A stretch of 64,000 bases of DNA from Clostridia bacterium (GTDB taxonomy: Bacteria > Bacillota > Clostridia > TANB77 > UBA1234), in contig JAFYBZ010000022.1 in NCBI GenBank assembly GCA_017539905.1, forward strand, positions 141,191-205,190, in the 5' to 3' direction. Below, piece by piece: positions 1 to 64,000 of the stretch. Both the position numbers and the translations under genes were made by a program. The first letter of the stretch is position 1; the number at the start of each line of letters is the position of its first letter. The notes under the pieces are model-generated. The model was not told where the DNA came from and did no database searches. It worked only from the letters and a program-made list of their open reading frames with translations.

Positions 1-839
1 TGATGGATGAGGATATTCCTCCATGCATGATTTTAACTTCACAAGGTACAACAATTTATGCTACACGTGATTTGGCAGCATTATTATATAGAATAGATAA
101 CTACAATTTTGATAAGTGCTTATATCTTGTTGCAAGTGAACAAGCATTACACTTTAAACAAGTTTTTGAGACTTTATCTAAAATGGGATATGAAGAATAC
201 GCAAAACGTTGTGAACATATTCCTTTTGGTCTTGTATTAGATGAAGATGGGCAAAAGATGGGTTCTCGTAAAGGTAATGCTACAACACTTGAAGAAATCT
301 TTGGAGAATCAATTGAAAAATCATTAAAGATTATTGAAGAAAAGAATCCAGACTTGGAAGACAAGCAATCAGTTGCAGAAAAAGTTGGTGTTGGTGCAAT
401 TATATTTAATGATTTAGCCAACTCTCGTATCAAAGATGAAATTTTTGACTGGAATCAAATTCTAAATTTCAATGGTGAGACAGGTCCTTATTTACAATAT
501 ACATATGTTAGAACAAGAAGTATCTTAAGAAATGTAGGAGAGATACCAACATCTGCAGATTTTTCTTTACTAAATGATAAAGAAGGATACGAAGTTGTAA
601 GACTAATTGGAAGCTTTGGAGATGTTGTTAAATCAGCTGCTGATAAAAATGAGCCTTCTATGATTTCTAGATACTTGCTTGATTTAGCAAAAGCATTTAG
701 TAGATTTTATAATGAGCATCATATTATTTGTGATGATAAAAATGTACAAGATGCAAGAGTATTACTAACAAAAGTAACTGGCGATGTAATAAAAGAAGGT
801 CTTGCTTTATTAGGCATTAGATGTCCAGAAAAAATGTAG
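1..839 (+). CDS. argS: Arginyl-tRNA synthetase, C-terminal part (cut by window edge)
   Basis: Class I aminoacyl-tRNA synthetase that charges tRNA-Arg with arginine in the cytosol. The reading frame is open at the left edge, so the N-terminus and the HIGH motif are missing; about 278 residues remain. The KMSKS-type signature is seen as DEDGQKMGSRKGN near residue 85 of the fragment. An all-helical anticodon-binding domain follows, and the protein ends in LLGIRCPEKM, a typical ArgRS terminus. The next gene starts 13 nt downstream, so the two are probably co-transcribed. Identity rests on the KMSKS context and the C-terminal DALR-type domain. Confidence 0.93.
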   Translation, partial: MDEDIPPCMILTSQGTTIYATRDLAALLYRIDNYNFDKCLYLVASEQALHFKQVFETLSKMGYEEYAKRCEHIPFGLVLDEDGQKMGSRKGNATTLEEIFGESIEKSLKIIEEKNPDLEDKQSVAEKVGVGAIIFNDLANSRIKDEIFDWNQILNFNGETGPYLQYTYVRTRSILRNVGEIPTSADFSLLNDKEGYEVVRLIGSFGDVVKSAADKNEPSMISRYLLDLAKAFSRFYNEHHIICDDKNVQDARVLLTKVTGDVIKEGLALLGIRCPEKM

Positions 840-851
840 TTGGAGGTCAAT

Positions 852-1850
852 ATGATTGAACCAATCAAAACTATTATTAAAGATGAATTAAGTGAAGAAG
901 ACAAAGAAAAGTATTCTTTATTGGGTAAGGAATTAATAGCCAACAGTCAAGTTGCTGTGTGTATTTTGGCTGGTGGACAAGGTACTCGTCTTGGTCATGA
1001 TGGCCCTAAAGGTACTTTCATAGTTCCTCTTAAAGAGCCAAAATCAATTTTTCAAATACAGGTTGAAACACTTTTAAGAGCATATAAAGAATTTGGTTCG
1101 TATCCTAATTTATATGTAATGACATCAAAAGATAATGATCAGATAACTAAAGAATTTTTCAAATCAAATAATTTCTTTGGCTATCCAAAAGAAAAAATTA
1201 AATTCTTCGTTCAAGGAGAATTACCTTTAACCGATAGAAATAAAAATCCATTAAATGCGATGGCACCTAATGGTAATGGTGGTATATTTAAAGCATTAGA
1301 AGATGAAGGTATCCTTCAAGAAATGAAAGATCAAAATATCAAGTATTTGGTTACTCAAAATGTTGATAATATTCTTGCAAATCCTATTGATGCAATTTCG
1401 ATTGGTATCTTAAAAGAAAATAACGCTGAGATTGGCATTAAATCGATTATTAAAGCTTACCCTGATGAGAGAGTCGGAAACACTGTTTTAAAGGATGGAA
1501 GGCCAACTGTTATCGAATACGTCGATTTCCCAAAAAATCTAGCTGAAGAGCTTGATGAAAATGGCGAATTAAAATATAAAGAAGCACACTTTGGCGTTAA
1601 TTACTTAAGTATCGATTTATTAAATAGAATTGCAGAAGAAAAATTGCCAATTCATGAAGCCTATAAATCAAATGATAAATATGGAGATTTTATTAAATAT
1701 GAAATGTTTATTTTTGATGGTTTCGAAAAAGCAAATAATGGATTAGTTATTAGAGTAAAAAGAGAAGATGAATTTGCTCCAATAAAAAACAAAGAAGGAA
1801 ATGACAGTCCTGAGACAGCAAGTATAATGTATGAAGAAAAGTATAAATAA
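852..1850 (+). CDS. UDP-sugar pyrophosphorylase, eukaryotic UAP/UDPGP type
   Basis: Predicted to transfer UMP from UTP to a sugar 1-phosphate (glucose, GlcNAc or GalNAc), giving a UDP-sugar for envelope synthesis. The nucleotide-binding loop LAGGQGTRLGHDGPKG lies near residue 40 and marks the UDPGP type 1 family rather than the usual bacterial GalU or GlmU. The protein has 332 residues, shorter than eukaryotic UAP1. I chose the ATG at 852 over an upstream TTG at 840 because TTGGAGGT at 840-847 is its ribosome binding site. It follows argS directly and ends at a strong terminator. Sugar specificity cannot be read from sequence. Confidence 0.8.
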   Translation: MIEPIKTIIKDELSEEDKEKYSLLGKELIANSQVAVCILAGGQGTRLGHDGPKGTFIVPLKEPKSIFQIQVETLLRAYKEFGSYPNLYVMTSKDNDQITKEFFKSNNFFGYPKEKIKFFVQGELPLTDRNKNPLNAMAPNGNGGIFKALEDEGILQEMKDQNIKYLVTQNVDNILANPIDAISIGILKENNAEIGIKSIIKAYPDERVGNTVLKDGRPTVIEYVDFPKNLAEELDENGELKYKEAHFGVNYLSIDLLNRIAEEKLPIHEAYKSNDKYGDFIKYEMFIFDGFEKANNGLVIRVKREDEFAPIKNKEGNDSPETASIMYEEKYK

Positions 1851-1855
1851 ATTTA

Positions 1856-1892
1856 AAGCTCGTATGTAATCTACATACGAGCTTATTTTTTA
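1856..1892. terminator. Bidirectional intrinsic terminator
   Basis: A perfect 13-bp stem (1856-1868 with 1872-1884) closes a 3-nt loop and is followed by a T-tract at 1886-1892. It ends the argS/UDPGP unit. The convergent minus-strand gene at 1890-2258 runs into it and probably shares it. Confidence 0.9.
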
Positions 1893-2258
1893 CATTGATA
1901 TTATGAACAATATTATCGTACAGGTACAGGAAAGTACAAGTGACATATAATCAAATGCTTTTGGTGAAATCTTTTTTGTATTAAGAGTAAAGAATCCAAG
2001 TATGCATATCAACACTTGAACAAACAGATAAAATATAAAAGAAAACAGACCATACACACAGAAAATAGATATAAAATTGAATAACGCAATCAGTCCAAAG
2101 AATATGATTGGATGTCTATTAGCATACCGAGGATAAAAACTCTGCTTGTCGCCGAAGCTTTCAAGATATTTGAGCTCAAACTGACATACTTTATCAGCAA
2201 AAATAGTAGACGGAACCATAAACAGAAAGCATATAAGACAGGTTACCCAATCAAACAT
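1890..2258 (-). CDS. Small multi-pass membrane protein, unknown
   Basis: A 122-residue protein with no recognisable family. It has an N-terminal hydrophobic stretch after MFDWVTC and at least three more hydrophobic segments, so it is probably an integral membrane protein with four helices. The start at 2258 is preceded by AAAGGAAGTG; an upstream frame-open start at 2291 lacks a suitable site. It is monocistronic, with its own promoter at 2319-2347 and a terminator shared with the convergent gene. Its base composition is close to that of its neighbours, unlike several other orphan genes in this window. Confidence 0.6.
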   Translation of the reverse strand: MFDWVTCLICFLFMVPSTIFADKVCQFELKYLESFGDKQSFYPRYANRHPIIFFGLIALFNFISIFCVYGLFSFIFYLFVQVLICILGFFTLNTKKISPKAFDYMSLVLSCTCTIILFIISM

Positions 2259-2318
2259 CAGAGCACTTCCTTTCATTAGTTTTGTACACAAAACCAGTCT
2301 AGATTATTTGGTATACAT

Positions 2319-2347
2319 AATATAACACGAATAAAGGTAAAATTCAA
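2319..2347 (-). promoter_or_regulatory. Sigma-A promoter for the 1890-2258 gene
   Basis: On the minus strand TTGAAT and TATATT are separated by exactly 17 bp, about 60 bp upstream of the start codon. Confidence 0.75.
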
Positions 2348-2468
2348 GCATTTTTTTGATTAATAGCATGTTTTAGATACATTACAATTGTGTTAAATAA
2401 ATTGTATTGAAAGCCCAATTATAGTAACATTTTAATGGTATATTTTAACATTGAAAGAGGTAGAAAAT

Positions 2469-3221
2469 ATGAGAAATAAAGTAATTGCTGGAAATTGGAA
2501 AATGAACCATTCTCCAATAGATACACGTAATTTTTTCGAAAGATTTAATGGATTAGTTGCAGATAGCAACAATGAAATAATTCTTTGTGTTCCTTATATT
2601 GACGTAGCTGCTGCCTTGGAAAGCACACATAATACTAATGTCAAAATAGGTACACAAAACTTAAATCATGAGGTTTCAGGAGCCTTAACTGGCGACGTTT
2701 CAGTTAAAATGCTTGAAGATATAGGTATTAAATACTCTATAATCGGCCACTCTGAGAGACGTCAATTCCATCACGAGACAGATGACTTTGTAAATCTTAA
2801 GATTAAAGCTGCTTTTGATCATGATATTATTCCAATTCTTTGTGTAGGCGAAACTCTTTATGAAAGAGAGCTTGGAATTGCCAGGGAGAAGATTATAATT
2901 CAAATTAGAAAAGATTTAGAGGATTTACCGGCAAATTATGCTAGACAAATTATAATTGCTTACGAGCCAATTTGGGCAATAGGTACAGGTAAAACTGCTT
3001 CTAAAGAAGATGCCAATGAGGCTTGTAAACTAATTAGAGATGAAATTAAAAAGATGTACGGAACAGAAATAGCAGATGAAATTAGAATTTTATATGGCGG
3101 AAGTGTTAAACCGACAAATGCTGTTGAATTATTTGATATGCCTGATATCGATGGAGGACTGGTTGGTGGAGCTTCATTAGAGCCTGATTCTTTTGCTAAA
3201 ATTGTAAATTTTGATAAATAA
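2469..3221 (+). CDS. tpiA: Triosephosphate isomerase
   Basis: Interconverts dihydroxyacetone phosphate and glyceraldehyde 3-phosphate in glycolysis. The 250-residue length is normal. All signature parts are present: GNWKMN with the substrate lysine at the N-terminus, IGHSERR with the catalytic histidine near residue 96, the AYEPIWAIGTGKTA loop with the catalytic glutamate, and YGGSVKP near the phosphate site. The ATG at 2469 follows GAAAGAGGTAG; an in-frame TTG at 2451 is rejected because it precedes that site. It opens a cluster that continues with a VWA protein, pgk and, further on, gpmI. Confidence 0.97.
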   Translation: MRNKVIAGNWKMNHSPIDTRNFFERFNGLVADSNNEIILCVPYIDVAAALESTHNTNVKIGTQNLNHEVSGALTGDVSVKMLEDIGIKYSIIGHSERRQFHHETDDFVNLKIKAAFDHDIIPILCVGETLYERELGIAREKIIIQIRKDLEDLPANYARQIIIAYEPIWAIGTGKTASKEDANEACKLIRDEIKKMYGTEIADEIRILYGGSVKPTNAVELFDMPDIDGGLVGGASLEPDSFAKIVNFDK

Positions 3222-3296
3222 AGCAGTGATAATATACAAGAACCAATAATAAATTTAGTAAGTCAAATTAATAATTTAATTATATGGAGGTTATTT

Positions 3297-5093
3297 ATGA
3301 AAAAATCTACAATTATTTTTATTGTTATAGCAGTGGTAATTCTAATCGTTGCTTCTTTATCTCTAGGAGTTTTGTTATTTAATCAAGCTCGAAGTACAAC
3401 TTCAGGTTTGGCTTCCATGTCAAGTTATTCAAGCCTTGATTCAATTTCATCAACAGGAAAGTATGGAATGTATTCTTCTTATTCTCCTTCTAAGTCTAAC
3501 TATATGGGCTTTTCAGTTGGTGGCGCTAAAGATATCGAAAACTTTAGAGAGAATATAAAGAATAAGTATTTCCCAATTTCTACTGACATTACATACAATG
3601 GATTGTTTTATGATTATATGTTTGATACTGGTGTTGATAATTCAAAGAGAACAGGAAATGAAAACATTTTCTTCCCATCATATTCAACAGCTATATCAAA
3701 AGATCCATTCTCAGATAAACAAGAATACTATATGACTGTTGGACTAAACTCAAATATCAAAGAAGAAGATTTTCAAAGAAAGAAGTTAAATCTTTTAGTA
3801 TTATTAGATATTTCAGGTTCAATGGGTTCACCATTCTATAGTTATTACTATGATAATCCATTAGAGTATAACAACAATGGCGAAGAATATAGTAATGAAT
3901 CTAAAATGAAACTTGCTAACAAAGCAGTTTGTACAATTATTGATCAACTAAATCAAGATGATAAGTTTGGTCTTGTTACATTTGATACAAATGCAAGTAC
4001 AGAACAAAAGATAGAGCAAATTTCAAAGTTGAATATTAGTAAACTTAAAGAAAAAATCATGAGAATTAATGACAAAGGCAGCACAAACTTCTCTGCAGGA
4101 TATATCAAAGCTACTTCAGAATTTGCTGATTTCCAATATGATAATAAAGATGAATATGAGAATAGAATAATTATCATAACTGATGCTATGCCAAACTATG
4201 GTGATTTTGATGAAGATAGCCTAATGGGATTAGTTAAAAACAATGCAACATCAGGAATATATACAACTTTTATAGGTGTTGGCGTTGACTTTAATACTAA
4301 GTTAATAGAAACAATTACTGATGTAAAAGGCGCTAACTATTATTCAGTTCATAATAGTAAGGAATTTGCAGAAAGAGTTGATGAAGGATTCGAATACATG
4401 GTTACACCATTAGTATTTGATTTATCTTTAGATGTAAAATCAGATGATTTTAATGTTACTGCTATTTATGGTAGTGATAGTGCAAGTGTTAAAACCGGAA
4501 ATATTATGAAAGTAAACACATTGTTCCCATCTAAGAGTGAAGATGGAGAAGTTAAAGGTGGAGTAATCCTATTAAAGCTTTCTCCAAAGAATGGAAATAA
4601 TGGTAAGATTGATGTTTCAGTTTCTTACGCTGATAGAAATGGTAAAAAGTTTAGTGATACTCAATCAGTTACATTTAAAAATACAAGCGATGACTATTAT
4701 GATAATTCTGGTATTAGGAAAGCTATAGTATTAACTAGATATGCTAATACTTTAAAAGATTGGATACTATACGAAAGAAGCGCTGATAAGAAATTCTTAA
4801 TTCTTCCAGTATCTGGAATCATTGATGGATATGAATTTGATGAAGATTATGTATTAGTAGTTTTAGGACAACATGAAAGAGCTTCTGTAGCATTAAAAGT
4901 AAGTGATGAATATAAAGAAATATTCAAGAAACTAAAAGAATATATTGAAAAAGAAAACGAAGTATTAAACGATGACACTTTTAAACAAGAGTATGATGCA
5001 CTTGATTTATTAATTAATTTTGAACCAAGTGATTCACAAGATGATGATGAAGATGATTATACTAGCATCTTCGATTATGGAATTATGTATTAA
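3297..5093 (+). CDS. Membrane-anchored VWA-domain protein
   Basis: A 598-residue protein with an N-terminal transmembrane anchor (residues about 5-28), a Ser/Tyr-rich linker, a von Willebrand factor A domain (about 165-365) and a C-terminal beta-rich region, as in the chloride-channel-like VWA proteins of Bacillota. The MIDAS DxSxS motif (DISGSMG) is intact at residues 171-177, and a later IITDAMP supplies the usual metal-coordinating aspartate, so metal-dependent binding is likely. It is probably exposed outside the membrane. It lies between tpiA and pgk with its own AGGAGG-type site (TGGAGGTT), so it may be transcribed with glycolytic genes. Its ligand is unknown. Confidence 0.85.
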   Translation: MKKSTIIFIVIAVVILIVASLSLGVLLFNQARSTTSGLASMSSYSSLDSISSTGKYGMYSSYSPSKSNYMGFSVGGAKDIENFRENIKNKYFPISTDITYNGLFYDYMFDTGVDNSKRTGNENIFFPSYSTAISKDPFSDKQEYYMTVGLNSNIKEEDFQRKKLNLLVLLDISGSMGSPFYSYYYDNPLEYNNNGEEYSNESKMKLANKAVCTIIDQLNQDDKFGLVTFDTNASTEQKIEQISKLNISKLKEKIMRINDKGSTNFSAGYIKATSEFADFQYDNKDEYENRIIIITDAMPNYGDFDEDSLMGLVKNNATSGIYTTFIGVGVDFNTKLIETITDVKGANYYSVHNSKEFAERVDEGFEYMVTPLVFDLSLDVKSDDFNVTAIYGSDSASVKTGNIMKVNTLFPSKSEDGEVKGGVILLKLSPKNGNNGKIDVSVSYADRNGKKFSDTQSVTFKNTSDDYYDNSGIRKAIVLTRYANTLKDWILYERSADKKFLILPVSGIIDGYEFDEDYVLVVLGQHERASVALKVSDEYKEIFKKLKEYIEKENEVLNDDTFKQEYDALDLLINFEPSDSQDDDEDDYTSIFDYGIMY

Positions 5094-5112
5094 ATTTTGG
5101 AGGTAATTTAAA

Positions 5113-6300
5113 ATGAAACAAACAGTTGAAGATTTAGATGTAGGTGGAAAAAGAGTATTGGTTAGATGTGACTTTAATGTTCCACAAGATGAAAAAGGAG
5201 CTATTACTGATGATAGAAGAATTAGAGAAGCTCTTAAAACAATTAGATATTTAATGGAGCATGATGCAAGAGTAATCCTTTGTTCACACTTAGGACGTCC
5301 TAAAGGAGAAGTAAATCCTAAATATTCTTTAAAGCCAATTGCAGTTCGTTTATCTGAATTATTAGGCGTAGAAGTTAAGATGGCTGAAGATGTTATAGGA
5401 GAATCTGCTCATAAACTTGCTGAAAACCTAAAAGATAGAGAAGTAATGCTAATTGAAAATGTTAGATATGATGCTCGTGAAGAAAAGAACGATCCAGAGT
5501 TTTCTAAAGAATTAGCATCTCTAGCAGAATTATATGTAAATGATGCATTTGGTACTGCTCATAGAGCTCATAGCTCTACAGCAGGTGTTGCAGATTACTT
5601 ACCTTCAGCTGTTGGTTATTTAATTAAAAAAGAAATTGATATTATGGGTAAAGCATTAGAAAATCCAGAAAGACCATTTGTCGCTATTTTAGGTGGCAAA
5701 AAAGTTTCAGACAAAATATCAGTAATCGAAAACTTAATTGATAAAGTTGATAGTTTAATTATTGGTGGTGGAATGTCTTACACATTCTTTAAAGCACAAG
5801 GAAAAGAAATTGGAAAATCAATTTGTGAAGATGATAAAATTGATTTAGCTAAAGAATTGCTTGCAAAAGCAGAAGAAAAAGGTGTTAGATTAATTCTTCC
5901 AGTTGATAATGTAGTAGTTCAAGAATTTTCAAACGAAGCCCCTTCAATGGTTGTTTCATCAGATGAAATTCCAGAAGATTATCAAGGAGTTGATGTTGGT
6001 CCTAAGACATTAGAATTATATGCGGAAGTATTAAGAGACGCTAAGACAGTTGTATGGAATGGACCTGTTGGAGTATTTGAGTTTGATAATTTTGCTAAGG
6101 GAACAAACAAAGTTGCTGAAATCCTTGCTGGATTAGAAGGCGCTACTACTATTATTGGTGGTGGAGATAGTGCAGCTGCAATTGAAAAAGGTGGATTTGC
6201 AGATAAAATGACTCACATTTCCACTGGTGGTGGTGCTTCTCTTGAATTCTTAGAAGGCAAAGTTTTACCTGGTATAGATTGTATTACAGATAAAGAATAA
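5113..6300 (+). CDS. pgk: Phosphoglycerate kinase
   Basis: Makes ATP from 1,3-bisphosphoglycerate in glycolysis. At 395 residues it is a standard bacterial PGK. The N-terminal [15 protein letters not shown] with substrate-binding residues, GGKKVSDKI for nucleotide binding, WNGPVGVFE and the glycine-rich IGGGDSAAA near the C-terminus are all visible. The start follows TTGGAGGTAATTTAAA, 19 bp after the VWA gene, which supports one operon with tpiA. No gapA or eno is present in this window. Confidence 0.98.
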
Positions 6301-6348
6301 TTATTCTAGCGATTAATTGTCGTTGATACGAAGTACGAAAGAAAAGAG

Positions 6349-8832
6349 GTGAGTCTACTGAATATTGAAACATTTCTTGATTATAACGAAGTTATAAAAG
6401 TTGTATTTGAAATTGTAGAAGGCAAAACTAATTATCATTACGAATGTAATTCAAATAATGAAAAATTAAAAAATAATATTCTACAAAATCTTCAAAAGAT
6501 TTCTACAACTCAAGATTTTCCAGATAGTTGTGTTTTATCTATCAATAAAGCCATTTTTATAATAATTAATAAAGAAAATGGAAAAGTTGCAGTATTAAAT
6601 AGACTTACTGCTTTTGAATCTAGATTGCTTTCTCAAAGTAGAACTGATGGAGTACCATATCCTAGGGACTATTTAAAGGGAGCAAGTGTTAAAACAGATT
6701 TACATACACATTTTGCAGGGGCTCTTACACCAGAGTCTCTGCTTAAAGTCGGCTTAAAACACGATATAGATTATCCAATAGATTTATTAGAATCAATCGG
6801 TATTGATGTTTCAAGATACGGAGTAGAACCAGGTGGAAGTGTAAAACTTTCCGAACTTACTCCTAATGACTTAAGAACATTACAAAATAATTTAGCTATT
6901 TCTCCTGTTACACAAGATACTTTTGGAAAGATGGAAGAGATATATGGCCTTAGAAAACCTTTTACTAAAAATATTTCATTACTTCCTGATTTATTAAGGG
7001 AGCTTGCGCAAGATTACAAGAGTCAATGTATTCAATATGTTGAATTATCTTTAGCAGATTTTCTTAAGCCAGAAAAAGCATTGGATTGTTTAAAAATAAT
7101 AGATGAAGTATTACCTCAAATAGAAGCTGAATTTGGCGTGAAAATTAGATTTTTAGCTGCTATACGTAGAAGTGATGTTCCAGAAAAAAGACAAGATAAT
7201 GTTGATAAAATTGTTGCACTTTCACAAAGTAAATATATTGTAGGTTGTGATTTTATGGGTCACGAAACAACACCTACTATTGATTTTGAACAAGAATTAA
7301 GAATGTTAGTTAGACATTGTATGCTAAATGATCCTCATTTTACTATTAGAGTACATGCTGGCGAGAATCCATTATTTAGATCTAATGTTTATGATGCATT
7401 AAAAATTATAGATGATGAATATCAAAAAATATGTGCAGAAAAGAATAAAGAATTGCCTAGACCTTGTGTAAGAATAGGTCATGGTTTGTATGGTGCAGAT
7501 ATTGATAGAGACGGCAAAGGTGAACATGTTCCAGATGGAGCCGTTATAGAATTAATGAAAAAGACAGGTGCTATTATTGAATTCAATATGAGTTCTAACT
7601 TAGCACTAAATAATGTTAATGAATTATCTACAATTCCAATTAAAAGATATAGTGATGCTGGAATTAGAGTTGTATTATGTACTGATGGTCATGGATTATA
7701 TCGTACTACAACTCAACAAGAAATTATTTTAGCTGCAATTGCAGGTTTAATAGCTGAAGATTTTCATAAGATACAAGATACTGAAGAACTAATTATGGAT
7801 GATGCAAAAGACCGCGACAAAGAACATAGCGAGTCTAAAAAACCAGAAGAAATTTTAGAAGCAATTACTTATTCGACTTCTGATAAAAAGCCAAGATTAA
7901 GTTCTAAAGTGAAAGAAAGATATAAAAAAAAAGAAGAAAAAGATTTAAAAACACTTGATTCTAAATATGAAAATTTTGGTGCTACAACTGATGAAGAAGA
8001 AATTGAAAGCGATACTGAAGGAAAGACACCAATACTAATTTGTGGTGGATCAAAAATTTCGTGGCCACATATTCATCCAAGAGATCAAGGTAAAATTGCT
8101 TTAACATTACATGTTCTTGCAAAAGTATTAAATCCTGAAAAAGCATATTTAGTCATTCGTGGAACAAATACTGGTATAGACAAAGAAGTACTAAATGCGG
8201 TAAGAGATAGAAATAGCCATGGTGGACAAAGAATGACTGTATTAGGAACATATACTGAAGAAGCTATTGATGATATAGAATCAGGCATGCCAGAAGATAC
8301 GATTACTCATGCAATGCTTTTAAAATCAGGAAACAAGCCTGCTAAAAAATGGTCAGAATTACCTGACACACAACTAGAATATATTAGAAAAAGAAAAGGT
8401 GTTGTTATTGCTATGGGTGGTGGAATTATCACTGCTGATTTAATTCAAAAAGCATACAACATTGGACTTGATTTACACTTGATGGATGGACCATACGGAG
8501 CATCATCTGATGAAAGTGTTGCTTTGTTTGGTAACGATGTATCATTTACAACAGTTGCAGAATTAGTTGTAAGACTTTATAAGAGCCATCCTGAATTATT
8601 TGCTGAAGGAATTTCAATTGAAAATTTAATGACATATATTGAACAATCTCAAGAGGAAATAATTCAAAGTAAATTCTTAAATGTTGTCTCTAACTTTGGT
8701 CTTGGTGCATTAGCAAATATTGATAAACTAGTTTCTGATAGACAAAGACGTTTAGGAATTAGCAAGATTAGACGTGCTATTAGAGAGCAAGAGAGAGCAC
8801 TTCAGTATAATAAGGAGGTGCCTGGAAGATGA
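6349..8832 (+). CDS. Adenosine deaminase-like / SLOG-like Rossmannoid fusion protein
   Basis: An 827-residue, apparently three-part protein. Residues 1-115 are an unassigned domain. Residues 116-480 look like an adenosine/AMP deaminase TIM barrel: HTH at 119-121, HAGE from 336, IGHG with His378, and TDGH with Asp446. These are the expected zinc ligands and catalytic residues, but the usual TDD is TDG, so the substrate may differ. A charged linker (about 485-555) leads to residues 560-765, which resemble a DprA/LOG/SLOG Rossmannoid fold: ILICGGSK, RGTNTGIDKEV near 604 and AMGGG near 690. The GTG at 6349 overlaps AAGAGGTGA, so translation could instead begin at CTG 6358. Gene order pgk-this-gpmI. 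The SLOG assignment is by eye. Confidence 0.72.
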   Translation: MSLLNIETFLDYNEVIKVVFEIVEGKTNYHYECNSNNEKLKNNILQNLQKISTTQDFPDSCVLSINKAIFIIINKENGKVAVLNRLTAFESRLLSQSRTDGVPYPRDYLKGASVKTDLHTHFAGALTPESLLKVGLKHDIDYPIDLLESIGIDVSRYGVEPGGSVKLSELTPNDLRTLQNNLAISPVTQDTFGKMEEIYGLRKPFTKNISLLPDLLRELAQDYKSQCIQYVELSLADFLKPEKALDCLKIIDEVLPQIEAEFGVKIRFLAAIRRSDVPEKRQDNVDKIVALSQSKYIVGCDFMGHETTPTIDFEQELRMLVRHCMLNDPHFTIRVHAGENPLFRSNVYDALKIIDDEYQKICAEKNKELPRPCVRIGHGLYGADIDRDGKGEHVPDGAVIELMKKTGAIIEFNMSSNLALNNVNELSTIPIKRYSDAGIRVVLCTDGHGLYRTTTQQEIILAAIAGLIAEDFHKIQDTEELIMDDAKDRDKEHSESKKPEEILEAITYSTSDKKPRLSSKVKERYKKKEEKDLKTLDSKYENFGATTDEEEIESDTEGKTPILICGGSKISWPHIHPRDQGKIALTLHVLAKVLNPEKAYLVIRGTNTGIDKEVLNAVRDRNSHGGQRMTVLGTYTEEAIDDIESGMPEDTITHAMLLKSGNKPAKKWSELPDTQLEYIRKRKGVVIAMGGGIITADLIQKAYNIGLDLHLMDGPYGASSDESVALFGNDVSFTTVAELVVRLYKSHPELFAEGISIENLMTYIEQSQEEIIQSKFLNVVSNFGLGALANIDKLVSDRQRRLGISKIRRAIREQERALQYNKEVPGR

Positions 8833-9278
8833 CAGCGGATTATAAACAATCACTTACAGAAGTTGATACAATTCTTCAATTCATGAATGAAGATTTAACT
8901 AAAAAACTTCCTGTTCAACTAATTGAGTTTATTAAAGACAATAAAGATAACTATTATGTTCCAAAAATTGATTCTAGTATTCCTATTGATGAACAACGTT
9001 TAAAACCAGACACAATGGTTTTACTTTCATTACTATATAGAAATTATTGGTGTGATGAAAATAAGAGATACGAATTTAGATTACAAGAGAACATGATTAG
9101 TACATATGAAGGCAATTTTGTTCCATTTAGGAATATGAAAGAATTCACAGATAGTCTTAATGTAAAACCAATATACAAAGTTGAAGAGACACAATTAGTT
9201 AAAAAAGAAGATATCAATTGGTTTCAAAAATTATTAAATAAATTTAAAAGTTTTTTTTCAAATGATCATAGGAGGTAA
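8829..9278 (+). CDS. Unknown protein coupled to the deaminase fusion
   Basis: A 149-residue protein that I do not recognise. Its ATG overlaps the stop of the fusion gene (ATGA), with AAGGAGGTG just upstream, so the two are translationally coupled and probably act together. The N-terminal two thirds look soluble and mixed alpha/beta; the last 20 residues form a basic, amphipathic helix-like tail (WFQKLLNKFKSFF). It could be a regulatory or membrane-associating partner. Function unknown. Confidence 0.7.
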   Translation: MTADYKQSLTEVDTILQFMNEDLTKKLPVQLIEFIKDNKDNYYVPKIDSSIPIDEQRLKPDTMVLLSLLYRNYWCDENKRYEFRLQENMISTYEGNFVPFRNMKEFTDSLNVKPIYKVEETQLVKKEDINWFQKLLNKFKSFFSNDHRR

Positions 9279-9282
9279 TTAA

Positions 9283-9732
9283 ATGGATAGCGAAATTCAA
9301 GAATTTCAAAATGATATCATGGCAAAATATGGAATTAAATCTTTGGAAGATGCAGCAGTTATTTGCAGAGAAAAAGGAATCGATGTAGTTGGCATAGTTA
9401 AAGATGTTAAAGAAGATGCTTCTAATGACTGTATTATGGCCTTTACATTAGGTACAGCTATTGCAATTAGGAAAGATACCAAACTTGCTTCTTATGTTGC
9501 AATTGATATCGGAGAAGGTATTCAAACTTATCTAGGTAATGCATTTGGAGAACCAAAATCTGGCATTGACTTAGGCTTTGAAATTTGTAACTTACTAAAA
9601 GACAAGGAGCATGATGATACAACACTTGTTAGAAATTACAGCGAATGTATTCCTTTCTTGCAACTAAACAACGATGAGATCTATAAAATTACATCAGAAA
9701 TATGTTTTCGCATTGAGGCCTTAAATAAATAA
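9283..9732 (+). CDS. Unknown small protein, third gene of the deaminase-fusion unit
   Basis: A 149-residue soluble protein starting 4 nt after the preceding stop, with AGGAGGTAATTA as its ribosome binding site. A central block (IAIRKDTKLASYVAIDIGEGIQ, split here as IAIRKDTKLA then SYVAIDIGEGIQ) alternates strand and helix and has several glycines, suggesting a compact alpha/beta fold, but I cannot name the family. It closes the three-gene unit begun by the fusion gene and is followed by a hairpin at 9750-9780. Confidence 0.7.
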   Translation: MDSEIQEFQNDIMAKYGIKSLEDAAVICREKGIDVVGIVKDVKEDASNDCIMAFTLGTAIAIRKDTKLASYVAIDIGEGIQTYLGNAFGEPKSGIDLGFEICNLLKDKEHDDTTLVRNYSECIPFLQLNNDEIYKITSEICFRIEALNK

Positions 9733-9749
9733 CATTTAAATGCATTAAT

Positions 9750-9780
9750 AAAGAGGTTTAGTATATTACTAGGCCTCTTT
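9750..9780 (+). terminator. Hairpin after the deaminase-fusion unit
   Basis: AAAGAGG at the left end pairs with CCTCTTT at the right, and two G.U pairs plus TAGT/ACTA extend it to 13 bp. The T-tract is weak, so partial read-through into gpmI is possible. Confidence 0.6.
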
Positions 9781-9880
9781 ATGTTAACATTAAATATTCA
9801 AATATTTGTTTCATTTTTTAGCATTAAATGATATAATATTAGGCGAATTTGTATATTTTAGTTTAAGAAAGGAAATGTTT

Positions 9881-11416
9881 ATGAAAGACAAATTAACGAT
9901 GCTTGCAATCCTTGATGGATGGGGCATTAATGAAAGAGAAGAAGGCAATGCAGCTAAGCTTGCAAATACTCCAAATTTAGATAGTTTATTTTCACAATAT
10001 CCAGATAATATTATACATACTTCTGGATTAGATGTAGGTCTTCCTGATGGTCAAATGGGTAACTCTGAAGTTGGTCATATGAATATTGGTGCAGGAAGAA
10101 TTGTTTATCAAGAATTCACTAGAATTTCTAAATCAATCGATGATGGTGATTTCTTCTACAAAAAAGAATTTTTAGATGCTTTAGATTATGCTAAGGAGCA
10201 TAATACAAATTTACACATTTATGGACTTTTATCTGATGGTGGAGTCCATAGTCATAACACTCATTTATATGCTTTACTTAAGTTTTGTAAAGAAAATGAT
10301 TTTGACAGAGTATATGTGCACTGTTTCTTAGATGGAAGAGATACACCACCTTCATCTGCTGAAAACTATATTATTGAGTTAGAAGACAAGATGAAAGAAA
10401 TCGGTGTTGGTAAAATCGCTTCTATCATGGGTAGATATTATGCTATGGATAGAGATAAGAGATGGGATAGAGTAAAACTTGCTTATGATGCTTTAACAAA
10501 AGGCGAAGGTCTTACAGCTTCATCTGCAGTTGATGCTATCGAATCTTCTTATCAAAGAGAAGAATTTGATGAATTCGTTAAACCAACAGTTGTATTAAAT
10601 GGTGAAGGAAAACCAGTTGCAACTATTAAAGAAAACGATTCAATTATTTTCTTTAATTTCCGTACAGATAGAGCAAGAGAATTGACAAGAGCAATTGTTG
10701 ATCCTGAATTTAAAGAATTCGAGACAAAATATTTTAAAACAAAATATATTTGTATGACAGAATATGATGCTACTATGCCAAATGTTGAAGTTGCTTTCAA
10801 ACCTGAAAAACTTACTAACAATTTTGGCGAGTATATTTCTAAACAAGGTTATACTCAATTAAGAATTGCTGAAACTGAAAAATATGCTCACGTAACATTC
10901 TTCTTTAATGGTGGCGAAGAAGTAGAGTATCCTGGAGAACATAGAATATTAGTAAACTCTCCAAAGGTTGCTACTTACGACTTACAACCAGAAATGAGTG
11001 CTTATGAAGTTACTGACAAGGTAGTTGACGTAATTCGTGAAAATCAAACAGATGCAATTATATTAAACTTTGCTAACTGCGACATGGTTGGACATACAGG
11101 TAGCCTAGAGGCTGCTATTAAGGCTGTAGAAGCAGTTGATGAATGTATTGGTAAAGTTGCTAACGAAGTATTAAAGGTAGATGGTACATTGATAATAATC
11201 GCAGACCATGGTAACTGCGAGCAAATGATTGATTATACAACAGGAGATCCTCACACAGCTCATACTACAAATCCTGTACCAATCATACTTGTATCTAATA
11301 ATAAGAGCTTAAGAATAGGTGAAGGAAGACTTGCTGATATAGCTCCAACTATGCTTGACATAATGAATTTACCTAAGCCTGAAGAAATGACCGGACATTC
11401 ATTGATAATTAGGTAA
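9881..11416 (+). CDS. gpmI: Phosphoglycerate mutase, cofactor-independent
   Basis: Converts 3-phosphoglycerate to 2-phosphoglycerate; this is the manganese-dependent, 2,3-BPG-independent enzyme. The 511-residue length fits. Visible signatures are ILDGWG at the N-terminus, NSEVGHMNIGAGR holding the phosphorylated serine, LLSDGGVHSH, and ADHGNCE and DPHTAHTTNPVP with C-terminal metal ligands. I prefer the ATG at 9881 because AAAGGA at 9868-9873 then has a 7-nt spacing; an ATG at 9875 is too close. A -10 box TATAAT at 9832-9837 suggests its own promoter in addition to read-through. Confidence 0.97.
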   Translation: MKDKLTMLAILDGWGINEREEGNAAKLANTPNLDSLFSQYPDNIIHTSGLDVGLPDGQMGNSEVGHMNIGAGRIVYQEFTRISKSIDDGDFFYKKEFLDALDYAKEHNTNLHIYGLLSDGGVHSHNTHLYALLKFCKENDFDRVYVHCFLDGRDTPPSSAENYIIELEDKMKEIGVGKIASIMGRYYAMDRDKRWDRVKLAYDALTKGEGLTASSAVDAIESSYQREEFDEFVKPTVVLNGEGKPVATIKENDSIIFFNFRTDRARELTRAIVDPEFKEFETKYFKTKYICMTEYDATMPNVEVAFKPEKLTNNFGEYISKQGYTQLRIAETEKYAHVTFFFNGGEEVEYPGEHRILVNSPKVATYDLQPEMSAYEVTDKVVDVIRENQTDAIILNFANCDMVGHTGSLEAAIKAVEAVDECIGKVANEVLKVDGTLIIIADHGNCEQMIDYTTGDPHTAHTTNPVPIILVSNNKSLRIGEGRLADIAPTMLDIMNLPKPEEMTGHSLIIR

Positions 11417-11480
11417 TTTGATTGATTTTTTGCCGATTTTATGGTATATATAATATTTAGTTTTTTGGTAGGTGATGAGA

Positions 11481-13286
11481 TTGGCTTTTTTCAGTGATGA
11501 GTTCATCGATGAAGTTAAAAGTGCTAACGACATCGTTGATGTAATTTCTGGATATGTTAATTTAAGACGTCACGGAACTACTTTCTTCGGCAATTGTCCT
11601 TTTCATAAAGAAAAGACAGGTTCATTTGCAGTTCAACCTGAGAAACAAATTTTCCATTGTTTTGGTTGTGGTGTTGGAGGAAATGTTGTTTCGTTTATTA
11701 TGAAGTCTGAAAATATGACTTTTCCTGAAGCAATTGAATTTCTTGCTGATAGAGCTAAGATTGAACTTCCAAAAGATGATAATATTTCTAAAGAAGCTGA
11801 AGACAAACTAAGAATTACTGAATATCATAAAAATCAAATGTATGAGATTAATAAAGAAGCTGGTAGATTCTTCTATCAAAATATTTATAAATCAGATATA
11901 GCTAAGAATTATATAAATAAAAGAAAACTAAATATAGAGACAGTTAAGAAATTCGGAATCGGTTTTGCTATGAGCGATAACGGTCTTGTGAAACACTTGC
12001 AAGAGAAAGGTTTCAAAGAAAAGGATTTATTAGCTACTGGATTAATTGGCAAGAGCGAAAAAGGATTTCTTTATGATAAATTTAAAGACAGATTAATGTT
12101 TCCTATTTTTGATATCAAAGGTAGAGTAGTCGCTTTTGGAGGACGAGCATTAGGTTCACATGAAGAACTTAAAGAGAAAAAGATTCCAAAGTATGTTAAT
12201 TCACCAGAAAACTTGATTTACACTAAAGGTAAACATTTATATGGTCTAAATATTGCAAAAAAGAATATGCAAGATACTAAAACTATTTTAGTTGTTGAAG
12301 GATATATGGATGTTGTTTCACCACATTCTTATGGTGTTACAAATGTTGTTGCATCATTAGGAACAGCACTTACAGAAGCACAAGGAAAGCTTCTAAGGAA
12401 TTATGCAGAAGAAGTAGTACTTTCATATGACTCTGATGAAGCTGGTCAAAAAGCCATTTTAAGAGGAATTGATGTGCTTTCTAATTTAGGTATTAGCTGC
12501 AAAGTATTACAAATGCAAGATGCAAAAGATCCAGATGAATATATCTTAAAGTTTGGAAAAGAAAGATTTTTAAAACTAGTTTCTAACAGTATTACTGCTG
12601 TTGAATATAAAATTAAAGTACTAATGAGTAGGTACAATCTTAATGATACTTCTGACAAAATAAAGTTTTTGACTGGTATGGCGAAAATATTAGCTAGCCT
12701 TGCAAACAATATTGAGAGAGATATTTATATTGAAAAATTTTCAAAAGAATTAGGTGTTTCGAAGGAAGCTATAGTCAAAGAAGTTGAAAAGTTTTTATTT
12801 AAGAATGGCAAAGAAGAGAAAAAATTTGTTCTTCAAAGAGATAATAATCAAAAGTTAATTGAATTAACTAGTAAAGAGGAAGAAACAATTTTATATCTTT
12901 TGACGTCTAAGAATAAGGAAGTATATAACAAGATTAAAGGAATCGTTGATGTTAATGACTTTACAGGTGAAGTTGCTAAACCACTTCTTGTTAGTTTTTA
13001 CAACGCGTATGATAATGAGTCTATTTTCAATTTAGATGATTTAACATCGCTATGTAATAACGAAAACGAAACAAATTTATTAACAAAGATACTTTTAAAG
13101 CCTAACACTTCAGATGATTTTGAGAAAATTACTCAAGAAGTGCTTTCAAGTTTCAAGTTACAAAAGAATCAAGCTAAAAGAGAAAATCTAATTAATCTTA
13201 TTTCAAGTACTCAAGATGAAGAACTTCGAAATAAGTACACAATCGAGCTAAATGATCTTATTAAAGAATTAAGTAACAGAAACTAA
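11481..13286 (+). CDS. dnaG: DNA primase
   Basis: Synthesises RNA primers at the replication fork. The N-terminal zinc-binding domain has CPFHKEK and HCFGCG from about residue 39 to 63, the Toprim core has VVEGYMDV, and a helicase-interacting C-terminal region follows; about 601 residues. The start is uncertain: GTG 11472 and ATG 11475 overlap the AGGTGA site, so TTG 11481 ([11 protein letters not shown]...) fits spacing and matches the usual DnaG N-terminus. A TATAAT at 11449-11454 could serve as -10. It is followed 26 nt later by rpoD, the conserved macromolecular-synthesis arrangement. Confidence 0.95.
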
Positions 13287-13312
13287 ATTATTTTATGAGA
13301 GGATGTTTTACA

Positions 13313-15196
13313 TTGAAAAAAGCAGAATCAAAAAAGAATGTAAAAAAACCAGTTTCTAAGGCAAAAACAAGTGCTAGCAAATCTAAAGTAGCGCCTAAGA
13401 AAAAAGTCCCAGTAACTAAAAAATCTGCTCCTAAAAAAGTAGCTCCTACAAAGAAGTCTACTTCTACTAAGGTGCAAAAAAATAATAAAAAGACAGTAAC
13501 AACAAAAAAGAATACAAAAGTTGTTGCTAAAAAACCAGTAAAAGGAGCCAAGACTTCTAAGAACACAAAAACACCAGCAAAGAAATCAACTAAGAAGATT
13601 ATTCCAATAACTCCTTTTAAATCAAAAAATGCAAAGAACGCTAAAAATGCTAAAACATCTAATAGCAAAAAGGCTACAACATCTAAGAAAACAGTTGTAG
13701 CTAAAAAGCCAGCTAAAAAAGATACAAAGAAAGTAGTTAAATCTACTAAGAATACAAAAATAAAAACAACAGTTAAGAAAACTACTGTTGTTAAAAAGCC
13801 AGCTAAAAAAGAGTTAGTTAAACCTACGAAAAAAACAAAAGAAGGAGTTAATAAAGCTAAAATGCCTAAAGTAGCTAAAGACGCAAAGAATGAGAAGGTT
13901 GTTAAACCACCTAAAATTAAAGAAGTTGCACCTAAAAAGGTTGAAAATAAAAAAGAAAAAATTGTAGTTGAAGAAGTTAAAATAAAGAAATCTAAAAAAG
14001 ATAAAGTTGAAGAAGCAGAACAAATTGTTATAAAAGAAGTTAAAGAAACAAAATCAAAGAAAGAACAAAAAGAAGAAAAATTTGAAAAACCAAAGAATGT
14101 AGAAGAAGCTGTTGCACAAATTGTTGCTACTTTCCAAAAGAAAGGCACTATTACATTTAAAGAATTAATTGATACATTAGACAAGATGCATTTAGATGCA
14201 GAAACAATTGAAAAAGTATATGAAGCTTTGGAAGAAGCTAATGTAGACGTTATTGAAGATTTAGAAGATATCGATGTTGATGAATTAGAACCAGACATCG
14301 AAGAGTTAGATCAAATAGAAGAAGAAATTGGCGCAGCTGAAGAGTCTGATGCTGATTTATTAGAACAAGTTAATATTGAAGATCCAGTTAGATTATACTT
14401 AAAAGAAATCGGTAAGATTCCACTTTTAACAACTGAAGAAGAAGTTGAATATGCTAAGAGAATGCTTGACGGAGACGTTAAGGCAAGACAAAAACTTTCT
14501 GAAGCAAACCTAAGACTTGTTGTTTCTATTGCCAAAAAGTATGTTGGTCGTGGAATGCTTTTCTTAGACTTAATTCAAGAAGGTAACTTAGGTCTTATCA
14601 AAGCTGTTGAAAAGTTTGATTATCGTAAAGGCTTTAAGTTCTCTACATATGCAACATGGTGGATTAGACAAGCTATTACTCGTGCTATTGCAGACCAAGC
14701 TCGTACAATTCGTATTCCTGTTCATATGGTTGAAACAATTAATAAATTAATTCGTACTCAAAGACACTTACTTCAAACATTGGGTAGAGAACCTACCATT
14801 GAAGAAGTTGCTGCAGAAATGGAAATGCCAGTTGAAAGAGTAAAAGAGATTAAGAAAGTATCACAAGAACCAGTATCTCTTGAAACTCCAATTGGTGAAG
14901 AAGAAGATTCACACTTAGGTGACTTTATTCCTGATGAAGATGCACCATCACCATCAGAACTTGCTGCTTATACATTATTAAGAGAGCAATTAGATGAAAT
15001 CATTCAAACTTTAACTCCAAGAGAAGCTAAAGTATTAAGACTAAGATTTGGTCTAGATGATGGTAAAGCTCGTACACTTGAAGAAGTTGGTAAGGAATTT
15101 AACGTTACTCGTGAGCGTATTAGACAGATTGAAGCGAAAGCATTAAGAAAACTTCGTCATCCAAGTAGAAGCAAGAAATTGAAGGATTATATGTAA
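13313..15196 (+). CDS. rpoD: Primary sigma factor RpoD/SigA with a long lysine-rich N-terminal extension
   Basis: The housekeeping sigma factor directing RNA polymerase to -35/-10 promoters. Residues 1 to about 260 are a low-complexity Lys/Ala/Pro/Thr-rich segment with many KKPAKK-like repeats, resembling histone H1 tails and predicted to be disordered. Then come region 1.1 (about 262-330), region 1.2 ([17 protein letters not shown]), region 2 with [14 protein letters not shown], region 3, and region 4.2 with [17 protein letters not shown]. Typical SigA is 360-400 residues; this is 627. The TTG at 13313 follows GAGAGGA at the right spacing; ATG 13295 lies upstream of that site. Confidence 0.95.
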
Positions 15197-15212
15197 ACCG
15201 ATTGCCTAGAAT

Positions 15213-15241
15213 TTGCCAATTAGGTTAATTTATAATATAAT
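15213..15241 (+). promoter_or_regulatory. Sigma-A promoter for the SH3 protein gene
   Basis: TTGCCA at 15213 and TATAAT at 15236 with a 17-bp spacer, about 30 bp before the start codon. Confidence 0.75.
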
Positions 15242-15270
15242 GTCTTCATAGAAAGAGGAGGATAATTTAT

Positions 15271-15945
15271 ATGAAAAATCCAAAAGGTCTTATAGTGACT
15301 ATAATATTAGTTGTTGCTCCAGTGCTTTGGCTAGTATTTAGATTAAATACAATTGAAAACAATACAAATATCTCAGGAGATTATGCTAAAGAAACAGCAG
15401 ATTTTAAGATGGAAGTTGAGCAATTAGATGAAGCTAGTACATCTGTTATTTCTGGAGATAATAGATCTGGTGAATATATGAGTAGCAGATATGGCAATCC
15501 AATTAGTAAACTAATTGAAGGTGCTAAAATTAATGATTCTTCAGTTATTATATATGAAGAACCAAGTGAAGATTCAAATCCAATCGGATCTGTTAATAAA
15601 GATGTTTTAATTACTGCTCAAGATTATGATAATGGTTGGACACAAATCAAGTTTGATACAACTTCAGGATGGGTTAAATCAGAGTTTATTATTAAACCTG
15701 ATGATGGTACATCAAATGCAATCAAGAGTGCAGTTGGTAAAGAAGGAACAGTAATTGTTGATACACTTAATGTAAGAGCTGCAGCATCTACAGTAGGTGA
15801 TCCAATTGATCAAATCTCATTTGGAGATAAATTTAAAGTATTAGATGATAATGCTGATGGTTCTTGGTACAATATTCAATATGGTGCTAAGAATGGTTGG
15901 ATTAAAGGAGATTCAAAATACGTGCAAATAGATTACAATAGTTAG
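15271..15945 (+). CDS. Membrane-anchored protein with two bacterial SH3 domains
   Basis: A 224-residue protein: an uncleaved-looking N-terminal transmembrane anchor (about residues 7-24), a linker, then two SH3b-type domains. The first spans about 85-150 (ends GWVKSEFIIKP) and the second about 155-222 (LNVRAAAS, then WYNIQYG, then GWIKG). Such domains usually bind peptidoglycan, so a cell-wall role is likely. The C-terminal pair is clearly related to that of the secreted protein at 34261-35295. GAGGAGG precedes the ATG. It may be co-transcribed with comEC, which starts 36 bp downstream. Confidence 0.82.
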   Translation: MKNPKGLIVTIILVVAPVLWLVFRLNTIENNTNISGDYAKETADFKMEVEQLDEASTSVISGDNRSGEYMSSRYGNPISKLIEGAKINDSSVIIYEEPSEDSNPIGSVNKDVLITAQDYDNGWTQIKFDTTSGWVKSEFIIKPDDGTSNAIKSAVGKEGTVIVDTLNVRAAASTVGDPIDQISFGDKFKVLDDNADGSWYNIQYGAKNGWIKGDSKYVQIDYNS

Positions 15946-15981
15946 TTTGACAGCTGGGGAGATGTCATCGAAGGAGATTAT

Positions 15982-18262
15982 ATGCTTTATATTACGCTTG
16001 TATGTATTGCATATATAATAGGTATATTATGGGGGCTATTTCTTACGAAAGTAGGATATAGTCCTTTTATTTTGCTTATTATTGCAATACTTGTTTATTT
16101 TAGAAAAAATCCTCAGGTTAATAAGGAAAGAATTATTAAGGGAATAATTCTCATAGTATTTCTTTCTTTTGGTTTAATCAATATACGATTAAAGGCAAAT
16201 GATTTTGAATCAAAATATGTGAATAAGTCTAGTTATAATTTTTCAGGATATATAGAAAGATTTATATCAAGTGAGGATAAATATAACAAATATTTGTTTT
16301 CAAATGAAGATAATGACAATTTTATTATATATATTAAGAATAAATTCAAAGTAGAAGAAGACACTAAAATCAGCTTTCTAGGAAACTTTGTAAAGCCTTC
16401 GCATGCAAGGAACCATGGTCGGTTATGACTATGCAAATTATCTTTATTCTCAGGGCATTTATGGGACAATATATGTTGATAAGTATGACGAAATTGGAGT
16501 AAGGTACAATTTTATTAATCAAATAAGACATAATATTCTAGATGTACTTGGAAAACTATTTCCAAAAGAAGAAAGTGGTCTGATTATTGGAATGTTAATA
16601 GGAGATACTACATATTTGTCTGATGATACTATAAAATCCTTTAAAGATAGTGGAATTTCTCATTTATTGGCTGTATCCGGAAGTAATGTCGCATTTATTG
16701 TACTAATGACTAAATTTGTATTCGATAAAATATTTGGAAAATCAATATCAAATTATTTAAGTATTATTACTATTATTATATTTGTATTTGTTTCAGGATG
16801 TTCGTTATCAGTAATTAGAGCCGGAGTAATGGCTATCATAATTATTCTTTATAATTTGATTATGCATAGAGAAGATATAATTGTTTCAATTAGTCTATCT
16901 TGTTTATTAATTTTATTATTTAATCCTTTTAGTATATGTGATGTTGGTTTCATATTGTCTTATGGTGGAACTATTGGAATTGTAATTCTATATAAGCCTA
17001 TCAAAATGTTTTTTATATCTAAAGTAGATAATCTAAAGCATAAAAATATATTAGAAAATATAATTGATGTATTTTCAGTTACTTTATCTGCACAAATTAT
17101 TTTGATTCCAATAATCAATTACTTCTTTAATACATTTTCAATTATTTCTTTTTTAACCAATCTATTAGTCAGTCCTTTTGTTGGAATAGTTACTATTTAT
17201 GGATTTATCATATATATCATAGGGCTTGTATCCATTGAAATCGCTAGATTTTTGAGTTTTCCATTATATGTAGTTGTAAAACTAGTTATTTTAATCTCTA
17301 AAATATGTAGTAATATACCATTTGCAAATATAACAACGCCAACAATTAGTATCCTTAGTATAATAATCTATTATTTAATTGTTATTTATATATTTGGAAA
17401 AAAGAGTAGATTGTTTAAGTATTCAATTATTATTTTGATAGCATTACAAATAATTATTATAGTTTTGCCTAAAAGTTATGTTGAAATGCATATGATAGAT
17501 GTTGGGCAAGGAGATTCTATATTAATAACGACATCTCATCGTAAGAATATATTAATTGATGGAGGTGGAAGTGAGAATAGTGATTATGATGTTGGAGAAA
17601 ACGTTTTAGTTCCATATTTATTAGATAATACTAATGGACGAATTGATACAATTTTTATTACACATTTTCATGAAGATCATGCAGAAGGAATTATTAGTGT
17701 ACTAAATAATCTAAATGTTAATAGAATAATAATTGGAAATCAGCCAGCAGAATCAGACTTATATAACGAAATATTTAAAATTGCCAAAGAAAAGAGCATC
17801 GAGGTAACAACACTGTATAGTAAAGATAAATTTATGATAGATGAAGTAACATTTACAATTTTATACCCGCCTAAAACGCTTGATACTACCGATTTTAACA
17901 ATTCTTCATTAATTATAAGAGTTGATGCTTTTGATACTTCAATATTATTAACAGGAGATGCTGAATTTGTAGAAGAAGATGAATTACTGGATTACTACAG
18001 GAATAACAGTATTTTAGATTGTGATATCTTAAAAGTAGGACACCATGGATCAAAAACATCCTCATCAGATGAATTCCTAAAAGCTATTACTCCAAATATA
18101 TGTTTAATTAGTTGTGGAGTAAATAACAAATTCAAACACCCACATCAAGAAGCGCTTGAAAGACTAAACAAGTTTACCAATAAAATATTTAGAACTGATA
18201 TAAGCGGCGAGATATCCTTAAAGGTCTATAAGAACAAAATTGTAGTGAATACTCAATTGTAA
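15982..18262 (+). pseudogene. comEC: ComEC DNA-uptake channel, interrupted by one frameshift
   Basis: ComEC transports single-stranded DNA through the membrane in competence. The N-terminal part is in one frame (15982-16428) and the rest in another (about 16415-18262). KPSHARNHG in the first continues as GYDYANYLYSQGIYG in the second if one base is dropped around 16417-16423, so one extra C explains the break. The competence domain (LIIGMLIGD, GISHLLAVSGSN) with many membrane helices is followed by a metallo-beta-lactamase domain (DVGQGDS, HFHEDHAEG, GHHGSKTSS). Otherwise full length, about 760 residues. It could be a true mutation, an assembly error or programmed shifting at the rare CGG codon. 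Confidence 0.88.
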
Positions 18263-18304
18263 AAAGTTGCATTTTTGGAGGTGTCCCAAAAAAGCATAAA
18301 GTAC

Positions 18305-18333
18305 TTGCATTTTTATTTAAGTTGGTATATATT
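18305..18333 (+). promoter_or_regulatory. Sigma-A promoter of the Clp ATPase gene
   Basis: TTGCAT at 18305 and TATATT at 18328 with a 17-bp spacer. The start point would fall about 18340, inside the CIRCE-like repeat. Confidence 0.8.
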
Positions 18334-18334
18334 A

Positions 18335-18361
18335 TTAGCAGGTGCTCGTGTAGAGTGCTAA
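18335..18361 (+). promoter_or_regulatory. CIRCE-like HrcA operator
   Basis: A 9-9-9 architecture matching the CIRCE consensus. The right half GAGTGCTAA is perfect and the left half TTAGCAGGT matches TTAGCACTC at six of nine positions. It sits at the predicted start point, the normal place for HrcA repression of heat-shock genes. No CtsR heptad repeat was noticed. Confidence 0.72.
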
Positions 18362-18421
18362 CTAAATTTTAAAAATTATTGATTTTAAGCGATATATATA
18401 GATTACGAAAGGAGAATGCAA

Positions 18422-20785
18422 ATGGCATTATGTGCTATATGTAAAAAGAACACAGCAGTTGTATTCATAAATAAAGTAGTAGATAACAAGCCATCAGTTG
18501 AAGGGCTTTGTTTGGCATGCGCTAAAAAACGTGGCATTAATCCACTTTCTTCATTAATGAAGCAATATGGTGCTACAGACGAAGAAGTAGAAAGCCTTAA
18601 CCAACAATTTGATGATATTATCAACTCTATGGATAATGGAGATGGTAATGCTTTTTCAGATATAATGGGCGGAATGGGCGCAGATGGTATGCCTATAGAT
18701 GGAGATAATCCAGAAGGAACACCAATTGATGCTTTTACTAAAATGTTTGATAAACTAATCTCTGGAATGGGAAATGGTCCTAAAGAAGGAAATTATCAAG
18801 AATCTGATGGATCAAATAACACAGAAACTAAAACTAAAGAACCTAAAAAGAAAGAAAAGAAAAAGAAATACTTAGATGCTTTTGGTACAAACTTAACTCA
18901 AAAAGCTAAAGAAGGTAAGATAGATAAACTAATAGGAAGAGAAAAAGAATTAGAAAGACTTACTCAAATTCTAAATAGACGTTCTAAGAATAATCCTTGC
19001 TTAATTGGTGAACCTGGTGTTGGTAAAACTGCAATTGCAAATGGTTTGGCATTAAAGATTGCTCAAGGTGATGTACCAGAAAAGCTTATAGATTACGAAG
19101 TATATCTATTAGATATGACTGCTATGGTTGCTGGAACTCAGTTTAGAGGCCAGTTTGAGGCTCGTATGAAAGGATTAATTGACGAGTGCAAAAAGTTTGG
19201 AAATATCATATTAGTAATTGATGAGATCCACAGCATTGTTGGAGCAGGCGAAACAGATCATAGTATGAATGCTGCTAACATTTTAAAACCTGCCCTTGCA
19301 AATGGTGAAATTCAAATAATTGGTACAACAACATTAAAAGAATATAGAAAGTATATTGAAAAAGATAGTGCTTTAGAAAGAAGATTCCAACCAATATTAG
19401 TTGATGAACCTTCAATCGATGATACTATCGCAATCATGAAAGGTATAAAAGGATACTACGAAGATTATCATAAGGTAGTAGTTTCAGATGATATTATTAG
19501 AAAGATAGTTATAATGTCCGAAAAGTACATTCATGATAGATTCTTACCAGACAAAGCAATTGATATATTAGATGAAGCATGCTCTAAACTAAACTTAGCA
19601 AATAAAGTATTATCAGAACTTGCTAAGATGAAAAAAGAATTAGATGCAATTAAAGAAGAAAAAGAAGAATTAGAAAACTTAACTAATGAAAATCAAGGAG
19701 AACCTGATTATGAAAAGATTTCTAATTTGAAGAGTAGAGAAATTGCTTTGACAAATCAAATTGCAGATATGTCACAAGGAAAAGTAACTGTTGAATTAAA
19801 TGTTGAAGATGTTGCAAAAGTAATTGAGACATGGACAAAGATTCCTGCTTCTAAGATAACTGAAACCGAAAGTCAAAAACTATTACATTTAGAAGAAAAC
19901 ATTCACAAGAGATTAATTGGACAAGATAACGCGGTTACTGCTGTATGTAATGCTATTAGAAGAAGTAGAGCTGGATTAAAAATCAAAAAAGCTCCACCAT
20001 CATTTATATTTGTTGGTCCTACTGGTGTTGGTAAAACAGAGCTTGCTAAATCACTGGCTTATGAATTGTTCGGTACCGAAGATTCTATAGTTAGAGTAGA
20101 TATGTCAGAATATATGGAAAGCCATAGCGTATCAAAACTAATTGGATCACCTCCAGGATATGTTGGTTATGATGATGCAGGACAACTTACTGAAAAAATT
20201 AGAAGAAATCCATATTCAATTGTTTTATTTGATGAAATTGAAAAAGCTCACGCTGATGTATTTAACATTTTACTTCAAGTATTAGATGAAGGAAGATTAA
20301 CAGATTCTCAAGGAAGAGTTGTTAACTTTGAAAATACAATTATTATAATGACTTCTAATGCAGGCTCAAATTTAAATAATAATGGTATTGGTTTTAATAG
20401 AGAAAATCAATCTGAAGTTGAAAGTAGAGTTACGAAAGCTCTTAAAGATACTTTTAGACCAGAATTTTTAAATAGAGTAGATGAAATTGCAATCTTTAAT
20501 GAATTAACTAAAGATGAATTACTAAAGATTGTTGATTTAAATCTAAAAGCATTAAGTGATGAACTAAAAGAAAGAAATCTATATGTAACATTTACACCTG
20601 AAGTAAAGCAATACATATTAGAAAAAGGATATGATCCAAAATATGGAGCTCGTCCTATTAATAGAGCTATCGAAAAGTATATCGAAAATGTACTTGCAGA
20701 AAGCATGCTTAAAGACGAAATTGTTCCAAATGAAGAGGTCATATTAGTATTAAATCAAGATAATAACGTTTGTGTTAAAGCTTAG
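18422..20785 (+). CDS. clpE: Clp ATPase with N-terminal zinc finger (ClpE type)
   Basis: An AAA+ unfoldase that feeds damaged proteins to ClpP. Residues 4-36 hold a CxxC...CxxC zinc finger (CAICKK and CLACAKK) as in ClpE and McsA, replacing the Clp-N repeats of ClpC. Two ATPase modules follow: Walker [10 protein letters not shown] near 196 and GPTGVGKTE near 532, with an intervening charged coiled-coil M domain (about 400-460). The C-terminal D2-small domain is complete ([20 protein letters not shown]). 787 residues. The ATG at 18422 has AAAGGAG at 7-nt spacing; ATG 18416 is too close. A CIRCE-like operator upstream points to heat-shock control. Confidence 0.9.
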
Positions 20786-20794
20786 TTAGCCTTA

Positions 20795-20859
20795 TTGACA
20801 AAGAAAATCTATTGTAATAACATTATTTTTGTTAAATTTTGTTATTACAATATTTTCTT
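20795..20859 (+). promoter_or_regulatory. Promoter with a large inverted repeat before the HIT-like gene
   Basis: TTGACA lies at 20795-20800 with a weak -10 (TAACAT) 17 bp later. ATTGTAATAAC (20811-20821) is an exact inverted match of GTTATTACAAT (20841-20851). Skipping two bulged bases, AAGAAAA (20801-20807) also pairs with TTTTCTT (20853-20859). The structure may be an operator or a leader hairpin just before the ribosome binding site; it could also help end clpE transcription. Confidence 0.55.
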
Positions 20860-20879
20860 GCAATAAGGAGGGAATGTTT

Positions 20880-21407
20880 GTGACTTGGCTAGACGGATCT
20901 GGTGTTAAAGACATAATCGGTCGGGACATATGTTGTGATTGCCTGGAATGTGCTTTAAAAAACAAAGCCGTTATTTCACCTGGTGGTATGATTTATGAAA
21001 ACGAGTACATAATCATTCATCCGCACCTGTTTGTTAAGTTAAAAGGTTTTATTGTTATTTCTCCTAAGAGACACGTATCAAGAATGTCTGACCTTACTGA
21101 AGAAGAAATGTATTCTGTTGGACAAGCTATCGCATACATAAAACTTTGTTTAAAATTGAATCAAATTGCTGATGATGTGAATGTCCAATACATCGAAGAA
21201 GATGGTAAGCACCTTGAAATATGGGTTGTTGCGAAAATACATCCGCTTCTGGAAGAAGAAATCAATAAGAAACACATTGCTTCAGATGATGCTATGAAAT
21301 ACTATGGGATTACTCCTTCTGAGCCCATTGAAATTCTATATACTGTACAGATTCTAAAGACCTACTTTAAAGCAAAGACTTTCACATTAGCCGCACAAAA
21401 AGAATGA
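20880..21407 (+). CDS. HIT-like protein lacking the histidine triad
   Basis: A 175-residue protein similar in layout to HIT-family hydrolases: a cysteine-rich start (CCDCLECAL), GGMIYENEY, then FIVISPKRHVSRMSDLTEEE, which matches the HIT pattern of a strand, a proline-rich turn and a helix. The position of the usual HxHxH triad reads HLEIWVVAKIH, so the catalytic motif is degenerate and activity is doubtful; it may bind nucleotides only. GTG 20880 has AAGGAGGG at 7-nt spacing, whereas ATG 20874 is too close. It has its own promoter region and terminator, i.e. it is a self-contained unit between clpE and the FtsH-like gene. Confidence 0.6.
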   Translation: MTWLDGSGVKDIIGRDICCDCLECALKNKAVISPGGMIYENEYIIIHPHLFVKLKGFIVISPKRHVSRMSDLTEEEMYSVGQAIAYIKLCLKLNQIADDVNVQYIEEDGKHLEIWVVAKIHPLLEEEINKKHIASDDAMKYYGITPSEPIEILYTVQILKTYFKAKTFTLAAQKE

Positions 21408-21413
21408 TTTTCA

Positions 21414-21466
21414 TTGCCTTTACTTATGATTAGTTGTTATAATCAATCATGAGTAAAGGCTTTTTT
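21414..21466 (+). terminator. Intrinsic terminator overlapping the next promoter
   Basis: A 16-bp stem (21416-21431 with 21445-21460, one G.U pair) followed by six T. TTGCCT (21414-21419) and TATAAT (21438-21443, in the loop) form a possible promoter with an 18-bp spacer for the downstream AAA gene. Confidence 0.8.
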
Positions 21467-21480
21467 AATGGAGGAAATAT

Positions 21481-22654
21481 ATGTTAAATAAAAAGAACCG
21501 AATAATTATATTATCTGTATTAATAATATTACTTGTTATTTTACTAGTCTTATTCTTAATTCCAGATAATAGAACTCACATACCATATAAAGATTTTAAG
21601 ATAAATGTATCAAGCGGAGATGTTGATACCGCTTCTATAAATTCTAAAGAGATACTTTTTACACTAAAAAGTAAATCGCGGAGATTACTACACTGAAAAT
21701 CCTGGAAGCCCAGATATCAAGGAATTTTTACTACTTAACAATGTTACTTTAGTAGATAAGTTTTCTCAAGATACAATTGGAATTATATTTGATGTTTTAT
21801 TCTACGTATTTTTCTTTGCTATTGCTGTATTTGCCATTAAGCAATTCTCAGGTATATTTGGAGGAGCAAAGTTTAAAGTAATTAAAAAGAATAAAACTAA
21901 ATTCGATGATATTTGTGGAATGAAAGACATAAAGGATGATATGACATTACTAGTAGATATTCTTAAGCATCCAGAACAAGCAAAAGAGAAAGGAATAAGA
22001 CAACCTAAGGGAATCATACTAGAGGGCCCTCCAGGAAATGGTAAAACTTTATTTGCAAAGGCTTTATCAGGAGAAGCGAATATTAACTTTATACCTTCAA
22101 AAGGTGCAGATTTCCAAAGTGCTGTTATGAGTGTGGGCCCAAACAAAATTAAAGCATTGTTTAAAAAGGCTCGTAAACACAAGCCATGTATATTGTTTAT
22201 AGATGAGTTTGATAGTATAGGTGAGAGAAGAAACTATACTGGTACAGGAATAGATAAAGAAAATAACCGCATTATCACAGCTATGCTAAACGAAATGGAT
22301 GGTTTTGAAAGTGAAGATGGAGTGTTAGTTATTGGAGCTACCAACTCATATGCATCATTAGATGGAGCTTTAGTTAGACCTGGTAGATTTGACCTTAAAT
22401 ATAATATTGGTAATCCAGATAAAGAAACAATCGTAGAACTTATTAACATGTATACTAAAAACAAGAAAATTAGCGATAAAATCAACATTGATTCGCTTGC
22501 TAAGTGTTTCCATGGTATTAGCTGTTCTGCTGTAGAGACTATGTGTAATGAAGCTGCTTTTGAGGCAAATCGCCATGGAAGAGATGAAATTGAGCTTGAA
22601 GATTTTATCACTGCAGGTAAAAAGACCAATATAATCAAGATTAACAAGATATAA
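21481..22654 (+). pseudogene. FtsH-like membrane AAA ATPase, frameshifted and without the protease domain
   Basis: The order is FtsH-like: a transmembrane helix (residues about 6-27), a short extracytoplasmic part, a second membrane helix, then an AAA module with GPPGNGKT, ILFIDEFDSIG and RPGRFD. The frame breaks in the A5 run at 21666-21670: removing one A joins FTLK to VNRGDYYTENPG and restores one frame to the stop at 22654. The open parts are 21481-21696 and, in the shifted frame, about 21671-22654. The gene ends just after the AAA lid; the M41 peptidase with HEXXH is absent, so even if intact it would be an unfoldase-only homologue. Its GGAGG site follows the upstream terminator directly. 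Confidence 0.75.
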
Positions 22655-22659
22655 TATTG

Positions 22660-22688
22660 TTGACATAATGTATTTTTAATGATAAAAT
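22660..22688 (+). promoter_or_regulatory. Sigma-A promoter for the 22747 orphan gene
   Basis: TTGACA at 22660 and TAAAAT at 22683, spacer 17 bp. Confidence 0.82.
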
Positions 22689-22746
22689 TGTAAGGTCAAA
22701 TATATTGGAATGTAGCAGTTCCAACCACAATTAAGGAGGAGATTTT

Positions 22747-23232
22747 GTGAAATCATTAAAAGGCTACAAAACTGTCAAAAAAATGGATGAAATGCGGCTA
22801 AATTGCGCTTTAGCCGTAATACAGGCCAAGAGAGAATGTATCAAAGCTGCAATTGCTTCCTGTTTTAAGCTCATGATGAGCGAAGACATGGCCTGCAACA
22901 ACCTGGAACACGCCGGCGCGCCTTACGATTTGGCTGAAGTCAATATCATGCGTATCTACAGGGATAATATCCAGGATCTTGACCAGTGCTTTGAGCATTT
23001 CGTGTTCGATGGCCCGCTTACCATCCTGTACGGGGATGAAGACGAAGTCAACTTCAGAAGGTGCCAGTATGGAGATACCAACGCTTTCCGGTATGCTATC
23101 GTAAACCATATTAATTCCCTCAAAGAAATCATGACCACGCTTCCGTACCAACTGACAGAACTCAAAAGCGTAGTCAGCCAGTATATTGAAGAACTCAACA
23201 ATTACTTCAAGCTGGTAAGATCAGTTGCTTAA
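22747..23232 (+). CDS. Orphan helical protein, GC-rich relative to its neighbours
   Basis: A 161-residue, apparently all-helical soluble protein that I do not recognise. It contains several cysteines (CALAVIQAKREC, ASCFKLMM, MACNNLEH) but no clear metal motif or signal peptide. The GTG start follows AAGGAGGAGA. By hand count the gene is about 44% GC, against about 33% in the adjacent AAA gene, and it prefers C/G-ending codons (for example CACGCCGGCGCGCC). It has its own consensus promoter and terminator, so it is an isolated cassette. Recent acquisition is the simplest reading. Confidence 0.7.
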   Translation: MKSLKGYKTVKKMDEMRLNCALAVIQAKRECIKAAIASCFKLMMSEDMACNNLEHAGAPYDLAEVNIMRIYRDNIQDLDQCFEHFVFDGPLTILYGDEDEVNFRRCQYGDTNAFRYAIVNHINSLKEIMTTLPYQLTELKSVVSQYIEELNNYFKLVRSVA

Positions 23233-23241
23233 ATAAAAAGA

Positions 23242-23275
23242 CTCCCCATTCACGATTGTGAGCGGGGAGCTTTTT
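23242..23275 (+). terminator. Intrinsic terminator of the 22747 gene
   Basis: CTCCCC pairs with GGGGAG, the stem continues inward with one mismatch around a GATT loop, and TTTTT follows at 23271. Confidence 0.85.
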
Positions 23276-23390
23276 ATATATCAAGTATTATATATAATAA
23301 AAATAATGTTAGAATTCCAAAGGAAACAACATCTCCAATAATACCAAATACTAGCAATATAGCCTTAAAAAGTCAAATTAACAATTATTA

Positions 23391-23419
23391 TTGTCTATAT
23401 TTTTCCAATATGCTAGAAT
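23391..23419 (+). promoter_or_regulatory. Promoter of scpB
   Basis: TTGTCT at 23391 and TAGAAT at 23414, spacer 17 bp, about 30 bp before the start codon. Confidence 0.65.
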
Positions 23420-23449
23420 TAAATAGCAAAAACAAAGGAGAGAGTGATA

Positions 23450-24136
23450 ATGACTGATGAAGAGCTAGTTTCTTGCTTAGAAGCACTTTTATTCGCAAGT
23501 GGTAAACCAGTAGATAGCAAGACTTTACAAAACATATTAGAAATCAATAACGATAAATTAAAAGAGATAGCCTTGGTGCTACAAAATAAATTAATAGATT
23601 CAAATTCAGGTATTCAACTAATTGAAATTAATGATGGATATCAATTAGCTACACTTGAAAAATTCTATGAAAAGGTATGCACATTATTAGATACAAGACC
23701 AAAACCATCTTTATCTCAAGCTGCTATGGAAGTATTAGCAATTATGGCATACAATCCTAAGATTACAAGAGCAGAGATTGAGAAGATTAGAGGTGTATCT
23801 TCAGATAGTGCTTTAAACAAACTTTTAGAGTATGGTTTAGTTGAAGAAGCGGGTCGTATTGATGCACCAGGTAGACCAATGTCATTTAAAACTTCAGATG
23901 AATTCTTAAGGTTATTTGGTTATAAATCATTACAAGATATGCCTGAACTTCCTAGAATTGCAGAGGAAGATCCACAAATCCAAATTGAGGGCATGGATGA
24001 AGAAAAAGAAGAATCAGTAGATGAAGAAAACCAAACAAACGAAACAGTTAAACAAGAGCCAGTTGCTGAAGAATCTGTAGAAGAAAATATAGAAGAAGTT
24101 CCAACAGAAGAAGCTAAAGATAGTAATCAACAATAA
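23450..24136 (+). CDS. scpB: Segregation and condensation protein B
   Basis: Accessory subunit of the SMC-ScpA-ScpB condensin that compacts and segregates the chromosome. The two winged-helix domains are visible (ECLALLF-like start EALLFASGKPV; RPKPSLSQAAMEVLAIMAYN split as RPKPSLSQAA and MEVLAIMAYN; ALNKLLEYGLVEEAG). After about residue 180 comes an acidic Glu-rich tail of some 45 residues that most ScpB proteins lack. ATG 23450 is chosen because AAAGGAGAGA precedes it; an upstream GTG at 23444 overlaps that site. scpA is not adjacent, which is unusual. Confidence 0.93.
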   Translation: MTDEELVSCLEALLFASGKPVDSKTLQNILEINNDKLKEIALVLQNKLIDSNSGIQLIEINDGYQLATLEKFYEKVCTLLDTRPKPSLSQAAMEVLAIMAYNPKITRAEIEKIRGVSSDSALNKLLEYGLVEEAGRIDAPGRPMSFKTSDEFLRLFGYKSLQDMPELPRIAEEDPQIQIEGMDEEKEESVDEENQTNETVKQEPVAEESVEENIEEVPTEEAKDSNQQ

Positions 24137-24166
24137 TTATTACATTTATTTATCAATTATATTAAT

Positions 24167-24235
24167 AAACACCCTTATTTATTCATTATTTGATGCATTT
24201 ATTGTATCATAGTGACTATATAAGGGGGTTTTTTT
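24167..24235 (+). terminator. Hairpin with T-tract overlapping the next ribosome binding site
   Basis: AAACACCCTTAT (24167-24178) pairs with ATAAGGGGGTTT (24220-24231) with one mismatch across a 41-nt loop, and seven T end right before the ATG at 24236. It may end scpB transcription. Because the right arm contains the AAGGGGG ribosome binding site of the next gene, it could also act as an attenuator. Confidence 0.45.
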
Positions 24236-25399
24236 ATGGAAGAAGAATTAAATAAAAAAATTAAAGAGCTAGCATTAGAATATGATAAAACATATGAAGA
24301 ATTATCATCTCTTAATGAACAAGCTGATTCAAAAGATTCCATAGAAGAATTAGAACAATTTTTAATACAATTAAAAAAAGTATTTAATAAATTAAAAGAT
24401 CTTTCAGCAAAGCTTAAAGGTCTTAGAACTGATATTGTAACAAGAGATGAAAAGCTTAAAGAGTTAGGTGACAAATTTACTGCCCTTACAATTGAAGCAA
24501 TGGGTGGATTTAAAGGTGAAAGAGAAGTTTTAGACAAAGCTTTTGAAGAACTAGATTTATTAAAGAAACTTGAAGATGGTGATACTTTAATTAAAAATAG
24601 TGAAGATACCATTGGAAGCAAAACATATGAAATTGATGAGAAAAAGAAACAAAGAGACATAGATGATTTCGTAAAACCTCTTGTAACATTTTTAAAATCA
24701 GATTATCCAGAAAAAGACACTGTTGTTCTAAGAAAAACGACATATAATGTTTTATATAATGATCAAGGTCCAACTGGAATTAAAACCGCTTCAATACCAA
24801 TGTCAAAAGCAAGACAAAAAATAATAGAACTTTCAGGTGAGGGACATCTTTATAATTTCGGACCTACAAGTCATAATTTAACACTTAATCCAGATGGCGA
24901 TTACATGACAGAGAGCAAGAAGACATCGTTTTTGTCTCAAGAAGAAGTTGCTTCAAGTAAGGACTATGATGGATTAAATGCAATGGAATTATATAAAAGA
25001 AAAGTGCAAGAAGTAGCTAATGACCCTAAATATGATAGACCTATTGATATCAAAATTCCAGTATATGAATGTACAAGTACAAGATATCATAGTTATCGTG
25101 TTAAAGGATATGCGAAAGTAACAATGACTGAAGCAGAGCTAGCTAGAAAATTAGGAATGTTAGTAATGGATTTAAATCCATTATTAAGAGGAACTTTAGA
25201 TTTGGAGACTAAAACTCTATCTGCTACAGAATACTTTGAAAAAGCAAATAGTCCAGAGCTAGTTGAGCCTAAAAAGGAACCAGAAAAACCAAAAGAAGAG
25301 CCAAAAGAGGAACCTGATAAAAAAGATGAAGAAGATAAAAAACCACGTGGATTAAGAAGACTTTTTGATAAAATTAGAAACAGAGATCAAGATAGATAA
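24236..25399 (+). CDS. Coiled-coil protein of a tandem paralogous pair (first copy)
   Basis: A 387-residue cytosolic protein of unknown family. The N-terminal 150 residues are a Glu/Lys/Leu-rich coiled coil; the middle and C-terminal part (about 155-330) is globular, with MSKARQKIIELSG, ELYKRKVQEVANDPKYDRP and LARKLGMLVMDLNP shared with the next gene. The end is a Lys/Glu/Pro-rich linker and a basic tail (RRLFDKIRNRDQDR). No signal peptide or membrane helix. Its relation to the following gene shows local duplication. A scaffold role is only a guess. Confidence 0.7.
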   Translation: MEEELNKKIKELALEYDKTYEELSSLNEQADSKDSIEELEQFLIQLKKVFNKLKDLSAKLKGLRTDIVTRDEKLKELGDKFTALTIEAMGGFKGEREVLDKAFEELDLLKKLEDGDTLIKNSEDTIGSKTYEIDEKKKQRDIDDFVKPLVTFLKSDYPEKDTVVLRKTTYNVLYNDQGPTGIKTASIPMSKARQKIIELSGEGHLYNFGPTSHNLTLNPDGDYMTESKKTSFLSQEEVASSKDYDGLNAMELYKRKVQEVANDPKYDRPIDIKIPVYECTSTRYHSYRVKGYAKVTMTEAELARKLGMLVMDLNPLLRGTLDLETKTLSATEYFEKANSPELVEPKKEPEKPKEEPKEEPDKKDEEDKKPRGLRRLFDKIRNRDQDR

Positions 25400-25433
25400 T
25401 TTTTAATAGCACTATTTTAAGGGGAGACAATAT

Positions 25434-26558
25434 ATGAAACCTGAACTAATAGAAAAATTAAAAAAATATATTGAAGAATTAGATTCTGCTACAGAAGATT
25501 TAAATAAGTTTTCTGAGACTGATTTATCTTCAATGCCAAAAGAAGAGGTAAAAAAGTTTAAAGCTGAATTATCAGATAAAAAAGATAAATTTGATGTTAT
25601 TACTGCTAAGATAAAAGATATCAAAGTACATGCAAACTTAAAAATCGAAAAATTAGAAAGTTTGAAAGAAGAACATCCTTTATTAACAATTGAGGATGTA
25701 GGCGGATATCCAGGCGAAGTAGAAGACATCGAGAATATGTATAATGAGTTTCATGTTCCTGAAAAATTCGATAACCTAAGTGATACTCTTTCTCAATTAG
25801 AAGGAAGAATTGTAGAAAGAGAAGATTTCTTTGCTAATGAAAAAATGAAACAAGAAGAAGCAGAGAAAGAAAAAAGAGAACAAGAAACTAAAAGAAAACA
25901 CGAAGAGAAAAAGAATAAAGTTTTAGAATTTTTATCTTCAGATTTTGAGGATAAAGCAAAGATTAGATTAAGAGATTCAACATTTAGCTATACAAATGAT
26001 TTTGAAAAAGAAAAGAACTATTATAAACAAGTAATAGTTCCAGTTTCAGAAGCTAAAGTTAAATTAATAGAATTAACTGATCAAAATTGTTATTATAATT
26101 ATCACTCTAATCATTCATTTGGTAGTGCACTTCAATATGATGAAGAGTCTAAAGGAACAACTAGATTTAAGACTTTAGATGAGCTTAGAAAAGCAGAAGA
26201 CTATGATGGTATCGAAGCTATCAAAATGTATGAAGAAAGAGTTAAAGAAGTAAATGCATCACCAGATTATGAGCATAAATTTATCAAGGTTACTTTCCCA
26301 GTTGAGGGAGAAGAAGTTGAATTTTCATGCTCAGAGGCAGATTTAGCCAAAAAACTAGGAATGCTAGCAATTGACTTAATGCCACCAACAGATAATATGC
26401 TTCCAACAACGCGTTCTGCTAAGGATTGCTTCAAAAATGCCCTTGAATTACAAGAAATGGCTGAATTAAAGGAAAAAGAAGGATATGTTGAGGAAGAAGA
26501 AGGCGGATTTTTCTCAAGATTTAGAAATAAAAAGAAGAGAAAAGATGATACAAAATAA
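25434..26558 (+). CDS. Coiled-coil protein of a tandem paralogous pair (second copy)
   Basis: A 374-residue paralogue of the preceding protein, 34 bp downstream with AAGGGGAG as ribosome binding site. The order is the same: a coiled coil (about 1-165), then a globular region with VSEAKVKLIELTD, MYEERVKEVNASPDYEH and LAKKLGMLAIDLMP, and a basic C-terminus (FFSRFRNKKKRKDD). Identity between the two is clear in the C-terminal domain and weak in the coiled coil, as expected for old duplicates. Function unknown. Confidence 0.7.
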   Translation: MKPELIEKLKKYIEELDSATEDLNKFSETDLSSMPKEEVKKFKAELSDKKDKFDVITAKIKDIKVHANLKIEKLESLKEEHPLLTIEDVGGYPGEVEDIENMYNEFHVPEKFDNLSDTLSQLEGRIVEREDFFANEKMKQEEAEKEKREQETKRKHEEKKNKVLEFLSSDFEDKAKIRLRDSTFSYTNDFEKEKNYYKQVIVPVSEAKVKLIELTDQNCYYNYHSNHSFGSALQYDEESKGTTRFKTLDELRKAEDYDGIEAIKMYEERVKEVNASPDYEHKFIKVTFPVEGEEVEFSCSEADLAKKLGMLAIDLMPPTDNMLPTTRSAKDCFKNALELQEMAELKEKEGYVEEEEGGFFSRFRNKKKRKDDTK

Positions 26559-26570
26559 GCAATTTTTGTT

Positions 26571-26599
26571 TGACAAATAGGTATAAAAGATATATAATT
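26571..26599 (+). promoter_or_regulatory. Consensus sigma-A promoter of rpmF
   Basis: TTGACA and TATAAT, both perfect, with a 17-bp spacer. The leader to the start codon is about 70 nt and includes two GACTGA words. Confidence 0.92.
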
Positions 26600-26676
26600 C
26601 TCTCGTTGACTGAAAAATCGCTATTTTAATATAGTTTAATAATAAAATATATAGATGACTGAAGGAGGGAATATAT

Positions 26677-26874
26677 ATGGCACAACCAAAAAGAAGATGG
26701 TCTAAAGCAAGAACTGGTTTAAGAAGATCTACATGGAAAGTAGATGCTCCAGCATATGTTGAGTGTCCACATTGTCATGAGCCAGTACTTCCACATAGAG
26801 TTTGCAAGAACTGTGGTTACTATGACGGAAAAGAAGTAGTTAAAGTAGAAAAAGATGAAAAAGCAGCAAAATAA
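26677..26874 (+). CDS. rpmF: 50S ribosomal protein bL32
   Basis: Small zinc-ribbon protein of the large ribosomal subunit. The 65 residues start AQPKRRWSKARTGLRRS after the initiator methionine, and a CPHC...CKNC pair binds zinc, so this is the C+ form. The Glu/Lys-rich end is slightly longer than usual. It follows GAAGGAGGG. The usual upstream yceD-like gene is missing; the gene has its own consensus promoter instead. Its last codons form the left arm of the terminator. Confidence 0.97.
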   Translation: MAQPKRRWSKARTGLRRSTWKVDAPAYVECPHCHEPVLPHRVCKNCGYYDGKEVVKVEKDEKAAK

Positions 26875-26887
26875 TTTGCTGCTTTTT
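26858..26887 (+). terminator. Terminator of rpmF
   Basis: AAAAGCAGCAAA pairs with TTTGCTGCTTTT around an ATAA loop, with TTTTT at the end. The left arm lies inside the last codons of rpmF. Confidence 0.85.
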
Positions 26888-26897
26888 CATTATTATC

Positions 26898-26967
26898 GCA
26901 TTTCTTCCAGGATTCGGTGGATTTTGTACATAAACGTACAAAACCACACTCATCCTTAGCGAAATGC
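26898..26967 (+). repeat. Structured repeat element, copy 1
   Basis: Folds into one long hairpin. The outer helix is GCATTTC (26898) with GAAATGC (26961-26967). The middle helix is AGGAT (26909) with ATCCT (26952). The inner helix is GTGG, a bulged A at 26921, then TTTTGTAC, pairing with GTACAAAA and CCAC. It lies in the leader of the DUF512 gene. The copy at 42770-42838 keeps the fold through paired substitutions. Confidence 0.75.
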
Positions 26968-27021
26968 TCTATAGATAACAATTATTTTTTCTTTTTATCT
27001 TTAAGCGTAGGAGGTGAGGGT

Positions 27022-28326
27022 ATGAAGAAGCATTTAATTAAAGGCATAAAAAAGGGTAGTATTGCTGAAGAGCTTGAAATTAAGCCAGGATGGTATTTAA
27101 CAGCTGTAAATGATACTGAGATTAAAGATATTCTAGACTATAAATATCAAATGTTTGATGAATATGTAGTTATTACAATTGAAGATGAAAATGGCGAAGA
27201 ATGGGACTACGAAATAGATAAAGATGAGAATGAGGACATTGGCTTAGAGTTTGAAGAAGAGCTAATGGATACACCTAGAAACTGCGCAAATAGATGCATT
27301 TTCTGCTTTATGGATCAAAACCCTCCGCAAGTTAGAGATACACTTGTCTTTAAAGATGACGATTTTAGACTTTCATTTATGACTGGAAACTACGTAACCC
27401 TTACAAATTCAGGCTATAGAGACTTAGATAGAATTATAAAATACCACCTAAGCCCAATTAATATCTCTGTACATGCTACAAATCCAGCGGTTAGGAGCAT
27501 GATGCTTAATAACAAAAATGCTGGAAAAGTAATGGAATATATCAAATACTTAACAGATAATGGTATTTCTATAAATGCTCAAATAGTGCTTTGTCCAAAG
27601 ATTAATGATGGAAAGATACTAGACCAAACTATTAAAGAATTAGCAGATTTTTACCCTAAACTTCAATGTATAGCAATTGTCCCTGTTGGACTTACTAAGT
27701 ATAGAGAAGGCCTTTACCCATTAGAAACATATGATAAAAAAGCCGCTTCTAAAGTAATTGATCAAGTAGAAGCTTGGCAATCTAAATTCATGAAAAAATA
27801 TGGCTCTCATATAGTCTATGTATCTGATGAGTTCTACGTCCTAGCAGATAGAGATATTCCACCATATGAGTACTATGAAGATTTCCCTCAATTAGAGGAT
27901 GGTATCGGAATAATGGCTAAATTAAGACATGAATTCGATACAAAGCTAGCTAAAACTAAAGCAAAAGAACTAAACAAGATAGTTTCTATAGCTGTTGGTA
28001 AATGCTCTTATAAGATAATTAAAGAATTAGCGGAAAAGCTAGAGAAGAAGTTTAAAGGGCTAAAAATCAACATTTATACAATAGAAAATACCTTTTTTGG
28101 ACCAAAAATCACTGTTTCAGGCCTAATAACGGGTGGAGACCTAATAAATCAGCTTAAAGGCAAAGAATTAGGTGATTATTTAATACTTACTTATTCATGC
28201 CTTAAAGATGATGAAGATATATTCCTAGATGATGTTACACTAAAACAAGTAAAAGATGCCTTAAAAGTCAAAATAAAGGTAATTAACGGCACAGGCGAGG
28301 ACTTTATAGATAAAATAATAAAATAG
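27022..28326 (+). CDS. DUF512 radical-SAM-like iron-sulfur protein
   Basis: A 434-residue protein of the widespread clostridial DUF512 family. The N-terminal part is PDZ-like (GSIAEELEIKPGWYL). Next comes CANRCIFCFMDQ near residue 90, a CxxxCxxC cluster as in radical SAM enzymes, and then a TIM-barrel-like region and the DUF512 C-terminus. Substrate unknown. ATG 27022 follows TAGGAGGTGAG; longer frames through the upstream repeat are not supported. In many clostridia it sits next to der and plsY; here those genes are 12 and 23 kb away. Confidence 0.88.
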   Translation: MKKHLIKGIKKGSIAEELEIKPGWYLTAVNDTEIKDILDYKYQMFDEYVVITIEDENGEEWDYEIDKDENEDIGLEFEEELMDTPRNCANRCIFCFMDQNPPQVRDTLVFKDDDFRLSFMTGNYVTLTNSGYRDLDRIIKYHLSPINISVHATNPAVRSMMLNNKNAGKVMEYIKYLTDNGISINAQIVLCPKINDGKILDQTIKELADFYPKLQCIAIVPVGLTKYREGLYPLETYDKKAASKVIDQVEAWQSKFMKKYGSHIVYVSDEFYVLADRDIPPYEYYEDFPQLEDGIGIMAKLRHEFDTKLAKTKAKELNKIVSIAVGKCSYKIIKELAEKLEKKFKGLKINIYTIENTFFGPKITVSGLITGGDLINQLKGKELGDYLILTYSCLKDDEDIFLDDVTLKQVKDALKVKIKVINGTGEDFIDKIIK

Positions 28327-28416
28327 TCAATTGTTGACATAAAAGTGTAGTAAAAGGCTTAAAATGTACTATTTTATGTTAATTTAATTGACTATTTTTG
28401 CGTTTTTGTGTATAAT
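28322..28416 (+). terminator. Long terminator hairpin overlapping the promoter of the next unit
   Basis: AATAGTCAATT pairs with AATTGACTATT across a nested second stem (ACATAAAA with TTTTATGT), followed by TTTTTGCGTTTTT. TTGACT in the distal arm (28388-28393) and TATAAT (28411-28416) form a promoter with a 17-bp spacer. Confidence 0.75.
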
Positions 28417-28455
28417 TTGATTGAAAAATAAAGACTATCAAGGAGGATACCTATT

Positions 28456-28689
28456 ATGTCTCCGTACATTCTGATTCTGCTCATTTGTGTTATCATTGCT
28501 ATTACTGTCGCTATTATTAAGATTTCCTCAAAAGTTGAAAATATGAGAAAGCTTCGGATACATCAGGAGAATCTAAAGACCGGTAAAGAAATTTGTGTTC
28601 ATACTTTTGAAGATTGTCAAACCTGCATGGCATCAAACGGTTGTGTTCAAAGACTCGGCAAAGGACTATTAAGCAACAGAAGGGAGTGA
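28456..28689 (+). CDS. Small membrane-anchored cysteine-rich protein, orphan
   Basis: A 77-residue protein with an N-terminal transmembrane helix (about residues 4-22) and a C-terminal part with spaced cysteines (CVHTFEDCQTCMASNGCV), which could bind a metal or form disulfides. Not recognised. AAGGAGGA precedes the ATG. It forms a two-gene cassette with the next gene, about 38% GC by hand count over both, with its own promoter and terminator. Confidence 0.6.
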   Translation: MSPYILILLICVIIAITVAIIKISSKVENMRKLRIHQENLKTGKEICVHTFEDCQTCMASNGCVQRLGKGLLSNRRE

Positions 28690-28694
28690 AAGAC

Positions 28695-28889
28695 ATGTTT
28701 GGGCGCGCGTTTGGATTTGCTGTCAGCATGCTTTTGCTTAACACCTCTGACTATGAAGATGATATCAAAAGAGAAAAAATAGAAAGAGAGAAGCAAAGGC
28801 AAAAAGAACAGCTCGAATACGATCGATACAGTGAACAGTTGATGAGAGAAATTCGTAACATACGACTTGAACCGATGACCTATAACTAA
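28695..28889 (+). CDS. Small charged coiled-coil protein, orphan
   Basis: A 64-residue protein starting 5 nt after the previous stop, with AAGGGAGTG as its site. A short hydrophobic start (MFGRAFGFAVSMLLL) leads into a strongly charged helix rich in Lys, Glu and Gln. I prefer ATG 28695 to the longer frame that overlaps the upstream gene. The first codons are GC-rich (GGGCGCGCG), unlike the surrounding DNA. Function unknown. Confidence 0.6.
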   Translation: MFGRAFGFAVSMLLLNTSDYEDDIKREKIEREKQRQKEQLEYDRYSEQLMREIRNIRLEPMTYN

Positions 28890-28920
28890 ACAGCCACTTG
28901 ATTTTGTGGCTGTTTATTTT
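28888..28920 (+). terminator. Terminator of the 28456-28889 cassette
   Basis: AAACAGCCAC (28888-28897) pairs with GTGGCTGTTT (28906-28915), followed by ATTTTT. Confidence 0.85.
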
Positions 28921-28984
28921 TATCTAAAAATTGTTGATATTTTATGTTTCCTGAATTATAATAGATGCGTATAGGTGATTAAAA

Positions 28985-29305
28985 ATGAAACAGTATATAA
29001 GTACTAATTGGAAGAAAATATTGTATGTTATTTGTGGACTAATTCTATTACTAAATTTAGTCCTTACTTTGCGTACTCCAAATAAGGTAGTTTCAGACTA
29101 TTATGAGTATGGCCCAAAGTACGAGACAGGTATACTAGATATAGATGCCGATGGACAAGAGCTTACAGATGATTTAATAGAAAGAACAGCTGATGAGACA
29201 GGAACATCATTTGATACTGCAAAATTGATTGTTGTATTTATAGTATTATTTTTGGCATGTTTAATCCTAGACGATATAATGCAAGGTAAAGAAAAGAAGA
29301 AATAA
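28985..29305 (+). CDS. Small membrane protein with two transmembrane helices
   Basis: A 106-residue unknown protein. A helix at about residues 13-29, a polar loop of roughly 50 residues with several acidic residues (DIDADGQELTDDL), and a second helix at about 80-96 precede a basic end (GKEKKK). Probably both ends are cytoplasmic and the loop external. It lies between an orphan cassette and pta, with GTC-rich hairpin 29312-29328 just after it. Confidence 0.6.
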   Translation: MKQYISTNWKKILYVICGLILLLNLVLTLRTPNKVVSDYYEYGPKYETGILDIDADGQELTDDLIERTADETGTSFDTAKLIVVFIVLFLACLILDDIMQGKEKKK

Positions 29306-29311
29306 TTAAAC

Positions 29312-29328
29312 GGACGCCAATGGCGTCC
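29312..29328 (+). terminator. Hairpin between the small membrane protein gene and pta
   Basis: GGACGCC and GGCGTCC pair around AAT. The T-tract is short (AATTTTAT), so termination may be incomplete. Confidence 0.6.
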
Positions 29329-29361
29329 ATAATTTTATGTTTAAATATAAGGAGACCAAAG

Positions 29362-30360
29362 ATGAATTTTATTAAAGAAATCAAAGAAAAAGCTAAACAA
29401 AATGTTAAAACAATTGTTTTGCCAGAAGCACAAGATCCAAGAGTATTAGAGGCTGCAAGAAAAACTACTGATGAAGGATTTGCTAAAGTAATACTTTTAG
29501 GAAATAAAGAAGAACTTACTAAAATTGCAAATCAAAACAATATCTCTATTGATGATTTAATGATTGTTGATCCGCTTCTATCAGATAAAGCAGAAAGCTA
29601 TATTGAAAAGTTTTATGAACTAAGACAAGCAAAAGGAATGACTCCTGAAAAAGCTCGTGAAACTTTAAAAGATAAAATCTATTTTGGTACTATGATGGTT
29701 TATATGGGAGATGCTGATGGATTAGTATCTGGTAGTATTTGTTCTACATCAGATACATTAAGACCAGCACTTCAAACAATAAAGACTGCGCCAAACACAA
29801 AGCTTGTATCATCATTCTTTGTAATACAAGAGCCAGACACTTCATTTGGAGAAGATGGATTATTCTTATTTGCAGATTGTGGTTTAAATGTAAATCCAAC
29901 TGCAGAAGAATTATCTGAGATTGCAATTTCAACGGCAACAACATGGCTAGATTTGTTCGGCACCGAACCAAGAGTTGCAATGCTTTCTTATTCAACTTTA
30001 GGAAGTGCTCCTGATGTTGAGGGAATGAATGTAAAAGTTAGAGAAGCTACAAGATTAGTTAAAGAAAAAGTACCTAATTTAGCAATCGAAGGAGAAATAC
30101 AATTAGATGCTGCAATTGTTTCTTCAGTAGCTGCTAAGAAAGCACCTGAAAGCAAAGTTGCAGGTAAAGCAAATATTTTGATATTCCCAGATTTAAATTC
30201 TGGCAATATTGGATATAAATTGGTTCAAAGATTTGCTCACGCAGAAGCTTATGGACCTGTTACACAAGGTATAGCAAAACCAGTTAATGATTTATCTCGT
30301 GGATGCTCAGCAGATGATATAGTTGGTGTTGTTGCTATTACCGCAGTACAATGTAAATAA
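29362..30360 (+). CDS. pta: Phosphate acetyltransferase
   Basis: Converts acetyl-CoA and phosphate to acetyl phosphate, the first step of acetate formation. The 332-residue length is that of the short clostridial Pta. VLPEAQDPRVLEAA at the N-terminus, SGSICSTSDTLRPALQ and the C-terminal GPVTQGIAKPVNDLSRGC are characteristic. ATG 29362 follows AAGGAGACC; the longer upstream frame crosses the hairpin at 29312 and is rejected. ackA follows after one small gene, completing the pathway. Confidence 0.97.
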   Translation: MNFIKEIKEKAKQNVKTIVLPEAQDPRVLEAARKTTDEGFAKVILLGNKEELTKIANQNNISIDDLMIVDPLLSDKAESYIEKFYELRQAKGMTPEKARETLKDKIYFGTMMVYMGDADGLVSGSICSTSDTLRPALQTIKTAPNTKLVSSFFVIQEPDTSFGEDGLFLFADCGLNVNPTAEELSEIAISTATTWLDLFGTEPRVAMLSYSTLGSAPDVEGMNVKVREATRLVKEKVPNLAIEGEIQLDAAIVSSVAAKKAPESKVAGKANILIFPDLNSGNIGYKLVQRFAHAEAYGPVTQGIAKPVNDLSRGCSADDIVGVVAITAVQCK

Positions 30361-30373
30361 AAAGAGGTAGATT

Positions 30374-30871
30374 ATGAAAAAAGCATTTATAATCTGTATA
30401 ATAATAATTGTATTACTTTTAATATCATTAGTATCTCTATATTTTATAAATAATTACTATAAAGATGAAACTAAACCAGATACAACCGGAATGTTTGGCA
30501 CCGGATATTGGTATGATGGACAAGGTGCTCAAATAAAACTAATCTTAAATCGATATTTAGATAATAATCGTATTTATAGTGATTTAGAAGACTTTATAGA
30601 TGAAATAAACAAACACAATCAAGAGATAGAAACAAAAGAAATGAACTCATATGTAAATATTATTGCACCAGAAATTGTAAAAACCGAAACTATTAAAAAC
30701 AAATATGGTGAATATGTCGAAATATTTGTTTTATCTGGAAATAAAGCAAAACAGAGTGGTTATTATACAATAAAAGAATTATCTAGAGATGAGGAAAATG
30801 ATTTTATTAACGTTGTATCAATAGAGCTTCAAGAATCATATCAAGCATCTAATGATTTAAAAAATGGATAG
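30374..30871 (+). CDS. Membrane-anchored protein between pta and ackA, unknown
   Basis: A 165-residue protein with a single N-terminal transmembrane helix (about 4-26) and a soluble, probably external domain with no recognised family. It starts 13 nt after pta with AAAGAGGTAG, so it is probably translated from the pta mRNA. The terminator stem after it overlaps its stop codon, separating it from ackA. A functional link to acetate metabolism is only suggested by position. Confidence 0.6.
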   Translation: MKKAFIICIIIIVLLLISLVSLYFINNYYKDETKPDTTGMFGTGYWYDGQGAQIKLILNRYLDNNRIYSDLEDFIDEINKHNQEIETKEMNSYVNIIAPEIVKTETIKNKYGEYVEIFVLSGNKAKQSGYYTIKELSRDEENDFINVVSIELQESYQASNDLKNG

Positions 30872-30890
30872 AGTTTTCTATCCATTTTTT
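30861..30890 (+). terminator. Terminator after the pta unit
   Basis: TGGATAGA (30865-30872) pairs with TCTATCCA (30877-30884), extended by A and T runs, then a T-tract. It overlaps the stop codon of the 30374 gene. Confidence 0.82.
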
Positions 30891-30891
30891 A

Positions 30892-30920
30892 TTGTATTTT
30901 TCATTGATTTATGGTATTAT
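30892..30920 (+). promoter_or_regulatory. Promoter of ackA
   Basis: TTGTAT at 30892 and TATTAT at 30915, spacer 17 bp. It begins right after the preceding T-tract. Confidence 0.68.
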
Positions 30921-30958
30921 TCAACTCAAATGAATTTATCGAATTGGAGGATATAAAA

Positions 30959-32212
30959 ATGAAAATTTTAGTAGTAAACTGTGGAAGCAGTTCATTAAAA
31001 TATCAATTAATTGATATGGAGACAGAACAAGTTCTTTGCAAAGGTAAATGCGATAGAATAGGAGAAACAGGTGATGGTGCAATTGGAAGACCATTCATCG
31101 AATATAAAGGTAAATCAGGAAAGAAGATTAAAGAAGAAATGCCGCTTCCAGATCACGAAGCAGCATTTAGAGCTGTTGTTAAATACATGACAGATCCTGA
31201 AGAAGGAGTTGTTTCTGAGTTATCAGAAATCTCAGCTATTGGACATAGAATAGTTAATGCAGGTCCATTCTTCTTTAGAACAACTTTGGTTAATGATGAA
31301 GTTATGAAAAAATTCCAAGACTTCTCAATTCCTTATGCACCTTTACACAACCCAGCTGCTCTTCAAGGTATTAATGCATGTTTTAAAACAATGGAAGGTA
31401 TTCCACAAGCTTTAGTATTTGATACAACATTCCATCAAACAATGCCTAAAGAAGCATTTATGTATGGTGTTCCATATGATTGGTATGCTAAGTATGGTGT
31501 AAGAAGATATGGTGCTCACGGAATGTCACATCAATTTGTTACTGAAGAAGCTGCTAAGCTTATGAATATTCCACAAGATAAATTGAATATGATTTCTTGT
31601 CACTTAGGAAATGGTTCTTCAATCACTGCTGTTAGAAATGGCAAGTGCGTAGACACTTCAATGGGATTCACACCACTTGAAGGTTTAGTAATGGGTACTA
31701 GAAGCGGTGATATCGATCCAGCTGTTCTTGAATTCGTTATGGATAGAGAAGGCATGGATATTCACGAAATGCTTAAGATATTAAATAAAAAATCTGGTCT
31801 TCTTGCTCTTTCTGGTAAAACAGGAGATGTTAGGGACCTAAGAATGCTTCGTGATCAAGGCGATGAAAGATCAGCTTTAGCTCTTAAAGTATTATCTTAT
31901 AGAATTAGAAAATATATCGGAGCTTATATGGCAGTATTAGGACATGTTGACTGCATAACATTTGAAGGTGGTATAGGAGAGCATAATCCTGATGTTATTA
32001 AAGCAGCTATTGATGGATTAGAAGAATTTGGAATTAAGTATGATGATTCACACATTGATGACGAAATGTATGAAGGAATTGTTAGCACACCAGATTCTAA
32101 GATTAAAATGTTTGTAATTGCCACTAACGAAGAAATCGTTATTGCAAAAGAAACACAAGATGCTGTTTCTAATGAATACTTTATTAGTTTTGATAACAAA
32201 GAAGTAGAATAA
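30959..32212 (+). CDS. ackA: Acetate kinase
   Basis: Makes ATP and acetate from acetyl phosphate. 417 residues, slightly longer than the usual 400 because of a polar C-terminal extension (ISFDNKEVE). The VNCGSSSLKYQL start, GHRIVNAG, the HGMSHQFV segment, CHLGNGSS, TRSGDIDPA and FEGGIGEH motifs of the ASKHA fold are all in place. ATG 30959 follows TTGGAGGATA. It has its own promoter and a terminator shared with the convergent gene. Confidence 0.98.
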   Translation: MKILVVNCGSSSLKYQLIDMETEQVLCKGKCDRIGETGDGAIGRPFIEYKGKSGKKIKEEMPLPDHEAAFRAVVKYMTDPEEGVVSELSEISAIGHRIVNAGPFFFRTTLVNDEVMKKFQDFSIPYAPLHNPAALQGINACFKTMEGIPQALVFDTTFHQTMPKEAFMYGVPYDWYAKYGVRRYGAHGMSHQFVTEEAAKLMNIPQDKLNMISCHLGNGSSITAVRNGKCVDTSMGFTPLEGLVMGTRSGDIDPAVLEFVMDREGMDIHEMLKILNKKSGLLALSGKTGDVRDLRMLRDQGDERSALALKVLSYRIRKYIGAYMAVLGHVDCITFEGGIGEHNPDVIKAAIDGLEEFGIKYDDSHIDDEMYEGIVSTPDSKIKMFVIATNEEIVIAKETQDAVSNEYFISFDNKEVE

Positions 32213-32220
32213 TAAAAATA

Positions 32221-32260
32221 AAAAACTGAAAAAACCATGATTGGTTTTTTCAGTTTTTAA
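32221..32260. terminator. Bidirectional terminator between ackA and the convergent gene
   Basis: A perfect 17-bp stem (32221-32237 with 32242-32258) around TGAT, with A and T runs at its ends so that it can serve both strands. Confidence 0.9.
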
Positions 32261-32598
32261 AGTTTAAATCGTTCTTGATTTTCAGTATTCAAAATGTAGA
32301 AAATATAGTCATCTTTATTTTTGAAGACTTCGGGTATACTAGATTCATCTGCAGGTTTAATACCAAAACTATTCATAAGATCAATAAGTGCCTGGTAATG
32401 AACTCTCGAAACAATCGAACCAAGGTAATCGAGACTATCAATGATGTAACCTTTGTAAATAATAATTTTACCATCTTTGGGATTGATTCCGATAAAGAGT
32501 ACGCCCCTTTTGTTTGAACCTTTGGAAATTATCCGTTTCAAACTTTTCAAGAAGGCATCACAATCTTTATCTTGTTTAAGGAATGAAATGAGATTCAT
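32257..32598 (-). CDS. Small orphan protein, unknown
   Basis: A 113-residue soluble protein with a KGSNKRGVLFIGINPKDGKII core and a helical C-terminus; no family recognised. It starts at 32598 after AAAGGAAGGTG on the minus strand. It is monocistronic, with its own promoter (32650-32678) and a terminator shared with ackA. Its layout matches the other isolated small genes of this window. Confidence 0.6.
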   Translation of the reverse strand: MNLISFLKQDKDCDAFLKSLKRIISKGSNKRGVLFIGINPKDGKIIIYKGYIIDSLDYLGSIVSRVHYQALIDLMNSFGIKPADESSIPEVFKNKDDYIFYILNTENQERFKL

Positions 32599-32649
32599 AA
32601 GATAGACACCTTCCTTTCTTATAAAATGATGTATTCAAAATACAAATGA

Positions 32650-32678
32650 ATTTTATCACAAAAGAAAGCTATTTTCAA
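32650..32678 (-). promoter_or_regulatory. Promoter of the 32257-32598 gene
   Basis: On the minus strand TTGAAA and TAAAAT are separated by 17 bp. Confidence 0.72.
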
Positions 32679-32717
32679 TAGATTAACATAATATTATTGC
32701 CAAAAAGGAGTATTTAT

Positions 32718-33575
32718 ATGATTATTTCAAAAGACTGGAAAGACTATGAAATATTAGATATGGCTAATGGCGAAAAGCTTGAAAGATGGGGAAATATCGT
32801 CTTAATTAGGCCAGATCCACAAATAATATGGAAAAGTAAATCTCACCCTGAACTATGGAAAAAAGCCAATGCTCACTACCATAGAAGCAATAAAGGCGGT
32901 GGAGAATGGGAATTTATTAAAAAAGTTCCTGCTAGCTGGCAGATTACATATAAAGATTTAACTTTCAATTTAAAACCTATGGGATTTAAACATACAGGAT
33001 TATTTCCTGAACAAGCTGTTAACTGGGACTTTATGATGAAAAAGATTAAAGAAGCAAAAAGAGAGATAAAAGTATTAAATCTATTTGCTTATACAGGAGG
33101 AGCAACATGTGCTTGTTTAAAAGCAGGTGCTTCAGTTTGTCATGTAGATTCATCAAAAGGAATGACATCTTGGGCTAAAGAAAATGTAAATAGTTGTGGA
33201 TTAAAAGATGCTCCAGTTAGATTTATTATTGATGATGTAATTAAATTTGTACAAAGAGAAATTAGACGTGGTAATAAATATGATGCAATTATAATGGATC
33301 CTCCTTCTTATGGAAGAGGAGCAAAAGGAGAAGTTTGGAATATTGAAGATTCATTATATGATTTAGTTGAGCTATGTTCAAAAGTGTTATCTGATGATCC
33401 ATTGTTCTTCTTAATTAATTCATATACAACAGGACTTTCTCCAACAATATTAGCTAATGTTTTATCAATGACAATAAAGAAAAAAGGAAAAGTAAGTTGT
33501 GGAGAAGTAGGACTTCCTATGAAAGATTCTGATATGATTTTGCCATGTGGCATTTATGGAAGATGGGAGAAATAA
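32718..33575 (+). CDS. Class I SAM-dependent methyltransferase, RlmI/RlmK-like
   Basis: A 285-residue predicted rRNA (cytosine) methyltransferase. The SAM-binding region reads VLNLFAYTGGATCACLKAGA, and the catalytic motif is MDPPSYGRG, as in RlmI/RlmK-type enzymes; the N-terminal PUA part of RlmI is absent. ATG 32718 has AAAAAGGAG upstream; the TTG at 32697 is rejected. A pseudouridine synthase follows with no gap, so the pair looks like an RNA-modification operon. The target base is not deducible. Confidence 0.85.
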   Translation: MIISKDWKDYEILDMANGEKLERWGNIVLIRPDPQIIWKSKSHPELWKKANAHYHRSNKGGGEWEFIKKVPASWQITYKDLTFNLKPMGFKHTGLFPEQAVNWDFMMKKIKEAKREIKVLNLFAYTGGATCACLKAGASVCHVDSSKGMTSWAKENVNSCGLKDAPVRFIIDDVIKFVQREIRRGNKYDAIIMDPPSYGRGAKGEVWNIEDSLYDLVELCSKVLSDDPLFFLINSYTTGLSPTILANVLSMTIKKKGKVSCGEVGLPMKDSDMILPCGIYGRWEK

Positions 33576-34241
33576 ATGAACGTTATTTATGAGGATAATC
33601 ATATCTTAGTTGTTGAGAAGCCTTGCAATGTTGCTTCACAAGGTGACGAGACTGGCGACAAAGATATGCTTACTATGTGTAAAGAATATATTAAAGAAAA
33701 ATATAATAAACCTGGTAATGTTTATGTTGGTCTTGTACATAGGCTAGATAGACCAGTTGGTGGAATTATGGTTTTTGCTAAGACCTCAAAAGCCGCTTCC
33801 AGACTATCTGAATCAGTTCGCTCTAAAGATTTCAAAAAAACTTATCTTGCAGTTGTATATGATAAAGATAACAAACTACAAGATAAAGGTGAGTTTGAAG
33901 ACTACATGATAAAAAATGAAGCCTTAAATAAAAGTATGGTATGTAGTAAAGATAAACATGGTGCAAAACTAGCTAGACTATCTTATGAGGTTATTGGACA
34001 AAAAGATGATTTAAAGCTTGTGCGTATAAATCTAGAAACTGGCCGTCATCATCAAATAAGAGTGCAATTTTCTTCAAGAGAATGTCCATTATACGGTGAT
34101 CAAAAATATGGAAGCGGTCCGAAAGGTGAACAAATCGCACTTTGGGCCTATAAAATTTCATTTAAACATCCAATAAAAGATGATATTATGGAATTTGAAG
34201 ATATGCCAAAGCCATTTGGTATTTGGAAAGATTTTATTTAA
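33576..34241 (+). CDS. RluA-family pseudouridine synthase
   Basis: Isomerises uridine in rRNA or tRNA. The catalytic HRLDRPVGG motif holds the conserved aspartate, and GRHHQIRVQFS and PLYGDQKYG complete the RluA fold. At 221 residues it is a compact form with no S4 domain. The ATG follows the methyltransferase stop directly, and the ribosome binding site lies within that gene (GGGAGAAAT). The two are surely co-expressed. Confidence 0.93.
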   Translation: MNVIYEDNHILVVEKPCNVASQGDETGDKDMLTMCKEYIKEKYNKPGNVYVGLVHRLDRPVGGIMVFAKTSKAASRLSESVRSKDFKKTYLAVVYDKDNKLQDKGEFEDYMIKNEALNKSMVCSKDKHGAKLARLSYEVIGQKDDLKLVRINLETGRHHQIRVQFSSRECPLYGDQKYGSGPKGEQIALWAYKISFKHPIKDDIMEFEDMPKPFGIWKDFI

Positions 34242-34260
34242 TTATATTGGAGGAGTACAT

Positions 34261-35295
34261 ATGAAAAAAGTTTTAATAGTTTTAAGTATTTTATTAATTC
34301 TAATTAGTTCAACTGTTTATGCAGATTTAATTATTCCAGATTATAAATATGAACAACAAGAAGTAAACAATGAAAATGTTGAAGTAACAATATGTCCATC
34401 AAGAGGTATATTATTTAACGCAGTACATTATATGTTTTTTAACTCAAATTATGAATATGTATATCCTATATCATACAACGGAACAACATACCTTCCAGTT
34501 AGAGGCCTTTCATCACTATTAAATGAAGGAATAACATGGGATGGAAAAACGAATTCAGTATATATTGGTGAAGGAGAAAAAGATACTAGTTTTTGTTCTG
34601 AGACTTTAGGACCAATTACTTATCCAGAAACAAAAAAGGTTGATGCAGTTTTAAACAAAAAAATTACAATAATTTATAAAGGTAATAAGAAAACTTTTGA
34701 AGATGTTAACGGAACTACAGTATATCCAATTTCTTATCAAGGAACGACATACTTACCAGTAAGAGCTGTTTCACACTTGTTTGGAGTCGATTTAAGTTAT
34801 AATTCTAGTGAAGACAAGGTAGAATTGCACAAAGCAGTAGATTATGGCAAACCTTTAGGTAAATCTTATGATGGTGCAAAAATCAGTCTAAGTGTATTCT
34901 ATATTTATAGAGAACCAAATACATTAGCAGAAATAGATTTTGAACTTGATAAAGATACTATTTTTTCAGCAATAGATTATCCAAATGGTTGGTCAAGAAT
35001 TATCTATAGTGATAGAATACTTGGATGGTTTGAAACAAAGTATATTATTAAACCAGATAGTAATGCAAATGTCGAAGAAAAAACAGCAATCGGTAAAGAT
35101 GGAGAGGTACTTGTTGATTTTATAGATCTTAAAAAATCTCAGAATTCTGAGAGTGAAACAATAGATATAATGATACATACAGATACATTCACTGTCTTGG
35201 ATATTAATCCAGGCGGAAAATGGTACAAAGTACAATATGGTGATGAAGAAGGTTGGATAGAGTATAACCCTAAGTATGTAACTATTATGTATTAA
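34261..35295 (+). CDS. Secreted protein with two stalk (copper-amine-oxidase N-like) repeats and two SH3 domains
   Basis: A 344-residue exported protein. A signal peptide ends near STVYA/D (residue 22). Two stalk-type repeats each carry YPISYNGTTYLPVR or YPISYQGTTYLPVR (about 70-110 and 155-195), the pattern called copper amine oxidase N-terminal-like in Bacillota surface proteins. Residues 205-344 form two SH3b-like domains related to those of the 15271-15945 protein. A cell-wall role is likely. GGAGGAGTAC precedes ATG 34261; the longer frame overlaps the RluA gene and is rejected. Confidence 0.85.
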   Translation: MKKVLIVLSILLILISSTVYADLIIPDYKYEQQEVNNENVEVTICPSRGILFNAVHYMFFNSNYEYVYPISYNGTTYLPVRGLSSLLNEGITWDGKTNSVYIGEGEKDTSFCSETLGPITYPETKKVDAVLNKKITIIYKGNKKTFEDVNGTTVYPISYQGTTYLPVRAVSHLFGVDLSYNSSEDKVELHKAVDYGKPLGKSYDGAKISLSVFYIYREPNTLAEIDFELDKDTIFSAIDYPNGWSRIIYSDRILGWFETKYIIKPDSNANVEEKTAIGKDGEVLVDFIDLKKSQNSESETIDIMIHTDTFTVLDINPGGKWYKVQYGDEEGWIEYNPKYVTIMY

Positions 35296-35329
35296 TGTTA
35301 ACTTAACATTAATTTAATATTAAAAATTG

Positions 35330-35367
35330 ACTACTTATATGACATATATAAGTAGTTTTTTTATAAT
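35330..35367 (+). terminator. Terminator overlapping the next promoter
   Basis: ACTACTTATAT (35330-35340) pairs with ATATAAGTAGT (35346-35356), then seven T. ATGACA in the loop (35339-35344) and TATAAT (35362-35367) give a 17-bp-spaced promoter for the next gene. Confidence 0.8.
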
Positions 35368-35409
35368 GTATATAGGGTAATTTTATTTTAAAGTTAAAGG
35401 AGAATTATT

Positions 35410-35967
35410 ATGAAAAGAATTATTCTATCTATCACACTAATTTTAGTATTATTAAGTTCTGTAGCTTTTGCAGATTTAATAGCGCCAACAGTAAATCCAA
35501 ATGTTGAAGAGGTTGAAGTAGTACTACAATGCTCTCGTGCAATACGTTACAACAATACTTTTAGAGTATTTAAAAATGCTAAAGGAGACTATGTATATCC
35601 AATTTCATATAATGGTTCAACATACCTTCCAATTAGAGCTATTTCAGCTTTATTCTCAGAGGGTATTACTTGGGATGGCGAGAAGAATACTGTTTTCTTA
35701 GGAAAAGGTGATGTAGATACTACAGCATGTGAAGAATCAGATGTAAGATTCTATGTACCTGTAGAAAAGGTTCAAGCTAAAATTATTAAAGATAGAAAGA
35801 TTTCATATAAAAATAAAACTCAAACATTTAAAGATGCTAATGGAAAAGTAGTATATCCAATATCTTATCAAGGATCTACATACTTACCAGTAAGAGCTAT
35901 CTCAAATCTATTTGGAGCTAAGATTGATTATAAGGATATTTTAGATATCGTAGATATAACAAAATAG
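35410..35967 (+). CDS. Secreted protein with two stalk (copper-amine-oxidase N-like) repeats
   Basis: A 185-residue paralogue of the preceding protein without the SH3 part. A signal peptide ends near SVAFA/D (about residue 22), and two stalk repeats contain YPISYNGSTYLPIR and YPISYQGSTYLPVR. The close match in the repeats and signal peptide shows a tandem duplication. It has its own promoter, nested in the upstream terminator, and AAAGGAGAA as ribosome binding site. Probably surface-associated; ligand unknown. Confidence 0.83.
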   Translation: MKRIILSITLILVLLSSVAFADLIAPTVNPNVEEVEVVLQCSRAIRYNNTFRVFKNAKGDYVYPISYNGSTYLPIRAISALFSEGITWDGEKNTVFLGKGDVDTTACEESDVRFYVPVEKVQAKIIKDRKISYKNKTQTFKDANGKVVYPISYQGSTYLPVRAISNLFGAKIDYKDILDIVDITK

Positions 35968-35998
35968 CCTATTTGTAACATAAATTTAATATTACATT

Positions 35999-36040
35999 AA
36001 AGCCCATGATATTAACTTATTATGGGCTTTTTGATATAAT
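35999..36040 (+). terminator. Terminator overlapping the promoter of the alcohol dehydrogenase gene
   Basis: A 12-bp stem (35999-36010 with 36019-36030, one G.U) and a T-run. TTAACT (36012-36017, in the loop) and TATAAT (36035-36040) form a promoter with a 17-bp spacer. Confidence 0.75.
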
Positions 36041-36105
36041 TTCACTAGGTATGTAAATAATTTTGTTGCGATGAAATTTTGGTCGCACATAGGGAGGAAT
36101 AAGAA

Positions 36106-37257
36106 ATGGCATTAAGATTTATTTTAAATGAAACATCTTATTTTGGTAAGAATGCACGTGAGGTTCTTCCAGAAGAAATTGTTAAGAGAGGATTTAAAAA
36201 GGTATTTTTAGTTACTGATAAAGCTTTAGTAGAAGCGGGCGTAACTAAAAGAGTTACAGACATTTTAGATAGAGCAGACATAGAATATACTGTCTACGAC
36301 AATGTTAAACCAAATCCAACTATTGCAAATGTTTTAGGCGGAGTTGAAAGATGTACTTTAGACAAAGCTGATGTAATAGTTGCAGTTGGTGGTGGCTCTG
36401 CTATGGATACTGCTAAAGGAATATCTATTTTAATGACAAATCCTGACAGAACTTTAGAAAGCCTTGCTGGACTTTCTAATACTATAAATAAAGGAATGCC
36501 AATGATTTGCCTTCCAACAACTCATGGTACTGCATCAGAAGTAACAATCAACTATGTTATTACTGATGAGTCACGTAAGATTAAAATGGTTATGGTTGAT
36601 CCAAATGATATACCATGTCTAGCAATTGTAGACTCAGAACTAATGTCTACAATGCCAAAGAGTTTGGCAGCTGCTACTGGTATGGATGCATTAACACATG
36701 CCGTTGAAGGATATATAACTAAAGCTCATAACACAATGAGTGATATGTTCCATATGGAAGCTATAAAATTAATATTTAAATATTTACCATCAGCTGTAAA
36801 TAATAAAGATGAAGAAGCTTTAGAGAATATGGCTTTAGCACAATATATGGCCGGAATGGGATTCTCTAATGTTGGTCTTGGTATTGTTCACTCAATGGCT
36901 CACCAATTAGGTGCTGTTTATGACACACCACACGGAATAGCAAATGCTATTTTACTTCCAACTGTTATGAGATTTAATGGTGAAGTATGTGCACAAAGAT
37001 TTAGAGAAATTCTTTGTGAGATTGGTCGTCCTGATGCAATGAATTTAAATGATCAAGATGTTATCAACACATTCTGTTGGATGATTTCAGAATTATCTAA
37101 AGCTGTTGGTATTACAACAACTGTTAAAGATACTGGTGCTACAGAAGAAGATTTAGAAATGCTTGCTGAAAAAGCAATGGAAGATCCTTGTAGACCAGGT
37201 AATCCAAGAGAAACAACTAAAGAAGACTTTATTAACTTATATAAGCAAGCAATGTAA
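36106..37257 (+). CDS. Iron-containing alcohol dehydrogenase
   Basis: A 383-residue group III NAD(P)-dependent dehydrogenase, close in length and layout to FucO-type lactaldehyde/1,2-propanediol and butanol dehydrogenases. The nucleotide-binding VGGGSAMDTAKG, TTHGTASEVT, and the iron ligands in DALTHAVEGY, HSMAHQLGAVYDTPHG are present. It fits alcohol formation in a mixed-acid fermenter together with pta/ackA. The ribosome binding site is GGGAGGAATAAG. Substrate preference is not deducible. Confidence 0.93.
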   Translation: MALRFILNETSYFGKNAREVLPEEIVKRGFKKVFLVTDKALVEAGVTKRVTDILDRADIEYTVYDNVKPNPTIANVLGGVERCTLDKADVIVAVGGGSAMDTAKGISILMTNPDRTLESLAGLSNTINKGMPMICLPTTHGTASEVTINYVITDESRKIKMVMVDPNDIPCLAIVDSELMSTMPKSLAAATGMDALTHAVEGYITKAHNTMSDMFHMEAIKLIFKYLPSAVNNKDEEALENMALAQYMAGMGFSNVGLGIVHSMAHQLGAVYDTPHGIANAILLPTVMRFNGEVCAQRFREILCEIGRPDAMNLNDQDVINTFCWMISELSKAVGITTTVKDTGATEEDLEMLAEKAMEDPCRPGNPRETTKEDFINLYKQAM

Positions 37258-37278
37258 TTTTATTTTTAGGAGATTTGT

Positions 37279-39300
37279 ATGATTCCTTTACCCAATCATC
37301 CAGATGCAGATAGGCAAAATTGGATGTTAGATGCTCAAATTAATAAATACGTTGAAGAAATACTTGCGATGGTATTGCCTGAAAATGCTTCTAAAACTAC
37401 TGAGGCTGATGTTCATTATGCTATGACAGGTCAAACATCACTTTTACAATCTGAAGAAAGTATTGCAAGACAACTAATTAAAGATTTTACAACAATGCAA
37501 GTATATTCGTACGAATTACAAAAACTTAATAGAAGAAGTATTAATTCTTTAAGTTTTGGCGGTGAGATGACTGATTACAAAGCAGTAGAATGTTTACCAA
37601 AGTATTGCCAAGAATTTGCATTTAGATGTTTGGATGCAGGATATGTTGCTAACTTACTACAAAAATCTAGTCCTAGACCTAAACACAAAAAAGTTTTGAA
37701 CATTTCAAGAAATGGTCTATCTAGATATGCTAATAGAACTTTAAAGTCTAATCCAAATGCAAAATATCATCAAATGAGATTAGATTTTGAAAATGATGTT
37801 AGATATGATATTTCAAGAGTACAACTTTCGGATATCGAAAATGATACTCTAATTCAGATGAAACCAATTTTACTTTTAAGAGATATGTTTTCATCTGGAT
37901 TTGATATTACAAATTTAATTAAAGAATTTAAATCGCATGATTATACAGAATTCCAAAGAGGAATTGAATTATTAAAGAATAACTATACACAATATTTAAC
38001 TGCATTTTTATCATTCAAGGATGCTGGATATAATCCATATTCTCCACAAGGTAAAATGTTAGTAGATTTTACATCTGCATATTATCCTGGAATGATGGAA
38101 AGCTGTAATGCTTTTTCTAAAGTTGGTATTAGAGCTTTAGATTCTCAGAGAATTATGACAAAGCTTCACAAATACAAAGAAGGAAAAGACTATGTTGATG
38201 TTATAAAAGAGTATTATGACATTTTTGAAGGAGATTTTCAAAATGTTCCTGAAAACCCTAAAGAAAGAAAAAGATGGCTTCAAGATTTCAATGATAGGGT
38301 AGTTAAAACCATTATTAATAGTACTGATGCAGAAGTAGATGAAGATAAAATCAGAAAGAGTTTAACGCACTATGAAAATACTGCAATTAGAAAAGTTAAA
38401 CTTGGTCTTTCGCCTCTTTCTAAATCATTTAGAAGAAAAGATGTAGAAAGATTAAGCTATACTACTAATACACATCGTAAAGAAATGATAAGTAAGATAG
38501 AGTCTGGAACTCAAAAAACTAGTCCTCTTTCTGTTATAGCAACAAGTGCAATAACAATGGCTGCTAGCTTAGGAATATATTTATCATCACCAATGAATGC
38601 TCCAGATGTTCCTGTAATATCTAATGGTGTAATTGCAGCAATTGGGGCATCAGGTATTTCAAAACTTATTGAACAAGCAATTTTAAAAGAAAAGAATCGT
38701 ACAATTGATCAAGATGAAAGTCTTACTGGTCTTGGAAGAATGATGCTAGAAGGTAGATATTTACTTTATAACCTTCTTCATACACAAAGAACAAAAACTA
38801 TTTCTGAAGAAGAAATGAAACCAATAATCAGTAGATTAATGCAATTATCTAAAGAAGAAAGACATATACAGAGTATGTGTCCTACTTATGAGGAATATCT
38901 TGCTTTTGCAGAATCATCTAGAAAGAGTGTAGAAGAAGTTCGAAAATATAATGAAGAGATGGAGCGTATTAGTAGAAAAAGAGCCGCTGTATTATCTGCA
39001 GACCCTAGAGCAATAACACACACATTAAGACAAAGGTCTGGGGCTGAATTAAAATTTAGCGATACTGAAGCTCAAAGAAGATTTTGGCAAGCTCCACCAC
39101 CTGAAAAGCCAAATAGAAGAAAATCAAAAAGATCTGTATCAGAAGACATTATTAGGCAACAAGGCGGAACAGCAAGAATGCCTAATATAAGTAGAGAGTC
39201 TAGCAGCGCAAGTCAAATTGACAATTCTCAACAAACGGCAAAGTATGATACTGGCAAAAACAGAAGAAATAGGAGAAATGGCCAAGAACAAGAACATTAA
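37279..39300 (+). CDS. Large helical protein of unknown function
   Basis: A 673-residue protein without a recognised domain. It is mostly helical and basic, with one or two hydrophobic helices around residues 410-455 (ATSAITMAASLGIYLSS; NGVIAAIGASGISKLIEQ) and a disordered, Arg/Lys/Gln-rich end (RRKSKRSV, GKNRRNRRNGQEQ). Only 21 bp separate it from the alcohol dehydrogenase, with TAGGAGATTTG before the ATG, so it may be on the same transcript. Codon use is like its neighbours. Function unknown. Confidence 0.7.
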   Translation: MIPLPNHPDADRQNWMLDAQINKYVEEILAMVLPENASKTTEADVHYAMTGQTSLLQSEESIARQLIKDFTTMQVYSYELQKLNRRSINSLSFGGEMTDYKAVECLPKYCQEFAFRCLDAGYVANLLQKSSPRPKHKKVLNISRNGLSRYANRTLKSNPNAKYHQMRLDFENDVRYDISRVQLSDIENDTLIQMKPILLLRDMFSSGFDITNLIKEFKSHDYTEFQRGIELLKNNYTQYLTAFLSFKDAGYNPYSPQGKMLVDFTSAYYPGMMESCNAFSKVGIRALDSQRIMTKLHKYKEGKDYVDVIKEYYDIFEGDFQNVPENPKERKRWLQDFNDRVVKTIINSTDAEVDEDKIRKSLTHYENTAIRKVKLGLSPLSKSFRRKDVERLSYTTNTHRKEMISKIESGTQKTSPLSVIATSAITMAASLGIYLSSPMNAPDVPVISNGVIAAIGASGISKLIEQAILKEKNRTIDQDESLTGLGRMMLEGRYLLYNLLHTQRTKTISEEEMKPIISRLMQLSKEERHIQSMCPTYEEYLAFAESSRKSVEEVRKYNEEMERISRKRAAVLSADPRAITHTLRQRSGAELKFSDTEAQRRFWQAPPPEKPNRRKSKRSVSEDIIRQQGGTARMPNISRESSSASQIDNSQQTAKYDTGKNRRNRRNGQEQEH

Positions 39301-39326
39301 TAATATATTAAATAGAAAAAATTATG

Positions 39327-39355
39327 TTGACATATTATAGATATAAGAGTAAACT
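39327..39355 (+). promoter_or_regulatory. Promoter of the 39393 orphan gene
   Basis: TTGACA at 39327 with a weaker TAAACT at 39350, spacer 17 bp. Confidence 0.6.
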
Positions 39356-39392
39356 TAGTTTTAACCAATTTTTTATAAGGAGGCGTCTCAAG

Positions 39393-39728
39393 TTGCAAAA
39401 AGCTATGACTCACTTTGGTTACCTTGAAGAAGTACTCGGCATCCGGGCGGCTAACAATCCTGATTACTTCGAAAAATGCATCAATGTTATGAGATCCTAT
39501 GAAAAATCTGGCGATGAATGGTGGCTTAGTGCTAATCCTATTGAGCTTGCCAAACACCAGGTTGATGAGTCTATTCTGCTTATTCCCTTTGAAATCCTTA
39601 AAGATGCTTTGATAAAGGTCTTAGGACGAAATGTGGAAGATGATGAGATATCTATCAAGAATGAAGTTCTTATTACTGAATTCAAGAATAAAGTTGAAAC
39701 ATACAAGCCTGCCCTGGCGGTGAGCTAA
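39393..39728 (+). CDS. Orphan small protein, GC-rich relative to neighbours
   Basis: A 111-residue soluble, helical protein, not recognised. The TTG at 39393 is chosen because AAGGAGG at 39377-39383 lies 9 nt upstream; ATG 39405 would be too far and ATG 39324 precedes the promoter. By hand count about 39% GC, with runs such as CATCCGGGCGG and CTGGCGG that are unlike the flanking genes. Own promoter and terminator, so it is another isolated cassette. Confidence 0.65.
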   Translation: MQKAMTHFGYLEEVLGIRAANNPDYFEKCINVMRSYEKSGDEWWLSANPIELAKHQVDESILLIPFEILKDALIKVLGRNVEDDEISIKNEVLITEFKNKVETYKPALAVS

Positions 39729-39751
39729 GAAATTCTGTTTTGACCTATAAT

Positions 39752-39813
39752 ATGGCTTTTGCATACTCTGCAAGAGCCATTTTTCTTGACTTTTTACGTA
39801 AACTTGGTAAAAT
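39752..39813 (+). terminator. Terminator followed directly by the der promoter
   Basis: ATGGCTTTTGCA (39752-39763) pairs with TGCAAGAGCCAT (39769-39780), then TTTTTC. TTGACT at 39786 and TAAAAT at 39808 (16-bp spacer) form the promoter of der. Confidence 0.8.
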
Positions 39814-39844
39814 ATAATGGTTATAAGGAAAGAAGGTGAAATTC

Positions 39845-41188
39845 ATGTCAAAACCAATAGTAGCAATAATTGGAAGACCAAATGTTGGTAAATCAACATT
39901 CTTTAATTACATAATCGGAGAGAGAAAATCTATCGTAGAGGATACTCCTGGTGTTACAAGAGACCGTATCTATGGTGATACTGAGTGGCGTGGCAGAAAT
40001 TTCACTATTATAGATACAGGCGGAATTGAGCCATATTCTGAGAATGAAATACTAGCTCAAATGCGTACACAAGCCCAAATAGCAATGGAAACAGCTGATG
40101 TTATTATCTTTATTACTGATGTTCAAGCTGGCGTTACAGCTGATGACTATGAGGTTGCTACAATGCTAAGAAAGACAAAAAAACCTATAGTTTTAGTATG
40201 TAATAAAGCTGATAGTATCGGCCAAACTCCTGATGATTTATATGAATTCTATAATCTAGGTTTAGGAGATCCATATCCAGTATCGGCGCTAAATAAGCTA
40301 GGTACAGGTGAAGTTCTAGATGCTATTTATGAACATTTTCCACCTGAAGATGAAGACGAGCACGATAGCGAATACATAAGTGTAGCTGTAATTGGTAAGC
40401 CAAATGCAGGTAAGTCTTCACTCATCAACAAAATATTAGGTGAAAAAAGACTTATTGTATCTAATGTAGCTGGAACTACCAGAGATGCAATCGATACAAA
40501 ATTTGAGAACAAACATGGAAAATACATATTTATAGATACAGCAGGAATTAGAAGAAAGAGCAAAATTGAAGAAGATATCGAAAGATACAGTATTATTAGA
40601 GCTAAAACCTCTATTGAAAAAGCTGATGTATGTATATTAGTAATTGATGCTTTAGAAGGAGTATCTGAACAAGATGCTAAAATTGCCGGAGAAGCTCATG
40701 AGAGCGGAAAAGGCGTTATTTTACTTGTTAATAAATGGGATGCTGTAGAGAAAGAAACAGGATCATTAGAAAAATATAAAGCAAAAGTGTATCAAGAGTT
40801 AGCATACTTAGATTATGCTCCAGTACTATTTGTATCAGCACTTACAGGCCAAAGAGTCGATAATATCTTTGACTTGATTAATGACGTAAATGAACAAAAT
40901 TCTAAGAGAGTATCTACAAGCATGTTAAATGACGTTATTAATGAGGCTATAACAATGGTTCAACCACCATCAGATAAAGGTAGAAGACTTAAGATTTACT
41001 ATGCAACCCAAGTATCTACAAGACCACCAACATTTGTAGTATTCTGTAATAGCAACAAATTATTCCATTTTTCTTACCAAAGATACATCGAAAATCAGCT
41101 AAGAAAGGCATTTGGTTTTAATGGAACACCTGTTAGGATTATACCTAGAGAAAAGGCTGCAAAAGACCTAGAAAAGGGCAGAAAATAG
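39845..41188 (+). CDS. der: Ribosome biogenesis GTPase Der (EngA)
   Basis: An essential GTPase for 50S subunit assembly. Two tandem G domains are visible: GRPNVGKST near residue 9 with DTPGVTRDR and NKAD, and GKPNAGKSS near 184 with DTAGIRRKS and NKWD, followed by the KH-like C-terminal domain ([10 protein letters not shown]). 447 residues is normal. ATG 39845 follows AGAAGGTGA; the GTG at 39836 overlaps that site. A very small gene follows 9 bp downstream. Confidence 0.97.
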
Positions 41189-41197
41189 GAGAAAATC

Positions 41198-41353
41198 ATG
41201 AAATTATGGGAAATTAGGCTATATAAGCTTAAAATTATAAAAAATGATGAAGTTGTTTTTGAAGGAATGGCAGAAGAATTGCCAGAAGACCTTAAAAATG
41301 AGGATTCTAAGGCTATTGTACTAGATAATGGAGAAGCCGTTGTTAACATATAA
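41198..41353 (+). CDS. Small 51-residue protein downstream of der
   Basis: A short open frame running from ATG 41198 (MKLWEIRLYKLKI...) to TAA 41353. TAGGAG overlaps the der stop codon at the right distance, and the sequence is amphipathic with an acidic middle (MAEELPEDLKNED), not random-looking. Probably translated from the der mRNA. No known family; real but unproven. Confidence 0.5.
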   Translation: MKLWEIRLYKLKIIKNDEVVFEGMAEELPEDLKNEDSKAIVLDNGEAVVNI

Positions 41354-41369
41354 ATATTTACTTAAATTG

Positions 41370-41398
41370 TTGACATAATTGCATTATCATGTTAAAAT
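41370..41398 (+). promoter_or_regulatory. Promoter of the 41466 orphan gene
   Basis: TTGACA at 41370 and TAAAAT at 41393, spacer 17 bp. Confidence 0.82.
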
Positions 41399-41465
41399 AA
41401 AATAGCTATCGGTAGATAAGCATTATCCTAAAATAAATATTTTAAAGGAAAGAGAGGTACACCAT

Positions 41466-41663
41466 ATGCGGAGGACGTACTGTCCACCTAAAAAACGCAA
41501 CCCGAACAACACCAACGTCAAATACCAGAGGAATCTAGGTGTCAGACACCAGCATGAAAAAGACAGAAAGGAAGCCAATAGAAATTTCAAGAACCAAATT
41601 ATGGTAGCCGCTTCCGATTCTGGTCCTGACAACTATTCCTACTACGATTTTAAGTTTTTATAA
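41466..41663 (+). CDS. Small, very basic orphan protein
   Basis: A 65-residue hydrophilic protein rich in Arg, Lys, Asn and His (RRTYCPPKKRNPNN, RHQHEKDRKEANRN). Nucleic-acid binding is possible on charge alone. The GC content is about 41% by hand count, with codons such as CGC and GGA unlike those of der. AAAGGAAAGAGAGG precedes the ATG. Monocistronic, with a consensus promoter and a strong terminator. Not recognised. Confidence 0.6.
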   Translation: MRRTYCPPKKRNPNNTNVKYQRNLGVRHQHEKDRKEANRNFKNQIMVAASDSGPDNYSYYDFKFL

Positions 41664-41675
41664 AAGTGTATCCGT

Positions 41676-41717
41676 AAATCCCCGAGCAAATAAAAAATTC
41701 CCTGCTCGGGGAATTTT
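41676..41717. terminator. Terminator between the 41466 gene and xerC
   Basis: CCCCGAGCA (41680-41688) pairs with TGCTCGGGG (41703-41711), then a T-tract. It serves the plus-strand gene and lies at the convergent end of xerC. Confidence 0.85.
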
Positions 41718-41718
41718 T

Positions 41719-42750
41719 TTATTTTATATTAAAATCTGCTAATGGATTATTTTCAACTGCTTGTCTTATTTGATAGTTATCCACATGCGTATATATTTCT
41801 GTCGTTCCTATATTTTCATGTCCTAATATTTCTTGAAGCGCTCTTACATCAACACCATTTTGGTACATTAATGTTGCTGCAGTATGTCTTAACTTATGGG
41901 TAGAGTATCCTTTTAAGCCTGCCGCTTCTAAATATTCACCAACAGCAGTTTGAACCATTCTACGACTAATTCTTTTCTTTCTTTCGCTTAAGAACAATGC
42001 ATCGCTATCAGTACCTGTAATATTAGGTCTTATTTTCAAATATTCTTTAACGGCTTTCATACAAGCTTTATTCAAGTATACAGTTCTTTCTTTATTACCT
42101 TTTCCAATAACAGTTAAAATGGCATCATCAAATTTAATGTGATTAATATTAATTCCGACTAACTCAGATAAACGCATTCCACAATTTAAAAACAGAGTAC
42201 ATATAGCATAGTCTCGAATACCTAAAGACTTTTGATGATCAGTTAATTCTTTATTTGGATTTTTAAGTCTAGAATATTGATTTTTATTATCTTCTTTAGC
42301 CATACTTAAAAGCTTTTGACTTTCATTAATTGTTAAATATTTAGGAAGTCTTTTATTAATCTTAGGTGTTTCAACATCTTTAGCAGGATTTTCAGGTAAT
42401 ACATTAACTTTAGTTGTAAGATACTTAAAAAATCCTTTTATAGAAGATAGTTTTCTAGCACGTGATGCTGGGCCTAACTTTAAATCAATAGCTAAGTATG
42501 ACATGTATTCATATATATCACCAGAATCAATTCTAGATAAAAATTTTGAGTCGATAGAGGAGATATCTATATCATCATAATTAATATCTTTTCTTTTTAT
42601 TCCTTTTGAAGTTGCCATCATGAATTTTAAAAATCTAGTTAAATCATAATTGTATTCTTTAATAGAATTTGATGATTTATTTAGATTGATATTAAAATTT
42701 AAATAGTCTCTTAATAATTTTGGTTGTTTTAAACTTTCTTCACTTAACAT
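41719..42750 (-). CDS. xerC: XerC/XerD-like tyrosine recombinase
   Basis: A 343-residue site-specific recombinase. The N-terminal SAM-like core-binding domain is followed by the catalytic domain with the complete set: Arg in GMRLSEL, Lys in GKGNKER, His-x-x-Arg in HKLRHTAA, His in LGHENIGTT and the nucleophilic Tyr in IYTHV. An insertion (about residues 155-175) makes it longer than E. coli XerC. TAGGAG precedes the start. It could resolve chromosome dimers, or move DNA locally: a structured repeat lies 20 bp upstream of its start and palindromes beyond. Which role is not decidable here. Confidence 0.9.
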   Translation of the reverse strand: MLSEESLKQPKLLRDYLNFNINLNKSSNSIKEYNYDLTRFLKFMMATSKGIKRKDINYDDIDISSIDSKFLSRIDSGDIYEYMSYLAIDLKLGPASRARKLSSIKGFFKYLTTKVNVLPENPAKDVETPKINKRLPKYLTINESQKLLSMAKEDNKNQYSRLKNPNKELTDHQKSLGIRDYAICTLFLNCGMRLSELVGININHIKFDDAILTVIGKGNKERTVYLNKACMKAVKEYLKIRPNITGTDSDALFLSERKKRISRRMVQTAVGEYLEAAGLKGYSTHKLRHTAATLMYQNGVDVRALQEILGHENIGTTEIYTHVDNYQIRQAVENNPLADFNIK

Positions 42751-42769
42751 TTTTTTCTCCTAATCAGTC

Positions 42770-42838
42770 GCACTTCTTTAATGATTCGGTAGATTTTGCT
42801 CGCAACGAACAAAACTACACTCATCATTAGCGAAGTGC
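42770..42838 (+). repeat. Structured repeat element, copy 2
   Basis: Same fold as the element at 26898-26967: outer GCACTTC with GAAGTGC (42832-42838), middle ATGAT with ATCAT, inner GTAG, a bulged A at 42793, TTTTG with CAAAA and CTAC. Changes in all three helices are paired (T-A to C-G, G-C to T-A, G-C to A-T). The unpaired TTCGG and ACTCAT stretches are conserved. It lies just upstream of xerC, on the opposite strand sense. Confidence 0.75.
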
Positions 42839-42881
42839 TCTTATTAAATAAATTTTAAATCAATCGAGAAGAATAGGAAAG

Positions 42882-42900
42882 AAAATTGCACAAAATGTAA
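42882..42900 (+). repeat. 19-bp inverted repeat, left copy
   Basis: AAAATTGCACAAAATGTAA is the exact reverse complement of 45028-45046. A partial copy (TTGCACAAAACTT) occurs near 44114 and again at 45018. The pair flanks a 2.1-kb segment with three small genes. Confidence 0.65.
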
Positions 42901-43051
42901 CGAAAAAATAATAAAATAGGAGAAATAGGTGACAAAGGTATATTACGAATTCATTAATTGTAAATGATAATATGATTAATTTGACATAATTGAAAGTAGT
43001 CTATGTTAAAATTATTAAGGATTTATGATAACGATTTTAGGAGCTGATTAT

Positions 43052-43597
43052 ATGGATAATGAATTACTAATTAGAGAATTTATTGGAAAGGATGCGGATA
43101 GATTTCTTGGCCCAAAAGATATAACAACTACTACTCAAGAAGACATAGTGATATCAGGTGAAGCACCAAAAGTTACTAAAAAACAAGATACTACTGTTAA
43201 TCCAACAGCAGGTGTCTTAGGTTGGGCGTTTGGACCTGTTTGGTTCTTTTATAGAAAATCATATTTAATTGGATTTGGATTTTTATTCTTATCTGTACTG
43301 ATAGGTATTTTAACTCCAGAAGCAGTTTCGGATACACATGCTATTCCAATGTTAATGGGACTTTTGTATGCTTTTTCAGCTAACAAATTGTATCTATGGG
43401 ATGTTAGAAGAAAAGTTAAGAAGATAGTTGAAAAGAATCAATATTTATCTCAAGAAGAATTAATTGAGAAAATTAGAAAAAAGGGTGGAACTAGTGTTGT
43501 TGCAGTAATTATCTATGCAATAATGTTAATACTATATATTGCTTTCATCATATTATTATTCATTCTAATGATTGCAGCAGCTAGTTATTCAAGTTAA
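43052..43597 (+). CDS. DUF2628-like membrane protein
   Basis: A 181-residue protein with a soluble N-terminus and about four hydrophobic segments. The GWAFGPVWFFYRKSYLIG motif around residue 65 matches the DUF2628 pattern of small inner-membrane proteins. A cytoplasmic basic loop (VRRKVKKIVEK) precedes the last helix. ATG 43052 has TTAGGAG upstream; an ATG at 43025 precedes it. TTGACA at 42981 may be the -35. Function unknown. Confidence 0.72.
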   Translation: MDNELLIREFIGKDADRFLGPKDITTTTQEDIVISGEAPKVTKKQDTTVNPTAGVLGWAFGPVWFFYRKSYLIGFGFLFLSVLIGILTPEAVSDTHAIPMLMGLLYAFSANKLYLWDVRRKVKKIVEKNQYLSQEELIEKIRKKGGTSVVAVIIYAIMLILYIAFIILLFILMIAAASYSS

Positions 43598-43601
43598 AAA
43601 T

Positions 43602-43627
43602 AAGAGGTATCTAAAAAGATACCTCTT
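43602..43627. terminator. Bidirectional terminator between convergent genes
   Basis: AAGAGGTATC (43602-43611) pairs with GATACCTCTT (43618-43627), with T- and A-rich flanks, between the DUF2628-like and YegP-like genes. Confidence 0.85.
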
Positions 43628-43639
43628 TTAATTTTTTAA

Positions 43640-44008
43640 TTATTCATTAACAATTTCTGCATCTGGAGCATTTGTCTTAACAGATTCAATTCCGTTTGTG
43701 CATCCAGCCATTTGTGAATAACCTTCAGAAGATAAAATGTTTTGTCCATTTTTAGCTGTTAGTCTGAATCTAAATTCACCAGCTTTATCTACATATATTT
43801 CAAATTTTGGATTTGTTTTTTCTTCAAATCCTTCTTTTGTTTGATCCTCAATTTCAGCAATTGGAGCATTTGTTTTTACACTTTCAATACCATTCTTGCA
43901 AGCATCCATTGAACTGTATACTTGAGATGTTCCAATGATTTGTCCGTTTCCTGCTACTAAACTAAACTTACAACCAGCATCTGATTCCTTGATAACAAAT
44001 TTTCCCAT
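43640..44008 (-). CDS. YegP-like protein (two DUF1508 repeats)
   Basis: A 122-residue protein made of two similar halves, each with the DUF1508 pattern: KFVIKESDAGCKFSLVAGNG...GIESVKTNAP, then KFEIYVDKAGEFRFRLTAKNG...GIESVKTNAP. Such UPF0339 proteins are small soluble folds of unknown role. TAGGAGGTAATATTTT precedes the start. Convergent with the DUF2628-like gene. Confidence 0.9.
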   Translation of the reverse strand: MGKFVIKESDAGCKFSLVAGNGQIIGTSQVYSSMDACKNGIESVKTNAPIAEIEDQTKEGFEEKTNPKFEIYVDKAGEFRFRLTAKNGQNILSSEGYSQMAGCTNGIESVKTNAPDAEIVNE

Positions 44009-44255
44009 AAAATATTACCTCCTAATAATTTTAGATGGATCGTAACCATCCGAATATACTAATAGTTTATATATTTTTTTATTAAAAATCAATAGGGCAT
44101 GTTTTAAATATTGCACAAAACTTTTTATATAATAGGAGAGAGGTATCCAGTAAAGGATAAGAGGGTATTTCCATATATATTTAAAAGTGATAATATATTT
44201 ATAGTTAAAATGTTGTCAGCCTTATAAAACAAATGTTTAAGGAGGTGATATTTTT

Positions 44256-44615
44256 GTGATCCGGATTTATATTGAAGATTTGGTCGCCAATGCATTTATA
44301 GCGTATTTATCAAATTCAAATCCTAAAAATTTTGATCGTAAATTGAAATTAAAACAAATAGAAAAATTTGGAAATGAAGTTGTATACAATTTAAGATTAA
44401 AAGGAAAATTTGCAACATTAATTTTATCACGTGATCTTACATATGATTTTTTTCAAAAATATTATGATTGGTATAGATTACAAGATGACGATACAGTTGT
44501 CTTAGATGATCATGTTACATTAGATGATTTAATAGATAATTTTACAGGATATTTAAGTACAGATTTACTTGTTGAGTTCGGAAAAAGGAAAAATTATAAG
44601 CTATTATTTGAATAA
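44256..44615 (+). CDS. Small unknown protein in the palindrome-rich region
   Basis: A 119-residue soluble protein, not recognised, with an acidic C-terminal half (DDDTVVLDDHVTLDDLID). GTG 44256 follows AAGGAGGTGAT at a good distance. The first codons contain TCCGGATTT, which is repeated in inverted orientation just after the stop (44632-44640), so short inverted repeats bracket the gene. No clear promoter was fixed. Confidence 0.6.
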   Translation: MIRIYIEDLVANAFIAYLSNSNPKNFDRKLKLKQIEKFGNEVVYNLRLKGKFATLILSRDLTYDFFQKYYDWYRLQDDDTVVLDDHVTLDDLIDNFTGYLSTDLLVEFGKRKNYKLLFE

Positions 44616-44967
44616 ATGGCCATTTTTTCCTAAATCCGGAAACCCTTGAAAATAGCCGTTTTGACGACGCACGAGAATGCCCTAGAATCGATTTTTAGGA
44701 AGAAAGGTATATAGTTATATACCTCAAAAAACGTCTTAAAATCGATTTTGAGAAGAATGAGTATTATTTTTAAAATCTGATCATAAAAATACATGATGAA
44801 CAAATTTTTTAATCATCAATAAAATAGTTTAATAAAAAAGTGATAGAAATAAAAAATGTTTTCAAATAAAAATGAAGAGAGAAGAAAAATAAAAATTGAA
44901 AACAAAAAAATAGTTTTTTATTAAAGAATTATACATATAATAATATCACTATTTATAGCCATAATAA
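44616..44967. other. Gene-free stretch with a cluster of palindromes
   Basis: About 350 bp without a supported gene. It holds three palindromes in a row: 44681-44699 (CCTA/TAGG around AATCGATT), the perfect hairpin 44705-44724 (AGGTATATA/TATATACCT), and 44735-44752 (CTTAAAATCGATTTTGAG, near-perfect). The first and third are imperfect direct repeats of each other. The rest is A/T-rich sequence. Confidence 0.6.
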
Positions 44968-44999
44968 AAAGCCTTGAAAGCGTTATGCTTCAAGGCTTT
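44968..44999 (-). terminator. Terminator of the symporter unit
   Basis: AAAGCCTTGAA (44968-44978) pairs with TTCAAGGCTTT (44989-44999); read on the minus strand it ends in TTTTTATTAT. Confidence 0.82.
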
Positions 45000-45004
45000 G
45001 ATTA

Positions 45005-45127
45005 TTATATCTCATTTTGCACAAAACTTACATTTTGTGCAATTTTATATATGTCTTTATCTAAGGTTTTGTATGCTTCTCTACCAGTAAATATATTTAA
45101 AATTACATTTGAAACAAATAAAAACAT
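45005..45127 (-). CDS. Possible 40-residue protein
   Basis: A short frame starting MFLFVSNVILNIFTG, hydrophobic then polar, after TAGGAG at a rather long 13-nt distance. It follows the 45136 gene closely and ends just before the terminator. Its last codons contain a perfect TTGCACAAAA/TTTTGTGCAA hairpin (part of the 19-bp inverted repeat), so the frame may be incidental. Confidence 0.3.
   Translation of the reverse strand: MFLFVSNVILNIFTGREAYKTLDKDIYKIAQNVSFVQNEI
45028..45046 (-). repeat. 19-bp inverted repeat, right copy
   Basis: TTACATTTTGTGCAATTTT, exact reverse complement of 42882-42900. With 45018-45027 it also forms a local 10-bp hairpin. Confidence 0.65.
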
Positions 45128-45135
45128 ATTAAATT

Positions 45136-45450
45136 TTATTCTCCTAATAAACTATGAATTCCCTGATTAATGTTTTTGGTTACATCCTCCGTCGCACTAC
45201 TAACACCACTTTTTATATCTTGTTGAATTTGTCCTGCATTTATTGGTGGCATTTCATTAATTTGAAATTCTTCTTTGACTTCATTAGCTTTATTTTTTAC
45301 CATTACAACTATTATAATGGCTGCAATCACTATTAAAACGACAGCAATCGCTACTCCCACAAGCTTTTTCTGCATCGAGTCGCCTCGTGCATTTCTTAAT
45401 TTCTTATCTAAATCAGTATTATACTTATTAAATTGAAATTGTTCTCTCAT
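45136..45450 (-). CDS. Small single-pass membrane protein next to the symporter
   Basis: A 104-residue protein with a basic N-terminus, one strong transmembrane helix (about residues 31-50) and a polar outer part. It starts 3 bp after the symporter stop with GGAAGGAT as ribosome binding site, so it is co-transcribed and could be an accessory subunit, but no family is recognised. Confidence 0.65.
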   Translation of the reverse strand: MREQFQFNKYNTDLDKKLRNARGDSMQKKLVGVAIAVVLIVIAAIIIVVMVKNKANEVKEEFQINEMPPINAGQIQQDIKSGVSSATEDVTKNINQGIHSLLGE

Positions 45451-45453
45451 TTT

Positions 45454-46719
45454 TTATCCTTCCGACTTAGTTTCTTCTTTAGAATCAATCCAATGTCTTC
45501 CATCTACAATTTTAGAAACCATCATTGATGATACATCATCACCAACTACGTTAAGCATTGTTGCTGGAGCATCGATTATTGTAGCAATAATTGTTAATAT
45601 TGGAAGTGCTGCTACTGGGAATCCCATCATTGTTATAATTAACATTTCAGAAATTGTACCACCGCCTATTGGAACAGCTGTAATTAATAAGTTAGCTAGT
45701 AATGAAATTCCTAATACTTGGAAGAACATTTCTGGTGTATCAATTGCAACACCAAACAAGCAAACTAAGAACATTAATTTAAATACACTACCAATAATTG
45801 ATCCATCTTTATGGAAGCTTGTTCCAAGAGGTACTGTTGTTTCAGCAATATCATCAGGAACACCAATCTTCTTACATGTTTCTATATTTACTGGAATACA
45901 TGCTGCACTAGAACATGTTCCAACAGCTGTTGCAGCAGCTGGCCATACGTGTTTCCAGAAATTCTTTACGCCTTTCTTTCCTCCACCAACGAATGCAAAT
46001 AAAGTATACATTACGAAGAAATAGAATAAAGAAACAACTAAATAAATAATAAATGTTTTTAAATATCCTACAGCTATTTCGCTACCAAATGTCCCTATGA
46101 ATGATGCAATATAACATCCAAGTCCTATTGGTGCATATAGCATAATAATCTTAACTATATTGGCCATAACATCGTTTGCTGATATTAAAAACTTTTTAAG
46201 TGGTTCTGCTTTTTCTCCAGTCATATTAATAGCAATACCTACAATAATAGAAGCAACAAGTAATGCTATTATATTATCTCTAGATAATAACTTAGAGAAA
46301 TCATTTACAGTTAGTAAGCTAACTGTTCTATTTGCTATGTCCATTTCTTGCTCTACAGTTTCTTCTTCAGTAGATAACTCTGCTAATATAGCATCTCCAC
46401 TACCTGTATCTACAAGATTGACAATTCTAGTTGAAAAGAATCCAATTAAAACAGCGATTAAAGATGTAATAACGAATACTAAAATAATTGATCCGATAAT
46501 CTTACCTAGTCTTTTAGGTTTTTCCATTTTAGTAATTGCAGTTGTTACATTTAAAAATATAAGTGGAATTATAATTACTAATAACATATTAAGGAATAAA
46601 TCACCTAATGGACTTAAAACCTTTGCTTTATCTTTTGCAACAATACCAATAATTGCTCCAATAATAATTGCTCCAATCAAAATGATTGTTTGTTTATAAG
46701 TTTTCCAAAATTTAGCCAT
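45454..46719 (-). CDS. Sodium/proton-dicarboxylate or amino-acid symporter (DAACS family)
   Basis: A 421-residue polytopic carrier of the glutamate/dicarboxylate symporter family. PLGTSFHKDGSIIGSVFKLMF occupies the place of the canonical NMDGT-type loop (split here as PLGTSFHKDG and SIIGSVFKL), and the serine-rich re-entrant loop is seen near TCSSAACIPVN. Eight or so hydrophobic helices. TAAGGAGGAAT precedes the start. Likely takes up C4-dicarboxylates, glutamate or serine; which one is not deducible. Confidence 0.88.
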   Translation of the reverse strand: MAKFWKTYKQTIILIGAIIIGAIIGIVAKDKAKVLSPLGDLFLNMLLVIIIPLIFLNVTTAITKMEKPKRLGKIIGSIILVFVITSLIAVLIGFFSTRIVNLVDTGSGDAILAELSTEEETVEQEMDIANRTVSLLTVNDFSKLLSRDNIIALLVASIIVGIAINMTGEKAEPLKKFLISANDVMANIVKIIMLYAPIGLGCYIASFIGTFGSEIAVGYLKTFIIYLVVSLFYFFVMYTLFAFVGGGKKGVKNFWKHVWPAAATAVGTCSSAACIPVNIETCKKIGVPDDIAETTVPLGTSFHKDGSIIGSVFKLMFLVCLFGVAIDTPEMFFQVLGISLLANLLITAVPIGGGTISEMLIITMMGFPVAALPILTIIATIIDAPATMLNVVGDDVSSMMVSKIVDGRHWIDSKEETKSEG

Positions 46720-46794
46720 AAAAATTCCTCCTTACCTAAATTTTAGCCTATAGCCCTTGAATTGTATATAAAAGTAATAAAAATGACACAAAAA

Positions 46795-47667
46795 TTAAAA
46801 AATCATATCATTAGGTAATTCGGCTGTTATAGCTACAATCTCATTAGTTATAGGATGAACAAATGTTAATTTGTAAGCATGAAGCGCTTGCCTATTTATT
46901 AGACTACTAACATTTTTATTATATAGACCATCTCCTACTATTGGATGACCAATATAAGCCATATGAACACGAATCTGATGTGTTCTGCCTGTTTCAAGCA
47001 TTATTTCAAGCATTGTGTAGTCATTTCCTTCTATATTAAATGACTTAAGAACTTTATAATGTGTTATTGCTTCTTGTCCATTATGTAAATTAACACACCT
47101 TTCAATTATGCTTCCTTCCCTTCTAGCAATTGGTGCATTAATTGTCCCTTCCCTATCTTTAAAATTTCCATCAACTACTGTTATGTAAACCTTCTGTGCT
47201 TTCATCTGCATTATGTTAAATAGCTCTTGTGCATATTCATTTTTTGCAAATAACACTACTCCAGAAGTATCTTTATCAAGCCTATTAACGGGGTGAATAC
47301 AATTATTAGTCTTCAAATAGTACTTTAAGTAATTAGAAAGTGTATTATCTGGATGATAACTACAAGGATGGATTACCATATTAGGCGTTTTATTAACAGC
47401 TATATAGTAATCATCTTCATACAATATATCTAAATCGCCTTTTTGTGGTATTACACTATCATTTGATTCTTCTGAGTTTATGTCAACATGAATTATGTCA
47501 CCTAAAATTGAACACTTATTTACATACATTAATTCTTCATTGACTTTAAGTTTTCCTCTATTTTTAAGTCTATTAAGCAATCTTGTTGATAGTCTAAGCT
47601 TATTCTGAAGAATGCTTTTATATGTCTTATTAACATCGTCTTCTTTAACTATATATTCCAGTATCAT
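46795..47667 (-). CDS. RluD-type pseudouridine synthase
   Basis: A 290-residue RNA pseudouridine synthase with an N-terminal S4-like domain (LRLSTRLLNRLKNRGKLKVN), the catalytic VNRLDKDTSG with its aspartate, GRTHQIRVHMAYIGHP and VGDGLYN. Asn replaces the common His before RLD, which is tolerated in the family. Probably modifies 23S rRNA. Distinct from the short RluA homologue at 33576. It stands alone between the symporter and an orphan cassette. Confidence 0.93.
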   Translation of the reverse strand: MILEYIVKEDDVNKTYKSILQNKLRLSTRLLNRLKNRGKLKVNEELMYVNKCSILGDIIHVDINSEESNDSVIPQKGDLDILYEDDYYIAVNKTPNMVIHPCSYHPDNTLSNYLKYYLKTNNCIHPVNRLDKDTSGVVLFAKNEYAQELFNIMQMKAQKVYITVVDGNFKDREGTINAPIARREGSIIERCVNLHNGQEAITHYKVLKSFNIEGNDYTMLEIMLETGRTHQIRVHMAYIGHPIVGDGLYNKNVSSLINRQALHAYKLTFVHPITNEIVAITAELPNDMIF

Positions 47668-47706
47668 AAAAACCTCATTTTTTATTTTCTTTTCTCTTTA
47701 TATATG

Positions 47707-47734
47707 TTACAATTCTTTTATTAAATTGTATATT
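47707..47734 (+). promoter_or_regulatory. Promoter of the 47778/48039 cassette
   Basis: TTACAA at 47707 and TATATT at 47729, spacer 16 bp. Confidence 0.55.
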
Positions 47735-47777
47735 ATTAATTCAAATATAAATAATTTTATTTGAAAGGGGTGTAAGA

Positions 47778-48020
47778 ATGCGGTATGAAGTAAAATTTAG
47801 AGTACCAAAAGAAAAATCTGGCCTCGCTACTTACATTGCAAAACAATTCTACTCGAATACTGCACCGTATCAATATGAACGTCCAAACGATTATCGCGCA
47901 CAAAATTTTATCTTTTATGATCTTGAATCTATAAATAAATTTCTCATGAAAATTACAAAAGAACTCGGAGATGAATTTGTGCTTGAATGTATTCAGGAAT
48001 TCAATCCGAGTATTGCTTAA
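47778..48020 (+). CDS. Small orphan protein, first gene of a two-gene cassette
   Basis: An 80-residue soluble protein, unrecognised (starts RYEVKFRVPKEKSGL). GAAAGGGGTG precedes ATG 47778. It shares size, a strand-rich start and an apparently ferredoxin-like strand/helix rhythm with the following gene product, so the pair could be diverged duplicates or partners. Confidence 0.6.
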   Translation: MRYEVKFRVPKEKSGLATYIAKQFYSNTAPYQYERPNDYRAQNFIFYDLESINKFLMKITKELGDEFVLECIQEFNPSIA

Positions 48021-48038
48021 AGAAAGGAGGTTTATGTT

Positions 48039-48284
48039 ATGTATTACAAGTTACTTTACTGCGTTCACAATGATCGAAGCGAGAAAATCAAAGAACTTGC
48101 AATTAAAAATAAAGGTACATATTCTACTCTTCAGCCTGAGAGTTGTAATGTTGAAAATTTTACTGAGTATGAAGTTGTATTTAAAGATTGCAATGAAATG
48201 AATTCTTTCATCTACTCCTCATACATGACTGCAGGCCTGTACTTCTTCATTAACGAAGTTACCCGGACAGCATATATTTTCTAA
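48039..48284 (+). CDS. Small orphan protein, second gene of a two-gene cassette
   Basis: An 81-residue soluble protein starting MYYKLLYCVHNDRSEK, after AAAGGAGGTTT, 18 bp from the previous stop. No family recognised. The two frames are on one short transcript ending at the bidirectional terminator 48290-48321, with rnpB converging from the other side. Confidence 0.6.
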   Translation: MYYKLLYCVHNDRSEKIKELAIKNKGTYSTLQPESCNVENFTEYEVVFKDCNEMNSFIYSSYMTAGLYFFINEVTRTAYIF

Positions 48285-48289
48285 TAATA

Positions 48290-48321
48290 AAAAGCTACCT
48301 CATTTATTTGAGGTAGCTTTT
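48290..48321. terminator. Bidirectional terminator between the orphan cassette and rnpB
   Basis: AAAAGCTACCTCA (48290-48302) pairs with TGAGGTAGCTTTT (48309-48321); A- and T-rich flanks allow use on both strands. Confidence 0.85.
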
Positions 48322-48329
48322 ATTAAAAC

Positions 48330-48754
48330 GGTAAGTCTATAAGCCGAGTTCTGTATTGGACAATCATTTATCTAGGATGCATATTGCTATACATCTCAAT
48401 CCGCTTCCTTAAGTCTCCAAGACGAGCAACCTTATAGAGACTCCCATAGCGTTTCTCCGAGTGGGGCTTGCAAAGCTATCACGTCTCCGTGACACTGGTA
48501 GGCTCTTACCCTGCCTTTTCATCCTTACATCTCGTATGCATTATCAAGTTGGTTACCAACACTTTAAGAGTCGAAAAATAATAAATTATTTTTCGACGGT
48601 TAACTAACTTAATAATGCATACGCGATGCGGTTTATTTTCTGTTGCGCTTTCCTTAGGGTTACCCCCACTAGCCGTTAACTAGCACCCTGCTCTGTGGAG
48701 CTCGGACTTTCCTCATTTGGCAATTACTTGCCACCCGCGATTGTCTGGCTTACC
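48330..48754 (-). ncRNA. rnpB: RNase P RNA, type A
   Basis: The catalytic RNA that matures tRNA 5' ends. On the minus strand the core reads GAGGAAAGTCCGAGCTCC, CAGAGCAGGGTGCTAG, TAACGGCTAG and GCGCAACAGAAAATAAACCGC (shown in parts), which fits bacterial type A; the 3' end has GAACTCGGCTTAT. GGTAAG at the 5' end pairs with CTTACC at the 3' end as helix P1, fixing the borders. A long AT-rich side arm (48533-48623, closing pair CGTATGCATTAT/ATAATGCATACG, inner 12-bp hairpin 48570-48597) extends one peripheral helix. Confidence 0.95.
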
Positions 48755-48761
48755 AACTAAT

Positions 48762-48790
48762 ATTATATCTAAAATATTGAATTATGTCAA
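48762..48790 (-). promoter_or_regulatory. Consensus promoter of rnpB
   Basis: On the minus strand TTGACA and TATAAT, both perfect, spacer 17 bp. The -35 begins right after the gpsA stop codon. Confidence 0.92.
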
Positions 48791-49786
48791 TTAAAATTCA
48801 GCTTTTCTATTTCTTGTCAAAAGGTTATGAGCAGCTTGTTTAGCTTGTTTTCCTTTATGAATTACATCATACATTTCATTAATAATTGGAGTTTCAATTC
48901 CATAAATATGCGCAAGTTGATATCCAGCATCTACTGCAACGATACCTTCAACTACCATTCCACCAAGTTCTGCTTTAGCATCATCTACAGATAAACCTTT
49001 ACCAATTAATATACCACATCTTCTATTTCTACTATTATTAGATGCACAAGTTACGAATAAATCTCCAAAACCAGTTAAGCCATAAAACGTTTCTGATTTT
49101 GCACCCATCGCTATTCCTAATCTAGAAATCTCTAATAATCCACGAGTAATTAATGCTGCTTGTGAATTATCTCCATATCCTAAACCATTACAAATACCAG
49201 ATGCAAGAGCAATAATGTTTTTAAGCGCTCCTCCGATTTCTACACCTTGTACATCATCATTAATATAAACTCTAAAGATATCATTCATAAAAATGTCTTG
49301 TAATTCTAAAGACAATTTTTCATCCTTAGAAGCAATAACAATACAAGTTGGAATAAATCTAGATACTTCTTCAGCATGTGAAGGTCCTGAAATAACGGCA
49401 ACTTTATTCTCAGGTAAGATTTCAGAAATTACATCTGAATATATCTTTTGAGTGTTTGCCTCAATACCTTTTGATGCAAGAAGAATTACTTGATCTTTCT
49501 TAACAATTTTTTCTATAGAATGAAGAGTACTTCTAATTGCTGCAGAAGGTGTAACAATTATAATAATATCTGATCCATTGATAACAGTTTCAAAATCATT
49601 GTAACAAACTACTTCATTAGGAATAACTGCTTCTGGTAAAAATTTACATCTATGTTCATTATTAATTATATCCATTTCTTCTTTAGTATATGACCATAGT
49701 TTAACATCATGACCATTCTTATTTAAAATAAGTGACAAAGCAACACCCCAGCCACCACTGCCAAGTATACCAATAGTTTTTTTCAT
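48791..49786 (-). CDS. gpsA: Glycerol-3-phosphate dehydrogenase [NAD(P)+]
   Basis: Reduces dihydroxyacetone phosphate to sn-glycerol 3-phosphate for phospholipid synthesis. 331 residues, normal. The Rossmann GILGSGGWGVALS start, the ASKGIEANTQ and ISGPSHAEEV motifs, and GLTGFGDLFVTC and RNRRCG in the C-terminal domain are typical. ATG 49786 has AAGGAG upstream; an ATG at 49804 precedes that site. plsY, which uses its product, lies upstream in the same direction. Confidence 0.97.
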   Translation of the reverse strand: MKKTIGILGSGGWGVALSLILNKNGHDVKLWSYTKEEMDIINNEHRCKFLPEAVIPNEVVCYNDFETVINGSDIIIIVTPSAAIRSTLHSIEKIVKKDQVILLASKGIEANTQKIYSDVISEILPENKVAVISGPSHAEEVSRFIPTCIVIASKDEKLSLELQDIFMNDIFRVYINDDVQGVEIGGALKNIIALASGICNGLGYGDNSQAALITRGLLEISRLGIAMGAKSETFYGLTGFGDLFVTCASNNSRNRRCGILIGKGLSVDDAKAELGGMVVEGIVAVDAGYQLAHIYGIETPIINEMYDVIHKGKQAKQAAHNLLTRNRKAEF

Positions 49787-49844
49787 AATTGTATTCTCCT
49801 TCATATTATAGTAATAGCGATTATTATTCGCCTTATATAAGATA

Positions 49845-49872
49845 AAATAGAGGCTTATTATCGCCTCTATTT
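49845..49872 (-). terminator. Hairpin between plsY and gpsA
   Basis: AAATAGAGGC pairs with GCCTCTATTT around an 8-nt loop; the minus-strand T-run is moderate, so some read-through into gpsA is possible. Confidence 0.7.
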
Positions 49873-49883
49873 TTCTTTAGTAA

Positions 49884-50765
49884 TTATTTAGATTTCTTTT
49901 TAGATTTTTCTTCTTTAACTTCTTCTTTTACTGGTTCAAATTTTATATCTACTTCTTCGTCCTTAACTTCTTCTTTGATTTCTTCTTTAACTTCCTCTTT
50001 TGCTTCTTCCTTAACTTCTTCAACTTTTTCTTTTATTTCATTTTCTTTCTTTAGTTCTTCTTCAAACTTTTCTTCTTTAGATTTGAATAATTTATTTTCT
50101 GTACCATTTCTAATTCTCTTAATATTTGCTTTATGTCTTAATATTACTGAAAGTGCCATTAAGAAAGCGAATATAATATAAATAAGTTTAATATATGCAT
50201 TTGTTCTAAAGTTTAAGTCGAAGGTACCACCCATGAATATTATACATATTGGATAAATAATTGCAGCAATAATTGATCCTATAGAAACCATATTAAATAA
50301 TGCAATCATAGATACACCAGCTACTAAACATACAAGACCAATTTGTGGCTCAATTGCTAAAATACAACCAAGTGATGTTGCAACTCCTTTACCACCTTTA
50401 AATCCAAAGTAAATTGGAAAGTTATGTCCTAGTACAGCACCAACTGTTGCTAGCATTATTCCATAAGTATAGGCCATTGTAAATGTCTCTGAATAAACTA
50501 ATGAACCTGCTTCCATTGGGAAACAAATATATGCAAGACCTCTTGCGATTCCAATTGCTAAAGCACCTTTCAAAACATCCCATAAAAGAACTAAAATTGC
50601 AGGTCCTTTTCCTAATACACGAAGTACGTTTGTTGTACCAGCATTTTTACTTCCTTGCTCTCTAATGTCTCCTTTACCAGAAACTTTAGAAATTATAATT
50701 GCCATATTTATACTACCTATTAAATAGGCTAAAACAAAAACCAATATAAGTTCAATTGCTATCAT
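49884..50765 (-). CDS. plsY: Acyl-phosphate:glycerol-3-phosphate acyltransferase with charged C-terminal tail
   Basis: Membrane enzyme that adds the first acyl chain to glycerol 3-phosphate. The GSKNAGTTNVLRV, GHNFPIYFGFKGGKGVATSLG (in two parts GHNFPIYFG and FKGGKGVATSLG) motifs and five hydrophobic helices match PlsY. After about residue 222 a Lys/Glu-rich tail of some 70 residues with repeated KEEVKEE-like units follows; normal PlsY is about 200 residues. It precedes gpsA, giving two successive steps of phosphatidic acid synthesis. Confidence 0.95.
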   Translation of the reverse strand: MIAIELILVFVLAYLIGSINMAIIISKVSGKGDIREQGSKNAGTTNVLRVLGKGPAILVLLWDVLKGALAIGIARGLAYICFPMEAGSLVYSETFTMAYTYGIMLATVGAVLGHNFPIYFGFKGGKGVATSLGCILAIEPQIGLVCLVAGVSMIALFNMVSIGSIIAAIIYPICIIFMGGTFDLNFRTNAYIKLIYIIFAFLMALSVILRHKANIKRIRNGTENKLFKSKEEKFEEELKKENEIKEKVEEVKEEAKEEVKEEIKEEVKDEEVDIKFEPVKEEVKEEKSKKKSK

Positions 50766-50863
50766 TCTAAATCCCTCCTATACTAATTTATTATATCAAA
50801 AGAGATTTTGCAATAGCCAAAAAATAAGCAAATGTAATAAAAAATTAACACTTTTAGAGCATA

Positions 50864-50886
50864 AAAAATGACGGGCTCATCGCCCG
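50864..50886 (-). terminator. Terminator of the 50901 orphan gene
   Basis: CGGGC (50872-50876) pairs with GCCCG (50882-50886); on the minus strand it is followed by TCATTTTTTATG. Confidence 0.7.
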
Positions 50887-50900
50887 CCGTGGTTATCGGT

Positions 50901-51278
50901 TCAGTCATCATAAAACTGACTTGTCGACTCGATTTTATCAACCGAGTACTCGGCCGGAGTACCATAATAAAACAAATCCTTGCAGCCGATGAATACATAC
51001 CTCTTCCCAGCGATATCTGACCGATTTACATCGATAATATACTTGGGAAGGAAAACATTCGCGCTCGGATCTTTCATCAGGACCTTGCCGACCTCATCAA
51101 TGGCCTGCCGCTGCTCCAGAGTCGTTCCATATTCCTGAATAAGCCATGCATCATGTCTTTTTTCAGCAATAATTGTTGCAATACCATAGGTAGCAACGAG
51201 GAAAACAATGATTAAAGCAGCGATGAAAACCTTGATAGTTCCATTAGAAAACCGATTGGCGTACCTGTACACAGTCAT
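50901..51278 (-). CDS. Orphan membrane-anchored protein, GC-rich relative to neighbours
   Basis: A protein of about 125 residues with one transmembrane helix near residues 15-38 and an external domain ending in tyrosine/serine-rich sequence. Not recognised. ATG 51278 lies close to AAAGGAAGT; GTG 51272 has better spacing, so the start may be six bases later. By hand count about 43% GC, with codons such as CTGCCGCTGC unlike those of plsY. Own promoter (51315-51343) and terminator. Confidence 0.65.
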   Translation of the reverse strand: MTVYRYANRFSNGTIKVFIAALIIVFLVATYGIATIIAEKRHDAWLIQEYGTTLEQRQAIDEVGKVLMKDPSANVFLPKYIIDVNRSDIAGKRYVFIGCKDLFYYGTPAEYSVDKIESTSQFYDD

Positions 51279-51314
51279 ACTTCCTTTCAATTTTTATTCG
51301 GATAACCAACTACT

Positions 51315-51343
51315 ATTATATCATAATTATGTTAACTTTTCAA
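51315..51343 (-). promoter_or_regulatory. Promoter of the 50901 orphan gene
   Basis: On the minus strand TTGAAA and TATAAT, spacer 17 bp. Confidence 0.82.
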
Positions 51344-51352
51344 GTATATTGC

Positions 51353-53155
51353 CTAATTTGTAGGAATAGCCGTCAAATTTCCCCATGTATCTCTTAGTAC
51401 TAAATATACTGTCTTCTCACCATCTCCTGTTGATAATGCAAAAGATTTGCTTGTACTTACATTCTCTAATAAAGAATTTACATTGTTAGTTTGTTCAAAA
51501 ACCGCCATTTTATCTACTGTTGATCCTGCATCAGAATATGTTATTGCAAGTGTAATATCTCTCGACTTAACTGCTTTCTTACCGTTTTTCATTGTGCTTG
51601 TATTATTTACACTTATTGAACCTGTCGGAGCAACATCATCTATTATTTTTAATGTATATGTTGCTGACGCTTGTTTATAATTTGTAGTTGCTGCTGAAGT
51701 AACTGTAATTGTTATTGTTGGGCAAACACTTTCATTTGCACCACAACTTATACCACTAAGATTAGATATCGTCACCGTAGTTCCACTTACACTACAAGTA
51801 GCAACATCGTGATTGTCTGATACACTCAATGTTCCACCATGATGACTACTTACAGTAAATGATTTACTAGCTGTTCCATATCTTACAGTTCCACTTGTAG
51901 CACTTAAATTTATATAACCATTTGCTTGTGAAATAACAATACTTGCATTTACTTCAGTAGATGTTATATTGTTAGAATCTCCAACTCTTCTTGCATAAAT
52001 TGTAGTAGTTCCAACATCTGTTCTTGATTGCGTATTTGGATTTCCATTTGTCCATGTTCCGTTAGATCCAACTTTATATTGTAATGTACCATAACTTCCT
52101 GCACTATTAGTTGTTATATAGTGAGCACTACCATTGTATGTTCCACTCCATCCTGTTATTGATGGAGCTGTACATTGTCTTTTATTAATAGTAAAATTTG
52201 CAGTTGCTGTTACTTGATTATAATTTGCTGTAGCAGCAAAAGTAGCTGTTACAGTATAATCACCAGCATTACTTGGCTTAGTAGCAGAAGGTCCATACGA
52301 AGTGCTCCCTCTACCACTATATGAATATGTCACACTGGAGGTACCATTCGTAGAAGAAGATGGTGAAGGGTTAGATGCTGTCCCACCATATGTCCAGTTA
52401 GCCATTGATACGCTAGCAGAACCACTAGCTTTAGAAACACTAACTGCTTTATAATTTGTATTTCCAGCTCTATCTTTTGCCCAAACATAATAAGTGCCAA
52501 CACTTTTGGAACCAAAATTTAATGATTGTGATGCTCCCGATGTAGATGTCCAAGATGTTGGAGTGGTTGCAGAAGTCGTTAAAGCATATCCTGTTAATCC
52601 TGTAAAAGCATCACCAATAGTAGCTGTAAGATTAGAGCCATAAGTAATATTACTAGCAGTTACAGTTGGCTTAGTAATATCTACATATACAACCATAGGA
52701 TATGAAGCAGCCCAGTTTGTTGTACCATCACTATTATGAACCATTCCATGCATTGTATATGTACCTTCTGCTGTTAGTTCAACCCACTTAGAGTGGTCCC
52801 TAAAATCCGCACCACCAGCAATAGAAGAAGCCGAACCATCATACTGAAGATAATCATCTGAAATAAGACCTGAAAACTCTATAGGGCCATATAGCCACCA
52901 TGTGGCACCATTTTTATTAAGATATGCTTTATCAGTATATACATTAAATTGAACAGTAACAGGGCATTGATTCGTATACAATGTAGTGCCATAGTATGAA
53001 GCATTAATATTGCACTCTGTACCATAGACATGCGGTTTAGCTGCATATGTATGCGAATCAAAAAGTGCAAGAATTCCACATAAACCTGACAAAATAATTG
53101 TAAAGCCTACATGTTTTTTAATCAATTTAAAAACCTTCTCTAATACTTTATACAT
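51353..53155 (-). CDS. Secreted repeat protein with Ig-like / MBG-type domains
   Basis: A 600-residue exported protein, rich in Ser, Thr, Gly and Asn. The N-terminal hydrophobic segment (about 17-38, ending SHTYA) is a signal peptide. Several beta-sandwich-like modules follow: DITKPTVTASNITYG, an MBG-like repeat around residue 255-330 (YGGTASNPSPSS ... PSNAGDYTVTATF), and a Big-like end (DVAPTGSISVNNTS). No LPXTG motif or C-terminal anchor is seen, so it is either released or held by another protein. Last of a surface-protein run (54665 to 51353). Confidence 0.78.
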   Translation of the reverse strand: MYKVLEKVFKLIKKHVGFTIILSGLCGILALFDSHTYAAKPHVYGTECNINASYYGTTLYTNQCPVTVQFNVYTDKAYLNKNGATWWLYGPIEFSGLISDDYLQYDGSASSIAGGADFRDHSKWVELTAEGTYTMHGMVHNSDGTTNWAASYPMVVYVDITKPTVTASNITYGSNLTATIGDAFTGLTGYALTTSATTPTSWTSTSGASQSLNFGSKSVGTYYVWAKDRAGNTNYKAVSVSKASGSASVSMANWTYGGTASNPSPSSSTNGTSSVTYSYSGRGSTSYGPSATKPSNAGDYTVTATFAATANYNQVTATANFTINKRQCTAPSITGWSGTYNGSAHYITTNSAGSYGTLQYKVGSNGTWTNGNPNTQSRTDVGTTTIYARRVGDSNNITSTEVNASIVISQANGYINLSATSGTVRYGTASKSFTVSSHHGGTLSVSDNHDVATCSVSGTTVTISNLSGISCGANESVCPTITITVTSAATTNYKQASATYTLKIIDDVAPTGSISVNNTSTMKNGKKAVKSRDITLAITYSDAGSTVDKMAVFEQTNNVNSLLENVSTSKSFALSTGDGEKTVYLVLRDTWGNLTAIPTN

Positions 53156-53174
53156 AATTTCCTCTTTATAAATA

Positions 53175-53654
53175 TTATTTTTTCTCTATTTCTCTTATTC
53201 TATTTAAAATAGTATCTTTATTTTTATTTTCAAGGTCTGTTAAATCAGCAGGTGTTACAACTTTTCCTGGAACAGGTGTATACCATGATTGACTTTGAAA
53301 ATATTCTTTTAATCCTTTAGTCTTAAAGTCATGACCATAGCGGGCAAATATTTCATTATAAGCTCTATTTAATTCTTCTCTAGACATGTCTTTGATATCA
53401 TCCAAAGTAATTTCCTTTGTATTACTTGGAAGAATATATAAAGTTTCATCATGAACCACCTCAAGAATTCTTTCATTTTCAGGAATTACATCAATAGGTT
53501 CTTTATCAATGCTTTCATCTGTAATAATAAGATCGTTATTTGATTCAGGTTCTAATTGGTTGTATTTAACAATACTTAAACCTAATGCAATTAAAGCAAA
53601 TATAATTAGTAAGCTAAGTAAAACAACTAAAAAAACAAATAGTTTGTTATTCAT
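53175..53654 (-). CDS. Membrane-anchored YARHG-domain protein
   Basis: A 159-residue protein: an N-terminal transmembrane helix (about 5-27), an acidic linker, then a YARHG domain with LNRAYNEIFARYGHDF and YFQSQSWYTPVPG. YARHG is a small extracellular domain often found on cell-wall proteins. Adjacent genes on both sides also encode exported proteins, suggesting a joint envelope role. AAGGAGAATATG provides the start. Confidence 0.82.
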   Translation of the reverse strand: MNNKLFVFLVVLLSLLIIFALIALGLSIVKYNQLEPESNNDLIITDESIDKEPIDVIPENERILEVVHDETLYILPSNTKEITLDDIKDMSREELNRAYNEIFARYGHDFKTKGLKEYFQSQSWYTPVPGKVVTPADLTDLENKNKDTILNRIREIEKK

Positions 53655-53678
53655 ATCATATTCTCCTTATATATAAAA

Positions 53679-54665
53679 TTATTGCATAAACAAAATTTCT
53701 TTAAATCCATCTTCAAACAAAAAATATTCTAGTGCAGAATCATCTACAATGAGTTCTCCGCTTTCATTTGTGTGATAACTTTTACCTATTTTGAAGAATA
53801 AATTTCCAAAATCACCAACATTAGTTCCAATATTGTTTTTTACAACGCAAACTTGATACTCGCCACTATCATTAATTATAATAATCGTTTTTTCAAGTTC
53901 ATCAGTTATTCGATTCTCAGAATTAGCAAATGTTGTAACAACATATTCTTTACTAGATTCTGTGTTATATAAATCTGTTCTATATACATTAGTTTGACGA
54001 TAATTATTATCAGGAGTATATAAATAGTAGCAATCAAACAATGTTGCAAAATCATATTCATCAGAATTATATTTAATTCCTAGAACATTAGAATTATATG
54101 TAATAGTTCCATCTTTTTTATAGATAGCTAGTTCAGGGTCTTTAAACACAATCCTTTCGTCTTCTTCAGAATTACATTTTATAATTGGAATATAGTAAAT
54201 CTCATTTTCATAATTATAAAATGCTGGTTGTGCATCATCCATCAATACTAAATATGAAGGTATAACCGGAGTATCATCTTTATATAATGAACCATAATTT
54301 TCATCAGGCATATAATCAAAAATATTTTCTTTATTATATTTTGCAAAATTATGATTTATATCAGTATCAACATTAATTGTATTAACGCTCTTGTAGACAA
54401 TTCCATCAATTGTTTTATCTTCATCTGTAAAATTAATTTCAACTCCAGGTTTTAATTCATCAGTGTTAACATTTTGTATTGGCCCATATTCATCAACCAA
54501 CGTATATTCTATTTCACTTGAACTACTAGATTTAGTTATATCCGTAGTTGAATTATCGATTACAGTTTGAGAATCGCTATTTGGTTTTACAAAGAAAACA
54601 AATGAAAGTACAACTAAAACAATTACAACAATTAAAACTATAATAATAGGTAAATTCTTTTTCAT
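53679..54665 (-). CDS. Membrane-anchored extracellular protein, unknown
   Basis: A 328-residue protein with a single N-terminal transmembrane helix (about 6-27) and a large external domain rich in Tyr, Asn and acidic residues. No domain recognised. It lies 23 bp after the beta-CASP ribonuclease gene and 25 bp before the YARHG gene, so all may share a transcript. Probably a lipoprotein-like or sensor role, not determinable. Confidence 0.65.
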   Translation of the reverse strand: MKKNLPIIIVLIVVIVLVVLSFVFFVKPNSDSQTVIDNSTTDITKSSSSSEIEYTLVDEYGPIQNVNTDELKPGVEINFTDEDKTIDGIVYKSVNTINVDTDINHNFAKYNKENIFDYMPDENYGSLYKDDTPVIPSYLVLMDDAQPAFYNYENEIYYIPIIKCNSEEDERIVFKDPELAIYKKDGTITYNSNVLGIKYNSDEYDFATLFDCYYLYTPDNNYRQTNVYRTDLYNTESSKEYVVTTFANSENRITDELEKTIIIINDSGEYQVCVVKNNIGTNVGDFGNLFFKIGKSYHTNESGELIVDDSALEYFLFEDGFKEILFMQ

Positions 54666-54687
54666 ATGTATCTAGATCCTCTCTTTA

Positions 54688-56331
54688 CTATTTTTCTATT
54701 ATATCTATTATTTGTCTTTCTAAATCTTTGATTTGCTCCGTTAATTCTTCTACTTTCTTATCAGTAGTTTCACGTTTTAAATCTTCTTTAATCATTGTTG
54801 TCATATCTTCAATTTCTTCTTTAAGTGTTTCAATACGTTCAAGAAGTTCAAGTCGAGCATACTTATATTCATTAGGTGACTTGATTTCACCGACTTTTGT
54901 ATATCTTCTTGGAGATAATTCAAATACATCTCCATGGTAAGGAATATCAACTGGTATATCAAATCTATCAGTAATTTCATCTGCAAGAGATAATTGTGCT
55001 TCTTCATCACCATGAACTAAATATATTTGTTTTGGCTTTCTTTCAAATGCATCAATAAAATTAAGAAGTCCAGTTCTATCAGCATGTCCAGAAAATGCTT
55101 CAATATATTTAATGTTAGCATTTACACTAATTTCTTCGCCAAAAATTTTTACGCTTTTTGCGCCATCTACTATTTTTCTACCTAAAGTGCCTACTGCTTG
55201 ATAACCAACAAATAGTATTGTACTATCATGTCTCCATAAGTTATGCTTTAAATGGTGTTTAATTCTACCAACTTCGCACATTCCTGATGCAGAAATAATA
55301 ATAGACTTATTTGCATTTTCATTTAATGCACGAGATTCCTCAACAGTTTGAGTAAATCTAAGTTCTGGAAAATCAAGAGGTTTTTTACCTTCTCTAATTT
55401 CTTGTTGTACACTTTCATCAAGAGAATCAAGATTTCTTAAAAAGACTTCTGTTGCTGATGTAGCAAGTGGGCTATCAACATATACAGGAGCATCCATTAT
55501 TTCATCAAATTCTCTTCTGAATTCTAAATCATCGCTTTGTTTTGTTTTTTGAATTTCATATAAAATTTCTTGAGTTCTACCAACTGCAAAAGATGGAATA
55601 ACTACATTTCCTCCTTGCTCTAGTGTCTTAGAAACTATTTCTAAGAATTCACGAGCTTTATCTTCTTTACGCATATGATCTCTATTACCATATGTAGACT
55701 CCATTATAAGTATATCTGCATCTTCTACAGTAGAAGGAGATCTAAGAAGCGGAATATCATCATTTCCAAGGTCGCCTGTGAATACTAATTTTTGTTCTTC
55801 ACCATTTTCATTAACCCAAACCTCTACTATTGCAGATCCTAGCATATGTCCAGCATCTGTAAATCTTACTCTTATTTCTGGAGTAATTTGTACTTCTTCA
55901 TCATAATTTACTTTTTCAAATAATACTTGAGAATCAATTGCATCTTGCGCTGTATACAAAGCATCAACTGGATGCTTACCTTCACGCATTCTTTTTCTAT
56001 TTAACCATTCAACTTCGGATTCTTGGATATAACCACTATCTGGAAGCATAATAGAACATAAATCAACTGTTGCTTTAGTAGCATAGATAGGACCTCTATA
56101 TCCATCTTTATATAATTTGGGTATCCTACCTGAATGGTCGATGTGAGCATGAGTCAAAATCATGAAATCTATTTCAGAAGGAGAAAACAAAAAATCTTCT
56201 GTGTTTAATAGTATTTCTTTATCTTGACCTTGATATAGTCCACAATCAACTAAAAATTTCTTATTACCCACTTCAATAAGCATATTAGAACCAGTAACAG
56301 TTCTAGTCGCCCCAAGAAAAGTAATTTTCAT
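54688..56331 (-). CDS. Metallo-beta-lactamase / beta-CASP ribonuclease
   Basis: A 547-residue RNA-processing nuclease of the CPSF73-like type. The HAHIDHSGRIPKL zinc motif is near residue 57, with GSAIVEVW and FTGDLGNDD following. The beta-CASP part has IESTYGNRDH-like residues, ISASGMCEVGR, and the C-terminal motif FSGHADRTGL. The C-terminus is a coiled coil (about 500-547) rather than a KH domain. Likely an endonuclease in mRNA turnover; exact role unknown. It follows ftsK at a short distance on the minus strand. Confidence 0.88.
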   Translation of the reverse strand: MKITFLGATRTVTGSNMLIEVGNKKFLVDCGLYQGQDKEILLNTEDFLFSPSEIDFMILTHAHIDHSGRIPKLYKDGYRGPIYATKATVDLCSIMLPDSGYIQESEVEWLNRKRMREGKHPVDALYTAQDAIDSQVLFEKVNYDEEVQITPEIRVRFTDAGHMLGSAIVEVWVNENGEEQKLVFTGDLGNDDIPLLRSPSTVEDADILIMESTYGNRDHMRKEDKAREFLEIVSKTLEQGGNVVIPSFAVGRTQEILYEIQKTKQSDDLEFRREFDEIMDAPVYVDSPLATSATEVFLRNLDSLDESVQQEIREGKKPLDFPELRFTQTVEESRALNENANKSIIISASGMCEVGRIKHHLKHNLWRHDSTILFVGYQAVGTLGRKIVDGAKSVKIFGEEISVNANIKYIEAFSGHADRTGLLNFIDAFERKPKQIYLVHGDEEAQLSLADEITDRFDIPVDIPYHGDVFELSPRRYTKVGEIKSPNEYKYARLELLERIETLKEEIEDMTTMIKEDLKRETTDKKVEELTEQIKDLERQIIDIIEK

Positions 56332-56355
56332 AATTAATTCTCCTTTTAAGATTTA

Positions 56356-59160
56356 TCATTCGTTTCTATCGTCGTCTTCTTCTTCGTACTCTTCTTCCTC
56401 TTCCTCAGATTCTTCCGACTCTTCATCGCTTTCATCTTCTTCTGATTCTTCTTCATCTTCGTCAGACTCATCTTCATCAGAATCTTCCTCATCTTCCTCT
56501 TCGTACTCTTCTTCTGATTCTTCTTCGTCGTCAGATTCTTCTTCCTCTTCTTCATCCTCAGACTCTTCTTCTGAATCATCATCGACTTCTACATATTCAT
56601 ATTCTGTATCTTCGTCCTCTTCCTCGTTTTCATCAACTTCAACATACTCGTATTCATCATCATCTGATTCATCAACATCTTCATATTTAACGGAATCAAC
56701 GCCAGCCTCTTTCATTTCTTCCCATTCTTCTTTAGAAATCAAAACTTGACGAGGTTTAGAACCATCATAGCCAGAAACAATTCCTCTTTCTTCCATTTGG
56801 TCAATAATTCTTCCAGCACGAGCATAACCAATTTTAAATTTACGTTGTAACATCGAAGCAGATGCATTTCCCATTTGAACAGCAAGTTCTATTGCATCAG
56901 GAAGCAGTTCATCGCCTGTATCTTGTTGCTCTTGTTGAGCTTGAGGTGGTTGATTTGCTTTTTCAAATGATTCAATCACATCTTCGTTGTATTTAACATC
57001 TGGATTTTGATCTTTAACAAAATCTACTATCTGTTCAACTTCTTTATCTGATACGAATGTACCTTGTAATCTAATTGGTTTAGATTCTCCAATTGGATAA
57101 TAAAGCATATCACCTTTACCAAGAAGTTTTTCGGCACCTGCCATATCTAGGATTGTACGTGAATCTACTTGTGAAGTAACTGTAAACGCAATTCTTGAAG
57201 GTACATTTGCTTTAATAATACCAGTAACAACATCAACTGTTGGTCTTTGTGTAGCAATAATCAAATGCATACCAGCTGCTCTGGCCATCTGAGTTAAACG
57301 AACAATTGAATCTTCAACTTCAGAAGGAGCAACCATCATTAAATCTGCAAGCTCGTCTACAATGATAACAATTTGTGGAAGAATTCCATCTTCTCCTTCT
57401 TGAACTAATAAATCATTGTAACCACGAATATCTCTAACACCTTTTGCAGCAAACAAATTATATCTGTTAACCATTTCTTGTACTGCCCAGTTAAGAGCGC
57501 CTGCTGCTTTTTTAGGATCAGTAACAACTGGAATTAATAAATGTGGAATATCATTATAAACTCCAAGTTCAACTCTCTTGGGATCAATCATAATAAGTTT
57601 AACCTCATTTGGTTTTGCTTTATATAACAAACTAACTAAGATTGAGTTAATACAAACTGATTTACCAGAACCAGTAGCACCAGCGATTAATAAGTGTGGC
57701 ATCTTTGCAATATCAGAAACACAAGGTTCACCATCGATACTCTTGCCAAGAGCAAAAGTAACTTTAGAACTTGCATCTTGGAACGCATCCGATTCAATAA
57801 CTTCTCTTAGTGTTACCATTTCTTTTGTCTTATTAGGAACTTCAATTCCTACAGCAGACTTACCTGGAATTGGAGCTTCAATTCTTATTGATTTAGCAGC
57901 CAAGTTTAATGCAATATCATCTGCTAATCCTAAAATCTTACTAACTTTAACACCAACATTAGGTTGTACTTCATATTGAGTAACTGTTGGGCCATGAGTA
58001 ACATTTACTACTTTAGCATCAACATTAAAGCTAGATAATGTCTTTTGAAGTTTTGCTGCTACTTCACGAAGTTCTTTAACTGAGTAATCTCCATTTCCAT
58101 CTTCACCTTCATTTAAAAGTGAAACTGGTGGGAAAATATAATCAGAATAATCTTCAATAGTACCATGATCTAAATCTAAAACTTCAGCTTTTGTTTCTTC
58201 TTTAGGCTTTTCTTCCACTTTAGGTTCCTTAGGAACTTTTTTAACTTTAATTACTTTCTTCTTAGGAGTTTCTTCTAGTATTTCTTCCTCTGCTTGTTCT
58301 TCATCTGAAATGAAACTAGACTCTTCCTCTTCTTCAATATTGTTTTCAGAAACATCTAAATCATCTAAATCTAAATCTTTAATAGATATTTGTTTACTAT
58401 TACCTAATACTTTTGTTTGCTCCATAATCTCAGCAAACTTTTTATTTTTTATAGTAGTTGCGCTTGCTTTTGAAGACTTAGTTTTAACAGGAATTTCCTC
58501 AACTTCCTCTTCATACTCTTCCTCTTCTTCGTCTTCTTCATCTTCTCTAGAAAACTTAGAAGCAAGATTTTGTGCACCTTCTTTACTCTTAACTCCAACT
58601 TTTTTAATAAAGCTAAATATACCAACGATAATCGTTGGAAAAGCGATTCCAAAAATAGTAAGTGTAGAAACTAGAAGTAAAATTATATATAAAACATTTG
58701 GGAATATTTCGCCAAAACCGACTCTAAGAGGAACTGCAGTAATAGCACCTAATAATCCGCCACCAACAAATTCAGTACCTTTTGCTGTCATCTCGCCTAT
58801 ACCAATAAACCAGTTATCTGGCATAGCACCATTTGGGTAAATGTAATCTATACTAGAGCATAAACCTGTAATGCTTAAAATCATAATGATTATAATAGCA
58901 GGTTTAACTTTGAGCTTAGAAAAATCTTTAAAGATGACATATATACCAAGAAGTATAAGAATAATAGGTAAAGCAAATGCAAACTTACCCATAAGTCCAC
59001 CCATTAATATACTCTTAATAAATCCACCTAAATTTTCTTGATTGGTGTACATTATAACTGATAGCATAATACCAATTGCTATCAGTGCAAAAGATAATAT
59101 ATCAACTCTATTATTTTGTTTTACATTCTTTTTAGAATTTTTCTTTTTCTTCTTTGCCAT
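56356..59160 (-). CDS. ftsK: DNA translocase FtsK/SpoIIIE with a 108-residue acidic tail
   Basis: A double-stranded DNA pump at the division septum. 934 residues: four N-terminal membrane helices, an acidic linker (about 200-335), the alpha/beta motor with Walker [11 protein letters not shown] and [12 protein letters not shown], then the winged-helix gamma domain ([19 protein letters not shown]). After it, from about residue 827, come 108 residues that are nearly all Asp, Glu and Ser with two YEYVEVD repeats; usual homologues end at the gamma domain. AGGAGGAAGT precedes the ATG. Promoter at 59196-59224. Confidence 0.96.
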
Positions 59161-59195
59161 ACTTCCTCCTAAAAGGGCATAAAAACCCTACCTAT

Positions 59196-59224
59196 ATTTT
59201 ATTAAAAAGAAGCTACATCTTCAA
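59196..59224 (-). promoter_or_regulatory. Promoter of ftsK
   Basis: On the minus strand TTGAAG and TAAAAT, spacer 17 bp, about 35 bp before the start. Confidence 0.68.
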
Positions 59225-59272
59225 GGATTTCGACATTCTGTATCATAATTGTAATATTTTGCAAATAAAAAA

Positions 59273-59297
59273 GAAGTCCTTGAATATCAAGGACTTC
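59273..59297 (-). terminator. Terminator of the rsmD unit
   Basis: A perfect 11-bp stem, GAAGTCCTTGA with TCAAGGACTTC, around ATA; on the minus strand it ends in TTTTTTATTT. Confidence 0.9.
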
Positions 59298-59304
59298 CAG
59301 TCTT

Positions 59305-59742
59305 TTATTTTAACTCTTTTCTATTGCTACGAATCATATCTAAATTTTCTTTAAGTTGTGACTCTAAGCCTTCCAAAATCTTATCTGCATGCTCTCTAGT
59401 TTTAGTAATCAATTCTTTTTGATAACTCTCTGCCGCATCAATAATTTCAGCTCTTTGCTCCATTGCTTTTTTAGTAATCTCATGCTCATCAATCATTGAA
59501 ATTATCTTATTCTCTGCTTCTTTTATAATATCATTTGCTTCTTTTTGTGCATCAGATAGAATTCTTTGTCTTTCTTCTTTAACCCATCTAGCTTGTTTTA
59601 GTTCATCTGGAGTCTTTAACTTAATCTCCTGAACTAAGTTTTCAACCTGCTCTTTATCTATCATAACCTTTTTTGAAAAAGGAACATTTCCGCCTTCTTC
59701 TAACATTTTCTCTAATTCTTCAAGTAGAGATAATACATCCAT
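59305..59742 (-). CDS. Coiled-coil protein downstream of rsmD (ATP synthase b-like)
   Basis: A 145-residue protein that is one long Glu/Lys/Gln-rich helix, similar in composition to the stalk subunit b of ATP synthases and to the small coiled-coil proteins often encoded near rsmD-coaD in clostridia. No transmembrane helix, so it is not a true subunit b. GGAGGGAGTAATC precedes the start. 39 bp after rsmD. Possibly a scaffold. Confidence 0.65.
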   Translation of the reverse strand: MDVLSLLEELEKMLEEGGNVPFSKKVMIDKEQVENLVQEIKLKTPDELKQARWVKEERQRILSDAQKEANDIIKEAENKIISMIDEHEITKKAMEQRAEIIDAAESYQKELITKTREHADKILEGLESQLKENLDMIRSNRKELK

Positions 59743-59781
59743 CTTCGATTACTCCCTCCTAAGTAGCATAATACTTAGAAA

Positions 59782-60333
59782 TCATTTTTCTTTGCGTTCA
59801 TAAAAACTAAGAAAATTTCTTCCATACTTTTTGCTCTTAATTTTTGTAAATACACCTATTTCGTCTGGTGCAAGTTCGCCTGTATCGGTTTCAAATACAA
59901 GAATACCATTTTTCTTTAGTAAATCGTAAGATGAAATTCTTTCTATTGCCTTTATTCCTAAACCCAAGTTATATGGTGGGTCGATATAAATAACATCAAA
60001 ACTTACATTTCTTACTTTATCTATCATGTCTAAATAGTCTAACTTGTACGTCTCAGATTGATCGAGAAAACTAGCTTTAGTTAAATTGTCTTTAATAACC
60101 TTAATGCACTCTGGATTATTATCGCTAAAATAGCATTTACTAGCTCCACGGCTTAATGCTTCAATCCCAATTGCTCCACTACCAGCAAATAAATCAAGTA
60201 CTGTAGAATTTGGAATATACTCTAAAATAATACTAAATAAAGCCTCTCGAACCATATCTTTAGTAGGTCTAGTCGAATCGCTTTCAATTGTATTTAATTT
60301 AAGACCTCGTTTAGATCCAGCAACAATTCTCAT
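59782..60333 (-). CDS. rsmD: 16S rRNA (guanine-N2)-methyltransferase RsmD
   Basis: Methylates G966 (E. coli numbering) of 16S rRNA. 183 residues. MRIVAGSKRG at the N-terminus, TRPTKDMVREALFSI, the SAM-binding VLDLFAGSGAIGIEALSRG and the catalytic YIDPPYN are diagnostic. ATG 60333 is preceded by TAGGTG; a GTG at 60342 would overlap it. It begins a two-gene unit with the coiled-coil protein. Confidence 0.96.
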   Translation of the reverse strand: MRIVAGSKRGLKLNTIESDSTRPTKDMVREALFSIILEYIPNSTVLDLFAGSGAIGIEALSRGASKCYFSDNNPECIKVIKDNLTKASFLDQSETYKLDYLDMIDKVRNVSFDVIYIDPPYNLGLGIKAIERISSYDLLKKNGILVFETDTGELAPDEIGVFTKIKSKKYGRNFLSFYERKEK

Positions 60334-60436
60334 GGCATTCACCTACAATATAATCATACAAATACGGCCATTTCTATGCCTTAATTTTATAAAATTTTAA
60401 CAAAAAGTCAATATTTGTAACATTTTTGTAACATTT

Positions 60437-60490
60437 GGCGCAACTAGGGGACGGTTCTCAAGTTGCACAGCGCAACAAAGGGACACGTCT
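60437..60490. repeat. REP-like repeat remnant
   Basis: A short, GC-rich block in A/T-rich DNA with words of the type common in REP elements tied to Y1/REP-associated transposases (CTAGGGGACGGTTCTC, then GGGACACGTCTTAA), and two copies of GCGCAAC. No transposase gene is nearby. Assignment from memory of the motif, not from a search. Confidence 0.4.
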
Positions 60491-60505
60491 TAAAAGCAAA
60501 AAATT

Positions 60506-60529
60506 TGGAGATGCCTCAAGGCATCTCCA
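60506..60529 (-). terminator. Terminator of the SSB-like gene
   Basis: TGGAGATGCC pairs with GGCATCTCCA around TCAA; on the minus strand it ends in a T-tract (AAATTTTTTGCTTTT). Confidence 0.88.
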
Positions 60530-60555
60530 TAGTAAAGAGGATGATAATTATGAAT

Positions 60556-61242
60556 CTAACCAATTTGCTCCTCGTTATTTGTTAATTTAACTGCTACATC
60601 AGCAGGAACTTCATCGTGAGCTTTATCTAGCTCCATCTTAGAAACTGATACTTCATAAGCTCTTCTAATCTCAGAAGTGCCATTTTCAAGCTTTTTCTCA
60701 TATTGTCTGCTTTGGATTCTACCAAATACTTTAACATTTTGGCCAACTTCCATTCTCTCGCAGAATCTAGCATTTCTGCCCCATGCAATACATGGAATAT
60801 AGTCAGATTTGTTATATGCTCTGTTTACTGCAAGTAAAATATCAGCAATTTCTCTACCAAATGGAGTTGTTCTGTATATTGGTTTCTTGCAAATAAAGCC
60901 ATTTAAGATTATTTCGTTAGTATTTAGCTCATTGTCAGCTTCAGTTTGTACTCTAATTTCCTTTACAAATACTGTTAAAACAAGCTTGTTTTTCTCATTT
61001 TCCATGTTATTGTAAGATCTATATTGGCCATCAATTACTACCTTTTGTCCAATATGGTAATCAAAGCCATCTAGAAGTCTTTCAGAGCACATTACTGGTA
61101 TAATATCGCTTGTATCACTTAATCTTTGAACCTCTAAGTCAAATGAATAGAAGCCTTCGCCATATACTTCATGGCTGAAAGTTCTTTCAGAAACGATGGT
61201 TCCTACAAGCTGAATTTGGTTGTTATCAAGATAATTAATCAC
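60556..61242 (-). CDS. Double OB-fold single-stranded DNA-binding-like protein
   Basis: A 228-residue protein with two OB-like halves. Residues 1-105 (IQLVGTIVSERTFSHEVYG) and 110-210 (NEIILNGFICKKPIYRTTPFGREIADILLAVNR, split as NEIILNGFICKKP and IADILLAVNR; YIPCIAWGRNA, VKVFGRIQSRQY) resemble SSB, the second closely. The usual acidic SSB tail is short (TNNEEQIG). Known as a second SSB-like protein in many clostridia. GTG 61242 follows TAGGGGGAT. Monocistronic, with a leader palindrome and terminator. Confidence 0.8.
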   Translation of the reverse strand: MINYLDNNQIQLVGTIVSERTFSHEVYGEGFYSFDLEVQRLSDTSDIIPVMCSERLLDGFDYHIGQKVVIDGQYRSYNNMENEKNKLVLTVFVKEIRVQTEADNELNTNEIILNGFICKKPIYRTTPFGREIADILLAVNRAYNKSDYIPCIAWGRNARFCERMEVGQNVKVFGRIQSRQYEKKLENGTSEIRRAYEVSVSKMELDKAHDEVPADVAVKLTNNEEQIG

Positions 61243-61263
61243 TTTTTATCCCCCTATTCGCAC

Positions 61264-61286
61264 ATTATAGAAGGCTTTCGGCCTTC
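61264..61286 (-). promoter_or_regulatory. Palindrome next to a -10 box upstream of the SSB-like gene
   Basis: On the minus strand TATAAT occupies 61264-61269 and the 17 bp before it are a perfect inverted repeat, GAAGGC-N5-GCCTTC. The -35 would be CAATTG, a poor match, so the palindrome may be an operator or the promoter may need an activator. Confidence 0.4.
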
Positions 61287-61432
61287 CAATTGTCTTTTTT
61301 CGTACTTTTTACTATGTTAAATTCGTGAAAGAATTATCTTAATCACGCCGTTATTTTAACATAATATTTCTCTTTTGTCTACATAATTTCGTAATTTTGT
61401 TAACATTTTTCGTATTATGTTTACTATATGCA

Positions 61433-61492
61433 AAATGTCCCTTAAGGAACTACAATTACAGCTATGAAATTGTACTACCTTAAAGGACATTT
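61433..61492. other. Long structured hairpin after the alpha-CTD-like gene
   Basis: Three collinear helices: AAATGTCC with GGACATTT, TTAAGG with CCTTAA, TACAATT with AATTGTA, separated by a 1x1 mismatch and a 3x3 internal loop, closed by a 10-nt loop. It lies at the 3' end of the minus-strand alpha-CTD-like gene, but its minus-strand T-tract is short, so it may be an RNA stabiliser or another structured element. Confidence 0.6.
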
Positions 61493-61502
61493 ATTACTCA
61501 AA

Positions 61503-61739
61503 TTACTTTAAAATCAAGGTATTTCTACGTGCGTGATTAGGCTTTAAATCGATACCATTTAGTTGTAATGCTATTCTAATGTCATTTACTACGCTGTTTG
61601 GCATACCTTTTTCGTTTAATTCCATTCTAGAGAAATTACATAACTCACCAACGTTTGAAATCCCTATTTCATCTAATGTACCTAATATATTTTTATCCCT
61701 AATAACTTCGCTAACGTTCTTACATAAAATCTCTTTCAT
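61503..61739 (-). CDS. Stand-alone RNA polymerase alpha-CTD-like protein
   Basis: A 78-residue protein. Residues 18-68 (LDEIGISNVGELCNFSRMELNEKG, read as LDEIGISNVGELCNFS then RMELNEKG; VVNDIRIALQLNGIDL) follow the helix-hairpin-helix pattern of the RpoA C-terminal domain, which binds UP elements and activators, but no alpha N-terminal part exists. AGGAGGCAAG lies 12 nt before the ATG. TTACAT/TATAAT promoter at 61775-61803. It could compete with RpoA or bind DNA alone; this is inference. Confidence 0.68.
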   Translation of the reverse strand: MKEILCKNVSEVIRDKNILGTLDEIGISNVGELCNFSRMELNEKGMPNSVVNDIRIALQLNGIDLKPNHARRNTLILK

Positions 61740-61774
61740 TTCTACTTCTTGCCTCCTAATTACGAACTAGGTGG

Positions 61775-61803
61775 ATTATATCACAAATTTATGTAAAATG
61801 TAA
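61775..61803 (-). promoter_or_regulatory. Promoter of the alpha-CTD-like gene
   Basis: On the minus strand TTACAT and TATAAT, spacer 17 bp. Confidence 0.72.
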
Positions 61804-61855
61804 GCTTTTTGTTAAAATTTCTTAATATTTTTGTAACATTTCAAAATAATCGCAA

Positions 61856-62635
61856 TTATGCCCTAATTTTGGCTATTTCAGTGACCTTATTTGACCCATC
61901 ATCAAGCTTGAATAAAACGGCATCCAAAAAGCACTCACCCTCGGCAACTTGGTATCTTTCAGGTATTTGAGTCAAGAATCTCTTAAGAGCAATATCTATA
62001 TCTAAGCCAATAATTGAATTTATAGGCCCTGTCATTCCAATATCAGTAATATAGCCCATTCCGGTGTCATATATCATGTCGTCATTGGTTTGAACATGAG
62101 TATGCGTTCCAAATATGATATTTGCATCATTTTTAAGATAATATGCAAAAGCTTTCTTTTCAGCGGTTGCTTCAGCATGAAAGTCAATAATTATGATTTC
62201 TGCGCCTTGTCCTTTTAAGTATTCAATCTCACTCTTAGCCTTTTTAAATGGACAATCAAAACTACCACCCATATCAACCCTTCCAATCAAGTTGATAACA
62301 CCGACTTTTTTACCATTTTTGGCAGTTACAATAACACTGCCTTTTCCTACTAAGTTTTCAGCATAATTTGCAGGTCTAATTAGCCTTGGCTCATCATCAA
62401 TAAAAGAGAAGATGTCTTTTTTGCCCCATGTATGATTTCCCATTGTCACAACATCGGCACCATTGTTAATAAGTGTAGTAAAAATTTCTTTATTTATACC
62501 GCTTCCTCTTTCACTATTTTCGCCATTAACTACAACAAAATCAACATTGTGTTTTTCAATTAAACCCTTTATTGTTTTGGCATAGTAGTTAACTCCTGTT
62601 TGGCCAACTATATCACCAACTGCTAGAATATTCAT
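61856..62635 (-). CDS. ymdB: YmdB-like metallophosphoesterase
   Basis: A 259-residue phosphodiesterase of the TIGR00282/YmdB family, which in Bacillus affects biofilm and motility decisions. The metal motif MNILAVGDIVGQTG, VVNGENSERGSG, TMGNHTWG, DFHAEATAEK and GTHTHVQTND give the full set of dimetal ligands. Starts 5 bp after plsC stops, so it is the third gene of cmk-plsC-ymdB. Substrate likely a cyclic nucleotide. Confidence 0.93.
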   Translation of the reverse strand: MNILAVGDIVGQTGVNYYAKTIKGLIEKHNVDFVVVNGENSERGSGINKEIFTTLINNGADVVTMGNHTWGKKDIFSFIDDEPRLIRPANYAENLVGKGSVIVTAKNGKKVGVINLIGRVDMGGSFDCPFKKAKSEIEYLKGQGAEIIIIDFHAEATAEKKAFAYYLKNDANIIFGTHTHVQTNDDMIYDTGMGYITDIGMTGPINSIIGLDIDIALKRFLTQIPERYQVAEGECFLDAVLFKLDDGSNKVTEIAKIRA

Positions 62636-62639
62636 AATT

Positions 62640-63365
62640 CTAATTCCCTTCTAATTTTTCTACTTCTTCTTTCTGCGCTTCTTTCTTTGCTTTTTTCTTT
62701 AGTTTCTTCTTTTCACGCTCTTCTTCAGCTTCATTCATTTCTCTTTCTATTTCCTCTGTATTTATACTATCACGTAGCTCAATAATTCTATCCATAACCA
62801 TGTTAGTAACTTTTACAACATTTCTTGGATTTACTTTCTCTCCTTCTTTAGGATAGTACTCTGAAATATCCATCGGCTTATCTACAATAAACTTTATCAC
62901 AGAACCACGCTTAAATGATCCAACCATAGCCATTGGAATTATAGGTACTCTAGCCTCTAAAGCTATAAAAGCCACACCTTTTTTAGGTTTGATTCCTTTT
63001 TTAAGACCAAATCTAGTTCCTTCAGGATAAATAATCAATAACTCACCACTTTTAAGTACATTAACAGCTTCTTGAATTGCTTCCTTATTTGAACCGGAGC
63101 CATCTCTTTTAACCTCGATTAATCCAAGTCTTTTCATGACCCATGCTTTAAGCGGAGAAGAAAACAATTCTTCCTTCGCTATAGCATATATCATTCTTTT
63201 AGTACTAGATACATATAAAAAAGGATCTTGCCAGTGAATATGATTAGAGCATAAAACATATCCACCTTCTTTAGGTATATTTTCAATTCCAATTTTTTCT
63301 ACTTTATTAAATAATTTATGGTGTATAGTAAATGCGAGTACAACGCATTTTCTCATAAATCTCAT
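62640..63365 (-). CDS. plsC: 1-acyl-sn-glycerol-3-phosphate acyltransferase with charged tail
   Basis: Makes phosphatidic acid, the step after PlsY. The HxxxxD catalytic motif (NHIHWQDP) and the substrate motif YPEGTR are present, and an N-terminal hydrophobic segment anchors it. 241 residues; the last 45 are a Lys/Glu-rich low-complexity tail (EEREKKKLKKKAKKE). ATG 63365 follows AAGGAGA. cmk ends 15 bp upstream, the usual clostridial cmk-plsC order. Confidence 0.95.
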   Translation of the reverse strand: MRFMRKCVVLAFTIHHKLFNKVEKIGIENIPKEGGYVLCSNHIHWQDPFLYVSSTKRMIYAIAKEELFSSPLKAWVMKRLGLIEVKRDGSGSNKEAIQEAVNVLKSGELLIIYPEGTRFGLKKGIKPKKGVAFIALEARVPIIPMAMVGSFKRGSVIKFIVDKPMDISEYYPKEGEKVNPRNVVKVTNMVMDRIIELRDSINTEEIEREMNEAEEEREKKKLKKKAKKEAQKEEVEKLEGN

Positions 63366-63380
63366 TATCTAATCTCCTTG

Positions 63381-64000
63381 CTAAGGCTCAATATAGCCAT
63401 GTTCTAAAATAATTTTTCTTAATGATTCATATACTTCTTCTATTGTTAAAGTAGTAGTATCAACAATTGTGGCACCTTCTGCAATTTTCAAAGCACCTAC
63501 AGGTTTTGTTCTGTCATTATAATCTCTTTTATTGATTGCTTCAAGCGTTTCTTCATAAGTTGTTTCGACACCTTTAGCAACTAATTCTTTATATCTTCTA
63601 TTAGCTCTTTCTTCAGGAGTAGCATCCAAATAGATTTTAACTTCTGCATCTGGAAATACAACAGTAGTAATGTCTCTACCTTCCATGATAATATCCTTTG
63701 AAGAAGCATATTCTTTTTGCATTTTAACTAAATGACTTCTAATAATTGGTTCATTAGAATATGGAGATACTCTTTCATTAACTTTTGGAGTTCTAATTTC
63801 TTCAGTAACATCTTCTCCATCTAAAAATACTTTTTGAAAATAATTTCCTTCATCATCAAATGCATTTTCAAAATCTATAGATGTATTATTTAATAATTCT
63901 TGAATTTTTCCTAACTCCGTAATTTCGATATTATTTCTAATCATTTTTAAAGTAATACATCTATACATTGCACCTGTATCTATATAAGTAAAATTCATTC
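63381..64000 (-). CDS. cmk: Cytidylate kinase, N-terminus beyond the window
   Basis: Phosphorylates CMP and dCMP to the diphosphates. The visible 206 residues begin at FTYIDTGAMYRC, just after the missing P-loop, and include the CMP-binding DTGAMYR, IIMEGRDITTVVFPDA, DATPEERANRRYKEL and a C-terminal VDTTTLTIEEV. The gene continues past 64000. It heads the cmk-plsC-ymdB unit. Confidence 0.96.
   Translation of the reverse strand, partial: MNFTYIDTGAMYRCITLKMIRNNIEITELGKIQELLNNTSIDFENAFDDEGNYFQKVFLDGEDVTEEIRTPKVNERVSPYSNEPIIRSHLVKMQKEYASSKDIIMEGRDITTVVFPDAEVKIYLDATPEERANRRYKELVAKGVETTYEETLEAINKRDYNDRTKPVGALKIAEGATIVDTTTLTIEEVYESLRKIILEHGYIEP

Follow-up and report, generated by a model that had tools for sequence, protein, structure and literature searches.

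A predicted adenosine-deaminase-like protein fused to a TRPM-type SLOG domain in Clostridia and other bacteria

INTRODUCTION

Proteins that join a nucleotide sensor to a nucleotide-related effector have precedents in Cad1 (CARF-ADA) and ThsA (SIR2-SLOG). Cad1, from type III CRISPR systems and active in response to cyclic oligoadenylate, has its sensor fused to an adenosine deaminase (ADA) barrel in which both substrate aspartates are replaced (the D296 site is Asn and the D19 site is Gly, in mouse ADA numbering); it converts ATP to ITP and does not use adenosine (PMC12669630; PMC11645235). Thoeris ThsA similarly has an enzyme, the SIR2 NADase, and a SLOG sensor in one chain. ADAL and the AMP deaminases share the ADA fold, act on 5'-phosphate substrates, and keep the second Asp of the TDD motif. 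RADAR RdrB and Kongming KomA are also ADA-family deaminases, both serving phage defence, and to our knowledge neither occurs fused to a SLOG domain. The ion channel TRPM2 contains a SLOG domain of the LSDAT ('SLOG in TRPM') subfamily, MHR1/2, together with a NUDIX domain (NUDT9H); the MHR1/2 pocket binds ADP-ribose, and the deaminated form, IDP-ribose, does not act through MHR1/2 (PMC7555694).

Here we describe a protein encoded in a 64,000-nucleotide stretch of Clostridia DNA (the window) that joins an ADA barrel to a C-terminal LSDAT-type SLOG domain. It resembles Cad1 in fusing a sensor to an ADA barrel with equivalents of both D19 and D296 replaced, but has SLOG rather than CARF as its sensor; it resembles ThsA in layout, but with an ADA rather than a SIR2 enzyme; and it differs from ADAL and the AMP deaminases in having a SLOG domain at all. 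It shares the SLOG subfamily of TRPM2 by fold, but has a deaminase where TRPM2 has a channel, and although the window copy has no NUDIX domain, its Myxococcota relatives carry one C-terminal to SLOG. A full-text literature search, whose scope did not extend to the original 2015 LSDAT survey, returned no description of an ADA-LSDAT fusion.

RESULTS AND DISCUSSION

Organization of the locus

Three forward-strand open reading frames lie between pgk (5113-6300) and gpmI (9806-11416), both also on the forward strand, with positions agreeing with the original prediction. The fusion gene (6349..8832, 827 aa) overlaps ORF2 (8829-9278, 149 aa) by ATGA and is translationally coupled to it, and ORF3 (9283-9732, 149 aa) follows after a 4-nt gap. 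The listed GTG start of the fusion gene at 6349 sits within a Shine-Dalgarno-like AGAGGTGAG, and a CTG at 6358 gives the N-terminus MNIETFLDY, for which one relative has MNVEAFLDY at the same point, so that the true start may be the CTG. Between ORF3 and gpmI, a forward-strand hairpin with a weak T tail (9755..9775; the fold of 9755-9812 has -10.1 kcal/mol, z -2.4) is a possible transcription end. A membrane-anchored-looking VWA-domain protein (3297-5093; Pfam 4.3e-11) occupies the tpiA to pgk interval, and the same protein is found near glycolysis genes in genomes G003 and G005.

Domain architecture and the deaminase barrel

The full-length AlphaFold2 model (pLDDT 89.9, pTM 0.85) has three parts, beginning with a small alpha/beta domain (6349..6684, aa 1-112) that belongs to no known family and has no match in a Pfam scan. 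The ADA barrel follows (6697..7788, aa 117-480), with a Pfam A_deaminase match of 7.7e-20 and the motifs HTH, HAGE, IGHG, and TDG. Residues H119, H121, H336, E339, H378, and D446, which bind metal or serve catalysis, are kept in 44 relatives wherever the region is present, and a TIM barrel with HxH, HxxE, H, and D residues places the protein in the ADA superfamily. In Foldseek, the barrel model matches ADA, ADAL, AMP deaminase, and Cad1 structures, with human ADAL the best and plant N6-mAMP deaminases scoring nearly equally; a BFVD fold search gave generic barrel matches only. The predicted deaminase barrel with intact zinc and catalytic residues is thus borne out, and because these residues are conserved in the 44 relatives, the ADA and SLOG features are, as judged by alignment, homologous rather than chance resemblances.

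The substrate site departs from canonical adenosine deaminases. Aligned to solved ADAs, HLDGN is replaced by HLAAN and TDD by TDG, so that A123 and G447 stand in the window copy where mouse ADA has its substrate aspartates D19 and D296. Every one of the 44 relatives has Gly at the D296 position, and Asp never occurs at the D19 position, where Asn, Ala, His, or Phe is found instead; the Myxococcota copies have Gly at the second site in all ten and Ala at the first in the nine with that region present. Both aspartates are lost at the same two sites as in Cad1, although the residues differ (Gly rather than Asn at the D296 site, and Ala, Asn, or His rather than Gly at the D19 site), and by analogy the deaminase likely acts on a phosphorylated substrate. 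An altered substrate had been proposed from the TDD to TDG change, and the invariant Gly together with the lost D19 equivalent strengthens that proposal. The PADLOC CARF_ADA model matches only the ADA part of the fusion (3.3e-14); Pfam scans of the window protein and its relatives contain no CARF domain, no CRISPR context was seen at the fusion loci, and the RADAR and Kongming partners RdrA and KomB/C were not seen near the fusion genes.

The SLOG domain

The C-terminal domain (7981..8658, aa 545-770) is modelled with a pLDDT of 93 and is assigned from the model, Foldseek, weak Pfam matches in relatives, and motifs. Its best 50 Foldseek matches in the PDB are all TRPM channels through MHR1/2 (best E 1e-8; TM by query 0.48-0.61), with no DprA, LOG, or Thoeris ThsA structure among them, and the modelled domain therefore belongs to the LSDAT clade. 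Modelled separately, the region upholds the SLOG part of the original prediction, at approximate boundaries of 545-770 rather than 560-765, and the suggested likeness to DprA and LOG gives way to TRPM. Pfam LSDAT_prok matches 8 and LSDAT_euk 7 of the 44 relatives, all weakly and below the curated cut-off (the best score among matches listed is 17.5 bits against a cut-off of 25.4), and the window protein has no LSDAT match in its Pfam scan. A profile sequence search of the PDB with the SLOG domain gave chance matches, with Nematostella TRPM2 at E 0.44.

In the clade that includes the window copy, the glycine-rich ligand loops repeatedly read TG(A/S)S, TGGTxxGVE, and GGGxxV. The catalytic motif of LOG phosphoribohydrolases is PGGxGTxxE, and it is absent from the SLOG motif table of the relatives. 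The window copy has CGGS, RGTNTGID, and GGGIIT, and since R604 and D611 differ from most relatives, its ligand site may have drifted and its ligand binding may be weakened. A SIR2 domain is absent from the fusion protein by Pfam, and no TIR gene was seen beside the fusion genes, either in the window or among the 25 commonest Pfam families listed for the relatives' neighbours.

ORF2, ORF3, and the pgk-gpmI interval

The two genes downstream had been proposed as partners of unknown type in a three-gene system. ORF2 does lack a curated family match in Pfam, and a candidate relationship to Cas6 (PADLOC 0.0072) was rejected as chance. Its relatives are immediate neighbours of the fusion gene in G004 and G115, as ORF2 is in the window, and at locus L053 the distance is one gene, but the family is present in 1-7 copies in 12 of the 13 genomes of the window's family, with none outside the order in the class sample, and its members (L162-L195) immediately follow numerous unrelated proteins, in many cases with an overlap or a gap of a few bases. 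Like ORF2 itself, some copies carry a basic C-terminal tail that looks helical. ORF2 is, as far as homology and position indicate, a lineage-specific companion and not a partner of the fusion enzyme in particular.

ORF3 proved to have a known family, matching the N-terminal third of Pfam GGGtGRT (PF14057; 1.5e-16, positions 12-109 of 327) without covering the full 327 positions. Six relatives have longer GGGtGRT copies, one of them ending at a contig edge. A 40% relative of ORF3 lies beside gpmI in G005, a genome without the fusion, so that ORF3 is separable from the fusion gene, and G006 has a full-length GGGtGRT gene near gpmI; ORF3 belongs with the gpmI neighbourhood. The stand-alone N-terminal third is seen in two genomes of one genus (window 9283-9732 and L215), with full-length forms in other genera.

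The pgk-gpmI gap is a place of gene gain and loss, since in G003, of the same genus, about 20 bp separate pgk from gpmI and no gene intervenes, and in G005 the gap holds an unrelated 218-aa gene with the look of an HD-type hydrolase (L156 8760-9416). In G004 the fusion gene and ORF2 are located elsewhere. Neither the three-gene system nor its tie to glycolysis is supported by these comparisons.

NUDIX domains and other neighbors

Each of the ten Myxococcota copies found has a NUDIX domain fused at its C-terminus, identified by direct reading of the Nudix box, and L067 also has one. Pfam NUDIX matches are significant in the Myxococcota copies that were scanned, and in two alphaproteobacteria (L061 and L064) the domain is encoded by a separate neighbouring gene. 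The solved structures closest to the NUDIX domain include MutT, AraR, and NMNAT-Nudix types, and ADP-ribose hydrolysis by this domain is possible. L051 is adjoined by a protein resembling PGDYG (Pfam 0.01, under the cut-off), and proteins adjoining L054 and L055 and fused segments in L057 and L062 look similar by eye.

No enzyme that makes a signal (TIR, cyclase, or Cas10) was seen as a recurrent neighbor of the fusion gene. Among the matches to the 25 commonest PADLOC models listed for 62 neighbors of window-type loci, the strong ones come from one DNA methyltransferase, followed by mad2 in two members (6.4e-10), and the Pfam families listed for the same neighbors are mostly housekeeping genes. 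These neighbors do not support a defence-island gene, and a defence role is compatible with them.

Distribution

Within the window's own family, one other genome of 13 encodes the fusion (G004, same genus, 49% identity), and at the level of the order 79 of the 287 genomes sampled have a match, almost all of these belonging to a different family. A scan of genome contigs with an alignment query found 330 relatives, the closest of which (36-48% identical) are in Clostridia, Bacilli, Saccharibacteria, Gastranaerophilales, and Alphaproteobacteria, with taxon labels taken from metagenome-assembled genomes in which short contigs may be mislabelled. The single-protein query found nothing in genome contigs, where the alignment query was needed, or in viral contigs, and a sequence search of plasmids and phages gave no match. 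The fusion is present in 10 of 193 Myxococcota genomes. In a tree made by a quick method and with some long branches, the window copy falls in a mixed-phylum clade, and there is also a Clostridia-only clade. This patchy spread over several phyla suggests that the fusion moves between lineages and is useful.

Proposed function and alternatives

Alignments and structure models between them establish the two predicted folds, an intact catalytic centre, the aspartate losses, the TRPM-type SLOG domain, recurrent NUDIX domains, and the patchy occurrence across phyla, and a single chain may detect one nucleotide and modify another chemically. Inferring gating, ligand, substrate, and role, we give an even chance to the fusion being a ligand-gated adenine-nucleotide deaminase under TRPM-type SLOG control. 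The nucleotide bound by the SLOG domain would most likely be, as in TRPM2, ADP-ribose or one of its relatives; ligand-bound SLOG would control the zinc deaminase barrel; and the barrel would remove the amino group at position 6 of an adenine nucleotide that carries a 5'-phosphate (of ATP, AMP, ADP-ribose, or NAD type), adenosine not being its substrate. If so, bacteria pair an altered deaminase with nucleotide sensing of the TRPM type, plus NUDIX in the Myxococcota, which would constitute a third sensor-effector pairing beside CARF-ADA and SIR2-SLOG and a prokaryotic, easily studied relative of the ligand-handling parts of TRPM2; this reading predicts deamination of phosphorylated adenine nucleotides under control of an ADP-ribose-like ligand. 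A narrower version, which we regard as rather improbable, has the same class of molecule both sensed and deaminated: ADP-ribose, or a relative that is cyclic or derived from NAD, would be converted to its inosine form, turning the signal off because that form (IDPR) is not accepted by the TRPM2 MHR1/2 pocket (PMC7555694), and the Myxococcota NUDIX would then hydrolyse it. The protein would then be a bacterial ADP-ribose signalling enzyme composed of TRPM2 ligand-handling domains.

An unlikely but by no means negligible alternative is housecleaning or salvage, in which the deaminase, SLOG, and any NUDIX domain act in sequence on an adenine nucleotide that is damaged or modified, without sensing. 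NUDIX partners are a usual mark of nucleotide sanitation, the best and near-equal Foldseek matches of the barrel (ADAL and the plant N6-mAMP deaminases) fit such a role, the gene is common and stand-alone in many genomes of one clostridial family, and most neighbors are housekeeping genes. However, the SLOG fold is of the TRPM sensor rather than the LOG hydrolase type, the LOG motif is not seen in the motif table, and a patchy window-type clade is unusual for a housekeeping function. That same patchiness, the Cad1-like active-site changes, and the use of SLOG and also ADA domains by known defence systems would suit an anti-phage effector like Cad1 or Thoeris, in which a nucleotide signal that rises on infection binds SLOG, leading the deaminase to poison or deplete the pool of ATP; we hold this to be fairly unlikely, given a PADLOC neighborhood without defence-island context, the absence of sequence matches from plasmids, phages, and viral contigs, and no adjacent signal generator seen.

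The glycolysis-linked nucleotide sensor of the original prediction, comprising the three genes from pgk to gpmI, is barely credible: relatives occur in many other contexts, pgk and gpmI are adjacent without an insert in G003, ORF3 is separable, and the hairpin divides it from gpmI. The position with its short gaps and one Saccharibacteria relative near phosphoglucose isomerase speak for it. Scarcely more probable is a role as a building block in large multidomain proteins, possibly delivered, that act outside the producing cell, for which an alphaproteobacterial open frame with ADA-SLOG at its N-terminus is an example, but the window copy and most relatives are stand-alone proteins of about 830 aa.

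Atypical copies

That alphaproteobacterial frame (G661, L208 181-16941) is 5,586 aa long and begins with an ADA-SLOG module that includes HTHWPG, HAGES, and VTGGNDYGIEK; in the further part scanned with Pfam, nothing significant was found. The G115 copy (L046 3875-6803) is broken into two frames and has an extra N-terminal domain, whose counterpart beside the L053 copy is a gene of its own (39% over 239 aa, E 1e-38).
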